From Cryphonectria parasitica EP155 (Eukaryota; Ascomycota; Sordariomycetes; Diaporthales; Cryphonectriaceae), in NCBI RefSeq assembly GCF_011745365.1, contig NW_024468916.1, positions 2,959,630 through 3,023,629 of the forward strand: DNA of 64,000 bases. The letters are read 5' to 3'. Of the stretch, positions 1 through 64,000 are shown one piece after another; position 1 is the first letter of the stretch; each line of letters opens with the position of its first letter. A model generated the notes under the pieces. That model was not told the DNA's origin. It saw only the letters and a program-made list of their open reading frames with translations, and did not search any database. The position numbers and the translations under genes are program-made.

Positions 1-3000
1 TCCTGTCTTTTATAATCACCTAACGTCTAAGAGTACCTATGTCCTCAGCCTGCGATACGAATCTGGGTTAGATTGAAGGTGAAGGGTACCCAACCTCATA
101 TACGAGTTGTGGTTAGTCTGACACGACTGGACATTGCTGGAGTTAGGGCGTTCTTCAATGGTGATGATGCACATACATGTGTAGCGTTGGGGTTTCGGAT
201 TCCGGAGGTAGCACTGGCTCAAATCGGAGTTCCATCTTCCTGCAGCCATGCTTGGTAATTAATGCACATCGATAGCAGAGTAAGCAGCATTAGTGTATTG
301 CCGTCACGGCACGGACTTAAGACAAGTCGTTCCATTCCTTAACACCACGCCCGCACGGGATATAAATCTCACCGATGTGAGAAGGTTACGAGACCAATAG
401 GATACGCATTGAAGTGATGATTGGGTCAATGTCTGACGTTGACTATGTTGCATGGTCTGCGCAGACTCGGATTGACATTGAGGAGCGTTCCTTGCATGTA
501 CAAGCTTGTTTACTCCGAAAGAGGAAAAGGAAGAAAAGAAAATGCTGCCCCTCAATTAATGCTGGAATATTTAAGTGTGTTGTTGGGCGTTTGAATTCCA
601 TAAAATGAAATGCCGTCTCGTTCTATGGGGCATTATCTCGGTGCATTATCCTCCTTACTATTCGCAACAGTCAATTTGCTCATCGTCGTGCACTTCGCTG
701 CGGGCTGCAGTGTCTAATATCAAATCACCTATAAGTCATTCAATATCAGTGATAAATATATGCACGGGATTTCGGACTTTGAGCCCAGCAAAAGCAGAAC
801 GACCGAGGAAAAGGGAGAGCACAAATATAGTGACTAATACGGACTGAGTACAGGACTTTCAGATTGATAACGGTGGTTCACGGTGACTCACTTTTTGAAG
901 ACTGAAATGTGAATGGGTCATGAAATGCAACGCCATACTTGACTAGATTCCTGTTCTCCTGGCGGGACTGAGCCGATCATACAGAGTAGAGGGCATGAGG
1001 CCCTCGAAATGCCTGCAGGCCTCCCATTACTGTCGATCCTGGATGCCTGGTCTCGGTCCATCTTATCCAATGCGAGGTCAAGGTCGGCGCCACCGAGATA
1101 TTCACGGTGTGGTTGGTGACGCGCCGGGGAACCGCGGATCATGTGCCGCGTCTTCGGAGCACCACTGGACGCGTGCATATTCAAGGACAAGACAACGACC
1201 ACACTTGCTAGATGAGTCACAATTGCGTGTGCCATATTGCAAAAGCTCAAAGTGAGGCGAGCACTGCTCTCAGTGGTTCAATCGCGTGAACTAGCACGCA
1301 CCTCCCATTGCCCTAGTCCCGCGTACCGCTGATGTTGGGCTGCAACCCCTGCTTCCATTGCATGTACCAGTGCGGGTGTGTATCTATCGACGTGTTATTC
1401 GGCTCTTCTCTACGTTGACATGTATTAGAGGATGACGTAGTATGTTGACTCAAAAAAGGGAAAAAAATAGTAATGTGCGCGTTTCATCCCAGTTATGAGT
1501 CGAAATGGCGACTTGCCAAAGAGACCCATCAAAAACCAGGTGGAAGCTGGTGGAAGAACATGGATGCCGTGTCGTCGGGGGTTGGTTGACCTGTAAAAAG
1601 CCGCGACGTTGCATATGCTCCAAAGCACCGCCCCCTCCCTTTCTGTGGCGACCCGGCGCTCTGGAACCTCTGTGCACATCGCTCAAGGGTCTTTCAGGCG
1701 GGTCACCTTGTACGGCATCACCGACCTTTCTGGACTTTTCATCCAGGCAGTGTTTTGGGCAGGTAGTGGATGGAATTGGTCAATTTCACTTCTTGACCCA
1801 CCACTCCCCCTGTACGAGTTTGACTGTGATGAAGTTCACTGTCATCGCTGACTAAACCTGCCGCCACCTTATTAATTATTAGTTCCAGGGAACTATTAAC
1901 ATGGTCCGTCAAGCCTGATTGGTTCGATGCTTGGATTGCTGGAGATCTGGTGCAAATAGGAAAACTTCAGTATGTATCTGTATGGGCATGAATATGTACC
2001 TCTTTGAGTGCGCTTCTCCTTTTCTGGGACTCACTATATGTTATCAATATTGATATGATAATGCTATAAATCCACAAGAAGTTGAAAATGTTAAGGGGAA
2101 AGCTGGATAGTATCATGGAGCAGTGGATGAGTCCAAGACAAGAGTCATAAGGCATCCCCTTTGACATAAAAATCATCTCCTTTGAATAATACCTGGAGTG
2201 CATCAGCTTCAGGAAGGCCGGGGTACTACTCTAGATGTATCTCAAGAATGAAAATCAGTGAAACCAGCCACCATGTGATGCCCGGCCCAAAATGTTGCAT
2301 TTACAGCCAGTATGATGAGTATCTCGTGAGCCCCTTCGCATGCCAAACAATCGTGTTGGACACATCTCGGTGTTAGTAATCCTCTGCGTAACCGTGTTTC
2401 CTCTCTCTCACTGCCATGTATACCGGCTATTATGCCATCTCCAGACGTCAGCCACATTAGCTTTGCTCGGACCACCCAACCCAAGTCGTCGACTCTTCAT
2501 GTATAAGCATTGAGAGTCTAGAGTGGATCATTCTCTGTAGCCCACCATTATCATAGTAACATAGTACGCCTGCATGCAATTGCTGATTTGATGAGTGAGA
2601 ACGTAGCCAAATCTGGCCTAGGCATCCGGTAAGTGATACATCATCTATGAGCTGACACTTACACTGAGCATTACCGAAGGCGAGCTCAAGGAGGAGCAGC
2701 GGGTGGTATCCCCATGTGGATAACTGCTTTGAAATCAGAATGTTCCAAGAACAGGTCCTACCCACAACCTGACCAGAATTGCGGGGGAGCCCGTGGACTT
2801 TGGAATCAACCTGCAAGCAGCTACAAATACAGAGTCAGCTAGTTTATTTCACAGGTCGAAGGTGAGCAGCGTCTAGTGAAACTACGACTGGAAGACGACA
2901 AAGGCGCTAGCTAGGAGAACATCTACAATTTAAGACCTAGCGACCAGTATTCTTACCTCCCTTGAGCCTCGTCTACACTCCCTGGGCAAACAGAGACCAC

Positions 3001-3020
3001 TGTCACAAAAAGCCATCACG
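1..3020. other. Intergenic, no supported gene
   Basis: Only short open frames occur, most without an ATG or any family signature. The best candidate is a 105-codon minus-strand frame starting at an ATG near 1235 and stopping near 918. Its N-terminus is hydrophobic and signal-peptide-like and it has three cysteines, but I see no family and no flanking splice sites. The last ~150 bases are the leader of the SDR gene. Confidence 0.5.
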
Positions 3021-3836
3021 ATGTCTAAGCCTGTAGCAATCATCTACGGCTCCGGCGCCAATGTCGGCGCAGCCATCACCGCAAAGTTCCTCTCCGCGGG
3101 CTACCGCGTCGCGACCGTCTCGCGCTCGCCTCTCCCGTCCGCACCCGCAGACGCCAACACCCACGTCCACATCCAGGCCGACCTGAAGGACCCGGCCGCC
3201 GTCTCGCGCATTTTCGCCGAGCTCTCCGCAGCGCAAGGATGGCCGTTCCCAGACGTGCTGATCTGGAACGCCTACAGCGTCACGCCGCCCTCTGCGGACG
3301 ACCCCACGAATCCGTTCGCCGTGCCGGACGCGGGCTTTGATGCCGACCTGGACGTGATGATCAAGAGTCCGTACCTCGCCGCGCGGGAGGCCGTCAGGGT
3401 GTGGACCGCAGAGGGGCGGAAGGGCACGTTCATCATGACGGGCAATATGTTGCCCAAGGGGGTGCTTCCGCAGAGCATGCTCCCTGTGCCAGTCGCCGGT
3501 GTGACGACTTTAGGAATCGGAAAGAGTGGTGCGAACTTCTGGGTGGGCACGGCGGATGAGGTGTTCAAGGAAAAAGGCTTCCGGTGAGTTGATTTATGTC
3601 CCTGCGCTGGGGTTTCCTTGTGGGCGCGAACCTTGGCTGACTAGAACCCGTTTACCTTGTGGTTATGCAGATTCTTTTTCGCGGACGAGCGCAATGCGGA
3701 GGGCGAGGCGATCGGCGTTGTCCCCAAGGGCGACTCGCATGCCGAGATGTTTCTGCACCTGGCCCAAGGGCCTCCTGACGTGCCATCATATGTCACATTT
3801 GTGGACGGTCGATATGTTAGCTTTGAGAAGAAGTAG
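3021..3836 (+). CDS. Atypical short-chain dehydrogenase/reductase (SDR)
   Basis: Two exons, 3021-3583 and 3671-3836, encode 242 residues. The 87-nt intron starts GTGAGT and ends CAG. The N-terminus has a Rossmann beta-strand and glycine-rich turn (AIIYGSGANVG, a GxxxxG-type variant). Later segments VLIWNA and GTFIMTGNML match SDR beta-4 and beta-5. The usual catalytic YxxxK is not present: the region expected to hold it reads TLGIGKSGA, so Lys is kept but Leu stands where Tyr should be. The C-terminus (FFFADER..) resembles a fungal SDR subgroup that I recognise as cytosolic NAD(P)-binding proteins without a defined substrate. The fold call is good; enzymatic activity is uncertain. The neighbours give no pathway clue. 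The start is the first ATG, in a purine-rich context after a leader without in-frame ATGs. Confidence 0.85.
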
Positions 3837-6800
3837 ATTAGATGAAGTCTCAGACAAAGCACATGGACGCACAGACCTGTGATGGACTATTGGTTATTAT
3901 TTCGACGTTTCTTGTTCTCCGAAATGTGGCGATCAGTAAATAAAGCGTTAGCCGTTTGCTTCTTGCTGGCGACAGTACATGGCTCGCAATATCGACGGAG
4001 CGACTTGAATGAAAGGTGTCGTAAAAATTGACCAGCAGGAGACAATAAGAGGAGGGTCATGCGGAATGGGACGGCAAGTTGACAGCAAGCAACAATCGAC
4101 CTATCCTTAACGCACGGTCAGGCCAGATCAAGTCTCGGCCCATCGTCAGTCTCGCTTCGTATGATGGTCCGGACATGCCACCAAAGAATGCATTGCCGAA
4201 AGTTTCAGACGACCCAAGGGAGATGCAACTGGGTGACTCCTGTCCGCCTACCATAGCAGTAAGAAGGGTTGAATTTTTGTTCTTTCAATTTTTTTTTTTT
4301 TTTTTTTCTTTTGAAGAAAAACCCAAAACCCCAAAAACCACCCCTACGACGTGTCTTTGCAGCTGAGACGCTGCGCAAACCTTGCATTCGAGAATCGGGA
4401 AATGAGTATGCGGGGCGCACAGGCCTGGCTGCATGTGCATGTGCATGCAGCACGGCAGAGATAAGATCATAATTCTGCGGTTGCGCTTGGGTAGAACTCG
4501 AGGGGTCTTGATCCATGAGTCGCCGGACATCGCACATGCATGGAGCGGGTGGGTGTACGACATTGGGCCTCGATGGTCTCGTTGAGAGACTGTCGGTGAA
4601 CGTCATCGAGATGGAGGCATGCTGTTGAGCAACGAAACCCGGACGACGTGACCTTGAGCCCTCTCTTCCATCCTCTTAGAAGCTCTGCTGCATGCAGGCC
4701 CAATGTAAAGATTGACGTCCATTGTTCCTAGTGTGGCTTGATGACACCCCGCAGTGGTTGAAGGCGGCAAAGAAGGCAGTTGGGACAGCCGCGCAACGCG
4801 ATAGAAATCGCTGGGTAAGGTGAACCTTGACTAGACCCGAAGTGATGGGCCCTAAGATCCAACGTACAATTGTACACAGAGTTTGGGGCGGTGCGTGGGA
4901 TGATGAACTTGGCCGCATGGCGGGGCATATTTTGTTGGCCTTCGTTGACCCGACCTGCGACTGCAACCTCTGCAGCCCTGCACCATCAAGATAGGCGCCC
5001 GCAGGCTGCAGAGTCCAAGCTCCTCCGATGAAGTCATTGGAAGGTCCCGCACAAGATTTACTCGATCGCCGCTTTCGAGTTCTTTCTCACACTACCGTAC
5101 TTGCGGTGTGCTTGCGCCAGGCGCTCTCGCAGATTGGGCTCCAATGCACATCTAACAAGAGGCTGTACAATAACGATATTTTACACACACACAATGATGA
5201 TGACACCGTCAAAAAAATTTTTCAGTGTGACTCATTGATGTCTCGCCGCAGCCTCTTTGGTGTTTGTTTGACTCTCTTGTCACATCATGCAGGCTATGAC
5301 CGAGCGAGAAAGAAAACAAATCTTCTGGGAGAGGGATCGGCCAGAGCTAGAGGTCAACATACCGCCAGGTCCCACCAGCCAGGAAGAGCCTTCTTCGTCT
5401 GGTCTTCTAGAAGCTCAAAGAGGGGGAGGGGTAAATTCGAGAGACAAAGATGCAGAATTGACAGACGAACGTGGGGCTGGAGATGGCAGATGGAGCAAAA
5501 TTGAGTGGACACCATTGCGGCATGCGAGAGGGTGGATCACCATTAGTCTGCAGGTTTTGAAGCAAGGCTTAAGCAGCACTTCGCCTTGTTTTGATGAGCA
5601 ATGATGCAGTGACCACGGTCTGGACCGCGACTTATCGACACGGCGGTGTGTGCAGTAGAGACTTTCACGATTGCCAGATGCCCTGGCATTGTTTGTCGTG
5701 GCTCTCGCTTGCTAGCACATGAAAGAGGCCTTCGAGAGGGCTGTTCTGGACGGTGCCACTGATACTGTACGGAGCTCGTGGAGCAATTCGGCCGATGAAC
5801 GTAAGACTTGGCCCTCTGGGGCCACATTTTCGACACGAGGGAACAACTGTCGTTGTTGATTGGACTCTATGTATGTGTTGACACATGACAGTAGGCGCTG
5901 GACATGGCCAGTCCTCGAGTGTCTCGCAACATCGGGCGGGTCTCAGGGTGGTATCCCGGATTTAGATGGCAGCAACGAGCTGAACCCCCGGGTGGGTCTC
6001 TCGGCCGATAGGACTTTGATGAGGCCGGAAGATGGATTCTCGCCCACGTGAAGTCCGACACAGGCCCCCGGGCTATGAAGTGTAGTAGTAGAATGAGTCA
6101 GTCGGTTGCTAGACAGGCATCACCTGCCCAGCGCACCGCTATTGAGAAGGGCTCTTGCACCACGAATATGGGGCGTCGAGACGTGGAACCAGCTTGCAGG
6201 CCTCCACGCAGACGTCCACGCATGCGTGAACGATAGCCAAGCATGAGTCTGGCACCGGTGGCGGGTGGCCTGAAGGTAACTCAGGGTGATACATGACTCT
6301 GGTAAAGCTGAACCCTGATACATGCAAGCTGGAGTCCAGTATAACGCTTGCTCGGACCTCTCCAGCTGAGCCAGCATGTCCCCGATATGGCCACGCAGAG
6401 GCGGAGTGAATCAGGTTCGCCACTGGCTCAGGGGCGCCGCTATTTCGCATATTGGTTAGCATATACTTGCTAAGTTAGACTCAGTTCATCGCCATGTGAA
6501 TTTGTAGCCAGGGGTTTGTGTACGCAGAGATGTTCTGTTCGGCTTCTCATGTACGCGACACCATAGCTGCATTGCTAGGAGGGAAAAAAATAAAGTGCAA
6601 TTTTCTCTCCTCCCTCTTTGTCTTTTCCTCAGAAATTGAAATTTGTTGGGGCTCATTGTAGAGGTACCTAAAAGCGCTGGACAGTCCTGGTAGAGTCTTT
6701 TCAGGGCCCGGGAGAGCTCCAGCGTTTTCATGCAGGTCATCTCGCAGTTCCTTAGCTGCTAGTTGTGGGCTGCACTGTCACGGTAGGGGCCTCCTGGGGC

Positions 6801-9800
6801 GGCGTCTGTACCGCTTATCGTACTGTATAATAGCAGACGACATCCACATGTAGTGGCGCGCTTCTGTGTGACGATGACAAAATGGCCATACCAAAGTTGG
6901 GACGATGCCCTGCTGATCATCCCCTCGCCGCCGGAGGTCAAAGGATAGACAGATCGGCCGTTTGCTTGCTGCTATGTCTTACACTTCAGATCGGCAGGGG
7001 TAGGCTGGTGCCCCTTTTGAGAGGAACTTTGTTTTTCAACTGTCCAGCGTTTAGTGGCTATAGCGGCCCAGCCTGCCAGCCAACCAGCTAACCTCTGGCG
7101 TCGATCGATTGAGCGTGCACCGCGTAGTGAGCCAGGCTGAAGATGATGACGATGGCCGATGGCAATATGGCTATCGATGAGTTCTTTTGGTCGAGGCCCC
7201 CTTTATCGTCAGTCGTGACTTTCTTCCTCGCCCAATCCAGATCAGATGTGTTGTATCTGGCCACGTATGCAGCCTTCAGCCTGGTTTATGTGTGTGGTGC
7301 ATCGACGTGTTGAGGGCATGTGATGATGATTCTCTGACGCCAACAGGCTTAGCACGTCAACTTGTCCCTTGGGTCGCGGATCTGACAATCTTGCAGGATG
7401 TGCAAAAAACGTGCAGATGTGTGGTTGGGATTCACTGTGGTTGGGTCGTGCTACTCACACGTTTTTGTCTTTCCTCTTTCGAGCATTGGCTAAAGAGGGA
7501 TGCAAAGGTGGGGTGGGCGGCCGTGGTGAGGGAGGGCGTAAGAGGCAGGAGATTGGCAAAGACCACATCACCTGGCACACCTTCGGTCGGCAACGGTGTT
7601 CACATTTTTATCATTCCTTAGGCACCTGAGGCAAGCGATATCGAGTAATAGAAATGGAAAAGAGGGGGTAATGAGGGGTGGACGACTTGCTCCTTCCTCT
7701 GCAACAAAGGGCACCAGGCACAAGGGCACAGGGCACAGTGCACAGGGCCTCTACCACCTGCCATTATCCACAGTGTGACTCCCTCCCGTGAAAACGGGCT
7801 GGTGAACTCCTGCCGATTCTTTCCTTCTCCCATCACAACGCGCATCTCTTCTGTCCCCTTTCTCCTTCTTCGTCATCCTCACATTTATTCACTGGGGAAT
7901 ATCATCTCGATCTCGCTCTCTTGTTCTCTCTCCTAACATCGCCACCATCAATCCCTGGCTGTCGCTGGGACGCGTATTCAAGAGGCTACCTAAGTACATA
8001 TCAAAATCACTCCCTTCAAGAGTCACGACCCGCCTTGCAATCTTGCACGTGTCTGTCCTTCTTTGTCGCCTCGTTTGCCTGAACCATCTCTCGCCCCCCA
8101 TCTGTTCAATAGTCATCCACAAACAGCTGTGTATTTATCTATATATCGGCGGCCAGACTCCTACTCGTTATCGTTATCTGCACAGTCCTGCTGGCTGCGT
8201 ATCGACGACGACGACGACGACGACATCAACGACGACAACAACACAACAGCAAGTCTCTCCCTCGGCTGCTGTCCATAAAAGCTGAGCTGCCAAGCCTTGG
8301 CCAGAGCTCACAGGCCCAGCGTGGTCCAGCCATTCATTGCAGGTCGCCTGCTGCTCGTGCATGTGACCTGCGACTACCCACAGCCCCGTGGCACACGGCC
8401 TCTCTACCTGGCGGACCCGTACAGTACTCGGTGCAGTCAACATATTGCGATACGGAGGAGGCGCACCAGTGTTCCTCGGCTTGTTGCAGGTCGCGAGGTT
8501 GCACCCAGGCGCGGATGCTTATCTCGCGGCAGAAGGCATCAACACCGGCCACCCAAACGGGCCTTCTTCTTCACCCAAAAGCAAGCCGTCTGCGTCATCC
8601 TGCGACTGCAACCTGGACGCTGCCAGCTACCTGAGGTGTCTCATAGTCTTGTCTGCCTGGCCCTCGAGAGAGTGGCAATAGAGACAAAATCTCCCTGCCT
8701 GTCCGACAACCTCTTATATTCCTTCCCTTCTGACCGACACTGTCGTTCACCGACCAATATCACGTTCGACAGGGGTGCCGTTGACCGATTCTCCCGGCCC
8801 AGGCCTTCCGGAGACTCTATCGACTCTGTTGTGGAGACGCAGTTAGCTTGGGTACGGCCCCTCTATCCACCAGTCCCCGAGTCCCGCGAAGGAGGCAATG
8901 CCCTGCTATGAGTCGATAACTCAAACGCACTGACGCCACGAGCATGGGCTTCTGATATCGAAATTGGATTTGCAGTCCGGGGAAGAACGACAAGGAAGAC
9001 GAAAATTTTTTCTCTGTGTCTCTTCCATTGTTTTCCACACAAACCCAGTCGTCGCGTGTTGAGAAGCCGGCCCCCAGTCGTTGTGTTCAAAGCAATCTCG
9101 CTTACCTGGTCCCCTGAGTCGGACGATGTTCATGCAACGGCTTAACCCAGCCCACACCAACCTACGATTTTTTTTTTCTTTCTTTTTCTTTTCTAGAACG
9201 AGGGTAGATCTACCGAGAGCTTGCGATACAGTCTGTCCTCTCTTTTGCGGGATCAGAAGAAGCCAGAATCCAAGGTCTCACGGCGAGCGCTGCAGCTAAG
9301 CATCTGGGTGTGTTGCGCAGCCTCTTTCTGTTTCTATTTTCAGGAGCCGACTCACCTCACTGCATACTGCTTTCCTGCAGCTCAGCCTGAGCTGCCACCA
9401 CCACCACCACCGTGGCACTGCGGTCATCGATTGGAGTATTCCCGATTCGGCCCCGGACAAACCGGAGGGTCAGAGACAGCAGAGTCGCCGACGGTGTGAG
9501 AACAGCCGTGGCTCGTTGTTCGCACTTTGGATCACTGGTCTGTGCCTGTACCCAACAGTGTGGTACGAGAGGCAGCGGGCGGGTGGCGCACTCTGCATCC
9601 AGTCCTGGTACCCAAGTACCCAAGTCTCTTCTAGAGACACCCCCCCCACCATCACCTCCACTACCACTGCTCCCACGAGGCCCCGGAACCCAATTTGCAC
9701 TCATCACTATTTATCCCCTGCTTAGCGCGGACAATTGAATCCGTGCGATCCTTTTCTCTGCTGGGGGTCACATCAGAACCAACCCCCCCCACCCCCCTGG

Positions 9801-10377
9801 CTCGGTCTGGAAAACCAAGGAATTACTATTCATAAGGCCTTGACGCACACCTTTTCTCTCCAACCACTGCTTTTCGCGTTTCTGCTTCTGTTGCGACAAG
9901 GCAATACAGCCCACTTACTCGGATATAATTCTTCTTCTGCGTCAACGTCCACACTACTACGACGTCCGGCACTGCTCTTGAACACGCACCATTTTTGAGA
10001 GACTGGAATCATTCGATTGCCCCAGTCTCTTCCAGAAGCTACCATCAGAGGCGTCCCGCGTTCTTTGATGTTCTTTCAACCCCCTCGACCCATCTCAACA
10101 CCAACAAGACCTTGACATGTGTGCTGCCAGAAGACGGTTTTCCCCCCCATTTCCTACCGACTACATAGAAAGGTGACGGTGTCACTTCTCTTCTGCGTCC
10201 CGTCATAGGCGCCTTGTATCTTCTTTTTCTCTTTTCTTCTTCCCAGGTCAATCAACAAACCTGAGTCTTCACAATCGGACACGCAGGCAATCTTAAGGCG
10301 CGTGTACCTGGCGAGGCTGAGCTGGCCCGGATTGCATTGCATCGCATGTTAGCAAGGCATCGCAAGAGCCAGGAACA
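3837..10377. other. 6.5-kb gene-free region with pyrimidine-rich leader
   Basis: No frame shows family motifs or splice-supported continuity. A 105-codon plus frame at 5287-5604 opens with ATG and is charged and hydrophilic, but has no recognisable domain; I rate it about 0.2 likely to be real. From about 7780 to 10377 the plus strand is rich in C/T runs, typical of the promoter and long 5' leader of a highly regulated fungal gene, here the gene at 10378. A GAC triplet repeat lies at 8203-8224. Confidence 0.45.
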
Positions 10378-11625
10378 ATGAACGGACAATCTCCTTACGG
10401 GTCGACTCCCGGTGCGGAGTATTACTACGAAAAGGACCAGTTCGCGACGCCAACGCCTTCACCTCGGGGCCCGGTCTATTACTATGCGTCCACACCGCAA
10501 CGGCCTCAGACCCGAGCACACTTCCGGCACGTCAGCTGCGGCGTGAACGACTATCCCAGCCCGCGGCCAGCCGCCTTCTCCCCGCGGTACAACAGCGAGG
10601 GCCACTACTCGACCAACGCTGCCACGGCCAATGTGAGTGCCACGCGATCATCGCGAAAGAAATCATTTTCTGGGTCACGCCCAACCCGCGACCGTCGGGG
10701 TTCCTATTCCTCCTACTCGAGGCCCTCAGATCCATATGGGGAGTCCGACGAGGACGAGTACGTCGAGGTCAACGGTATCACTTATGTGATACCAGCCAAG
10801 TCGAAGTCGAAGCGGCACAGCAGCGGCAGAAGCAACAGGAGGGGCGAGGAAGGCTTTTATTACGTGTATGAGAACGATCGTGGGCGTGGAACTGATCACC
10901 GCTACTATGCACAGACCTCACCCCCCCGTTATGATGATTTTGACAGACGCGAGACGCGATACTACGAGGAGCCGCGTCGCCCTGCCGCCCACGCCCGCCG
11001 TGCTTCTCAGTCCATGCCGCAGCGGCCTCAGACCGCTCGGCCTTCTGGCCCCCACCAACACAAGGCCCCGCCTGCCACCAGGAAGGCCACGGAGGCCGAC
11101 GCCACGAACTGGGGAATTCCCAAGGGCTACTCGCTGAAGAACTGGGACCCGACAGAGGAGCCCATCCTCCTGCTCGGCTCTGTTTTTGATGCAAACAGCC
11201 TGGGCAAGTGGGTGTACGACTGGACTGTGTACTCGCGCGGCTCGTCGACCCCCATCTCTGAGGTGGCCGGAGAGCTCTGGCTCCTCCTCATCCAGCTCGC
11301 CGGCAAGATCAAGCGCGCCACCGAGGCTGTCCCCCGCATCCGGACCCAGGACAACAAGGAAATGTTCGAGGGCTTCATCTCGTCCGGCCAGCGCCTTACA
11401 GACAAGCTCCAGAAGCTGCTCAAGCTGTGCGAGAAGCCCATGCTCACAGCCGGTAGCAAGAAGGACGCCCAGCTTGGTCAGCGGTCCGGCATCGAGTTTG
11501 TGCAGACCCTCTTCGGCAGGGACCGCGAGCTTAACAAGACGGAAAAGTTCATGCAGTCGGTCCGGCTCTGGAACCTGCGCTTCGATGCCAACTGTGAGGA
11601 CGTCCTCAGACATCCCGAGCAGTAA
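10378..11625 (+). CDS. Conserved fungal protein, disordered Tyr/Pro/Ser-rich N-terminus, helical C-terminal domain
   Basis: Intronless, 415 residues. Residues 1 to about 240 are low-complexity, rich in Tyr, Ser, Pro, Arg and Gln, with an acidic patch (GESDEDEYVEV) and several Arg/Ser stretches; this part is predicted to be disordered and is a likely phosphorylation region. From about residue 243 (TNWGIPKGYSLKNWDPTEEP) an ordered domain begins. It has LLLGSVFDANSLGKW, long amphipathic helices around 290-380, and ends FDANCEDVLRHPEQ. I recognise this C-terminal block as widespread in filamentous ascomycetes, often under the uninformative name 'vegetative cell wall protein gp1'. There is no signal peptide or membrane helix, so a cell-wall location is not supported. 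Function unknown. The ATG follows a long C/T-rich leader; a CAT-repeat-containing 3' region follows. Confidence 0.85.
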   Translation: MNGQSPYGSTPGAEYYYEKDQFATPTPSPRGPVYYYASTPQRPQTRAHFRHVSCGVNDYPSPRPAAFSPRYNSEGHYSTNAATANVSATRSSRKKSFSGSRPTRDRRGSYSSYSRPSDPYGESDEDEYVEVNGITYVIPAKSKSKRHSSGRSNRRGEEGFYYVYENDRGRGTDHRYYAQTSPPRYDDFDRRETRYYEEPRRPAAHARRASQSMPQRPQTARPSGPHQHKAPPATRKATEADATNWGIPKGYSLKNWDPTEEPILLLGSVFDANSLGKWVYDWTVYSRGSSTPISEVAGELWLLLIQLAGKIKRATEAVPRIRTQDNKEMFEGFISSGQRLTDKLQKLLKLCEKPMLTAGSKKDAQLGQRSGIEFVQTLFGRDRELNKTEKFMQSVRLWNLRFDANCEDVLRHPEQ

Positions 11626-11648
11626 ATCAACACATCACCTCAAATAGC

Positions 11649-11683
<35 letters not shown>

Positions 11684-14600
11684 CAACCAAACTGCAAGAC
11701 AGACAAGAACACATAAAAACACAACAAAAAAAAAAAAAAGGAAGAGAGAAATATCAAGACAAACGGAAGGGGGAAAAACCAATGTCGGAGCGGCGCTGTA
11801 CGATACCATCTCTTTCTTTGATCAACGGGGTTTTCCTTTGGGTCACGGGTTTCCCTCTTGGTCATACAACAATACCCAGAGACTCACGTCTCGCGGTGGC
11901 TGTCATCTTTCTGGTCTCTTTTCTATTTTACAATGATACCCAGGGATCTTTTTTTTCCTTCAATATCCTCCCTCCCCCTCCAAACGTCGCATGTATCAAC
12001 ACGCTTCACGCGACCAACAAACACACGACCAGAAGCAGGCGACAGCAACCGTCCCTTTTCAACGGACGAGCACAGAGTTGAATATTATTATTTTGTCAGG
12101 AATATAAAAAGTTTTTGATTTGGGTATGACTCGGCAATGGAATGTACAGGATACAGAATTTTTCCACCTATTGTTTGCTTATCTAAAGCGGGAGGCCGCG
12201 GTATGATGGTACAACAAGCCTGGATGTCAAGAATGTAATGGAATGTATAGCGGTTAAATAATGCTTTTTTATTATGGGAAATCAATCAACAAAATACCAG
12301 GCGTTCATTTACTTGGTCTCGTGTTCCGTTCTGCACTCGAATCATTCAAAGCCCCTCGCTCTAGCTATCTCGGTGGGCTGTGCATTGACAGGGACAAAAA
12401 GATGATGCCTCTCCTAAAGTGTCTGTCTGGGCCTATACCAGAAGAATAGCAATCACGAGTACACAATTTCTAGGTATTCATTTCGATTCGAGATTGTTGG
12501 GTAACCCTAGCACACACGAGTTTCTGTTCCACTTGTTACTTGCCGTATCTCCGTTCTCGTGCAACCCAAGGTTTTGGGACATTGATGAATGACGGACGCA
12601 GTGACTGACCACGCCGGGCACAGGAAGACGAGACAAGCGGTAATGGGAACGATTCGTGCTGTGAGGCTGTGTAAGATAAGGGTCCAGGCCTGGATAGATG
12701 GGTCTGGTGACTCTTTGACTGTTTGACTGTCTCATCATTGCACTGCAGCCCAACATGATGAATCAATCCCGTTGGGCATGAAACCATCCGACACTTCATA
12801 TCTTCGATTACTATAAATTTTGCACCACCACCAGTAGTAAGCAACGCACAATTTAAATAAACTAAAAACAAAAAGCAAAATTCAAAGACAAAATACCACA
12901 CAAACAAAAATTTCTTCAGTCCCTGTCATGGCGTCTCGGGGTATGGGGAGGGGGGTGTTTCAATCATTATGGTAGGAGGGGGGGGGGGTAAAACCCTCTC
13001 ACTTGTAAGATTCCGTGTTGCATTTCAATTTCCCAGAGTTCGTGTTCTTTCTTGGACACCAACGGGAAGTAATGAAAGGAGGGGAAGAAGAGAAGGGATC
13101 AAGGGGTTTTGCGGCCCGGAGGATGGAAAGAAGGCCGGGGGGGGGGGGGGGGCGTGTGTTCGTTGAAGGATTTAGTATGTGAATGATGATGATGTACCGT
13201 TGGCAGCATTTAGGATGCTGTCTAGTACTATGGTACTGCCGTTACTTATCTGGCAGGTTCGGGGATGTGTGCTGGGGTGGCCGGGATTGGGAAATTGAAA
13301 TGTCAGATTTTTTTTCCTTCTTCTATTCAGGTGTGTGATGTAATTTTTCTGTTTTTATTTTTATTTTTATTTTTCTTGGTAGTAAAAGGAGGAAAAAGAA
13401 CACCATGGTTGGCTCATGGAGGTAGAAAGGGGGATCGAGATGTTATTGGACTTCAATGTTGGATCATAGTACGTACTTTTTGAGGTTGGGCGCCACGCGG
13501 TTCAGGTCCTGCCCCTGAGGCTAGAGAAGAAAGAAAGCTACGTCTAAGGAAAAAGGAAAAAGAAAAGAATGGCAGAGTTAGCGAGCTGAACCATGCATAA
13601 CCCTGCCATCTTCCCTCTTCCCCGGCGTTCATGTGTATCACCCATCATCGATAGACCCGGGAGAATGAGAGACATTGACCCACACGGCCCGCAGACCGTA
13701 ATGCACGCTTTTCCCAGGGGTACTATGCAGTTCTGGCATGTCGATCAGGGCCTGGTTCTTAGTGGGTCGACCCCCTGTGCCTCCTCTGGGCAGCACAGTA
13801 CACGCCCCCAAGCAGGCCCACCCCACCCAACCTGAATACACATGCTATCGCTACAGTATGCTATATACCCTGCCCTGGCCTGGGCCCCGTCTGCTGTGGG
13901 TGGTCGTCAGTGTCTGTATACGAGATGTCAGATAGGTTACAACCAATCAATATATTGACTTTTAATGATTGATTGAATCTTCTTTGCAATGTCTTACTAT
14001 AGAGTCTCGTGTTATTTGCTGCCTGACTGACCATGTCGGGGTCTGGATGCTGGAGGCCTGCTCTCCTCACTCGCCTTCTGCAATAGTTGGAATATAGTCG
14101 TACGAGGCCGGCAGGGCCTTGCATATTGCTCAGCACGCGCACTAGTATGCATTATAGTGGACATCATGGCAGGATACGGTAACCTGTCAAGCTCGTCATC
14201 TTCATCATCACCATCATCATCATCCCAGAACTCATGAATCGTTCCGACTGATTGCTACTCCCACGAGAATACAAGACAGTCTCGTCTCGGGATCTCAACA
14301 GTTGTGCCAAACTTTCTCTGGTGCTCCAGCCATGTAACAGCAGTCTCGGGAGAAAAAGCCCAGTGGCTGAATACGAAATGACTACCAAAGTCAATAGTCG
14401 TGGGTTCATTTTTATTCGATGAAAAGCGAGAAGGACCGGCTCAACTATCTAGATGCTCCTGTAAGAATGAATAGAACAATAATCTAAACCAGCAATACAC
14501 TGAAATCATATGCACCCTCGCTATGCACCTCGTTGATCCACAGTCTGTGCCTCTGAGTGAGAACCATCTTAAGAGGGACGAGGGGTGGTAGGTGGGTGGT

Positions 14601-15272
14601 AAATTGTGTGGGCTGGTCAAGCCTGCAATTTAACGACACAGAAGCATGCAGACACAAAGTGCATGCGATCTAGAGTATCTCCTCACATGGAGTGACTGTA
14701 CTTATTGTAAGTATTCACTGATTCACTGTACAGATCACGAACCTGATTACTGTCATGTGCGCACCGGATGAGTGCTGTCCCTTTTTTACTTTTTTTTTTG
14801 TCCCTCTTCCCACGTGGACAAATGAGTGAGATTGGTTATTGTTTGCCAGGGTGGTTCGCAATAGAATTGCGTGTTATATGGGTCGATCCCCCCTGGCGAT
14901 GACATAGCATGACCAGAAATCCGAAACGAGATCCCCTCCCCCCACGACCGTCCATCTCAAGGGTCCTGGGAGGGGGGTTTCGTCACCCAAACAAGGTCTC
15001 TGAATGTGAATTCGACGTCATCGCATGAACATCACATACAATGCTGTACCACACAATAGAGTTTGTAGGCCACGTTATGTACACTATGCTGCCGACATAC
15101 TGGTTGCCCTGTGCCCATGGACAACTGTTCAACTGTTGTTCTTGTGACCATATCTTTCCAATATGGAATGATATGACACTCACTTGAACTGCAACACCAA
15201 GAGGGCAATTGACTAAACAGGACAGAGACCTACAATCAAGCATCAACCTCCACCTCTACCTCCACCACCAAC
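11626..15272. other. Intergenic 3.6 kb with simple repeats
   Basis: Holds the 3' region of the upstream gene and the leader of the MARVEL gene. A CAT repeat runs 11649-11683 and a 16-G run lies at 13137-13152. No coding frame with motifs or splice support on either strand. Confidence 0.5.
11649..11683 (+). repeat. CAT trinucleotide microsatellite
   Basis: About 11 tandem CAT units directly after the stop codon of the gene at 10378, followed by A-rich sequence including an A run. It lies in the likely 3' UTR. Slippage polymorphism is expected; no function is claimed. Confidence 0.9.
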
Positions 15273-16337
15273 ATGGCCTCACGATCCGGCGTCGCAGGCC
15301 TAAAGTGCCTCCAGTGGCTCTTCCGTGGCCTCCAGCTGGCGTGCGCCGCCGTGATCCTCGGCATCTACTCGTACTTCCTCGCCACCATGCTCGACCACGA
15401 ACTCACGCTGCCCACGAGCGTCAAGGCCATCGAGGGCATCTCGGCCGCCGCGACCCTCTACGCCGTGGCCGGCGTGCTCCTGGTCTGGTGCTGCGCAGGC
15501 CACGCCGCGACCTCGTTCATCGCCATGCTCATCGACCTCGGCCTCACAGCCGCCTACATCTACGTCGCCGTGGCCAACCGCGCCGGCGCCAGCTCCTGCA
15601 GCGGCTCCTCGGGCGTCGACAGCCCCTACGGCTCCGGCTCCGCATCTGCCACGCCCTCGTCGTCCGCAGGGAGCGCCGTCGTGCGCCTGCCCACGTACGG
15701 CGTCGCGTGCCGCATGGAGACGGCCTGTCTGGCTGCTGCGTGCGCCGCGGCCGTCTCGCTCCCGCTGTCCATCCTGCTCGAGTTCGGCATGAACCGCGGC
15801 CGGCGCCGGGCGTCCAGGCCCCTCCGTGATGCAGACGGCCGGTACGCCGCCGCGCCCAAGTACTACGAAGAAGGCTTCGCGCCTGCACAGCGCCGCGACG
15901 CGCCGCCACCGGGAGGGTTCTTTAGTGCGTTCCGGCGGCGAGGAGGCGAGAACCACTGGGGCGGCGCGCCGGCGAACCCGGATCTGTTGCCGGCGCATCA
16001 GCAGCCGGCGGACTACACCACGCGGCGGGAGCCCTTGGAGCAGCAGTGGGGCGAGGTGCGGTCGCTGCACGACAGTGATATTCTTGAGTTTAATGATGGG
16101 CAGGCGCGGGGACAGCAGGAGGAGGAGAACGGCGTTCCTGTGAGGTTCACGTCTACGACGGCGCCTCGGCCCGCGGCGGACGAGTATGCGGAGGGGGACG
16201 CGCATCTGGATGGGGAGGAGTATAATCTGTATCGGGAGGACAGCCGCGGGAATGACCTGAGCGAGACGGGGAAGCGCAAGAAGCAGCGTGAGAGCAGGGC
16301 TGCGCGCATCGAGAGGCTGGAGGCGGCGTATAATTAG
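15273..16337 (+). CDS. MARVEL-like four-helix membrane protein
   Basis: Intronless, 354 residues. Four hydrophobic segments stand out: about 14-36, 48-70, 73-96 and 149-172. Short loops separate 1-2 and 2-3; a Ser/Gly/Ala-rich loop with Cys separates 3-4. This is the layout of fungal MARVEL-domain membrane proteins (membrane-apposition and eisosome-associated types). The 180-residue C-terminal tail is cytosolic in this model and hydrophilic, with Arg/Pro-rich and acidic parts, ending in a basic segment (TGKRKKQRESRAARIERL) that could form a short coiled coil. The ATG follows a CT/CA-rich leader. Membrane location is clear from hydropathy; the MARVEL assignment rests on helix number and spacing plus resemblance to fungal homologues. 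Codon third positions are strongly GC-biased, consistent with a well-expressed native gene. Confidence 0.8.
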   Translation: MASRSGVAGLKCLQWLFRGLQLACAAVILGIYSYFLATMLDHELTLPTSVKAIEGISAAATLYAVAGVLLVWCCAGHAATSFIAMLIDLGLTAAYIYVAVANRAGASSCSGSSGVDSPYGSGSASATPSSSAGSAVVRLPTYGVACRMETACLAAACAAAVSLPLSILLEFGMNRGRRRASRPLRDADGRYAAAPKYYEEGFAPAQRRDAPPPGGFFSAFRRRGGENHWGGAPANPDLLPAHQQPADYTTRREPLEQQWGEVRSLHDSDILEFNDGQARGQQEEENGVPVRFTSTTAPRPAADEYAEGDAHLDGEEYNLYREDSRGNDLSETGKRKKQRESRAARIERLEAAYN

Positions 16338-17852
16338 GGGGTTCATGGTGGTGGTGGTGGTGGTATTGGTGGTGGTGGTGGAGGAGATTTGACACGCACC
16401 GGTTTGTTACGATGGATGATGTGTTATGTAACCTTTTTTTTCTCTTTCTTGTGTGTTTGGATACCCAGTTCTTTTCTCTGTTGTCTACTATCAAATGACT
16501 TGCAACGCTCAAGATGAATTACTTTTACTGGAAACGAGGTCCTTCAATGCAAATATCCTGGGTAAAACATGACAAGCTATTCTGGATCGTCCCACTAGAA
16601 CGGGTAATTAAGTCGCGGCCGTAGTTCTCAAACCAAACAAAGACAACGCAGTATCTCAGCACTTCTTACTCCGACCTCATTTATCAACTAATACGACTAT
16701 TATTCGTTCTTCACGCAGCACCTGAAATTCTTGTACAACACAGTGCGCAATACTCACAGCAGGCTGGACGATGCAGTGAAGAGAGCCCTGGCCTGGAGGA
16801 GAACGAGCACGCAGTTGTACTTGCACAAAAGCGAGATGGAGGGGGAGTGGACGCAACGAGTTGCCGCCTGCCTGCACTGAAACCCGCTTTCTTCCCTCCG
16901 CTGTGCCGTTGTCCCTTTCCGAGAAATCACATTCAGCCCCGGGCCAGTTGGCCAGCCAGTCAGGAGGATGAAAGCAAAGATTCTTTGTAACCCGGCGTGA
17001 GCAGGTCCGTCGCCGCCGCCAAAAGTATTGGTGATGATCACACCCCCTAATTTTGTTTGGCGGCGCACTGGTCCCAGTTCTTTTCTGCTTCGGGAGATAT
17101 GAATGATGATACTTGGTCTAGTTGGTGCATAGTACAAAAGAAGAAGAAAAAAGGACTCAAGCTGCAAATCGTAGTGATTCGTCAATCTTCTTTTCCTTTC
17201 CTGGTGGATTTACATTTTTCTAGCACAAGAGACGGCAAGCCGCAGCTCCGAGCTGAAAAAAAGCCAGCCTCGTTGGGTGCCAATTTGTCCCGTGAATCCG
17301 TCGCAAAAGAAACACCCCTCATTATTCCAGATGTAGCCTCTCCCGGGTGACTGCATTTCCGCGCCCAAAGAGGCGTAGTGAGAAGCCATCACCTGAACAA
17401 AAAATCCTGGTTCCACTCGCTTCCCTCAGACTTGGACCCCCGCGCCGTGCCGTGTGAGATTGTGAGAGTGTTGTATGTATGTGCGTCTCATCCTTCTCTT
17501 CATCTACCTCATCCTTCCAACGGTCAAACGTCCAACGATGCGCTCAACACAAGGGCACAAACGAATAGGCCATCACACACCCATCCCCCTCCCCTCCCTG
17601 CTCCTGATGGGGGCCGGCTTCCCGCTCGACCCAACTTTAATTCAGCGGCCGCAGCAGAAAGGGCCGGAGCCTGTACACATGTGCATGCACGCCGTCAGCA
17701 TTCCAGAAGGCTAAGTACATACATATATTACCCAGGATGCATGCTATAAGAAGGAAGAGATGCAGTCATCATCATCATCATCATCATCATGATTGCCTTT
17801 CAGCCCTCTGCAGGATCCAGGAAAGGGAGTGGGGCCAGGATCTTTCCCCCCC

Positions 17853-17883
<31 letters not shown>

Positions 17884-20800
17884 GGGTTTCTGGTGCGCCT
17901 CCGTTCCCTTGAGACATGCGTTAGGTCTATCCGGTTAGTAACCTGCGAGGCATCTTAGCTTCTCTCCCTCTCTCTCCCTCTCACGTCACGCACGTGTAGG
18001 AGGCTCTCTAGGCCGTGAGAATGGGCCGCGCGACGGACGGATCTGCGCGTTGACGTGCCTGGCGTGCTTCTTGGACCCGCTTGCAGGGCTGAACTTGCTG
18101 TTGCCCCTCTGCTGTCTGTCTTTTGAGTTGTTCATCCTTGCTATCTACTGTATAACATCGGATCGGACTGCCAACACTGTGATTCACATGAGACAGAAGT
18201 GTAGAATAGCATCCCCCGAGTGCTGAGAGAGGGCAATCAAGAAGAGAGGGTGGGAATGGGGGAGGAGGTTGAGACGGTAAAACAAGCCACTTCTGCCGGA
18301 ACCCAAGCACATCCTTAAGCAGCCAGGCGCAGGATCGATATGATACACGCACTCCCTGCCCAGGCCTCGCAGGTACATCTAGGCTGCCAGGAATGTAGGA
18401 GGAAGGGCGTAGATCGCAGTTCTCTGTGTGCATGTTCTTTGGGGTGGGTGGGTGGGTGGATGGATGGCTAGTCGGAGGTGTGCGTGTGTGTGCGTGTGTG
18501 TGCGTGTGTGCGCGCAGTGCAGTTCAGGTCAGATGCCCACTCTGGTGCGACAGAGCCTCGAGAGAAAGTGCTGTTTCTACAGAGTCTGGGGGCCGCCAGT
18601 GGATGCAGGAAGATGAGATAAGGAATCACAGGCAGGGCTGCAGGTGGCTCTGCTTCCCCCACTCTCCCTCGCCCCGTCGGTATCAAGAGCCTCATCCATC
18701 TTGTTATCAGAGCCTTACAAGGCGCATTGTGCTTCACAATTTACTATGCCTAATGTGCTGACTGTCTCGTGCATGATCGTGCAGCATACTACAGCGTCCA
18801 GTCGGGTACAGCCTTTCTGAACTCACCTGCTGCCCTGTTCACCTCACCGGTCGGATGTGGTGACACAGCAGACGCTTCTCAACACGGCTTGCGGGGTGCT
18901 GATCTATTAGGCTCTGTACGGTGCGATGTGATGGATAAGTCGTGTGATTATCAACAATGACTAGATAAATAGGCTGGCTGGCGCGTAGATTCTTGGACCA
19001 CATTCTTGTACTGAGTCCAAATGAATCCTAGATAGGGCCAATCCGCAACAAAGACCATTCTGATCATCGGTATGATCACCACCACCACCAACACCACTAC
19101 TATCCGCCCACAGCCCCAACAGGAGGGTATCAACAGGATCAAAGTGTGAAGCCCACGAGGAGGAGGCAAGATTCTCAGCCGCAGCTTGCTGGAGGAAGAG
19201 GAGCACGAGGGTAGCACTGGTGCCACATATCAGGTTCGGCTTATGTTTTTTGATCTTTTTTTTTTATAGATATATCCTGAGTCGGTCATGGCACAGGTCT
19301 TCTGGTGTGGGAGTTGGCAGTGGGGTGGGTGGGTGGACGGTAGCATTTGAGTGGCACTCTTACTAGTGCTGCAGGTGGCATGGGCCATGTCGGGTTAGGG
19401 GGGATGGCAGCTATCACGCAGGTGTGGTTCCAGGCGCTTACAGTGGGTGCTCACTGGCTAGAGGGCCCAATCAGTGGCTGACCTGCCCGCTGCGGGGTTC
19501 CAACATGCTGTTCCCTTCAAGCCCCGCTGTGCCCGGGTGCCTGGCGTGCTGGCCTGCGGGGGTCAAGGCCTATCCCGTGCCGCTATCCCGGCCGATTTCC
19601 CGACCAGGGATCTCGCCCAGCAGTATCAACAGCTATCATGTGCTGCAACCTGTGCATTTCAACCATAATCCATTGTACAGATCTCTATACCTTTGCACAT
19701 TATTCTTGCGTGCTTTCTGCGTTGATAGACTCACACCTACCCAAAAGTAGACAAGATGAAAAAGGAGGAAAGAAAGAAGAGAAAACCCAAACATCGCCGA
19801 CCTTGCAATCCCGTCAAACTCGCCCGAGAGGTGACTCAGAGTGGTCTCATCATTTAGCGATCCGAACCCTGATCACGAGGCGGGGGGCTGGCTGAAGGCT
19901 GCCACCACAACAAAGACGGGCCGACAGCTGTGAAGCAAAGGACACCAATAGCAGCCTGCGATCACTTCCTTTCCTTTTTCTCGAAGCTGGGAATTGCTGC
20001 TGACGGAGGGTTCATCCACACATGTGCTGACATTTCTTTTTGGTCTTCCCACACGCCAACCCCCCTACTCGGACAAACGATGCTGTGCCGCCCGAGTGCG
20101 CTGCTCGGTTTCCCGGACTGTGAGGTCAGCAGGTTGTGCGTGTGAGGCGGGGTGTCCTAGGGCAGGTTACACGCCGAGTCCTATCTTTGGCTCTTCGGTC
20201 TTCCCCCGCTTCCGGGGTTGTGGGATGGACAGCCAATAAGAAAAGGGGCCCAGACAGGCAAGACAACCCATCTGGATGGGGGAGAAGAGGGTGTACTGCT
20301 TGCTTACCTACGTAGGCACGCAACCACTGCAGGATTGCAAGAAGCTAGCTAAGGTTTTTTTTTTTTTTTGATCGAGACACGCCCCCTCTTGCCCTGTACT
20401 TCACTTACTCCATGGGTACATGCATTGCAGAAATGCTTACCATAGTATAGTCCTACTAGTACTGTTTCTATTACTGTATAGCAGCAGCACCGTAGTCATT
20501 ACTTACACAACTTGCTCTGTCCTGCCATGCCGTGCCACACTTGCATGTGTACTATGGATTGTAAATGCTCGACTCCGTTCCAGATTGGGACGAGACAATA
20601 TAGCCTGTCTCCGGAATCAAAATTGCCATGACGAGAAAGGGAGATGGATCGCTTTGCTGATCGAGTTGGGGGATGGTCTTGACGTGATTATCCAAAGAAA
20701 AAGAGGAAGAACAATCCACCCTGAAGACTGTGAATCTATGTCTTCATTATCTGGCTAAAGCTTGTTGTTGTTTAGTCTCCTCCGGGAACGGTCCTGACGG

Positions 20801-21060
20801 AGGTCGCCGGCCCAACGGCTGGCCCCGGCCCCGCGACCGGCCTGGTATCTTGACGGCTCACGCCGGCGCTTGTTTAGTTGCTCCTCCTTATCACATAAAT
20901 TTAGAACCATATATGTCAACATATCATATATGCCGTGACGATCTAAACATGCTCTCATACCTCATGCATGCTCCTTACACTCTGGACGTTAGCCCAAGTC
21001 CATAAGCATCTGATCTAGAACTGAACAATCAAGCGCACCGACCCATTGTGTCCTTCCAGC
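16338..21060. other. Intergenic 4.7 kb, low-complexity tracts, no supported gene
   Basis: Immediately after the MARVEL stop a GGT-rich tract runs about 16345-16382. Further on are a TCA/CAT repeat (17766-17790), a C15-T23 homopolymer junction (17846-17883) and GT/GTGC repeats near 18478-18512. Small frames exist on both strands, but none carries motifs. The last ~100 bases are the leader of the deaminase gene. Confidence 0.5.
17846..17883 (+). repeat. C15-T23 homopolymer junction
   Basis: Fifteen C followed by twenty-three T. The exact lengths are prone to sequencing and assembly error. A similar C13-A13 junction occurs at 34928-34953. Confidence 0.9.
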
Positions 21061-21765
21061 ATGGCCACCAGCACCATCACCAAAACCGACCCCTCGGCCC
21101 TCCTCCGCGCCATTCTCACCACCACAGAAGAGCACATCATCCCTCTCACCCGCCAGGGCGTCACCTCGGGCTGCAAGCTCTTCGGCGCCGCCATCCTCCG
21201 CCGCGCCGACCTGCAGCCCCACACCGTCGCCACCAACAACGAGCGCGTGTCGCCCCTCCTGCACGGCGAGATCAACTGCATCCAAGAGTTCTTCACGAAG
21301 CCAGGAGGCCTAGGAGGAGAAGGAGGACGACAACGGGAAAGCGCAGACGTGCCCCGGCCCGAGACAAAAGACTGCATCTTCTTCGCCACCCACGAGCCCT
21401 GCTCGCTGTGCCTGAGCGGCATCACCTGGGCCGGCTTCCGCGAGTTCTACTACCTCTTCACCTACGAGGACTCGCGCGACCTGTTTGCCATCCCGTACGA
21501 CATCGATATCCTGCAGGAGGTGTTTCGGGTGCGCGCCGAGGGCGAGACGGACGAGGCGCTGGGCGGGCGGGCGCTGTATAACCGGCGCAACAAGTTCTTT
21601 TGCGCGGGCAGCCTGGCGGAGCTGGTCGAGCAGGTCGAGGACGGGGCGGAGAGGGAGAGGTGGCGGGGAGAGATTGCGAGGGTGAAGGGGCTTTATGGGG
21701 AGCTGTCGGATACGTATCAGGAGGGGAAGAGCAAGGGCGTCGAGACGGCCAGCGTGTGGAAGTAG
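21061..21765 (+). CDS. Zinc-dependent cytidine/deoxycytidylate deaminase family protein
   Basis: Intronless, 234 residues. It carries the CDA-fold zinc signature: HGE at 68-70 (His ligand, Glu proton shuttle) and EPCSLC at 112-117 (two Cys ligands), which together make the HxE...PCxxC motif. A Gly-rich insertion (about 81-100) separates the two halves. Downstream, FREFYYLFTYEDSRD resembles the fungal branch of the CMP/dCMP/tRNA-adenosine deaminase superfamily. The substrate cannot be told from sequence; free nucleobase or nucleoside deamination in the cytosol is the default expectation. The start is the first ATG; in-frame sequence upstream has no ATG. No operon-like partners; the next gene is on the other strand. 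Confidence 0.85.
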   Translation: MATSTITKTDPSALLRAILTTTEEHIIPLTRQGVTSGCKLFGAAILRRADLQPHTVATNNERVSPLLHGEINCIQEFFTKPGGLGGEGGRQRESADVPRPETKDCIFFATHEPCSLCLSGITWAGFREFYYLFTYEDSRDLFAIPYDIDILQEVFRVRAEGETDEALGGRALYNRRNKFFCAGSLAELVEQVEDGAERERWRGEIARVKGLYGELSDTYQEGKSKGVETASVWK

Positions 21766-22527
21766 GGAAGGCTAGGCCTTTTGTGTATCTGTGTAGGTAT
21801 TGCGCGGTTGTAGGCTCGATGGAGGGGGTTCAAGTGACTGAGTGGGTATGATATCCAATAGAATAAAGTGACAGCTTGATTTCTGCTATGCTGAAAAATA
21901 CGGCCAGCTCAAATTGTCACCCTCTTCAGTGATATTCTGATCATGACATGGATTTCTGGCAGAGCCGTTTATATCGCAGCTGTACATGGCTGCTGTAACG
22001 AGTATTGTTTTGAGAAGCCTCAGTGCTTGTGGTCATGATATCCTGAGATTTGAAATGCTTCTTGACCAGTTATCAAGCTGTTTGCTAATCAATCGAGTAG
22101 TCGTAAGTTAGTAGGTAAGTACTTAGGCTTCGATGCAGCATCTTGACTGTTATTTGATTCTAAGAAACGTGAGAGGAAAGATAAAGCAAAGGGGGAGAAA
22201 GTCATTATTATCATGGCCACTGGGTGCATGCGTATGTTGGCACAACTACGAAGTGATGCGCGTTAAGATAGAATTCATAACTTTGAAAGAAGAGCTACTC
22301 TAGCTGATTTGAATTGATCATGGTATCATCATACTATACTGAAAGCCTTGATGACCTTGCACATTGAACTCGACAGTGACCTTTTATTTCCCCCAACTAA
22401 TCATTGCGCCATTTCCATCATGTACCAATACGCTTCCCAGGAACGGAATAGGCAGATGACAACGAAACTGCAAATCATGGGCATTGGCTCCAAGTTTGGG
22501 TCCTTCCCATAGACAACCGCCACCGCA
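21766..22527. other. Convergent intergenic region
   Basis: Shared 3' region between the deaminase (plus) and the membrane-anchored family protein (minus). AT-rich relative to the flanking genes. No further feature seen. Confidence 0.6.
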
Positions 22528-23587
22528 TCAGTTAGACATGTATGATCGATATGTTTGAATTCCCCCTTCGATGCTCTGCAGCAGCCCAAAGAAGACGGTA
22601 AGTGTGATAGCCGCCCAGAGAGAATACCAGTGAGCACCATCTCGCCTATCAAACCAGGCTCTTCTCAAGTTGATATGTCGAGGATGCTCAAACCTCTGCA
22701 AGAGTGTCACAAGGGGGTCATGCCAATATTGAAAGTCTTCGATGTCGCGATGTCTCTGATCACAAGAGAGTACAGCCCTGTCCAGCAAGTTGTCATTTCC
22801 CTGCCTGTCGTACCACTTCTGCACTTCCACGTCACCCTTGGGGAAGAGTAGTGCCAGGGTGCTAAGTGTTTCTTCCACGAGACCAGCAGGAAATAGATCA
22901 CTTGAATGTCATATTAACACTAGAGACTACGAGGTCGATAGAGCAATAAGGAAAAGAAAGAGAAGGAAAACATTTCACTCACCCTTTCTGACTCAGAAGG
23001 AACGATGCGTGGTGGAATACGAAAACCTCGTCCTTCTCTGGGCGTAGTAACAGATGGTCGGCCAGGTTCGTTGTCAGCTTGACACTGAGGCCGCCTATCC
23101 GATCCAGATGCCTGACTGTTAATGAAGTGTCGAGCCTGATACCGTCATGGCTTCTCCGAGTTTGTTTCGGGAGTTTTTCATGGAGAAAGTCTTTGAGTGT
23201 GCCATTATCCCAGGTAATGCTATGGCGGCCACTGAACGACGTAGGCGGAAACCGACCAACGTCCATCATTGTCATCAAGCGGACCACCAGATCTATAGCA
23301 CCGCCCACGGCCTCCACATTGTAGCCAGGGCTGCGGGTTTGAAGCAAGTCAAGGAAGTATGAACGGGAGAGATCCTTGCGTAGGAGCTTCGCGATAAATG
23401 TGATCTCGTCGTGTGTCTTGAGAGGAATCTTGCAATCGAAGGCATAGTAAACAATCTTGCATTGGTCAGTATAGTAGATGAAGAAAGACTCCAAGTTATT
23501 ATCTGTGCTGCACCAAAAAGATTGAGCAATGTCAAGTTGGATTGCAGTAGGCAGAGGAGATGAGAGGATCCATGTTGTGGCAGCCAT
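22528..23587 (-). CDS. Fungal family protein with C-terminal membrane anchor, divergent from protease-HET gene
   Basis: Two exons on the minus strand, 23587-22983 and 22900-22528, give 325 residues. The 82-nt intron has donor GTGAGT and acceptor AAG, and splicing restores the frame as ..LLSQKG/DLFPAG... The protein contains blocks I recognise from a lineage-expanded fungal family without assigned function: RHLDRIGGLSVKLTTNLADH, VFVFHHASFLL, EETLSTLALLFPKGD and a terminal WYSLWAAITLTVFFGLLQSI. The last block is a single transmembrane helix about 10-30 residues from the end, so the protein is probably tail-anchored with a cytosolic body. It is divergently arranged with the protease-HET gene, 555 bases start to start, so they may share a promoter. 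The start ATG at 23587 fits family length; an upstream in-frame extension exists but has no ATG close by. Confidence 0.8.
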
Positions 23588-24142
23588 GGTCACGCGTCGC
23601 CGGACGGTATGAAACGTACACACCGCATACTTGTGTAGAGATGAAGGGAGGGAGCCTTGTATGAACGTATGGTATCTTTGGTATCTTTTAATGAAATGGA
23701 AAGAATCCAGGCTACACGGCCTCCTGGAGAAATTCGTGTGCAGATGGACGAATAGCAAGCCGCGCTTCGAGCTTGGGCGCCAATATCTGCATCAGACAGC
23801 GCTCCGCCGCACGTCAGCCACCATTACATCACATCACTTCTGCTACTGGCGAGCCCTGATTTCCCCTCATTGCTGCGGTCCGATCCAGCCACCTTCAGCT
23901 GTGCTGCACTTAGTGCCTGCCACTTCCACGCTCTCCATTTGACTGAATTGTGCTGGCCGTCGCTCTGTGCCGCCTCTCTCTTAGGTCTGTCTTTGTACTC
24001 AAGCATTGACTTACCCTCCACTGGCCCTCATGGGCGGCTTTCGTTTTGCCAACGGTCGATCTCGTACGCGCTTGAACCATGGCTTGAGGCAAGTCGTCTC
24101 ACGCCGCATTTCTCATCTCATGACCAGAAATGAGCCTACGGC
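23588..24142. promoter_or_regulatory. Shared divergent promoter region
   Basis: This 555-base space separates the start codons of the tail-anchored protein (minus) and the protease-HET fusion (plus). No coding frame of note. Co-regulation is inferred from geometry only. Confidence 0.4.
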
Positions 24143-27100
24143 ATGACCAAAATGTGGCCGGATCCTGCATCATCGGCAGGTGAACATCGAGGTGTCATCA
24201 AAATCAAGACTAAGGGATTTCTCGCCATGGAAAAACATTACTGGGAAGCGAAGGAGGGCAGCCCAGCCCGCAAGGCCTTCGAAGAGCTTGTCCCGGAAAT
24301 TGGCAGGCTTTTACTGTCCTCTGGGAACCGTGTACCAAACTGCGACTCTATTAAAATGGATATATTCATGCTGGGAGCCGAACGGAATCCAGGAGCTTCT
24401 GCGCCATACATCATGTTCTCGTCCCTTGACAGCTGCAAAGGAGCGAGAAAGGCGGCTTTGAAGCTGGTGAAGGAGAGTGGGCTGTTGAAGGAATCGGGCT
24501 TGAAAGCAGGGCATTGGGCATACCCTCCTCATACGCCCAGCCCAGAACTCGCGGGCGGAGGCCCGATGGCTACGGGTGATGCCTCGGCTTCTCTTCAATG
24601 GGGTATTGGAGAAGCTGCGCATATTTTCAAGTACAAGTCAGGCAGTATTGATGCCTACGAGAACCATTCGACTATCGGAGCCGTGGTGCTTTATGGCCGC
24701 GCCCGCTTATACTTCACTGCCGCTCATATGCTGCTACCGCGGCGAGACAGCAGCCTGCTCGAGCCATCACTGAACGCAAGGGGCGCAGGCAGCTTGGGGC
24801 CAGTCAGTGAACATGGCTCGGTCTATGATTCCGGAGACGAAACTGAGAACTTCCAGGTCGCAAGTTCAGCAGGATCGAGCCCTCCGTCTCTGCATGAGGA
24901 CACCGAGATGGCCGAGTTGGAGTCCTCGAGCGATAGTTCTTCCCTCAACTCTGAGACAGAGCTGGCAAACACACATGTTCAACATGAAGGCGGTCAGAGG
25001 GAACAACAAACGGAGACACCATATGTTAATCTCGGCCAACAAGTTTTCTTTGTTTCATCTGAGATGGACTTCGCACTGCTCGATCTCTCGGACATAGAGG
25101 TGCCTCCTTACAACCTCCCCGTTTTGGAGGAGGGCACGGTGGCTGATATTGAGACCGGGTACACTAAAGTCGAGGCCTGTTTGGGTTCAGGTCGGACGAT
25201 GCTAGGAGAGTTGAGTGGTCGCCCATCTTACATCCGCTTTCCGTACGGGAACGCCTTTCAGGAGGTCTACTCTGTCATATTCGAGACAGACGTCCAGCAT
25301 GGAGACTCCGGTGCCCTTGTTCGGGACCGTCAAACCAGTCGGATATACGGTCACATTGTTGCTGTTAGCATTGAAAGCCGGACGGCCTTCATTGTGCCTG
25401 CGACACAGGTACTCAAGAAAATGACCCAGGCCTTGCCGACTATCACGCCAGTTTATGCTGGATTAAATGGCTCCAGATCACAGATTCGCTTCATTCACCT
25501 GCTCCCGGGCTCTTTCAATGAGGCTATTCGCTGTAATTTGGAAACAATAACGCTTTCTATGGACACCACCCTGCCTTTCGAGGCACTATCATATGTGTGG
25601 GGAAACGACGAACCCCGCAAATTCATATTGCTCAACGGCCAACCCTGGCCAGTTGGAAGAAACCTGGCACATATCCTGCGAAGGTTGAGATATGAGGACA
25701 GGGCAAGATCGCTATGGGTTGATGAAGTCTGTATCAATCAAGACGACGTTGATGAAAAATTCCATCAAGTAAGGTTGTTAGCCAAGGTTTACAAGCAAAG
25801 TGCACGTTGCTTGATCTGGCTGGGCAACGTTGATGAGGGATCCGAGCCCTCATCTGGCTCGTGGACTTTCTCATTCCAGCATACATCTCCTCGTCAACTT
25901 TCACGAAATATCGATCCAGAGGTCACCATCTCGTTGCAAGATGCTCGTCTGGCATTTGAACTTCTCGAAAATCTGGGCACCGCTGCACTTGATTATTCAA
26001 CCAAACTCTCCAGGAACCCAGACGAGCCCGGGTTTTACATCAGCTGGAAGTCTCAAGAAGCACTGGGCAAACTTATGGGTCTTGCCTGGTGGAAGCAGCT
26101 GCGGACTGTTCTGGGTGCCCTCTTGGCCGGTTGGTCCGTTTTGCTCTGCGGTCCAATGAGCATGAGCCTACACACGGTTGGAGCGAATGCGTTGAGGTTG
26201 AGGCGATTCCTGCGCCAAAGAACATGGCGCCGCCGATCCGACGGCCTTCACTTTGACGTTCTGATACCTTTCATGCAGACGGCAGTGCGACTCTACCGTT
26301 TCCGGACTGGGACACGGTCTTACAGCTACCGATTTATGCTCACCGCCTTCCAGGATCTGAATTGCAAAGATCCTCAGGACATGTGGCCTGCTCTGGGAAT
26401 CATCCATCATATGCCATTAGCACTTGATACTGACACCAACGCGAAAATCGTCTCGAGGTACATTCATACTAAACAAGACCTCCTCCCTCTAGTGAGGACG
26501 ACCGAGTATGGACGAGGCGCCCCTCTCCCATCATGGGTGCCAGATTGGGAGGCAGGCGTCGGGTCCCAGTTGCATTTCTATAACGAGCTCAGTTTCATCA
26601 TGTCCTGGGAATTATTTAATGCCTCTTCTGGCAGATCTCTCTTGGTGGAGATGTGGCCAAACAGCATGCTCCGTCTGTTGGGTGTCATTGTTGATGAAGT
26701 TCGGACCACATATAGCGTGATGGAACCGCGCATCGATGAGCCGGTCATACGAGTCAAGACGGGGCCGAAGCGTCTCGAAGGAAATTTGAAGACATTGCTT
26801 GCAAAAGGGGGAAACAGTGAACATGTCTCAAATGACTTCTGGCGTCTGCTTACGTGCGATATCCGGCCAGACGAGAAAGACGATCTGAAATGGAGACGAG
26901 CACGCTCTTCAGATCGAGTGGTCTGTGAGCGGGAGTATAGAAATGGATTGCTGGGACACGGAGTCAGGGGTAGAAGGCTGTTTTCAGCGGGCCAGGGAGA
27001 CTTCGGGCTGGGCCCAGCGAACACAATGATTGGAGATGTTGTTGCGGTACTATATGGTGGGCGGTTCCCCTTCATCCTGCGCCGAGCACCAGGCCGGAAC

Positions 27101-27196
27101 ACTTATACTCTTGTCGGTTACGCCTACGTCCAAGGTATTATGGATGGAGAGGCTCTCTCCGGGGCGGCCGAGACGGAGGAGATATTCCTTATTTAG
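24143..27196 (+). CDS. Trypsin-like protease domain fused to HET domain
   Basis: Single open frame of 1017 residues. Residues 1-140 form an N-terminal region with a block (YIMFSSLDSCKGARKAAL, LLKESG) seen in related fungal proteins. Residues about 150-430 look like a chymotrypsin-fold (PA clan) protease with a complete triad: His195 in FTAAH, Asp309 in DFALLDL and Ser389 in HGDSGAL. A Ser/Glu-rich insert (about 215-290) lies between His and Asp. The HET domain starts at about 479 (FEALSYVWG), continues RSLWVDEVCINQ (522-533) and CLIWLG (556-561). HET C-terminal blocks follow: PSWVPDWE, and near 980-1010 GDVVAVLYGGRFPFILRR and YVQGIMDGE. HET domains execute heterokaryon incompatibility and cell death in ascomycetes; a protease in front could gate or process the protein. 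An optional small intron in the first 40 codons cannot be excluded. The 3-kb frame is intact, so it is not a pseudogene. Confidence 0.9.
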   Translation: MTKMWPDPASSAGEHRGVIKIKTKGFLAMEKHYWEAKEGSPARKAFEELVPEIGRLLLSSGNRVPNCDSIKMDIFMLGAERNPGASAPYIMFSSLDSCKGARKAALKLVKESGLLKESGLKAGHWAYPPHTPSPELAGGGPMATGDASASLQWGIGEAAHIFKYKSGSIDAYENHSTIGAVVLYGRARLYFTAAHMLLPRRDSSLLEPSLNARGAGSLGPVSEHGSVYDSGDETENFQVASSAGSSPPSLHEDTEMAELESSSDSSSLNSETELANTHVQHEGGQREQQTETPYVNLGQQVFFVSSEMDFALLDLSDIEVPPYNLPVLEEGTVADIETGYTKVEACLGSGRTMLGELSGRPSYIRFPYGNAFQEVYSVIFETDVQHGDSGALVRDRQTSRIYGHIVAVSIESRTAFIVPATQVLKKMTQALPTITPVYAGLNGSRSQIRFIHLLPGSFNEAIRCNLETITLSMDTTLPFEALSYVWGNDEPRKFILLNGQPWPVGRNLAHILRRLRYEDRARSLWVDEVCINQDDVDEKFHQVRLLAKVYKQSARCLIWLGNVDEGSEPSSGSWTFSFQHTSPRQLSRNIDPEVTISLQDARLAFELLENLGTAALDYSTKLSRNPDEPGFYISWKSQEALGKLMGLAWWKQLRTVLGALLAGWSVLLCGPMSMSLHTVGANALRLRRFLRQRTWRRRSDGLHFDVLIPFMQTAVRLYRFRTGTRSYSYRFMLTAFQDLNCKDPQDMWPALGIIHHMPLALDTDTNAKIVSRYIHTKQDLLPLVRTTEYGRGAPLPSWVPDWEAGVGSQLHFYNELSFIMSWELFNASSGRSLLVEMWPNSMLRLLGVIVDEVRTTYSVMEPRIDEPVIRVKTGPKRLEGNLKTLLAKGGNSEHVSNDFWRLLTCDIRPDEKDDLKWRRARSSDRVVCEREYRNGLLGHGVRGRRLFSAGQGDFGLGPANTMIGDVVAVLYGGRFPFILRRAPGRNTYTLVGYAYVQGIMDGEALSGAAETEEIFLI

Positions 27197-28335
27197 TCTG
27201 TAGTTGCAAGTTTTATCCATTGCATATACCCACAATTTGTTACATATTGCACCTTTCGATGAAATTTAGGTTCATGTCTATTTTGGTATCATCAGGTAGA
27301 TATGTATTATCTGGGAGGGGTGGGCTATACTACAATTTCTCGATTGTTATAGGCTCTCTCTGTGCAATCTCTGCTGGAACTCGAAAATCCTATCGCAACT
27401 TTTGATTTTCTGAGCTCTCCTTCGCAGTTTGCATACTAAGTTCTTTTTCTGTTGTTCTCTTAGCTCCAGTTCTTCACATTTCTTTTTGTCTTGTTAGGTA
27501 TAGAGGACTGTGGTTCTACTCGTAATTGGGGAGGAGGCTCATACATTGTCACGACGATGTATTATAGTCGGCCTATGAGAACTCCCACTTCTCAAAGAGA
27601 GCGAGTAGAAGAAAAGAGGAAATCCATGTTTCTTTCTGCTTCAAATGCACTGGCCTGGGCGGTGCCTAACTCTCAAACACTCCTGCATGGAACATTCACT
27701 GGCTGAAGAACATGTGATTGGATCCCCGTACAGCAACTAAAATGTCCACACCATCACATAATTTGACGCTCAATGAAAGGTACTTCACAAAGGAATGGAA
27801 ATGTTGACATGACCAGTCAGTTAGTTTATTAGTAGTCAAATGCTGATGCATTTAGCTTGTCCCCAGGGGTCTTCTAGTCCGCCCCAGGCTTGCCGTGCCA
27901 GGCTGGAGGTGTCAGAATTGCTTACTATACATTGTAGCTCCACTCTGGGGCCACCGACGTAAGCTTGTTGCGTGCCATGGTTCAGGCAGGCAACTTTACT
28001 ACCTGATACAATGACCAGTGTTCGAGACATCAGTGCTCAGGTCCCAGCAAGCTGCCAGCCCATACTACTTACATTTCAGACCTATGACAACAACAACGTC
28101 TCCCTCCAACATACACGCCACTGGCACCCCAACGTAACACTCGATCTTATGACACAACCATTTTGATTTACGAATCCGGCGCATGGTTGAGCACTGCACT
28201 CAGACCTCTCTTCTTCTCCCCGTTAACCCCGACCATCCTGCGATTCCGCGACCGCTGCGGCAACCCAGATCGCATCGCGCCAACTCACGATAGCAACAGC
28301 CACAACCACATCTACAACAGCTACATCGCTTCAAC
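27197..28335. other. Intergenic 1.1 kb
   Basis: 3' region of the HET gene and leader of vps27. No supported coding frame. Confidence 0.6.
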
Positions 28336-30838
28336 ATGATGGGATGGTGGTCCTCCTCGGCGGGTTCCGCCTTGGACGAGCAGATCGCAAAAGCAACGAG
28401 CAGCAGTCTGTAAGCATGGAGTCCACCGCTCCTGGCAAGCTGTGGCAGATGGGAGAGCGAGATCGAGGGAGAATGAGAGGAGATGGTTATTGACGCAATA
28501 CTGTGGCACAGCGAAGATATAGCCCTGAACCTCGAGATCTCCGATGTCATCAGGTCCAAAACAGTACCCCCAAAAGATGCTATGCGCTCCCTGAAGAAGC
28601 GCATCGGCGACAAGAACCCTAATACTCAGCTGAGCGCTCTGAACGTATGGCTCCATCCTGTCCACCTCGTTGACGCATCTTGGAGACGTCATTGTTCTGA
28701 CTCCCCAAACAGCTTACAGATACATGCGTCAAGAATGGAGGCCATCACTTCCTAACCGAGATCGCCTCGAAAGAGTTTATGGACAACCTTGTTTCCCTTC
28801 TCAAGGCCGTCGGGCCTGCCGCTGTCAACCACGATGTCCGCTCCAAGATTCTCGAATACATTCAGTCATGGGCAGCTGCTACCGAGGGCCGGTATGAGCT
28901 CAACTACATCAACGAGGTGTACAAAACACTGCAACGAGAAGGTTTCCAGTTTCCTCCCAAAGTTTCTGTGTCTAGCAGCATGATAGACAGCAGTGCGGTA
29001 TGTTAGCAGGCCGAACAGTCTGGTCTTCATCGTGGCGCTAATAATCCTTTGCGACAGCCTCCAGAATGGGTCGACTCTGATGTCTGCATGCGATGCCGAA
29101 CAGCCTTCTCATTTACCAACCGGAAACACCATTGTCGAAATTGCGGGAACGTCTTCGATCAGCAGTGTTCGACCAAGACCCTCCCACTGCCGCACTTGGG
29201 AATACTACAGCCAGTCAGGGTCGATGATGGATGCTACGCCAAACTCTTGGACAAGTCGGGAAGAGGTGGTAGCTACCCACCGGAGCGTTCTCCTACCAAG
29301 GTCTCGTCCTCCGTCAAGCGTCATTCCTCGTCCATGCAGCCTCGCAATGCTAGGGTGGACGATAGTTTCGATGAGGATCTGAAGAAGGCATTGGCTATGA
29401 GCCTGGAGGAGGTTCAGAGTCATTCGAAAGGAAGAGGATACGTCGCGCCCACGATGAATGGACCAAGTACTGACGCCAAGGTCAACGGCAACTCGACGAG
29501 CAAAGCAGCTGAGGAGGAAGACGAGGACCTGAAGGCCGCGATCGCTGCATCCCTGGCTGACATGGAGGAGCAGAAGAAGAAGCACGCAGCAGCTCTCAAG
29601 GAGTCGACAGCGAGTGTTGGCGACGCGCCGTCGAGTACCTTCACGCTACCCAAGAATGACTACGAGCTGGCGCCCGTGGAGGCCGAGAATATTAACCTAT
29701 TCTCCACACTTGTCGACCGCCTGCAATCGCAGCCCCCTGGAACAATACTCCGGGAGCCACAGATTCAGGAGCTTTACGATAGCATCGGAACGTTACGTCC
29801 CAAGCTGGCGCGGACGTATGGCGAGACAATGAGCAAGCATGGTAAGTTGTGGGGTGCGGTGATGACTCGAGCGACACATTCTGACTTGCTGCAGATACCC
29901 TCCTCGACCTGCATGCCAAGCTTCAAACGGCCGTGCGATACTACGACAGGATGCTGGAGGACCGGCTCTCGAAAGCTTTTAATCAGCATAACCTAGGAGG
30001 CTACAACTTGCCCGCCCCCCAGCAGCCTTCAGGCCCGTATCCGACTCTCCACACCAGCGCCCCCACCAATATCAGCGGTCCAGCTGAGAACTTCTATACT
30101 GGCGAGCCTCAGCAGGACTACGGCAGGCCGACCGCACAACCACCCTACGCATACCCTTCTCAACCTACACCACAGTCTCAATATGCTGTCTACGACCAGA
30201 GCGCAGCTATTTCGGGCGCCCAGCACCAATATACTCCACAACCGCAACGACAAGACAGCTGGAGGGCCTCGGCGCCGCCAGCTCAGGCTCCCCAGTATAC
30301 CCACCAACAAAATTATGCTCCTAGCGAGACCGCAACACCCCAGATGGGTCACCCTGCCCTCCCACAGCAGCCGCAACAGCCAAGTGCTCCCGACTCGGTA
30401 GGTACGACACCGACGACCGACCCTGCCGCATCGTTCTACACCCAACAGCCAGGGCAAAACCCACAAGGGTCACCTGGTGCGCCCGCCGATGTTTCTCCGT
30501 CTCCATATCCGAACCTCCAGCAGTCTATGCAGCAGTACCCCCAGTCAGCAGGACCAGAAAACCCTGGTTTTGTTGCGTCTCCTGGGCAGCCACAGCAGCA
30601 GCCTCAACCATCGGCACCACCGCAGCAGCAGCAGCATCAACAACAACCTCATGCGCCGTACTGGCAGCACCCTGCAGCCCAGCACGTGCAGGTGCCGGTG
30701 CCATCCTCAGCACCGTGGCAGCAACCGCCGCAGCAGGTCCAGCAGCCGTATCCTGGTTTCCAACAGGAGGCCTTTCCTTCCGCGCCACAGCACGCGCCGC
30801 AACAACCAGTGGTGGAGGAAGCCCTGATCGAGCTCTAG
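28336..30838 (+). CDS. vps27: VPS27, ESCRT-0 subunit (VHS-FYVE-UIM-GAT)
   Basis: Five exons (28336-28409, 28512-28644, 28713-28997, 29058-29841, 29895-30838) encode 739 residues; all junctions are GT-AG and keep frame. VHS domain about 10-150 ([20 protein letters not shown]). FYVE domain from 165: WVDSD at 168-172 and RKHHCRNCG at 186-194 bind PI3P on endosomes. Two ubiquitin-interacting motifs follow ([30 protein letters not shown]), then a GAT-like helical segment (about 400-450). The tail is Pro/Gln-rich with PSAP motifs that bind the ESCRT-I subunit Vps23, and the last residues ALIEL are a clathrin box. The protein sorts ubiquitinated cargo into multivesicular bodies. The FYVE zinc ligands are unusual: VFDQQC and VRVDDGC replace some canonical Cys with Asp. 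The next gene downstream is a deubiquitinase of the same pathway. Confidence 0.95.
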
Positions 30839-31662
30839 GAGAGGAGGTAGGAGTGGAGAGGAGGAAGGGAGGGAGAAGGAGGTGGCAAAGATTAATTGAC
30901 GAATGCAAGCATGTTCCTTTTTTATTGAAATGAGAAAGAGAGACAGAAAAATTCAAAGACGTGGCCTCGGGGACTTTGTGCCGGCAGAGGCTAGTGTACC
31001 TAGATAGACAATCATATGCAAGGTAGCACATGGGCAGAAGGATTGAAATTGCAGAGGTGACATATGTACTGCGAGCAGTTTGGATTATTAATCTGGTGTT
31101 GCCCCAGCACACTTGAAGGACCTGGCAGATTGGCCAAGCGTCTTGATCATCGTGATTACTTACGAAAATGCTGTGGTAGTGGCGTCTTGTCGACTGTAGC
31201 TGCTTACATAAGACTTAGCAGGCTCTAGGGTGGCTTGTTGGGCAGTCCTTGGTCAGTTGACATTGCTCATGGATGGGCTTGGAAGAACTAGTGACTAGGT
31301 GCCTTGGTGGGGTGCTGTTGAAACCTGACAGGCGCCGGGCGGCCTATGGCTAAGTGCTGCTTGAGTACAGCTAAGCAGTGGCTAAGTCAGCAACTGCGTG
31401 TCCCACAGCAGGTGCCAGGTCCCATGCTCAATCAAGGCCGATCAGTCAGCCATCCTAACTTACTCACTACCTCACACATCCAACTCATTCATTCACACTT
31501 TGATCAGTCTTTGTTGTCACTCCTCTGCCTCCACCACCACCCCCACACATTCTTCCCCTCCAACGGCCAAGTCGACGTCAAGCTCTTTCCTGATGTCGAA
31601 CTCTCGCATTCATCCAGCTGCACCATGAACCTTTCCGCCTGCCGGGCCCTCACCATCACAAA
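30839..31662. other. Intergenic between vps27 and doa4
   Basis: 3' region of vps27 and promoter/leader of the deubiquitinase, which becomes C/T-rich after about 31430. No separate gene seen. Confidence 0.6.
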
Positions 31663-34600
31663 ATGCCGTACAGGCATTTCTCGGACCTCGTGCGCGGTCC
31701 GGAGGACGGAGCCGCCATCATCTCCAAACCCTTGAGCAGCCTCATCGACGAGGCCGAAGCTGCTGCAAACCTGGCCCGGGCCAGCGTGTCCAGCGGAAAG
31801 CTTGACAACGCCCTCGAGGCATATATCAAGGGTGAGTGAAGACGGTCTTGCCGGTGGGAAGATCTGTTCCTCCTCTTCCCCTCCTTGCGTTTTGATCCTT
31901 TGTAGATGGCGAGATTCTCCTACCATGGGCCTTTGCTATGGGCAAGGTCTGCCCTCGAGGTAATTCATCTGACGTGTCCCAGCCTTCACCCTCTCCATCA
32001 AGGTCATCCCGCAGCACCGAAACTACGCAGATGGCGGCAATAGCCAGCGTTGTAAGCGCATCACCGACCAGCTTTTTTCATCTTATGACACGTTCGAGAA
32101 GATCAAGGAGATTATCAAGGAGGACAATGCCAAGTCTGGCGTTCGGCCCACACCCACACGAGTCTCGTTCCCTCCACTGCAAAGGACCCAGGCGTCGAAA
32201 CCTGCCCCAGCCTCCAATGATGTGGCCACCTCAAAGCTGGTCATGCGGTCCCCCCCGACCACCACCGCCTCCAAGGCTGTGCCCCAAGTGCCCCCCAAGC
32301 CGCCAAAGCTGAGGACGTCGGTTGATGCTGTGATCAATTCCATGCCCAAGGTCCCAGATGCCATCTATAGCCCGGCCAGGGGCAACTTGTCCAACGAGGC
32401 TGCAGATTTGCCTTCCAGCACCCCACGCGGCATGTTCAGTCGGACAGGCCTGTCTGCCGCTTCATTCCCTTCCAAACCCAACTCACCGAATCCGAACAAA
32501 TCTCCATCAGCAGAAGCTGCACTGGACAGCCGACCTGTGACCTCAGCTCCAGCTGCGTCGCCCCAGGTGAGACGACCAGCCCTTCCAAAAGGGGATGTAA
32601 TCACCGTTCAGGATCTGCTCAGGTTCCAGAGGACTGCTCATTACCGTATCCTGCTCATAGACGTTCGTTCTCGCGCCAGCTTTGAGGACGGTCACATCTT
32701 CTCGTCAGCTACAATATGTGTCGAGTCTGAAGTCATCCAGCGGCCCCACATAGAAGCCTCAGACGTGGAGGACTCCATGGAGGTTGGGGCAACAGAGGAG
32801 AAGAGGCTCTTTGAGAAGCGCCATGACTTTGACATGATTGTCATATACGACCAAAATTCACAGAGTCTCGGCTCCGACCGGATCAGCTCCGCGGCCAAGA
32901 TGTTTTCGGTGTTGACTGACTTTGACTACCCCGAGGGAGACCCTGCATCGAAGCATCCCAAGCTGCTGAAGGGAGGATTGGATGCGTGGTCAGACATGAT
33001 AGGCGGTAACTCCCTCCAGACCTCTTCGCACAAGAGGAAGAAGTCTACCTATGACAAGCCCTGGTTGAAATCACCGATCAAACCAATTCAGGATGCCGAA
33101 GAGGCGCGGCGATGGGAGGAAAAGCTGGAGAAGCCCAAGCAGGAAGATGGCGATAGCCCTGACGGACCGGACTGGACAGCGGTCAGGACCGTCAGCGATT
33201 TCCTCACACGCTTCCCACCTGTGCAAGAATCCATGACGTCGCCCGTCAAGACCAATGGGGCTGAGGTCCACCGGCCACCACCTGTGAAACCAATACCACC
33301 ACCGCACCACAGGCCTGCAGATTACCCGCTGCTTCCGTCCGAACCGATGAGACCGCCGCCTGCAGTCCCACGCCGGAGTTTCACAGGATTGCAGCCTCCC
33401 GATGATGAGCAGGGTACTTCCACCACCAAGGTGGTCACAAGAACCGACACGGCGGCACGCAGGAGAGCGGTGGGGCTTCGAAACCCCGGGAACTGGTGCT
33501 ATGCAAACAGCACGCTGCAGGCGCTCTTCGCCTCAGGTGGCTTCGGGGAGGAGCTTTTCACCCAAGCCTGGCAGAAGTTGTATAAACCGCAGAAGAAGGC
33601 AGACGAACAGATACAACCACCACAGCTTCTGATCAAGATTCTGTCAAACTTGTTCCTATGGATGGGCACTGCCAAGTTCGTTATGACGGCAGACACTTTG
33701 ATGGTAAGCTTTCTTCTTTACAACGTCCTACTCTGGGCCTCTCGGGCTGGGCTATCTTTTCCCTTCGTCCGGCTGACCCAGAATAGCGATACCTGCGGCA
33801 GATCACCTCCAAGGGCTTTAAGGGGCAACGACCGGAGGATCAGATCCTCGGTGGCGACAGACAGATGGACGCACACGAATTCTTGGTCAGGCTCTTCACA
33901 GAGCTGTCAGATGAGACGAACCAGCATCGCGACCGCCCTGACGAGATACTACCGCCGCCACCCACCAACAAGTCGATCCTTGAGGGCGCTGTAGATATCT
34001 GGAATCTCTACAGTCAGGCCAATAACTCCATCATAGACAAATACTGGCAGACTCTCGAGTGTCTCATCACCCGCTGCGACCGCTGTGGTCACGTCGCATA
34101 CCGCGTCGACCCACCCAAGAACCACCTCGTCCTCTCCCTGCCCGAAACTAACCAGCCACAGTCCATCGAGGGGCTTCTTAGCAACTACTTCTCGGCGGAG
34201 GCCTTAGACGACTATAAATGCGACGGCTGCGGGCGCACGGGCGCATGCCGAAGGACGCCAAGGTTCGCGCGCCTCCCGGACCTCCTGTGTATTGTCTTTG
34301 GCCGCTTCGAGAACAGGCTGCGGAAGAACAGTGTCTACATTGACTTCCCGCACCGAGACCTGGACCTCACCCCCTACAGCATCCAGGGTCAGCAACCGTA
34401 TTCGTCCTCGCTACTCACTTCCAACAGCACCAGGACCACTGGCAACGCCACTGACCAGCCGCTCACTTCACCCACGGCCGCCAACATCACAGACCACCAC
34501 TTCACCAAACCCTTCAAGTACGACGCGTACGCCGTTGTGCAGCACGGCGGCCAGCTGCTTGGCGGCCACTACATCTCGATTATCCGCGAGGGGGGACCAG

Positions 34601-34728
34601 ACGAGTGGCGCATCGCGGATGACTCGCGGATCCAGCCAATTGGGCTGACCAAAACCCTATTACAGCGACAGGGCGGCATGGATGCGTATATGGTATTCTA
34701 TCAGCGTAAAGATATTGGGCTGGTTTAG
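31663..34728 (+). CDS. doa4: Doa4/USP8-type ubiquitin-specific protease with rhodanese-like domain
   Basis: Three exons (31663-31831, 31983-33703, 33787-34728) give 943 residues. The first intron is chosen so the N-terminal helical domain reads AYIKAFTLSIKVIPQHRNYA, as in Doa4/USP8 relatives; a shorter first intron with an extra exon is a weaker option. Rhodanese-like domain about 264-396 (ILLIDVRSRASFEDGHI). The loop that should hold the active Cys reads IVIYDQNSQS, so it is catalytically dead, as expected for this family. A Pro-rich linker follows. USP catalytic core from about 555: Cys box NPGNWCYAN with Cys562, zinc-finger pairs CDRC (727-730) and CDGC (775-778), His box GGHYISI with His891, and IADDSRI supplying the Asp. 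It removes ubiquitin from cargo at the multivesicular body and recycles it. Adjacent to vps27, which acts earlier in the same route. Confidence 0.92.
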
Positions 34729-35288
34729 GAAGAGGACAGAGAGATGAGCATTTATTGTTGGATAATTTACTATAGCATGTTGCAGATTCGGGAAGAAGCG
34801 TTTGGATATTCTATCCTTCCTTGGCGTCCGCTTATCCATATCCCCTAGTACATATTTTGATTCATTATAGATATAAACAGCCCAAGTACGTAGTCGCCAT
34901 GGACCATGGGTAGGACGAGCGCACCCACCCCCCCCCCCCCAAAAAAAAAAAAATCCAGCGAGTATCAATAGCAGACCACCAAAACACCGACATCATGGAG
35001 CTATCCCTACCAGAGGATTGACGGTGCTGAAGCGATAACTGTTGCCCCATGTGTCATGTACCATCCATTCATCCGGCCAATCGACTCCAATTTTGGTATG
35101 CAATGCTTAGAGCGACCGATGCGCAGCCCGCTGTAGTCCCGCTGTAGTAGGTGAAGGAAGACATTTTCAATCAACGCAGGAGGCGATTGTATTTCGAACG
35201 TGGATGCGGAAGGAGAGGGCAGGCATCGTTTTGCTCGGCCAATATTCTAACGATCTTCCCCCTTTGGTCATTGGTTCCCCTCTCAGAC
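34729..35288. other. Convergent intergenic region with C13-A13 tract
   Basis: 3' ends of doa4 (plus) and the acyl-CoA synthetase (minus) face each other here. A C13-A13 homopolymer junction lies at 34928-34953. No gene. Confidence 0.6.
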
Positions 35289-37600
35289 CTACTTGAACGT
35301 CTTCTCGATGTCCGTCTTGTACTTCTCCCTGCACGCACGACGGTTCACCTTCTGGGTAGCCGTGACCAGGCCCTGCAATCATCGTCAGTATAAATGTAAA
35401 TCCCCCTTGTTTTTGCCGCTCATAGTCCGCCAATCGAGAAAGTAAAACTCACGTTCTGCGGGGTCCACTCCTCATCCGTCAGGACAACACCCGTCACCAG
35501 CTCCAGGTCGCTGAGACCAGCTGCTTTCCCCTGCGCCAACAGGTCTTTGAGCACAGCATCGGTAACACTCTTGTCCTTGAGCATGCCGTGCTCGTCGGGA
35601 TGGACACCAGCGGCCCTCGCAATATCCTTAACAGCGGGCTCGTTGACAAAGATGACAGCGATGGGCCGCGGGTGTTCGCTGTCGCCGTGTACCATGATGT
35701 TCTGCACAGCCTTGGAGCTGCGATAGACAGACTCCAGCTTCTCGAGCGCGATGTACTCTCCACCCTGTAACTTGACGAGGTTCTTGACGCGGTCGATCAC
35801 CTTGAGGTGGCCGAACTTGTCAAACTCACCGATATCTCCCGTCTTGAACCAGCCGTCTGGAGTGATGGCCTTCTCGGTCTCCTCCGGATTCATGTAGTAC
35901 TCCTTGAGGACTGGGCCGCCACGGAACCAGATTTCTCCCTGTGGTGGGGTCGTGTTCGCCCAGTAGTCCAGCTCGGGGATGCTGACCAGCTTGCACTGGA
36001 TGGAGGGCGATATAGGACCGCATGAACCGTCGAGGGTGAACTCCTGGGGTGACATCACGGCACCGTTGCCACCAGTCTCGGTGAGACCGTAGCCCTGAAT
36101 CATGGGCGCCAGCAACATCGACATGAAATGAGCAGTTTCTTTGGAAATGCCGCTGGCGCCGTTGACGATAAACCGCAGGTTGCCGCCCGTGAGCTTTCGA
36201 ACCTGGCCAAACACGAGCGAATCGAAGATTGTCTGCCCAGGTAGGTTATTCTTAACCAGAAAACTCTTGGCGTTGACGGCACCCCAGAACATGGCACGGA
36301 CAACAGGCGAGGATCCGTTCACACGACTTATGACACCCTTCTTGATGGTCTCCCAGATCTGTGGCACGCCTACAAGGAGAGACGGCCCGAAGGCGCGCAT
36401 GTCCCCAGCACAATTCTTCACATTCACGTCGGACAGGGTGCGCGTACTGCCGTAACCCATAGTCGCGCCGAAGAAAAGGACCAGGTTCTCGATAGCCATC
36501 TCAAGGATGTGTGCAAGCGGCAGGTAGGCCAGGACCATCTCGTTGGTACTAACACTGTTCCGTAGAATACCCACGAAGCCGGCCACCGCCGCAACAAAGT
36601 TTGCATGGGTCATCGATACACCCTTGGGAGGACCAGTCGAGCCGGATGTGTACATGATGCAGTAAGTATCTTCAGGTGACGGTTCAAAAGGAGGGACTGG
36701 GTTGGACTCGCCAAGGGAAGCCAGCTCGGACGCGCTCAGGACGGTTAGGTTCGGGTGGGCTGCTTTGAAGGAGTCGATTTCGGACTGTTTTATGGGCTGT
36801 ATGACGGACTTGTCGTTGTAAATCACGATCTTGATGGAGTCTGCCTTGTCCAGCGCACCCGAGGCCGTCTTAAACAGGTGGGGGTCGGTGAACATGGCCT
36901 TGGGCTTGCTCTGGACCATTGTATGCTCCACGCCGGCCACACCCAGCGTATCGTATGCAGTGACAATGGTGAAGGTCTGGGAAGAACAGGCATGTGCAAT
37001 CGCCAGCCAGTTCGCACTGGTCGAAGCGAACATATGCACCTTGTCACCCTTCTCCACGCCCAGCTTGCGCAGCCCGGAGGCCAGGTTAAGCAGGTACGTC
37101 TCATACTCGGCATATGTAATGTATGAATAGTCGGACAGCTCAAAGTATTGCCATTTCTTGTCGACCATCTCTTTCTTGCCGTCGATGATCTTGGGCACCT
37201 TCTTAATCTCTTCGTGGAGCTGAATCAGCTCACGGGTGCCGATACAGCGCTCATTGGCGTACTTCTCGGCAGAACGCTTGACAAGACGAAAGACAGTATC
37301 GACTTCTGGGTCGGGGCGCGTGACGAGGCCATCTTTAGCAAGGGGGTGTATGCGCGGCTTGGTCTCTCCTTCGACTTCGGGTGCGCCGGGAAGCTCAATA
37401 GTGAACGGGGGCTTGGAGATCATGTAGAGCGGCCCGATGCCATGTCGCCAGGTTTCCGGAACAGACATCTCAGAGGTTTGTCTGGAGGGAGAGGAGAAGG
37501 GGATGTCGAAGATTTGTACAGCGAAGAAGGATACGATCGCTGGGAGCAAGACGATTGCGAGCAGTAACGGGGAAAGACGGCCTGGGGGACCCAATGGCAT
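35289..37600 (-). CDS. Long-chain fatty acyl-CoA synthetase
   Basis: Two coding exons on the minus strand, 37600-35453 and 35372-35289, give 743 residues. The last exon adds GLVTATQKVNRRACREKYK, the usual C-terminal Lys-containing end of this family. Residues about 9-31 form one hydrophobic helix, so the enzyme is likely membrane-anchored (ER, lipid droplet or peroxisome). AMP-binding motif YTSGSTGPPKG at 317-327; further motifs GYGLTETGG and, in the FACS signature, GWFKTGDIGEFDKFG followed by VIDRVKNLVKLQGGE. It activates long-chain fatty acids to acyl-CoA with ATP. Length and motif order match yeast Faa1-type enzymes. The frame extends upstream without an ATG; the sequence just 5' looks like a 5'-UTR intron acceptor. 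Confidence 0.94.
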
Positions 37601-37612
37601 TAACAGCCGGAT

Positions 37613-37738
37613 CTGCAACAATCATCAGTCTGTGTCTCTCTATATCGCTCTCACACACCTCTCCCTCGCTCTCTGCCCCTGCACGTGTGCACATGTGGGT
37701 GTCTGGCACTGGACAGATCAGCTTGGGCTCTTGCGTAC
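37613..37738 (-). other. Probable 5'-UTR intron of acyl-CoA synthetase
   Basis: On the minus strand, AAAG/GTACGC at 37738 and a branch-like CTGAT upstream of TTGCAG at 37613 define a 126-nt intron ending 12 bases before the start ATG at 37600. Consistent with fungal leader introns; not proven. Confidence 0.5.
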
Positions 37739-39252
37739 CTTTGTCCTCTCGGTTGTCCCTGTCCAAGCCTTTCCAAGCTGTCAACCGCCAAGTGTAAACA
37801 GCGTAAGAGAGACGATCTGCTTGGAGCTGCCCAGACCAGATCAGCTAGAGCTCAAATATAACAACAGTTAGGGGGGCCAAAGAGAAGCACTGACAATAAA
37901 TACAAGAGAAGGATGGAGGATGCTGCCGAGCAAAATGTTGAGGACTTAAAAGTTGCGCAGGCAGGCAGACTGACTTGACTACTTTAGGATCTGAGTCCCA
38001 ACAGCTCAACAGAACGTTTTGGGGGTCTAAGCCTCCTAGATGAGGTCAGCTCTGGCACTGAAATGATCTGGTGGTGGTGTTGGGGTGTTGGAGCTGGAGC
38101 TGGAGCTAGAAGCTGAGTGACGTGAGTATCGAGACAAGCACTGACATAAGAAGGGCGGCAACGCCTGCAGGGGTTGGGCCCGATGAGGGCTAGTGGACGT
38201 TTGTAGGGGACCTGGGAAGCACTAGCTCTATCAACAGGGTGTTGCTGCTGTAGCGTGTCAACTGCAACCCTATAACGGCTGCAGGGCACAGGCCACCCTG
38301 AGGCTCTACGGTATTGATAGGTAATGTTTCATTGAAGCTCTGGAAGCTTGTGACAGTGGAGCTGTTTCCACCTAGAAACCTCGGGACACAACAACAATCT
38401 CTTCACAGGTGAAGGACAGAATAAAGCTCACACCAAGACAAGAAAAGCACGAGCACATAACCCAGAACTCGTCTTTCTTAACCCCCGGCCCAGCACTTTG
38501 CCTGATGATGGCAATGCTTCATTGATCTCAGACCTCTCTAGCCTCGGTGATTACCTTCTCTGCTGACAAGCCGAGGTTTCCCTCCGTCCCTCTTTTGCGT
38601 ATATCTGACAAGACATGCACCTTCCTTCAAAGCCACGATGAGGGAACAAAGATGGAGGATGGATGGCTTATGGACCCCAACCCCCACCACCCACGTTCAA
38701 ATTTTATCCTTGGCCTGGTTGATCGTCGCTGTCAAGAAGCAAGACATTGCCGATCCATCTAATCCCTGCGCATACCTATGATCTTCTCAACTTGACTCAT
38801 CATGACCTCCAAAATTTACCATCAGTCACAGGCCATACAAAGTGATGGCAATAAAAACAAGCTGTCCAGAGGGCTTGACCTGAGACAAGGTTCTCTGGAT
38901 ACCTCTTGAGGCCGAGCAAGCCATATAGAACAGCTCATCCTCACAGCTACTTCAAGTGAGATAGATGGCAAGGAGAAGTTGTTTGGGTAAGTCTTGGTAG
39001 TCGAGACTGAGTCCCATATACACAATACATGATTTCCGCCAAGTATTCTGTCTGTTTCTCTCTTTTATCCAACCCCCTCCTTTGTTTCTTTTCTCTTGCC
39101 CCTTATTTTTCAACAAAGAGGCTGGGGAGGTTGCCCTCGTGGTATCATGCTGATATTAATTACATCTCAGTATACGTGCGGATAGCTTGTCGCCTATGTA
39201 CACGAAGCCTTCTTTTTGTTTAAAAACGATCCTCTCATCTCTACACCTGCTT
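37739..39252. other. Intergenic 1.5 kb
   Basis: Promoter/leader of the acyl-CoA synthetase and 3' region of the beta-propeller gene, both on the minus strand. No supported coding frame. Confidence 0.55.
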
Positions 39253-40375
39253 CTAGAAGTTGATATCGACGTAGGAGATCGTCCCGGCCACCGTCACAGT
39301 TCCGTTGATAGGCAGTCCCAGTGCTGTCAAGGGTATTAGTATCAATGCATACACGTCTGGGGGAAGAAGAATATAACCACTCACCACCACTGGTAGACAG
39401 GTACAGGCGGTTGCTGTCGTTCGAGGTTCTTCCGAACTTGGGCGACGACACGCCAGCCAGGATGGTTGAGATGTTGTTACCGGCGATGGGCACGGCAGTG
39501 ACCTCGGTCCCGCTCGTCGCACCATATGCCAGACTGAGCGTATCCTGCTGGTTCTGGGCGACAAAGACAGTGCCGTCGCTGCGGAACTGGAAGTCATCTG
39601 CCTTGGCCAGGTTGTCGACCACGATCTCGGATTCGCCGGTGGGCAGGCCATCGCTGCCGACGGCGATGCGAGCCAGGAAGCCGCGCGCCGTGTTGGTCCA
39701 GTAGAGGTAGCCGTCGAAAACCTTGAGCCCGTTGGAGCCCAGGTTGGTGGAGGCCGCCGAACCGTCCACAGAGAACTTCATCAGGGTGTCGTTGACGGCC
39801 ACCTGGTAGTCTCCCGTGGTCGTGTCGATCAGATACACGACACCGCTGTACACATCGCCGACATAGATGTGCTCGTCATCCAGCGTGGCCATGCCGTTCA
39901 GGAAATCCGCCTCCGGAATGTCTGTCAGGTGCGTCACCGTGGCGTTCTCCTCGACCGTGACGCCGTCCTCTGCCAGCGCAAAGGTGCTCATGTTCACCTC
40001 GAAGATGCTGTTCACCCCGCTCGTCTTGACGAAATCGTCCTGGTCGAAGAAGGCTGACAGGATCACATAAAAGACGTCGGTCGTCGTCTCGGCGATGCCC
40101 AGCGCGCCGTACCACTCAGTACCGTCCCAGGTGGCGACGGTGGTGGGGGTGCCGGTGAGGTGGTTGACCTGGTACAGGACGGGCGAGGGGGCCAGCTGTG
40201 TGGTGAGGATCTCGCCATTGCTGCGGATGGCGAGGTTCTCGAGCCACGTTGGATAGGAGAAGGTGTGCAGGGCCGTCACGTTGAGAGGAAACTGGTTGCA
40301 GTTGGCCGCAGCGGGTCCAGTAGCCAGGAGGGCGGTGAGGGGGAGGAGGACGAAGGAGCGCAGACGGGAAGTCAT
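39253..40375 (-). CDS. Secreted six-bladed beta-propeller (SMP-30/TolB-like)
   Basis: Two exons on the minus strand, 40375-39385 and 39323-39253, give 353 residues; the 61-nt intron has GTGAGT and CAG ends. A signal peptide is clear: MTSRLRSFVLLPLTALLATG then PAAA/NC. The mature protein repeats propeller-blade patterns (ENLAIRSNGEILTTQ, NGMATLDDEHIYVGDVYSGV, GSNGLKVFDGYLYWTNTARG, DDFQFRSDGTVFVAQN), with several N-glycosylation sequons. This matches fungal extracellular SMP-30/gluconolactonase-like proteins of unknown substrate. The protein ends in VAGTISYVDINF. The start at 40375 is preferred because the signal peptide begins there; the frame is open further upstream, but that sequence is low-complexity leader. 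Confidence 0.85.
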
Positions 40376-42562
40376 CTTGAGGATGGGTGTCCTGGGTGCA
40401 GCAACGAAAGCGAGTCTTTCTCTTTCTCTCTCTCTCTCTCCCAACCTTCTCTTTCCTTCTCTGTGAGAGTCTGGTGCCGAGGCGAGAGACGGCAGGTGGT
40501 GTTTGATCAGCGAAACACACAAGACACAAACACACCAACCACGATGCACCGGGTAAAAGTGATAAATTAGTTGATGGTGTAGGTTGTGTGATGATTTGAT
40601 GGACTTTGCATATGCTGCAGTGTTGCGTTCCCAAGTCACGTCAAGAACAGGCTTGGCACACACACACAGATGAGTGAGGGGGAGGACGGGGAGAAAAGAA
40701 TGATTAAAAAGGGAAGGAATAAAAATGAGCGGATAAAGAATGAAGAGACCAAGAGGCAAAAAGTGAGAGTGCAATTCGTTGGTATTATCTCAATTGGAAC
40801 CACAAGCAAGCTGGCGTGCTCAACGGTGCCTTGTACTCGCCCCTAGCCCAGAAACTCAGGGGGTTAGGTAGCATCTGGTCTATTAATGGGCAACTATCGA
40901 CATCAATTCTCGATAGTGAGCTAGATCTCCGCTGGGAATATTAAATGATGCTTAGAAACAGGACATTACTCCTGAGCTATTGGAGATAATATTGCCTGGC
41001 GGGGGTGGTTGACGCGGTCGTTGGCACCGGGGCGGGGAAGAGAAGAGGGGGGGGGCGGGCGTCGGCCAGACTCTTCGCAGGACTCTCATCTCAAAACCCT
41101 CAATCTCATTCTCTCTCTCTCTTCCCAGGGTGATGGAATAAGTTCCGGCCTGGGGCTACCGAGGCACACTACAATTCTATACGACATACTATCATGCTAT
41201 GGTACGTGGACAGTAATACCGCATAACGGCCGCCACCGCCGTTGGGCACCTCGAAGCGAGCTACGGTTAGGTCGGATGCTTCTTTTTCTCTCCCTTCTTT
41301 CCTTCCAAACTCCACAATACAGAGACCCTCTTCTGCTGCTATCACCACTTTACTAACCAGAAATCGAGACATGATCTCTGCTATTACCATAGTAGCACTA
41401 ATGATGTGCTCATGTTGGTGAGGACGAGGAGAGAGCCATGTCCACTATTGGAACAAGGTGGGTATACATCCATGCAGGTCCTCGGTCCTTAGCTCATTAG
41501 ATGGCCATCAGTTCAGTTCCTCCCCATTTTTCCTCCAAGCTCCTTGTCTCGAGAGGAGAGGCTAACAGCCATAATCCTAGCCCTAGAACCATGCGATGTT
41601 ACGACGAATGGCCGGCAAAGGAAGATACATCCGGCGTCCTATTTCGGTTCCAAGGGTGGTCTTCATCTTCTCTCCGTTCTTTCTTTTTTCGACCTTACTA
41701 GATTCAACCATGAGTTCCGAAGACAAGCAGACAAGGACGGGTTTGGTATTCAAGTTTTTAAGTTTCATTCAACTCGCAGGTCTCGCTCTCGTCAACTACA
41801 TTCGCCTCAAACGCCGATGCTAAAATACAAGCGAAAATAATCACCAGTCCCCCGCCCCCCACCTCCTCTGCTTTTTTTTGAAGACAGGTAAAACGTCCGT
41901 CAATAACAAGTAACGAAAAGAAAGAAAAAAAACCCACCCAAAGACAAAGGTTGAAGACGCGTCTGCTGAACCCCAGCATCGCCAATGATAATCTTGCTGC
42001 CCCTGCAGGTACACCTGCATGCAGCTGATCTGCCCCGCCTTTATCTTTTTTCTCTATTTTATCGCATCCATCTCCGAGCCGAAGGGGGCCTAACTCGCAC
42101 CGCAGCGGACCGATGAGAGGCGGAGAAAACTGCCAGCTTCTGTTCCCCTTCCTCCATCCCACCACCCTTTTGAGCACCGCCTCTTTGGTACACTATGCAT
42201 GCAAGGTCTCCTCATGTCCATGCAACTCTCTTTCCGGTCCCAACCCCCGGGATCGTGACCAGATCGCCCATGATCGATCCGTTATAAGCTTGAATCCGCT
42301 GCTGCTATGTATCATTAGTATTATCTCGCCAAAGGGGGCGCAGCATTCGTCTCGTCCTCCTCTTTTTCTTCTCGCCCTGGCCTAGACCCAACCCCAACAT
42401 ACGCTGGCTTGACTGGTTTTTTGGTAGCGAAAGAGGGGAAAGGGGCAGATGGGATCGGACGTAGTACTGTAGATGGGAGTATCCGCCTCGCTAAGCCCCT
42501 GCAAGACCTCCTTTCCCCTGGCCATCTTTCTTTCGTCTGTTCTTCTTTTTTTTTTTTTCATC
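40376..42562. other. Intergenic 2.2 kb
   Basis: Promoter of the propeller gene and 3' region of the rhodopsin-like gene. A 37-codon plus-strand frame at about 41710-41823 encodes a peptide with one hydrophobic helix and a basic end; it is too short to call. Otherwise C/T-rich sequence without motifs. Confidence 0.5.
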
Positions 42563-44353
42563 TCATGATTTGTCCCGGCTCCATGCCGAGACGGGTGAAT
42601 GTGCCAGTTCCCTGTCGCTTACAAGCGACGGTTCACTTCCGGATCGTCCCTGAGGGTGGTGATGATGGTGGGCCTCTTCAGCTAGGGACAGGCCGACCTC
42701 AGCACCACCAGCAGCATTGCCAACACCACCACCAGTACGGCTCTCCTTCTCTTCCCAGCCGTCCTCCTTGGCCTCGCTTGTGACCATGTACTCCTGCTTA
42801 ACCACGATGCCCCGGGCCTGCCGTCTCATCTCGGGCCAGCTCTGCGAGTGCCGCTGTTGCTGCAGGACCAGCGCGATATCCTCGTCGCTACTGGCTGCGT
42901 CGAGTGCCGTCGAGCCAGGGTAGCGGGGCACCGTGCCGGCCTTGACACTCGTGCGCACCTTGCTGCCCAGCTTGCTGAAGCCGGACGAGTCTGTCTGCAC
43001 TGCGTAGCGCGGCAGGTCGTACGAGTGCGGGTCGTTCGTACCCCTAGTGGAAGGAAATGTGTGTCTGAATAGGGGCCTGATGAAAGGCGCCGAGGCTGCC
43101 ATCGCAACAAGTGTACCTTCGACGACGATCCATGTAAACATCGGCACCGTGTTGTAGCTGTAATCTCCCGTGTTGGAGAGAGCGTTCAGATAGACGCATT
43201 TCATGATAAGACCAACGAGAGCCCTATATTGTTTAAAGCAAAGATTAGTCAATGTCGTAGTCTAGAAAGAGAGAGAAAGCAAGAGGACCACTCAAAGAAC
43301 CATTACCCAGGCCAAGGAGCCAAGCGTGTGGGGAGGAGAGGCCAAGGCCCCAAGCAAAAGACAAGACTTACAGCGCTGACATGCCAAGCAAGATGGCCAC
43401 GCCGATCTTCAACCTTGTTGCCATGTGGAGGTTCCACACCATAGCTGCTGGCAAGATGGAGAGGAAAAGATCACAGGCCCCATTGAATGATGTATGTGCC
43501 CAACCGAGATACTATTCATAGAAGAGAATGGTGGTTAGATCAACCAGATATCAAAGCTTTTCCCACTTTCCTCTCACCCCAGGAGAAAAAAGGAGCAAAA
43601 CAGGCAATGATAGACATAGACGAGGGTAAGGGGAGGAGGGGGAAAACTCACGGTCTGCACGTACGAGGGCCAGCACTGTGCATCAGACAGAGTAAAAATG
43701 TAGAGAGCCCTGGGGTCATTGCACTGGGCATAAATCGCGATAACCGTTCCCAAGTTGGTGATGATTTGCGCGACAAACATGACCCACAACGTCCACCGGA
43801 CCCAGCGCTGGCTTCCAAACAGGACCAGCATGAAGACGATAAAGCTCATGCGGCCAAAGGTGCTGCCCATGATGCCAAAGGACTGTCCGACAATATTGAA
43901 CTTGATCTGCGTCTCGAGTTTCTGCAGGTCTGTGATGCAGGCCTGGTGCCGGCCCCAGCCATAGTGGTACTGTACGGAGATTAGGGCTGCGAAGGTCGTG
44001 ATGATGATGACGGACACGAGCATGAGCCAGTCGCTGAGGCCGAACTGCTTCGTGATCCGGAGCTGCGTGTACGAACGGGTTGCGACCGTCACAATTGCGA
44101 GGGTTACCATAACCCATATTACTGAGAGACCCGTTCCTCCTGGAGGAGGGCGGGGGCGAAAGGATTGCGTTTCGTTAGTAATGCATGAATGACAGACAAG
44201 TGCGGAAAACAAAGGATTCTGGGTGGGTAGGATGTGTATGTGTCTTGTTTGTACGTGGCATTTTAGAAGTTATTTGTGCTCACCTATGTTGATCTCGCAG
44301 TCCACCGCCTCTGCCCTGTCCGTCACGGCCTCGGTCATCCAGGATTGAGACAT
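42563..44353 (-). CDS. Fungal rhodopsin-like seven-helix membrane protein
   Basis: Four exons on the minus strand (44353-44284, 44139-43652, 43511-43372, 43223-42563) encode 452 residues, with all junctions in frame. The start MSQSWMTEAV is followed by the extracellular N-terminus with CEINIGG, then seven hydrophobic segments: VIWVMVTLAIVTVATRSY, WLMLVSVIIITTFAALI, GRMSFIVFMLVLF, LWVMFVAQIITNLGTVIAI, ACDLFLSILPAAMVW, VAILLGMSALALVGLI and FTWIVVEGTLVAMAAS. Markers of the fungal integral-membrane rhodopsin-domain family are CNDPRALY, CWPSYVQT and NGACDLFLSILP. The 180-residue C-terminal tail is hydrophilic, with a His run and Ser/Glu-rich stretches, suggesting regulation by phosphorylation. No CFEM domain is present, so it is not a classical CFEM-type PTH11 receptor. 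A sensor role at the plasma membrane is inferred. Confidence 0.88.
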
Positions 44354-46068
44354 GTTGGGAGCTCAAATTGGATGCCTTGTATGTCTTGTCTTGTCTGGTT
44401 GGTTGGTTGGTTGTCTCCCCGTCGAAGACGACGAGACGAACAAAACGGTGAAAAGAACAATAATATTATTACTACACTCGAAAATAGGGCGAGTTGGACA
44501 TTATCAAAATATCTAGAACTGTTCAAGAGAGTGAACAAGAAGAGGAGGGGGATCCACCAATAAATCAACAATGTGCCAAGATGACAGACACACACACACA
44601 CACCAAGGTGGAACTCCTTCTCCTCGTGCTTCATTCTTCTCCTCCCCGTTGTCTAAACTGGGACCCTGTACCGGACCCTCGCTCTTCTTAGCTAAGAGAC
44701 GATTACGGATGCAGCCGAGAGGGGAAGACAAATAGTTGGTACGGTACGCGAGTACGCCACGCCTTTCTTGTTCCTGAAGCATCTCGGCCGCCAAGGGCAT
44801 AACCCCGTCCTCCAACCAGGGAATATCATGCCACACAATTTCAGTCCCACCCTGGACGGCCGAGAACCCAAGGGGCTGGTTCATAAGAAAAGGGCATGGC
44901 CACACACCCCAACTCTCTAGGCGGTCGTCCCGTTGCCTCTTCTGGGGTCTAGTCCTAGGTCGGTCCCGGAAGAACGTGGGTTGGGACACTTTACTCGGTT
45001 AAAGACCCGTGGAATCGCTTGACTTAGCATCTTCTACTAGCTTCTGGCCCGTCTCTCCCTTCTTTTTCTTCTCCCTTTTTTTTTCTTCTCTTTCCATTCT
45101 CTCTCTGTTGCTCTCTCCCCTATTGCGCTGGCCGAAACATGCCGAGGTCTAGGCCCAAATACCCCAGTGCCCTCCCTGTTTCCAGTATGATACAGGCCGT
45201 CAAATCTTAAGTATGCCATTAATAAGTGGCGAAGCCCTCAATATGTCCCTCCAGCTTGGTCTGCGCCCGTACTTGTGAGCATGCATGGATGGGAGGGAAC
45301 AACACGTGAGATAGGCCAACATCGGAGATTGTTCCTGGGTGTCTGTCCGGAATTGTTCTACTGTATGACTATGGGGCAGAAGGATATATGGGGCAACGGC
45401 CGAGGAAATGGTTCATGCTAGTACTATTGCAAATACGTACTGGACTTTTATGGCATGACTCGCCCCGCAGGAGGGAAGAAAGATGGAAGAATGACGAAGA
45501 AAAATGAGGGCCCCTATCTACATACGTTTGTTAGTGTTCCGGATCCTCGGCCGCGCGGCATCTATACCAAGTTCGTGAAGTTGATCAACCGCGGCGGTCC
45601 ATCTAGCAGGTGGAAAATTCTCCTAGGGAGGGATTGTGCAGCAGGAGAAAAAGAAAAGCCATGCCTGTTGATGGTCACCTCCTCTTTTCGAATACGATGC
45701 ATGCACTCTACTCAGGCACTACTACTCTGGTACGGCAAGTGCCGTCAGTATACTCAAAACTGCTATCTGGATCTCGCTGGCGTATCAGCTTGCAGACACA
45801 CCCCTTGGTCCAGGGGTTCCCCCAAGCCACACGCCCCACAGCGGATATCTGTCAACGCCCGCGACATCCGTGGGTGAGGGGAGAGGAGACTCGACACACA
45901 ATCAGTAGCACGGAGAGGGGTTGGGCGCCCTCAGGTTGTGTTTCACGAGCAGCTTTAGATAACGGGAGGGACGCAAATAGGCTTTATGTGATTGCAACAC
46001 TACTGTAGCAATATACTTATGCAGCCAGGGCGGGATGAGGGCATCAAACAGTCAAAAGTGGTCGCCCG

Positions 46069-46437
46069 CTACTGCAAGTTACCAATTTTTTGAGCACAGA
46101 CAAGAGTCCGCTGACCCTGGCACCTTTTGTCTTTCTGAGATGTGACAGAAGTGAACGCCTCAAGGTCCATATCAAAGATTGGGTGGGTCTCGAGTAATTC
46201 CCAGCCTCGGATGGTAGACACCGGCTGGAGGGTAGTACAAAAATTGACCCAAACATTGTGCTTCTCCGGGACCCAAGTGTCGATACTCCAATTCCACGCA
46301 TCAAGCTTGTTTTTCCTGCCTGAATTGGAACGTCGGTCTAGGTTTGTGGCTTTCCAAGGGAATCCTCTCGCCAAGAAGTTCAGGGCCTGCATAGACGAAC
46401 GATCAACGTTATATGGGACCTGGCATGTCCAACTCAT
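46069..46437 (-). CDS. Possible small hypothetical protein or gene fragment
   Basis: ATG-initiated frame of 122 codons, Trp-rich in the middle (DAWNWSIDTWVPEKHNVW, IRGWELLETHPIFDMD), which looks protein-like. Just 5' on the minus strand lie a clean GTAAGT donor, an ACTAAAC branch-like motif and CAG/CTAG acceptors, so this may be the last exon of a longer gene. I cannot assemble convincing upstream exons because the flanking frames contain stops. The plus strand of the same stretch is also open. No family recognised. Confidence 0.3.
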   Translation of the reverse strand: MSWTCQVPYNVDRSSMQALNFLARGFPWKATNLDRRSNSGRKNKLDAWNWSIDTWVPEKHNVWVNFCTTLQPVSTIRGWELLETHPIFDMDLEAFTSVTSQKDKRCQGQRTLVCAQKIGNLQ

Positions 46438-49400
46438 GATTGTTCGCAGCTAGAATCTCTCGGCACGTATGCTCGCACGAGGCCTGATAAGTGTTTAGTG
46501 GTTTTCCACGTACTTTAGACATTACTTACGGGTCCGATGGACTTGACCCAGCTTGATTTCTATCCGGGGGAAGGTAGCGAAATCTGACGGTTGAATCCTT
46601 GGTAGCGAATATTGTTGAGCGACTTATGAGCAATAAGACTCACTACTATTGCTATGGATAGACTCCAAGAGTTCTAAAGACCTTGGATGGATCTCACGTC
46701 TAGGAACAAGGAATCTTCATACTACAGTTTTATAGGGGTGAGTGTGTCGGGTTGAATCAGTGTCTTCAAGATCCACAAGCCGTCACAGCTTCTCCCAGGG
46801 CAACACAAAAGCCGATCTTGTTCGGGAGCTCGAGGAAGCCCTGGAGGCCAAGACTGCATGTGTACTCTCATGTTAGTGGGCCTTTGGCAGGTCCTCGACA
46901 GGAACAAGAAGCAGGATAGCACACACGGAACCATTGATCAGGCTTGAGCTTCACTTATAGACCTGACACATTGCGTGACGTACAATGCCTCTCGTATGAT
47001 TGTTGGCGTGGTTCTGAGGAACATGGTCACTGTTCCTCCGCATCCAAATTAACGACACTCGGGTCTCCGTCTGTCAATATATTCTGGGAGAGTCTCCCTC
47101 TTGCCCCTTCCTGTGACAGGTGACAGAAGGTCAGGTCTGCCACTTTCTTCCATCCACAGCGTTCAGCTCTCAGTTAGCAACCCATACTTCTTATTTAGAG
47201 TCCTGGTGCTTGAGCCGGGCCGGTCTTTCCAACTCAAAGGTGTCGCTGAGTAGATCAAATGCGACGTTGTCTTTCGACTCCTATCACTGTTGAGCGCTAG
47301 TTCTGCCGTGGAAGCTCAACAGCTTCGGAAAAGCCGGCTTCGATTGGGTACCCCTGACAATTCGTAGATTGTAGCATGCGTAGCTCTCGACTGTACCATG
47401 CACCTTATCAATTATCACCCATGCCGATTGCAGTTCTCTTTCGTTCAAAGGGAGGGCTGGCTGTGGCGACCAGTAGATGGAGGGCCCTCCTGCGATACCG
47501 AGGTATAGTACCACAGGATCAACATGAAATAATTCCCCAAAAGCAGACCTTGATAACAGCATGGATCTATTATGAATCCTTGGGTAAGTGTTCGAGATGA
47601 ACTGAGCTCAAGGCACCCTCAAGCGTCTTGCATCGTTTAAGGTTTAATAGTGTTGTCCACAAATGTCAAATTTCTCTCTACCTTGATTATAATTACGGAT
47701 CTATGATCGAGGCTTCTTGTAAACTCCCTTCGGTGCTTCCACTGACTTTCAACTGGAATAGCAGGCACTGGATATCTGAGCCGGTGGCGGCGAGCTGCCG
47801 ATGTCAAATTGACAACGCATGCAGACGCACTTCGCTCTTATAGCTAACGTCAGGTCTGCTTTGGGCCAATTTGAGGATCAGGCCGTACCGAGCTATATGA
47901 GGATCCATTCTAATGTATAAATAACATGTTTTAGGACGCATTTGAGCCTTACGATCTAACTATCATTCGCATTACATCGTCAACATCCGGTTATATGTTG
48001 ACACAGCATCAAAATTAAAGTGAAGGATCCAACTGACGGTCAAGAGCAGACCAAGATTCTGTCCTCGTGATGCCGTTCAAGTTTTTATCGCAGTCAAAGA
48101 GCGAAAGTATACGGACGAAAGTTACAACGGCCGCATTATGAGGTTGTCAGGTTTATCCAGATTTTCCCCAGACATGAACCGATCTCCAGACAAAATCAGA
48201 CCAAAAAAAAAAGACTAGAGATCCCCATGAGGCCACGAAGACTCACTAAAAAGAAGCACATGATGACAGTCGCGCAAATTTCGATGATAACCCAGCGGCA
48301 CAGGGCACATACAGGACGTACGACTCGAAAAGGACGGCAGCTAAGGTCGGATGATAGTGCCTCCACCAGCTTCACATGGAGTAAAGGATTAGACGCGAAG
48401 TCCTTCGGATGGAGGCAACGCACAACCGCTTACGAGGCCTGTGCCAAATCCTCGGGTGAGCAGCTTGAATCTCAGCTGTGTGAAAAGATCGAGTTGTCCT
48501 TCAAATTTTGGCAAAGCTCATTTGAGCAATGGAGCAAATGGTTTCAGAAAATTGAGGAATTCATATATCCGAGAATGAAAGCTAATGTTTCTGATGGGAT
48601 TTCGATACTAGAAGCAAAGACTTGAATTGGGAGATATTGTTTAGTGTTCGAACATGGGACATGATGGTCGCCGCCATCTCGTGAATCTGCTTAGGCACAA
48701 GCTCTTGAATTGCTTCGTCGAGAACGGCAGCCATGCCACCTTATACATGATAAGCTGCATACAAAAAGAGGCTGTCAAATGAAAGCGAAGGAGCACTTGC
48801 TGAGAGTGGCTGGGGATATGTGTAAGACAAGACAAATTGTCATCCTGGTTAGGGCGTCCATGTGCTGGCACGAGCCTTTGAAAATCTGCGAGTCTTTTGA
48901 GAAATGAATCATGTGTTGACCGTCGTTGCCGACATGGACCTCTACCCATATACCATATATAACATAAATTAAATCACTTTCTTCAACCAACGATCGCCCA
49001 TCTCGGCATCTCAGTCTCGTTCAGATGCGCCTTCACCTGAAGTTTCTCTGCTGGAATTGGCTAGAAGGTGGCAACAGAAATCACTCCTCAAAAGAGGGCC
49101 ACCACCTTATCCTGACAACCCATCCGAATGTGTCGCCATAGGTTCATGCTCACGCATGCAGACTTGTAGTGTTGGTCTTGATCGCGCGCTCGGATACAGC
49201 GGCCCTTCTCATCTTCCCACGCGCAAGGCCGGAAGCCCTGGGGAAGAGTAGTCTTAGGTCGATTTGGCGTTCTGCTCTGGTACGGCCATGTTGAGGACAG
49301 TCTGCGAGAGCGGGAACGGTGATTGATTCCATTTTGATGTGTAGGTGGTGAAGTGCTGTGACTTTCTTCAGAGCTGGCGGTGATCTTTATCGATTTTTGC

Positions 49401-49734
49401 TTTCTTTCTTTGGACGCGAGGTCTTAGTGGTGATTGAGGCGCAGACTGATGGGACTGGGCTTTGATCTGCTCTTATATATCGTAGAAGATTTAGGAAGTG
49501 TGATTGGTGTTATTCTCGTAGTATGTTACCTAGAACCTGTGAAAGACATGGCGAGTCTTGAAAACTCCGAATCTTAGAGGGGGCTGACGACTGTTTAAAT
49601 GGTGTGATCTCACAAGCAACAAGGGTACTTCCTTTTTCTTTGCGAGACACAGCAGAGGCAGTTTATGTTCTAGGCTGATACCTATCCAATGACCTATCTC
49701 ATAATTCTCTTGGATGACGCGAAGCCCGCTCAGT

Positions 49735-49805
49735 AAGATATCTAGTGGTTATCACAGCCCCGTAAGGCTGCGCTTCCCGGCCTCCTCGTTGGGGAGGTGG
49801 CCAGC
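49735..49805 (+). other. tRNA-like A-box fragment with adjacent hairpin
   Basis: TAGTGGTTATCAC resembles a tRNA A box and D-arm. It is followed by CAGCCCCGTAAGGCTG and then a hairpin CCTCCTCG/TTGGGGAGG. There is no B box (GGTTCRANTCC) or acceptor stem, so it is not a tRNA gene; it may be a tRNA-derived SINE remnant. Confidence 0.25.
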
Positions 49806-51364
49806 CTATGGTAGGATCGACATACGTACTATGGTACAAAGAACAACACAAGGCGTCTTACATGCAGAAGCGAGCTGATGTAAGCGGCACAGCAGCCAAC
49901 AAGAGAGACAGGCAGCCAGAAAAAATCAATGAGGTTCCATTGAGCGGTCTTAGACAGACCGCTACTTGGCCTGTTGGGTGGGGTATTGAGAATCCAGCGC
50001 CTTCAGCCTCCGGGTGATTGTGGTCCGCGTGGATCTGAGTAACAGCCCCGACCGGTATGGACCATGGAGTCACCACTTGAGGTGCTGAGCAGAAGAGCGT
50101 TCAGGGCCCGACTGAATGTATGACAATCGTGAGTGTTCAAGAGGGCGCAGTGAAGAAAAAGTAAATCTGACAGCATTCTCGAGACTGCAGCCTCCGCCGT
50201 GCGAGGAAATGAGTCTGGTTTCTCGCATGCACAGGGTTGTCACAATGTTGAGATGGACAAACAACTACGATACTTCACGCGCACTTCGTTGGAGGAGTGC
50301 ATCCCATGGCGAGAACACGCATATTAAGCCCCGAGTCTGCCGTCTTATCAAATCATAAGTATCAGGACGTTCGTATCGATCCTGATTTCACCTCAGGCAC
50401 GTGTTGGAGCTGGCGTGCGTGGTGGCTTGTCCGCAGGATGGCCGGTGCATTGGGGACCAGATGGCGGAAGGATGCTCATATGCATGAGAATGAGGAGCTC
50501 GTGGATCCGATCATCATCATCGGATTCAACACGATCGTATCACAGGCACAAGTACGCCCAATGAGGTTGCCTGTTGAGCGGTCAGACTACCAACCAAAGA
50601 GATCTGATTCTTCCTGCAGGCAACTTGGAACCCGGAAGTTTGAACACCGATGCTGAGAAAGAATCGAGGGTTCCACGTGCACCATTCATTACTCAAGGGG
50701 CCCAGCTTGACCGATGAGCAAGAAAAACTGGTGGTGTGGGACAAGTGTTGATATCGAGATCCGCTCGAGAGGATGCTACATCACTCTGTACCGTTTCAGC
50801 ATCCGTTTCTGCATTCACGACCGTTTTCAAGGAAACTAGAAGCGTAGAGAATTAATGATTCAATTATTATTATTTTTCTTCTTTTTTTTTTCTGGGTTCT
50901 TTTGCCTCTTCTCCCCCTCTTCCCTATTCCAAGTCTTTCGCCCTGCGTCGTGATGGTGGTTTTGATGAGTTGTCCTGGCATCGCCCTGTCCAGATGACCG
51001 CCAAAGCTGCTGAAGTTCATGCAGGTCGCTGCCAGGTGTCAGTCATCCCACCCAGGCCTGCAGCGAGAGGGGACGAATCGACAGCGTACGAGATGACGCT
51101 AGGGGCCAAGAGGGTGGTGTAGGGGGAGAGGGGCCCCACGGCACCGGAGCAACGGGATCGGTGGGGCAGCCGTCCTGCTGAGAGGGGTGGTTTGCCTGGT
51201 CGATTCATTCTCCTGTCATCCCGTTACTGATTAGGCTGGCTATAGGCTGCGATCTTGGACATGACGGTGAGGCGAGTTCCGTCATACACCATGTGATGGT
51301 TTTCACGGAGGCTAAAATCGCGGACGATCCTGCACCCAAACTTTCGGGACACTAGGTACGAGGG

Positions 51365-51399
51365 ATTTATTTATTTACTCATTTATTTATTTATTTATC
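51365..51399 (+). repeat. Imperfect TTTA microsatellite
   Basis: Tandem ATTT/TTTA units with one interruption (ACTC). Intergenic. Confidence 0.85.
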
Positions 51400-52876
51400 T
51401 TTATCAAAGAGGAAGGCAGTCATTCATCTTGGGTGTGCTCACCGATGTGGTGGTGGTGGGGGTGGACCAGCAAACATCGTTGGCTTCGTTGTCGATGCCG
51501 GTTATCAATTCTCACCACCGACAAGATAAGTAGACTATGGTAGTAGGCACGCGCACACCTTGGTGAGGCGATTGCACCATCGCCCTTGCGTAAAACCTGC
51601 CAATAGGTAGGAGAATGTCAGGATAGCCTCGCATCGTCCAAGGTGGCTTCTCGCGTTATGAGTCAAAGAGATGCGTTGGACGGAGTATTCGCTATCTTCT
51701 CTCGACTCTATCTGAGCACCTCGGCGCCTAAAGCAGGTATGCGGGTGTGCTGCGCGGAATTCCATACCCAATTCAGTAGGTTTTGTCTTTAGAATGATTT
51801 TTGTACAGATTCATGTTCAGCATTAGTTTGTTGATCACGAGTGAATAGTTCCCTTTTTCCATAATAATAACAATTATTATTATTATTCTTGAAACACAAA
51901 GTAGATCACCTCAATTATCCACAAGTCAGGTTGGTTTTTCTTTTCCCCCTCCTCACCGAACCTCTCCATTGTGGTGTGCAGATCCCCCCTCTTCGATGTC
52001 ACCTCACCTAGCAATGCCCCTGAGGTTGTCACCCGCCAGGCCGAATGATGCACGTGGCATATGTGCTACATCGATGTTCAGATATAAGACAAAGGGGAAA
52101 AAGATACCTCGGAACTTCAGAGTAGCGCGACCTCACAACACTTTGTCTAATATCGAGGATTTGGATTGGGTTCGTGCTCAAGACGAATGATATCATCCTC
52201 CTACAGTTGGATAGGGCAGATGAGACCCCCGAGACGCCACAGCAGAGCCTCCCACACCCACTAAAATGGCGCAATGCTCGACTAGGGATCTTGGATAGTA
52301 AGATGGACAAAATAAGAAATTGATAAAAAATTTACATATCTCATCTCGAGATCAGATATGTCAATTGCACCACCCTCTAGGCTGATCAGAAGATAATTTT
52401 GGGCACTATCATGCTAGGCAGAATACCCTCTTATCTGTCATTGACCACAGCGATATAAGCCAACTTTATAAGGATCTGATGCCGCTTGTCGTCATGTCAT
52501 GTTTCCACATGACTGGTTCCTGGCGCCGCTGTTCTTGGTCGATCTTCTTCAGCTCTGCTTTCGAGATCAAATCCTTCAAGAAAGAAAAGAAAACACCAGT
52601 GAGCTTCGGTCGTCGGCCGTGGGGGCACACAAGAACACCAGGTTTCGTTGTGTCTGCTGATGACTAGTGCCGTGTGGATGCCCTGCTTTATGATGGACGG
52701 ATCAAAGCAAGCCTCGTCTGGCTCAGGTGTGCCGATATGACGTTGCTGCGTTAAAAAGATATGCAGTGTGTTACTATCACCTGCCCAGGCGAAGCAGCGA
52801 GTCGAGATACGGAAATACAAGAATGAATGAACTAATTTCACTATCATAGTACTATTGTACTGGAGAACACTACTCT

Positions 52877-55111
52877 TCAATGCGCAGCGGCCATGATCTG
52901 CTTCTGCCTAACCTCCGAATCCTCCAACGCAGACTCGATGTGGTCATTCATCCTGTCTTTCACAGGCCGCAAGAAACAGGCCACCACAGCATTCACCGCA
53001 ACTACAACAGCGATGGCGATCCACACATACTTCCAAGAATAGGTGTTCGCATCCTCAAAGGCGCTCAGACACGCCGGGATGAGCTGTGCCGGCAGGCCCT
53101 GGATCATGGCCAGCGCCTGTGGGGGGTTGGCGGCGCTGAAGGCCGCGAGGACCTGGGGCAGTAACTCGGAGACGTTGAGCTGGGCTGCGCCGAGGACAGC
53201 TGCCACGTCGGTAGGGAGAACCTGGTCCATTTTGTTGTTGTAGATTGCTGTGAAGATCGTGATGCCGATAATGCCGCCAAAAGCGCGAGCGGAAATGCTG
53301 AGGGTGCCGGCTGTGCCGAGCAGGAATGAAGGTACGGACAGCGACAGTGCAGCAACTTTGTGAGAAGAGTTAGATTGTGTGGTTCTGTGTGTGTCTTTTT
53401 GCACGGTAAAGAAAATGGCTCACCAGGAATAACTGTAGTGACGGCGGTTCCAGCGCCGAAGAGAGCAGAGAATGCAAAGAGCCAGTTGAGGCGGTTTGGG
53501 TTCAGCAACGCCATCAGGCCTATACAAAACAAGTTAATACACACACTTTCCTTTGTCAATGGCAGAGAGTAGATGGAGATGGACGAACCTGTGAATAGAC
53601 TGCACCATGCTAGTGCAATGACGAGAAGCAGCCTGTACCGCTGAAGTTTGCTCATGATATATCCTGCTGGGAGGCACCCAAAGGCGGAGATGGCCAGGTA
53701 CGGCATCAGATACTCCGCCACCTTCAGTGTATCTGAGTTGAAGACGATGGCAATCTGCTGGGCCAGAAGAACATTGACACCGAGAAGCAGCATTCCTATA
53801 ATAACCGACAAGTTAGAATCCTATCTTATCTCAGAGCATGAAAATATAGGGGGAAATGATGTCGAGCGAACTGTAGGGAGATTCCATCGCCAGGAGAATA
53901 AAGAAAAGCTCACCATCAATTGCACACACGAAGAGAAGGATGGGGAAATTCCGGTTGACGAAGAGACGGTGGTCAAATATTCCCTCAGATGTGCCGTATG
54001 CTTCGTATAGACCAAACCCAATGAGCCCAACACAGCCGACGATGAGAGACGCCATAACCTGCTTGGAGTTCCAGGCATATGTTGTGCCGCCCCACGTAAG
54101 AGCAATCAGCAGGGAGGCCAGAGACCCTGTGAAGATTACAATGCCGATGTAGTCGACCTTGGCCAAGAAGCTGCGCGCGCTCGAGTTCTGGCGGCGGAGA
54201 CCGGTGGGAGGCGGGTGGTAAAAGACCAGAACAAGTAGACTCGTGCAGCCATAGACGCACGCATTCAGATAGTACGACCAGCGCCAACCCTGATTGTATT
54301 TCTTAACAAAGTCTCCTGCTGCCAGAGTGCCGGCTACGACAGCAATGGAGGCCAAAGTCATGACGAAACCTTGAACCTTGGGGCGATGTTTGTTCGGGGA
54401 CACTTCGAGTGCAGTGGGAACACCGATGATCTGGAAAAAGGAAAGAGGAACAAGAACAGTCAGCGATGTGTTGCATAGATCGCAAGTACCAGCAAGATGA
54501 ATACACATACGCAGCCAGCATTTGCGAGACCGGTCAACACCTGTCCGGCGATGATTGTCATGGTGCTTTTCGCGGATCCAGCGACCACGGCCCCAACAAC
54601 ACCTATTGCCGCTGCCGAGACGATGAACCATTTCTTGCCAAACCTGTCACTGAGAAATCCCTAGGTAGTTTGACAACGTGTTAAAAAGTCTGGCTGGGTC
54701 CATTTGTCATGCAATTTGCGAGACAGCAAGGCTGGACTTACAAAAATAGGCCCAAAAGCGAGGGTAAGGAGAAAGTTGGCATTGGCAATCCATGACGACG
54801 CGGCTGAATCGCCGAGACTGGCAATCTCGGAGCGTATGACGGTGTTTGTCTGAGCAAGCAGTTGGATGAGCACACATTTTGTACCTCTCGAAATAAGCAT
54901 CAAGCGTGCCAATATTATGTGGACTCACTGTGTTCGATATAGCAGCACACACATTCCCCATAGCCAGGGCAAAGATTGCTGCCAGTGTCCTCCAGTGCAC
55001 CCGGTATTCTGACGAAGGCTCGAATTCGCTTGCGAGGGCGGACGCGTGAGCCTCATGGATTTCCTGGTGCTCCCGGTGGGTAGACCCAGGCATCGATTTC
55101 TCTTCGTCCAT
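52877..55111 (-). CDS. MFS exporter, TRI12-type
   Basis: Seven exons on the minus strand (55111-54929, 54849-54742, 54660-54511, 54430-53914, 53795-53589, 53519-53424, 53355-52877) encode 579 residues; all introns are GT-AG and keep frame. The cytosolic N-terminus is followed by about 14 hydrophobic helices. The family-specific opening YRVHWRTLAAIFALAMGNV then NTVIRSEIASLGDSAASSW, and the MFS loop motif GFLSDRFGKKW, match the fungal trichothecene-efflux/siderophore MFS family. The substrate is unknown; family membership does not mean a mycotoxin is made here. The next gene on the same strand, 1 kb away, is a Baeyer-Villiger monooxygenase, so drug or metabolite export coupled to oxidation is plausible. 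Confidence 0.92.
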
Positions 55112-56132
55112 GATAGTCCTTGGTGGTCTGTCAACTGTCTGGTCAATTGCTGCTGCCTCTGTGTAGTTGCCGGAACACGTAATGCACTATCAATGAAGCT
55201 ACCGATGATGGAGGGAAAGATCAAGGAAACATCACTTCCACGGGAGATTGAAAGAGAAGAAAAAGAGAGAAGGGAGCAGGCTGGTGGACTATCCAGATAC
55301 ACAAACCAGGCAAATAAAGTACGACGCGAGTCTCACTTTGCCCGTCAAACCCCTTTCCTTCTCGCAACAACACGCATTGCCGCCTTTCAGCCCTTATGAG
55401 TGACATGGGGAAGTGGACCCTAGTGGCCAACGCTACCCCGTGGGGGAGACGGAGAAGAGGATCCAGCAGAATGGAACGCTAGACCAGCGGCTTTTCCGAG
55501 TCGACGGCGCCCATGGTAATACCAGCCTTCCGGAGAGGCTAGGCCCCCTTGCGCAGACGCAAACTAGGCTTTTCCGGCTGCGGAGCTCTTTGTTGTTTAC
55601 TCATCTATTACCTTGTCCATATACTGTAGAACAAGTACTACCGTAACACAACAAACAAACGCCGGTTTGAACACCAAAGCTTGTGGCGTCTCCAAGTGAG
55701 CCTCGTGAGTATTCTTAGCCGTGCACTGTTACGCCTAACTTCTGATGAGCTCCTGATGGAGTGAAACTGCCGTAGATGGCATCCGAAGTCTTGACACAAT
55801 CCAGCATCTTCGGGCAGCACAACTGATTAAGTCATCAGTGCTCATGTTTAAGTAAACAAGTAAGTATAATCACCACCTATGGCACATTAACGCGGGATAT
55901 CCGGACGAGAAACAGCCTACAGGACGAGATGGATCAGAGTGGTATTGAGCAGGGATTCGAAATCTACAGGGTATGCATCTCAGTAAAAATGGATATGCCT
56001 CTTAAGAGGGGCAAGAGAGAGACAACAGTCTGCGATTGGCAAGAGAATAAAGGAAGCAGGGAGGCATCGTGAACAGCTGACCCATCAGAATAACATCGAC
56101 CCTCCCTCAAACGCACAGACCTGTCTGCCGTG
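55112..56132. other. Spacer between BVMO and MFS exporter
   Basis: Promoter/leader of the exporter and 3' region of the monooxygenase. No supported coding frame and no obvious terminator or repeat. Confidence 0.6.
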
Positions 56133-58163
56133 TCAGTGAGAGAATGGTCTAGCCTTGTACCTCAGATCCATCTCTGGTGTTCCGGCTGGGGGCACGTCCA
56201 CGACATCGGGGTTCAAATAAAAAGACGGGTCACCACCCCCTGTAAGACAAACGCTGAATCCATTGCCCAGCCAGCGTAGACGATTTTGGTCTTTGGCCTC
56301 AAAGTCAAAGTCCTCCCAGCGCGGTGCCCTGAGGGCCTCTAGCAGATGCAACATACTTCCCGGCCAGAGGGCTGAAATGCGTCCCCCCGTGCCGCCCTCG
56401 GTCTTGTACCAGCTCTTGCATTCGTCCATATACACAGTCCTCTTGAAATACTCTCCAACAAGGTCGGAAAAGTCCTCTACCCTCGCTTTCTTAGGCGCCA
56501 TCGTGAGATAGTCCTCCTTTTGCAGCTTGCGGATGCATTTGATGATGTAGTCTCCCTCGGCTTCCAGGACTGGGTTCAGAGACCCAGCGGCGATGCCTGA
56601 GTTTGGTCCGAGCATCATGAAGTAGTTTGGAAAGCCGTCCACCGCTAGCGATAGGTAGCTCTTGGGGAATGGCGCGAACTTGTCCGCAATGGTCACGCCG
56701 TTTCTGCCGACCACCGTAAAGCCAGGGATACACGAGGTATCGAAGCCGGTTGCGCAGACGAGGACATCGGCATCTATTTGTCGCCCTTCCACTACCAGGC
56801 CAGTTTTGTTGATTACCTCAATATTCCTGGTAACGAGGTTGACGTTGGGCTCGCACAGGGCCTCTAGATAACCCGGACCAGGGGTGATCCTGCGACAGCC
56901 CACACCAAACGGCGGCGAGAAAACGTCAAGCAGGTCAGGCCTGTTCAAGAGTCTGTCCTGAGTCACTTTCGAAAACGTCTCTATGAATGTTCTTTGCATG
57001 TCGGAGCCGGTGAGGGAGGAGAAGTGGACGAAGTTGCCGTCATCGTCGAGTAGCTTTCTGAATTTGAGGTACGCTTCATCACTTTCCTCCCATTCTGCTT
57101 TGCGCTCATCCGAGACTGCGTTGTGGAAGTCAGCAAAAGAAGCAGAAGGCCGTATACTCGGATTCTCCTAAAGAGGCCGGACAACTAAAATCGCTCACTT
57201 TCCAAGTCCTTTGTATCCCATCCCATCTGGCCCATGATGTAGTCTCCGAACCGGTTTATGATCCAGGTCTTGTTTCGAACAAAGACGTGAAGCTGAGCGC
57301 CGTCAACTTTCTGCAGCTCTGGAACGATCTGGATGGAACTGGAACCGCCACCTATCACGGCAATCTTCTTGTTGCGGAAGTCGTACCTATTTTACGGTCA
57401 GGCCGCGTCTCATCAAGATAATAGCGCGCCGCTTACTTTTCGTTCCATGCTGAAGAGTGCATTTTCTCTCCTTCGAAATCATCGATTCCTGGGATCTGTG
57501 GCCACTTTGTCTTGTTCAGGGACCCACGGGCGGTCACCACAATGTCCACGGTCTCCACAATGTCCTCTTTGGTGTCCAGGCGGTGGACAGTCACGCGCCT
57601 GGAGTCAGAGTCAGTGAAAGCTTCAACTTTGCAACCATTACACACGTTGAACAGCGAGTGCGTTTTTGCAAGATCTACCCACCATTGTTTGAGACTTTCC
57701 ACCCAAGTACAGTCAACGACTTCATGGTGCAGCTGAACAAACCTCTTCGCCCCATACTTCTCAGCCACGCCATCGATGTACTTGCAGATCTCTGTTGAGG
57801 TGGCGTAAAAGCCGGACCAGGCTTTGTTCGGTTCGAAGGTGAACTGATACGAATGGGCTTTATTGGACCAAACAGTGAGCGCCAGATGATATCGGGCGCG
57901 GCATCTGCTCACAATTACTCACCTGGTATGTCACAAGCGCAGCCGGGATACCTGTTCTCCCACCACGTGCCGCCGATGCCGCCATTCTTCTCATAGATCT
58001 TGAAGTCGATGTTTCGTAGACGCTGAGGGATTCTGATGCCAAGGTAGACGCCCGAGAGGCCAGCTCCGATGACCCTCACCTTCAGTGGCCGTTCGTTCTC
58101 GATGGGCTCCTCTTTGCAACGGAAGGGGGCTCCGGCCTCTCCGGAGATAGAGTCCCCCACCAT
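56133..58163 (-). CDS. FAD-dependent Baeyer-Villiger monooxygenase (type I)
   Basis: Five exons on the minus strand (58163-57923, 57857-57683, 57598-57437, 57386-57199, 57115-56133) encode 582 residues. FAD-binding GAGLSGVYLG near residue 32, then GGTWWENRYPGCACDIP typical of cyclohexanone-monooxygenase relatives. The BVMO fingerprint FxGxxxHxxxW appears as FEGEKMHSSAWNE. The NADPH-binding Rossmann motif is AVIGGGSSSIQIVP. VGCRRITPGPGYLEAL and VCATGFDTS follow. It inserts oxygen next to a ketone, forming an ester or lactone. The second intron is 84 nt and has no in-frame stop; I splice it because the product then reads KQWRVTVHRLD as in homologues. The last acceptor is the CAG at 57116; an earlier TAG gives the wrong frame. 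An in-frame upstream ATG at 58238 would add 25 residues; 58163 fits the family. Confidence 0.92.
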
Positions 58164-60325
58164 CTCTACACGACGAGATCTTGAATACAATCTGATCAAC
58201 GAAGTTGCTTGGGCCTGTTGATTCGGATGTCGAAACATGTAATCATTGCGGTCAACAGTTGTGGTACACACTGTTTCAATGTATCATTTTCAAATGAAAA
58301 TAAATGGCAGATAACAGCGGACCCCGCATTCCACGGTCTGGGCATGCATGTACGACACGATCCACTCAACGGACAGCTTTACCGACTCGGAATGTCGGTT
58401 TCAGTCTACTGCGAGGGCGGCCCCCAAAGGGCGTTCGTGTGCAAGGAAATCATTTTTAGCGTTGTCAAAAGCTCGCTAACATCATTCGGTAGTCTTGAAC
58501 AGCAACAAAAGAGAGAGGTTGATGGGAAGATGTGAACGTCAGGGGTTCCTCGCTTGACAGCCTCGCAATACTAATCGATTATGATGATAATTTCTGCTTG
58601 TGCCCACCTTTACCCATTCTAAATAATCAATAAATCTACCATATATTTGATGAATATTTGGCATCTGAGCTTGTTGGAGAATATTCTCTCCTTTCTTCTG
58701 TCTTGCTCTTTTTCTTTTTTGTCCATCATCATAAAATGGTTTGCCATGAAAACAACGATCAACGGCCGTATGATTGTCAAACACTCTCTACGCTACATGC
58801 TACCTTTTAATTACTTATATCAGAAAATGACCATGATGAGGATGCATAATGTCAGCATGCTAAATAGATTACAGCTTAGAAAGATATCGAATCCGAAATC
58901 AAGGTTCATGAGAGAACATACAAATTCGCGGACACGCCTCAGTCTTCTTCAAGTGGCAATATAATTCAAACATAGCAGCGCTCATTTCAGTCGGTGGTTC
59001 AGAACTAATTTGAGATACTTTAGTCATGACCCAAAAGAAACACTTATCATGAGTTCTGAAAGTGCTGAATTCTATTTGAAGGTCTTGGTGTGATTTCCAA
59101 GGTCATAGTATGTGATAAATGGTCAAGGCCATTGCCTTCGCAACCGCTGCTAAATGTGTCCGGTGGGCCAATACTGAGGAGGCCAGTGTGCTTGTTGGCT
59201 CTGAGGTGCCTGCCGTGTACATTTTGTTTTTCGAAACCGGACTTCGTTGTTGAATCCACTTACAGGATCGACTTCATCTGAGTGAGTCAACATTTGGAAT
59301 CACACTCGTCCTGTCACCACCTCTTGGTCAGCTTCGCGGAATTCGGCAGACTCAAAAAGAAATTGACAATTCAGACTCGAGGTAGGTTGGGTGACATGCA
59401 GCCTACTTCAATCTGTCCTCTTGACATATCTGGCTAGTTAACGTAGGGTTGTACTTCTGATCATGTTACGCTTCAGGTGTCTCGTTGCCAATTGAATAAC
59501 AAGGCTGTGGGAACGGCAGCGGGGCATCAGGGTCCCACACCTCCCTACAGACACGGCAGAGAGATAATCGATTGGGCAAAAATCCAAACTATTTGGGAAC
59601 TGCTGACGTGTTAAATTGCTTATTTGCATCAGTTTGGGCGTTCAGTCATTCCCAAAATGCAACTCTGCCTGCCAATATCAAGAGACAAACTGTCCGGGTG
59701 GTCTGTCCCGGTGAGCTCTAGGTTTCTTTCGCAATTTCTGAGACTTGCTACTTACTTGTACAGCTACATTTGGGTTGGAGATTTTTATTTATTTATATAT
59801 TCCTCGACATCAAGTCTTTCGTCCAGTTGTACTGGAGCTCTAATATTCATGTCTGTAGTATTGATATGGTTGGCGAGAACAGGTTATTCTGGCTCTTGCT
59901 ACCTTGGATTGCAAGTGAGTTGCCATGCACTGTGCTCGAACACATTAGTTACCTTTCATACGCATCTGCATGAGGATCTCGAATAGTTCAGGAGACCCAA
60001 CCGCGTCTATCTTCGGCCCTTTTATCCCGACCAAGCAGAAGTGGCTTGCAGACGTGCTAAAGGATGGGTAGCAATCGCTTAGAGGCTTGATAGCTCGAAA
60101 AGTCCAGCGCGAGTACGGAGCAAAGGAAAATTGCTCGTAGATGCAGATCCGGACCCGATTTTCAAGTGTGCTGAGCCTTACAAGTATCCCCATCACCCAG
60201 GTTTGCAGGATGTTTAGCACATAATGTGCATTATTGAATGCTATATTCTCTCAGGCTGCTCAGTTGAATAGCTTCCAAATTGTTACGCAATACCTTGAAA
60301 CCGTCATTCATTACCGAATTATAAA
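58164..60325. other. Intergenic 2.2 kb, AT-rich
   Basis: Divergent space between the monooxygenase (minus) and the kinase-HET gene (plus). AT-rich with scattered short frames; none has motifs. Confidence 0.55.
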
Positions 60326-63300
60326 ATGGGCACACGCAACGGCAAATCCGAGTTGGTGGAGGGAATCTGCAATGGACTCATTGAATATGACTTTGAAGGA
60401 GTTCGCACAAGATTCTTACCCGAAGATGTGATTCACAATCTCATCAACGAAGCTTCTGTCAGGAATGAACTCAATTCTAAGGCCCGTTGTCTCGTGCAAT
60501 CTCTCACCAGTCGAGGACCTGATGAACTCACAAAGTTTATCACGAATTCGAAAGACCCTGCGAAAAAGGTGTTCGCAGCTGCGATTCTTGCAAACATCAA
60601 AGATCAAGAACTGAGGAATTCAATGCGCGGCTTCAGGGACAAGAAGTTCACTGACAAAGACCTCCCTCTCCGAGAAGGGAGCGACATCCTTGAGAAGCGA
60701 AGCTATGATTTGTTCCAGGAAAAACAATTCCAAGTCTCTGCACACATTTTCACAGAGCCTGAGTGCGAAAAAGATTTCAGGGTCAAATTAAACACGTTCA
60801 GTATCTTTCCCTTCGAAGAAGTTGAGTCCAAAATTGGAGCTGGTGCATTCAGTAAAGTCTACAAAGTTCGGATACACAAGTCGCATCAAACAGTCAGTCA
60901 TCTAAGCATGGGTACAGAATCATTGCTGATGTGTCCTCAGTTTCATGAAAAACAAGAGTGGTTTGCAATCAAGTCCATCACGGCTGACAGCCTGGACTGT
61001 AAGGCTACCGAGTCTGCGTTCAACCAAGAGGCGCAAGCCCTCTACGAGACGAGTCAGCTCAAGCACCCGAATATAGTCCGAGCATTTGCAGCAATAAGCA
61101 GGGGGAAGGGACGCTATTTCCTATTCGAATGGGCAAACAAGGGCAGTCTAGATGACTTCTACAAGTCAAAGGAGCCGGAATTGAGCCGCGGATACATCCG
61201 CAATATTGTTTCACAGCTCCTAGGATTAGCTAACGCCATACGCCGTCTTCATCATTTCGGAGGCGGAGAGTCATATCGCCATGGCGACTTGAAGCCGGCC
61301 AACATTCTCTGCTTCGGCGACGACAATGATAGCATTGGACGTTGGAAAATCAGTGACTTAGGGTTAGCGAAGCATCATATGGAAGTCACGGCTCTGCGAG
61401 GTCCAACGCAAACGAGACACAGCACGATACGCTATGAAGCACCAGAAACGACAACTTTACAGCAGGGAGGGAGGTCTCGCCAATACGACATGTGGTCCCT
61501 GGGCTGTATCACTCTGGAGCTGATAGTCTGGTTGCTGTATGGACACAAAGGCCGCGATGCCTTCAACCAAGACATTGGGGATAACAGCTATTACGAAGTC
61601 CACGACACGGGCGCTGTCGTTCATCCAAGCGTGAAGTTCTGGATGGACCATATCCAGGAAAATGACCCGGAGTGCAGTTGTGAATCTTCTGCTCTGCGCG
61701 ATCTGCTGGGAATGGTTAATAAGAAACTGATTGTTGTCGCTGTCAATCCAGGTTCGAACACATCTGAAGAGTATTCAGTCAACACTTCCGAACACCCCGT
61801 CACCGTCACGGTAATGCAACCAGACAGCGGTGGTCCAGTCCAGCAGCAGTCATACCGGAGCACTGCGAAAGACTTCGATAATGCGCTGCGTAATATGACT
61901 AATCAACACCAGGATCATGATGATCCCTATTGGTTCACCGGAGCTAGAAGAGACCAAGTCCAGCGCCCTGTAATCCCCAAGCAGAGACAGAGACACGGAA
62001 CTTATCTTAAGGTCGCCGATGCCATGAAGCCACCTCCGCGACAAAGGGAACCAGGCCTCCAACCGTCCCATGTAAGGAGAAACTATTCAATAGGGTCATC
62101 TTTTTGCTGATTCAGATATTTTCAGACTGTGCGTACGTGTCGCTGTCGACTCTAAGCCCCTTGGCTGACATTGGAAGCATCAATATTAGGGATCCTCACA
62201 AGACGTATGTCGACAGCCCCAACATTGTTTCAACGAGCTCCTACTAACCAAGTGTGTAGTATGTAAGACACCACTGCATTTACTGAGAGGCTGACAAACA
62301 AGCACCTAACAAGATCAATTCTTTCAATAGAAGGTAAGCCTGAAAGTTGCCCATCCCTTTATTTACCTTGGACTTTTTTAACGAATTCTGTTCTCCGAGG
62401 GGGGGAAATGCTAATATCATATTTAACAGCATGTAAGTTGGACCAGAAAATGCTTGCACGGGAGTATGTGAATTGCTGAGGCCTGAGCTGACTTATATTG
62501 TTTTCACAGCCGGTGAGAATCCAATTTGGTTGACCTACCATTACTGCTGCTGATTCGAAGGTCAGCCCGTATGTATCCCTTTTACATATAGACACGAGCA
62601 GTTCGCTGACAGATATTAGTTGAACATTGACGTCTGGAAATTTGAAATCGACAATACTTTTGCCAAAGAGACTCTCCGCAGGATTTCCTTGGTCGATTCA
62701 GAGCCTGTGGCCTCCCAAAAGCCCGCACAACTATGTCCAAAATGTAGCAAGATGAAATTCTGGGAACCTGCCTTCAAAATTGAAGAAAGAGCGCTTGATT
62801 TGGAAACTCAGTCCACAGAATGCGACTTCTGCCGACTTCGGTTGGAGGTCTGTCCGAATAACGCGTCTGAACGTAAGAAAGACAGTCTCCAGATTCGATT
62901 TGATCTGGAAGACAGCGTCTTCAAGTTGGCACCACACAACAAGCCTGTGCTTTCACTTCTCAGGAAACCGAAGAGTGGTACGTCAGCACAGAGGCAAACA
63001 CACATTCAGCATTAATTCCTGACTCAGGACTAGAACTGGCACCCGTGTCGATGTCGAACATCCAGATTGGTGTGTCCCAACTTGCCAAAACTGGAAGCAA
63101 GGCACAACTTGAGATAATCAGACAATGGCTGGAGCATTGCGACAAAAACCACTCAGAATGTTGCCCTGCTGCCCTCTCAACCAGCGGCTTCTCCATCCCG
63201 ACCCGGCTCGTCGATGTGGGAGAGCCACAATGTCCTTCAATCAAGCTCGTCAAGACGAAACCAGGCGACCAGATGAGATACATTGCATTGTCACATCAAT

Positions 63301-64000
63301 GGGGGAAACTGAAGCACTTTTGTACCACGATGCAGAATATTGAGCATCACAGAGACAAGATCAACATGCACGAACTTCCAAGTACATTTCGCGATGCAGT
63401 GAATGTAACAAGGGGGCTGGGCATCCGTTATATATGGATTGACTCGATTTGCATCATTCAAGGAGCGGACGGCGATTTCCACCAAGAAGCTCCGAAGATG
63501 GAGGGAGTGTTCAGCTCAGCGTATGTGGTGTTGGCAGCGAGCTCGAGCGATGGGCAGAATGATGGGTTTCTCAAGGAGCGTGGAAGTCGGCAATGCATCA
63601 GGATCCTACACGAGAACATGCCGGACTTTTACATCGGTCATTTTATTGACGACTTCACCAAGGACGTCATAGACAGCCCGCTGAATAAACGCGGGTGGGT
63701 GCTTCAGGAACGAGCCTTAGCTCGCAGGACAATCTACTTCACACATACTCAGACATATTGGGAGTGTGGACAAGGAGTGCATTGTGAGACTTTCAGGAAG
63801 ATGCATAAGTGAGTTCTCCGTTTGGACTTTAAGAAAAGCTTCTTGGCCAGTTGTTTCTAATACAAGATCTAACCAGCGAATTGTCATCATTCATTGGCGA
63901 CCCAAATTTCCCAATGGTAGCCCTCAAATCCACACGCGGTGCTCGGATTCGGTTGTTCCAGAACTTGTACAGACAGTACTCTCGCCTTGATTTCACAAGG
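60326..64000 (+). CDS. Ser/Thr kinase-HET fusion, 3' end cut by window
   Basis: Exon 1 (60326-62071, 582 codons) holds an N-terminal region (1-160) and a kinase domain: G-loop GAGAFSKV 171-178, Lys216, Glu235, catalytic loop HGDLKPAN 319-326 (HGD instead of HRD), DLG at 344-346 instead of DFG, APE 372-374. All key residues are present, so activity is plausible. Seven microexons (see the tract entry) then join phase 0 to 62620-62977, which carries WKFEIDNTFAK and a Cys-pair segment (LCPKC, ECDFC) typical of the region before HET. Next exons are 63028-63808 and 63877-64000+. The HET domain shows YIALSHQWG (797-805), YIWIDSICI (about 848-856), GWVLQER (935-941) and a partly visible YSRLDFT at the edge. 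1014 residues are visible. The alternative is two separate genes; frame continuity and the family pattern favour one. The predicted role is kinase-regulated incompatibility or cell death. Confidence 0.75.
62072..62619 (+). other. Tract of eight introns separated by seven microexons
   Basis: Proposed introns: 62072-62125, 62129-62189, 62205-62259, 62263-62330, 62334-62429, 62433-62509, 62513-62565, 62569-62619. Donors are GTAAGG, GTGCGT, GTATGT, GTAAGA, GTAAGC, GTAAGT, GTGAGA, GTATGT. Each has a CTRAY branch site 9-21 nt before its AG (CTGAT, CTGAC, CTAAC, CTAAC, CTAAT, CTGAC, CTGAT, CTGAC). The exons between them are act, ggatcctcacaagac, tat, aag, cat, ccg and ccc, all multiples of three in phase 0, adding the linker TGSSQDYKHPP between kinase and HET parts. 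Three acceptors (62125, 62259, 62565) were picked over nearby AGs because of branch distance. Whole-tract removal as one 548-nt intron is also in frame. Confidence 0.6.

Follow-up and report, generated by a model that had tools for sequence, protein, structure and literature searches.

A predicted kinase-HET fusion gene of Cryphonectria parasitica EP155 carries, between its kinase and HET parts, a tract that is best parsed as eight complete introns (51–96 nt) and seven consecutive microexons, six of which are a single codon. The tract occupies positions 62072–62619 of the window, the 64,000-nt stretch of DNA analysed here, and Pfam places Pkinase (2.9e-32) and HET (3.9e-29) on the window's two frames, with the kinase domain N-terminal to the HET domain in one predicted protein. 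We consider it probable that this is an old coding tract with one codon per exon, from which the introns are removed one by one with mostly full inclusion, and which acts as a brake on HET. The microexons measure 3, 15, 3, 3, 3, 3 and 3 nt and would contribute the peptide T-GSSQD-Y-K-H-P-P-L; the introns measure 54, 61, 55, 68, 96, 77, 53 and 51 nt, and all are GT..AG and phase 0. The initial annotation had described exactly this arrangement, in frame between the two domains, with each intron possessing its own donor, branch site and AG. Its seven microexons and eight introns were recovered, the coordinates 62260, 62331, 62430 and 62510 are exact, and a YTRAY branch site is present in all eight introns, with the branch A 10–21 nt before the intron end. 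The complete gene model, which has 12 predicted exons including the 7 microexons in one run, is as follows.

60326..60892, + strand: exon 1, start of the kinase protein (ATG at 60326; open frame 60299-62110; gene model)
60893..60940, + strand: intron 1, 48 nt (GTCAGT..CAG; in frame, without stop)
60941..62071, + strand: exon 2, kinase domain and first part of the linker (Pkinase 2.9e-32)
62072..62125, + strand: linker intron 1, 54 nt (GTAAGG..CAG; branch A 15 nt before end)
62126..62128, + strand: microexon 1, ACT (T); donor GTGCGT next, the same as after paralogue microexon 1
62129..62189, + strand: linker intron 2, 61 nt (GTGCGT..TAG)
62190..62204, + strand: microexon 2, GGATCCTCACAAGAC, 15 nt (GSSQD); supplies the D of the DY motif
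62205..62259, + strand: linker intron 3, 55 nt (GTATGT..TAG; branch A 12 nt before end)
62260..62262, + strand: microexon 3, TAT (Y); paralogue TAC (Y)
62263..62330, + strand: linker intron 4, 68 nt (GTAAGA..TAG)
62331..62333, + strand: microexon 4, AAG (K); paralogue AGT (S)
62334..62429, + strand: linker intron 5, 96 nt (GTAAGC..CAG)
62430..62432, + strand: microexon 5, CAT (H); paralogue CAT (H)
62433..62509, + strand: linker intron 6, 77 nt (GTAAGT..CAG)
62510..62512, + strand: microexon 6, CCG (P); paralogue GAA (E)
62513..62565, + strand: linker intron 7, 53 nt (GTGAGA..CAG)
62566..62568, + strand: microexon 7, CCC (P); paralogue CCG (P)
62569..62619, + strand: linker intron 8, 51 nt (GTATGT..TAG; branch A 10 nt before end)
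62620..62977, + strand: exon of the HET N-terminal region (LNIDVWKFEIDNTFA..); matches the HET-N profile built from relatives
62978..63027, + strand: intron, 50 nt (GTACGT..CAG); paralogue counterpart 69 nt
63028..63808, + strand: HET domain exon (HET 3.9e-29)
63809..63876, + strand: intron, 68 nt (GTGAGT..CAG); paralogue counterpart 65 nt
63877..64000, + strand: last exon, extending 666 nt beyond the window end as read in locus L009

The kinase intron at 60893-60940 has a paralogue counterpart of 72 nt at about the same place; being 48 nt long, in frame and stop-free, it could be retained silently. Just beyond the window end, a by-eye reading of the DNA (L009 5190-5930) gave an apparent repeated Gly/Ser/Tyr-rich coding segment.

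A search of the genome (43.8 Mb, 17 contigs) revealed a paralogue with the same architecture on contig C4 (locus L010, minus strand), at 55% identity to the window gene over the best HET stretch and 49% over the kinase stretch. Its linker tract, of 567 nt compared to 548 nt in the window, likewise parses into eight introns and seven microexons (6, 3, 3, 3, 3, 3 and 3 nt; AAAATG, ACC, TAC, AGT, CAT, GAA and CCG, giving KM-T-Y-S-H-E-P-L), with a YTRAY site in seven of the eight introns. Three further introns are paired in the two models, one in the kinase part and two in the HET part, and the donor GTGCGT directly follows microexon 1 in both genes. The aligned codons from the Y onwards (window/paralogue) are TAT/TAC, AAG/AGT, CAT/CAT, CCG/GAA and CCC/CCG; the residue is kept in three of these five single codons (TAT/TAC, CAT/CAT and CCC/CCG), in two cases by silent change. 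The intron sequences are unalignable, matched pairs showing no greater similarity than unmatched pairs (mean z –0.12 versus 0.31), yet the lengths of introns at corresponding places correlate (r = 0.84, p = 0.004 by exact permutation, with 156 of 40,320 as high). The occurrence of the same layout in a distant paralogue makes the chain look both real and old, with DNA-level conservation seen in two genes within a single genome. The weakest members of the window chain are ACT and the 15-nt exon, opposite which the paralogue has 6 nt and 3 nt; the boundary of the latter exon (62190-62204) is the least certain.

A partial EP155 protein at NCBI (P0062, 386 aa) is identical to residues 720–1105 of the C4 model (L010 3000-7100) and begins after the HET-N exon, so that it lacks the kinase, the microexon tract and HET-N. 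A kinase paralogue on contig C2 (L019 3300-6510; 42% over 282 residues) is followed closely by another kinase stretch, and no HET was found near it among the matches listed.

The two tracts also bear on the possibility that the exons are real and the tract functionless, its introns having been gained locally and harmlessly at adjacent codon boundaries, a reading that overlaps our preferred one and that we regard as a minority prospect, albeit a sizeable one. The ordinary RNA structure of the tract (fold z-score 0.28), the dissimilarity of the introns and the failure to find another copy in the genome are in keeping with it, as is the gradual intronization into adjacent microexons proposed for a plant Peptidase M1 gene (PMC11096116). 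Against this, the two old paralogues agree in their number of introns and match in intron lengths, which would suggest retention over drift. An origin by tandem repetition or from introners was considered and rejected: no tandem repeat was detected in it at the score threshold applied, the introns are unalike among themselves, and the 548-nt tract gave a single match in the genome, namely itself (the absence of a further match being no proof of rarity).

The codons in the microexons are not arbitrary. A motif like 'DYxLPPL' precedes the HET N-terminal region in many relatives, for example DYTLPPLKDW (P0167), DYSHPPMDGIW (P0163) and VDYAHPNLDNKW (P0239). Full inclusion of the microexons gives DYKHPPLNIDVW in the window and TYSHEPLDSVW in the paralogue, and only then does the motif appear before the W of HET-N (DYKHPPL in the window, TYSHEPL in the paralogue); the K of window microexon 4 and the E and T of the paralogue depart from the usual letters. 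For the motif count, 132 of 161 rows were used, the 29 left out being both genes from the genome studied here, together with rows with a later profile start (a profile match that does not begin at the profile's first position). The Y pattern, which calls for a Y followed further on by L, M or F, fits 53 of these 132 placed relatives, and 79 are without the pattern as written; D stands before the Y in 46 of the 53, and P occupies the third place after the Y in 43 and the fourth in 39. Scored on a profile from the 53 Y-pattern relatives, random triplets from the same tracts equalled or exceeded the actual peptide in only 72 of 200,000 draws for the window (D and L fixed) and 90 of 200,000 for the paralogue (L fixed). 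A longer consensus, DYxLPPLxxWEFxVDN, derives from 65 hand-picked and hence biased rows, and the presence of the pattern in 45 of 62 placed rows is not evidence of frequency. Because the triplet peptide resembles the motif of relatives, the microexons look coding, and their full inclusion would rebuild a conserved motif.

Comparison with relatives in which the linker is continuous further supports this view. Among 14 hand-picked metagenome-type relatives, the kinase and HET start lie in one frame in 12, and the microexons therefore appear to fill the place of a motif that is unsplit in other fungi; gene calls from such sources were presumably left unspliced. Eight of the 12 carry DYxLP and four carry other letters at the motif place. 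In the AlphaFold model of P0118 (mean pLDDT 81.8), the motif D is residue 106, immediately after a stretch (67–105) with pLDDT under 50, and block means rise from 48 for residues 101–110 to 84 for residues 111–120. The HET piece gave no match in a PDB sequence search, and no fungal DNA was found when it was used as query against viral and prokaryote contigs. In the Xylaria models P0180, P0172 and P0174, one extra codon (P) before the HET region differs among close models, possibly a trace of a 3-nt exon or of an alternative acceptor.

The motif also weighs on a combinatorial linker, in which microexons would be included or skipped in sets to give up to 128 variants that tune crosstalk between kinase and HET. 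The annotated premise holds in both genes, since all seven exons are multiples of three and phase 0, so that skipping keeps the frame, and flatworm micro-exon genes of like layout use skipping (PMC4350168, PMC7653826). Nevertheless, the peptide lies near the motif of relatives, as the count of DYxLP among one-frame proteins indicates, and free variation would relax such a motif. We therefore find this reading unlikely, and the 128 isoforms by combined skipping possible but unsupported.

The kinase-HET fusion itself is widespread in the family, with relatives listed under both Pfam labels. To place the two genes, 76 hand-picked kinase-HET proteins were compared with the linker left out, using a quick tree method with SH-aLRT values only and a midpoint root. 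Cytospora and the C4 gene cluster together (96), and the window gene falls outside a set of nine (99) that also includes Diaporthe, Thelonectria and one Mollisiaceae protein; with the midpoint root, C8 and C4 diverged before the separation from Cytospora. If the chain was inherited and the root lies outside, the chain would predate the splits from Cytospora, Diaporthe, Thelonectria and Mollisiaceae. The motif before the HET region was found in none of the 11 public protein models of other members in the 13-row clade. In several of these models, the HET region opens with L-N or L-D and is directly preceded by unrelated residues, and LNEVW in the Cytospora and Diaporthe models marks the same HET boundary as in the window gene. 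We read the missing motif as failed gene models at an unseen chain, although the motif could also be absent or skipped there. The profile label 'no HET-N' on 6 of the 11 models is too harsh, as at least three (P0128, P0242 and P0243) show the HET-N start, and the 'Y motif' pattern label of P0204 and P0210 in the tree is probably spurious.

These public models bear on an alternative involving one long intron or two genes, in which the 548 nt would be removed at once, or would lie between transcripts, with the inner sites as decoys or unused. In the models of near relatives the motif is missing and the content at this place varies, and the NCBI partial EP155 protein corresponding to C4 residues 720–1105 starts after the linker region. 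However, the breadth of the fusion and the single frame in 12 of the 14 picked relatives speak against it, and conserved triplets amid unalignable introns require a coding reason, leaving this alternative improbable.

We also asked how readily such a chain arises from splice-like signals in general. A blind longest-chain search (introns of 45–110 nt with a GTRNGN donor and a YTRAY branch; exons of 3–15 nt in multiples of 3) returned eight introns in the window tract, identical to the annotated parse, and the earlier concern that part of the regularity came from the reader's choice of AGs does not stand. The longest chain in 2,000 shuffles under the same search was three introns. Three was also the maximum in a background of 524,941 strand-bases, comprising 43 strand-sequences (the window and fetched loci, both strands counted), and was reached in two of them: on the window minus strand, where TGA is required as an 'exon', and in L035. 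The paralogue yielded only five consecutive introns, because its intron at L010 4853-4779 is without a YTRAY site. The window tract contains YAG-NNN-GTRAG four times, where dinucleotide shuffles average 0.034, and the paralogue tract contains it five times, where they average 0.0425; in neither case did any of 20,000 shuffles reach the observed count. Spacings from 0 to 12 other than 3 occurred no more than once in either tract. The chain uses six of the eight AG-NNN-GT strings in the window tract and six of seven in the paralogue tract. When exon lengths of 0–15 were tried over the window and 30 fetched loci, only length 3 gave chains longer than two, and YAG-NNN-GTRAG chains longer than two were confined to the window gene and the paralogue, including overlapping fetched copies (window and L009-L038). 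Chance, or wishful parsing of splice-like signals by a reader who picked among acceptors at three junctions, is thus contradicted by the blind parse, the shuffles and the paralogue, and can be dismissed.

The preferred reading, a coding tract with each codon kept as a separate exon, would operate as follows. Successive codons of the linker segment would each stand alone between eight ordinary short introns (51–96 nt), each complete and taken out singly by intron definition, which is reported for Pezizomycotina (PMC5639578). Since acceptor and next donor are 3 nt apart, sequential removal is expected; neighbouring complexes at this distance would collide, and removal would be stepwise. Splicing intron by intron in the cell is predicted from the sites and phases, and full inclusion would restore D-Y-x-H/L-P-P-L at the edge of the folded HET region. 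Full inclusion is probably the main product, as the likeness to the motif makes constant inclusion more probable than skipping. Retention of any single intron introduces a stop in all eight cases in the window gene, 9–27 codons after the kinase exon, and in seven of eight in the paralogue, intron 6 being the exception. Translation of the HET domain in the window gene would therefore depend on eight splicing events. A truncated kinase would be the default outcome of splicing failure, and the tract would serve as an inbuilt restraint on a domain associated with cell death; such a damping role would be plausible. A bolder proposal is a splicing-counted gate, kept by a clade of fungal kinase-HET genes across the old duplication and probably across orders: HET protein would appear only once all eight introns had been spliced in turn, and regulated skipping or retention would decide between a product with the kinase alone and linker variants of an allorecognition protein. 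We regard this as speculative and rather unlikely; the chain would be the first of its kind described in fungi, as far as the open-access literature searched shows.

Seven consecutive microexons, six of one codon, would present an extreme test of the intron-definition spliceosome, with sites 3 nt apart, and of splicing order. Relatives keep a like motif unsplit, so the family allows a before-and-after comparison of intron gain or loss between neighbouring codons, for which intermediates are usually lacking. Gain of the introns in the clade and loss elsewhere are both compatible with the tree, which is midpoint-rooted and not truly rooted. Were such chains widespread, the models of HET and similar genes in fungi would be wrong at these places.

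The tract had also been presented as without a described counterpart. This stands for fungi to the extent that no chain of consecutive microexons was found there among the matches listed from the open-access literature; it does not stand more widely, as consecutive microexons are known from flatworm micro-exon genes (MEGs) and human RPS24. Introner-type families are set apart in that no near-identical copy of the 548-nt tract was found elsewhere in the genome. In a stwintron, a splice signal of the outer intron is broken up by an inner one, and the two need to be spliced one after the other (PMC5639578). The present tract resembles stwintrons and recursive splicing in having back-to-back introns that need consecutive splicing, but all eight window introns are complete and leave coding triplets between them. 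Correspondingly, no YAG-N(0-2)-GTRAG joint was found in the window tract with the pattern used, and YAG|GTRAG, the signature of recursive splicing with a zero-length exon, was counted zero times in both tracts. Isolated microexons, such as the 1-nt exons of plants and that of Trichoderma Xlr2, are easily missed (PMC8831610, PMC11121469), and according to a 2024 abstract no functional microexon had been described from filamentous fungi prior to Xlr2. In human RPS24, microexons of 3, 18 and 22 bp directly follow one another (PMC11162997); in the cases cited, one to three occur in a row, compared with seven here, six of them single-codon.

In domain content, the gene resembles the tol-like kinase-HET proteins, which comprise kinase, linker, HET N-terminal region and HET, many with DYxLPPL before HET; unlike in the 12 one-frame relatives, the linker here is split codon by codon. 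C. parasitica itself has 124 HET ORFs, with HET genes at vic1, vic6 and vic7 (PMC7849911). In exon layout, the nearest known kind is the flatworm micro-exon gene, with its runs of small symmetrical exons (PMC4350168, PMC7653826) that are hard to annotate (PMC7653826, PMC4350168, PMC10526429). The operational definition given in PMC7653826 (at least 7 exons, micro-exons of <70 nt and multiples of three making up at least half, and a run of at least 4) includes the window gene as predicted, with 12 exons and 7 microexons in a run of 7. A kinase and HET protein in a fungal genome nevertheless lies outside the flatworm MEG superfamily. Both share consecutive small exons with lengths in multiples of three, which would let an exon be skipped in frame. 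MEGs encode secreted parasite proteins from exons of 3–81 bp with introns of up to 5 kb, whereas the fungal gene combines introns of 51–96 nt with one-codon exons in six of seven cases and a peptide that resembles a conserved motif instead of varying.
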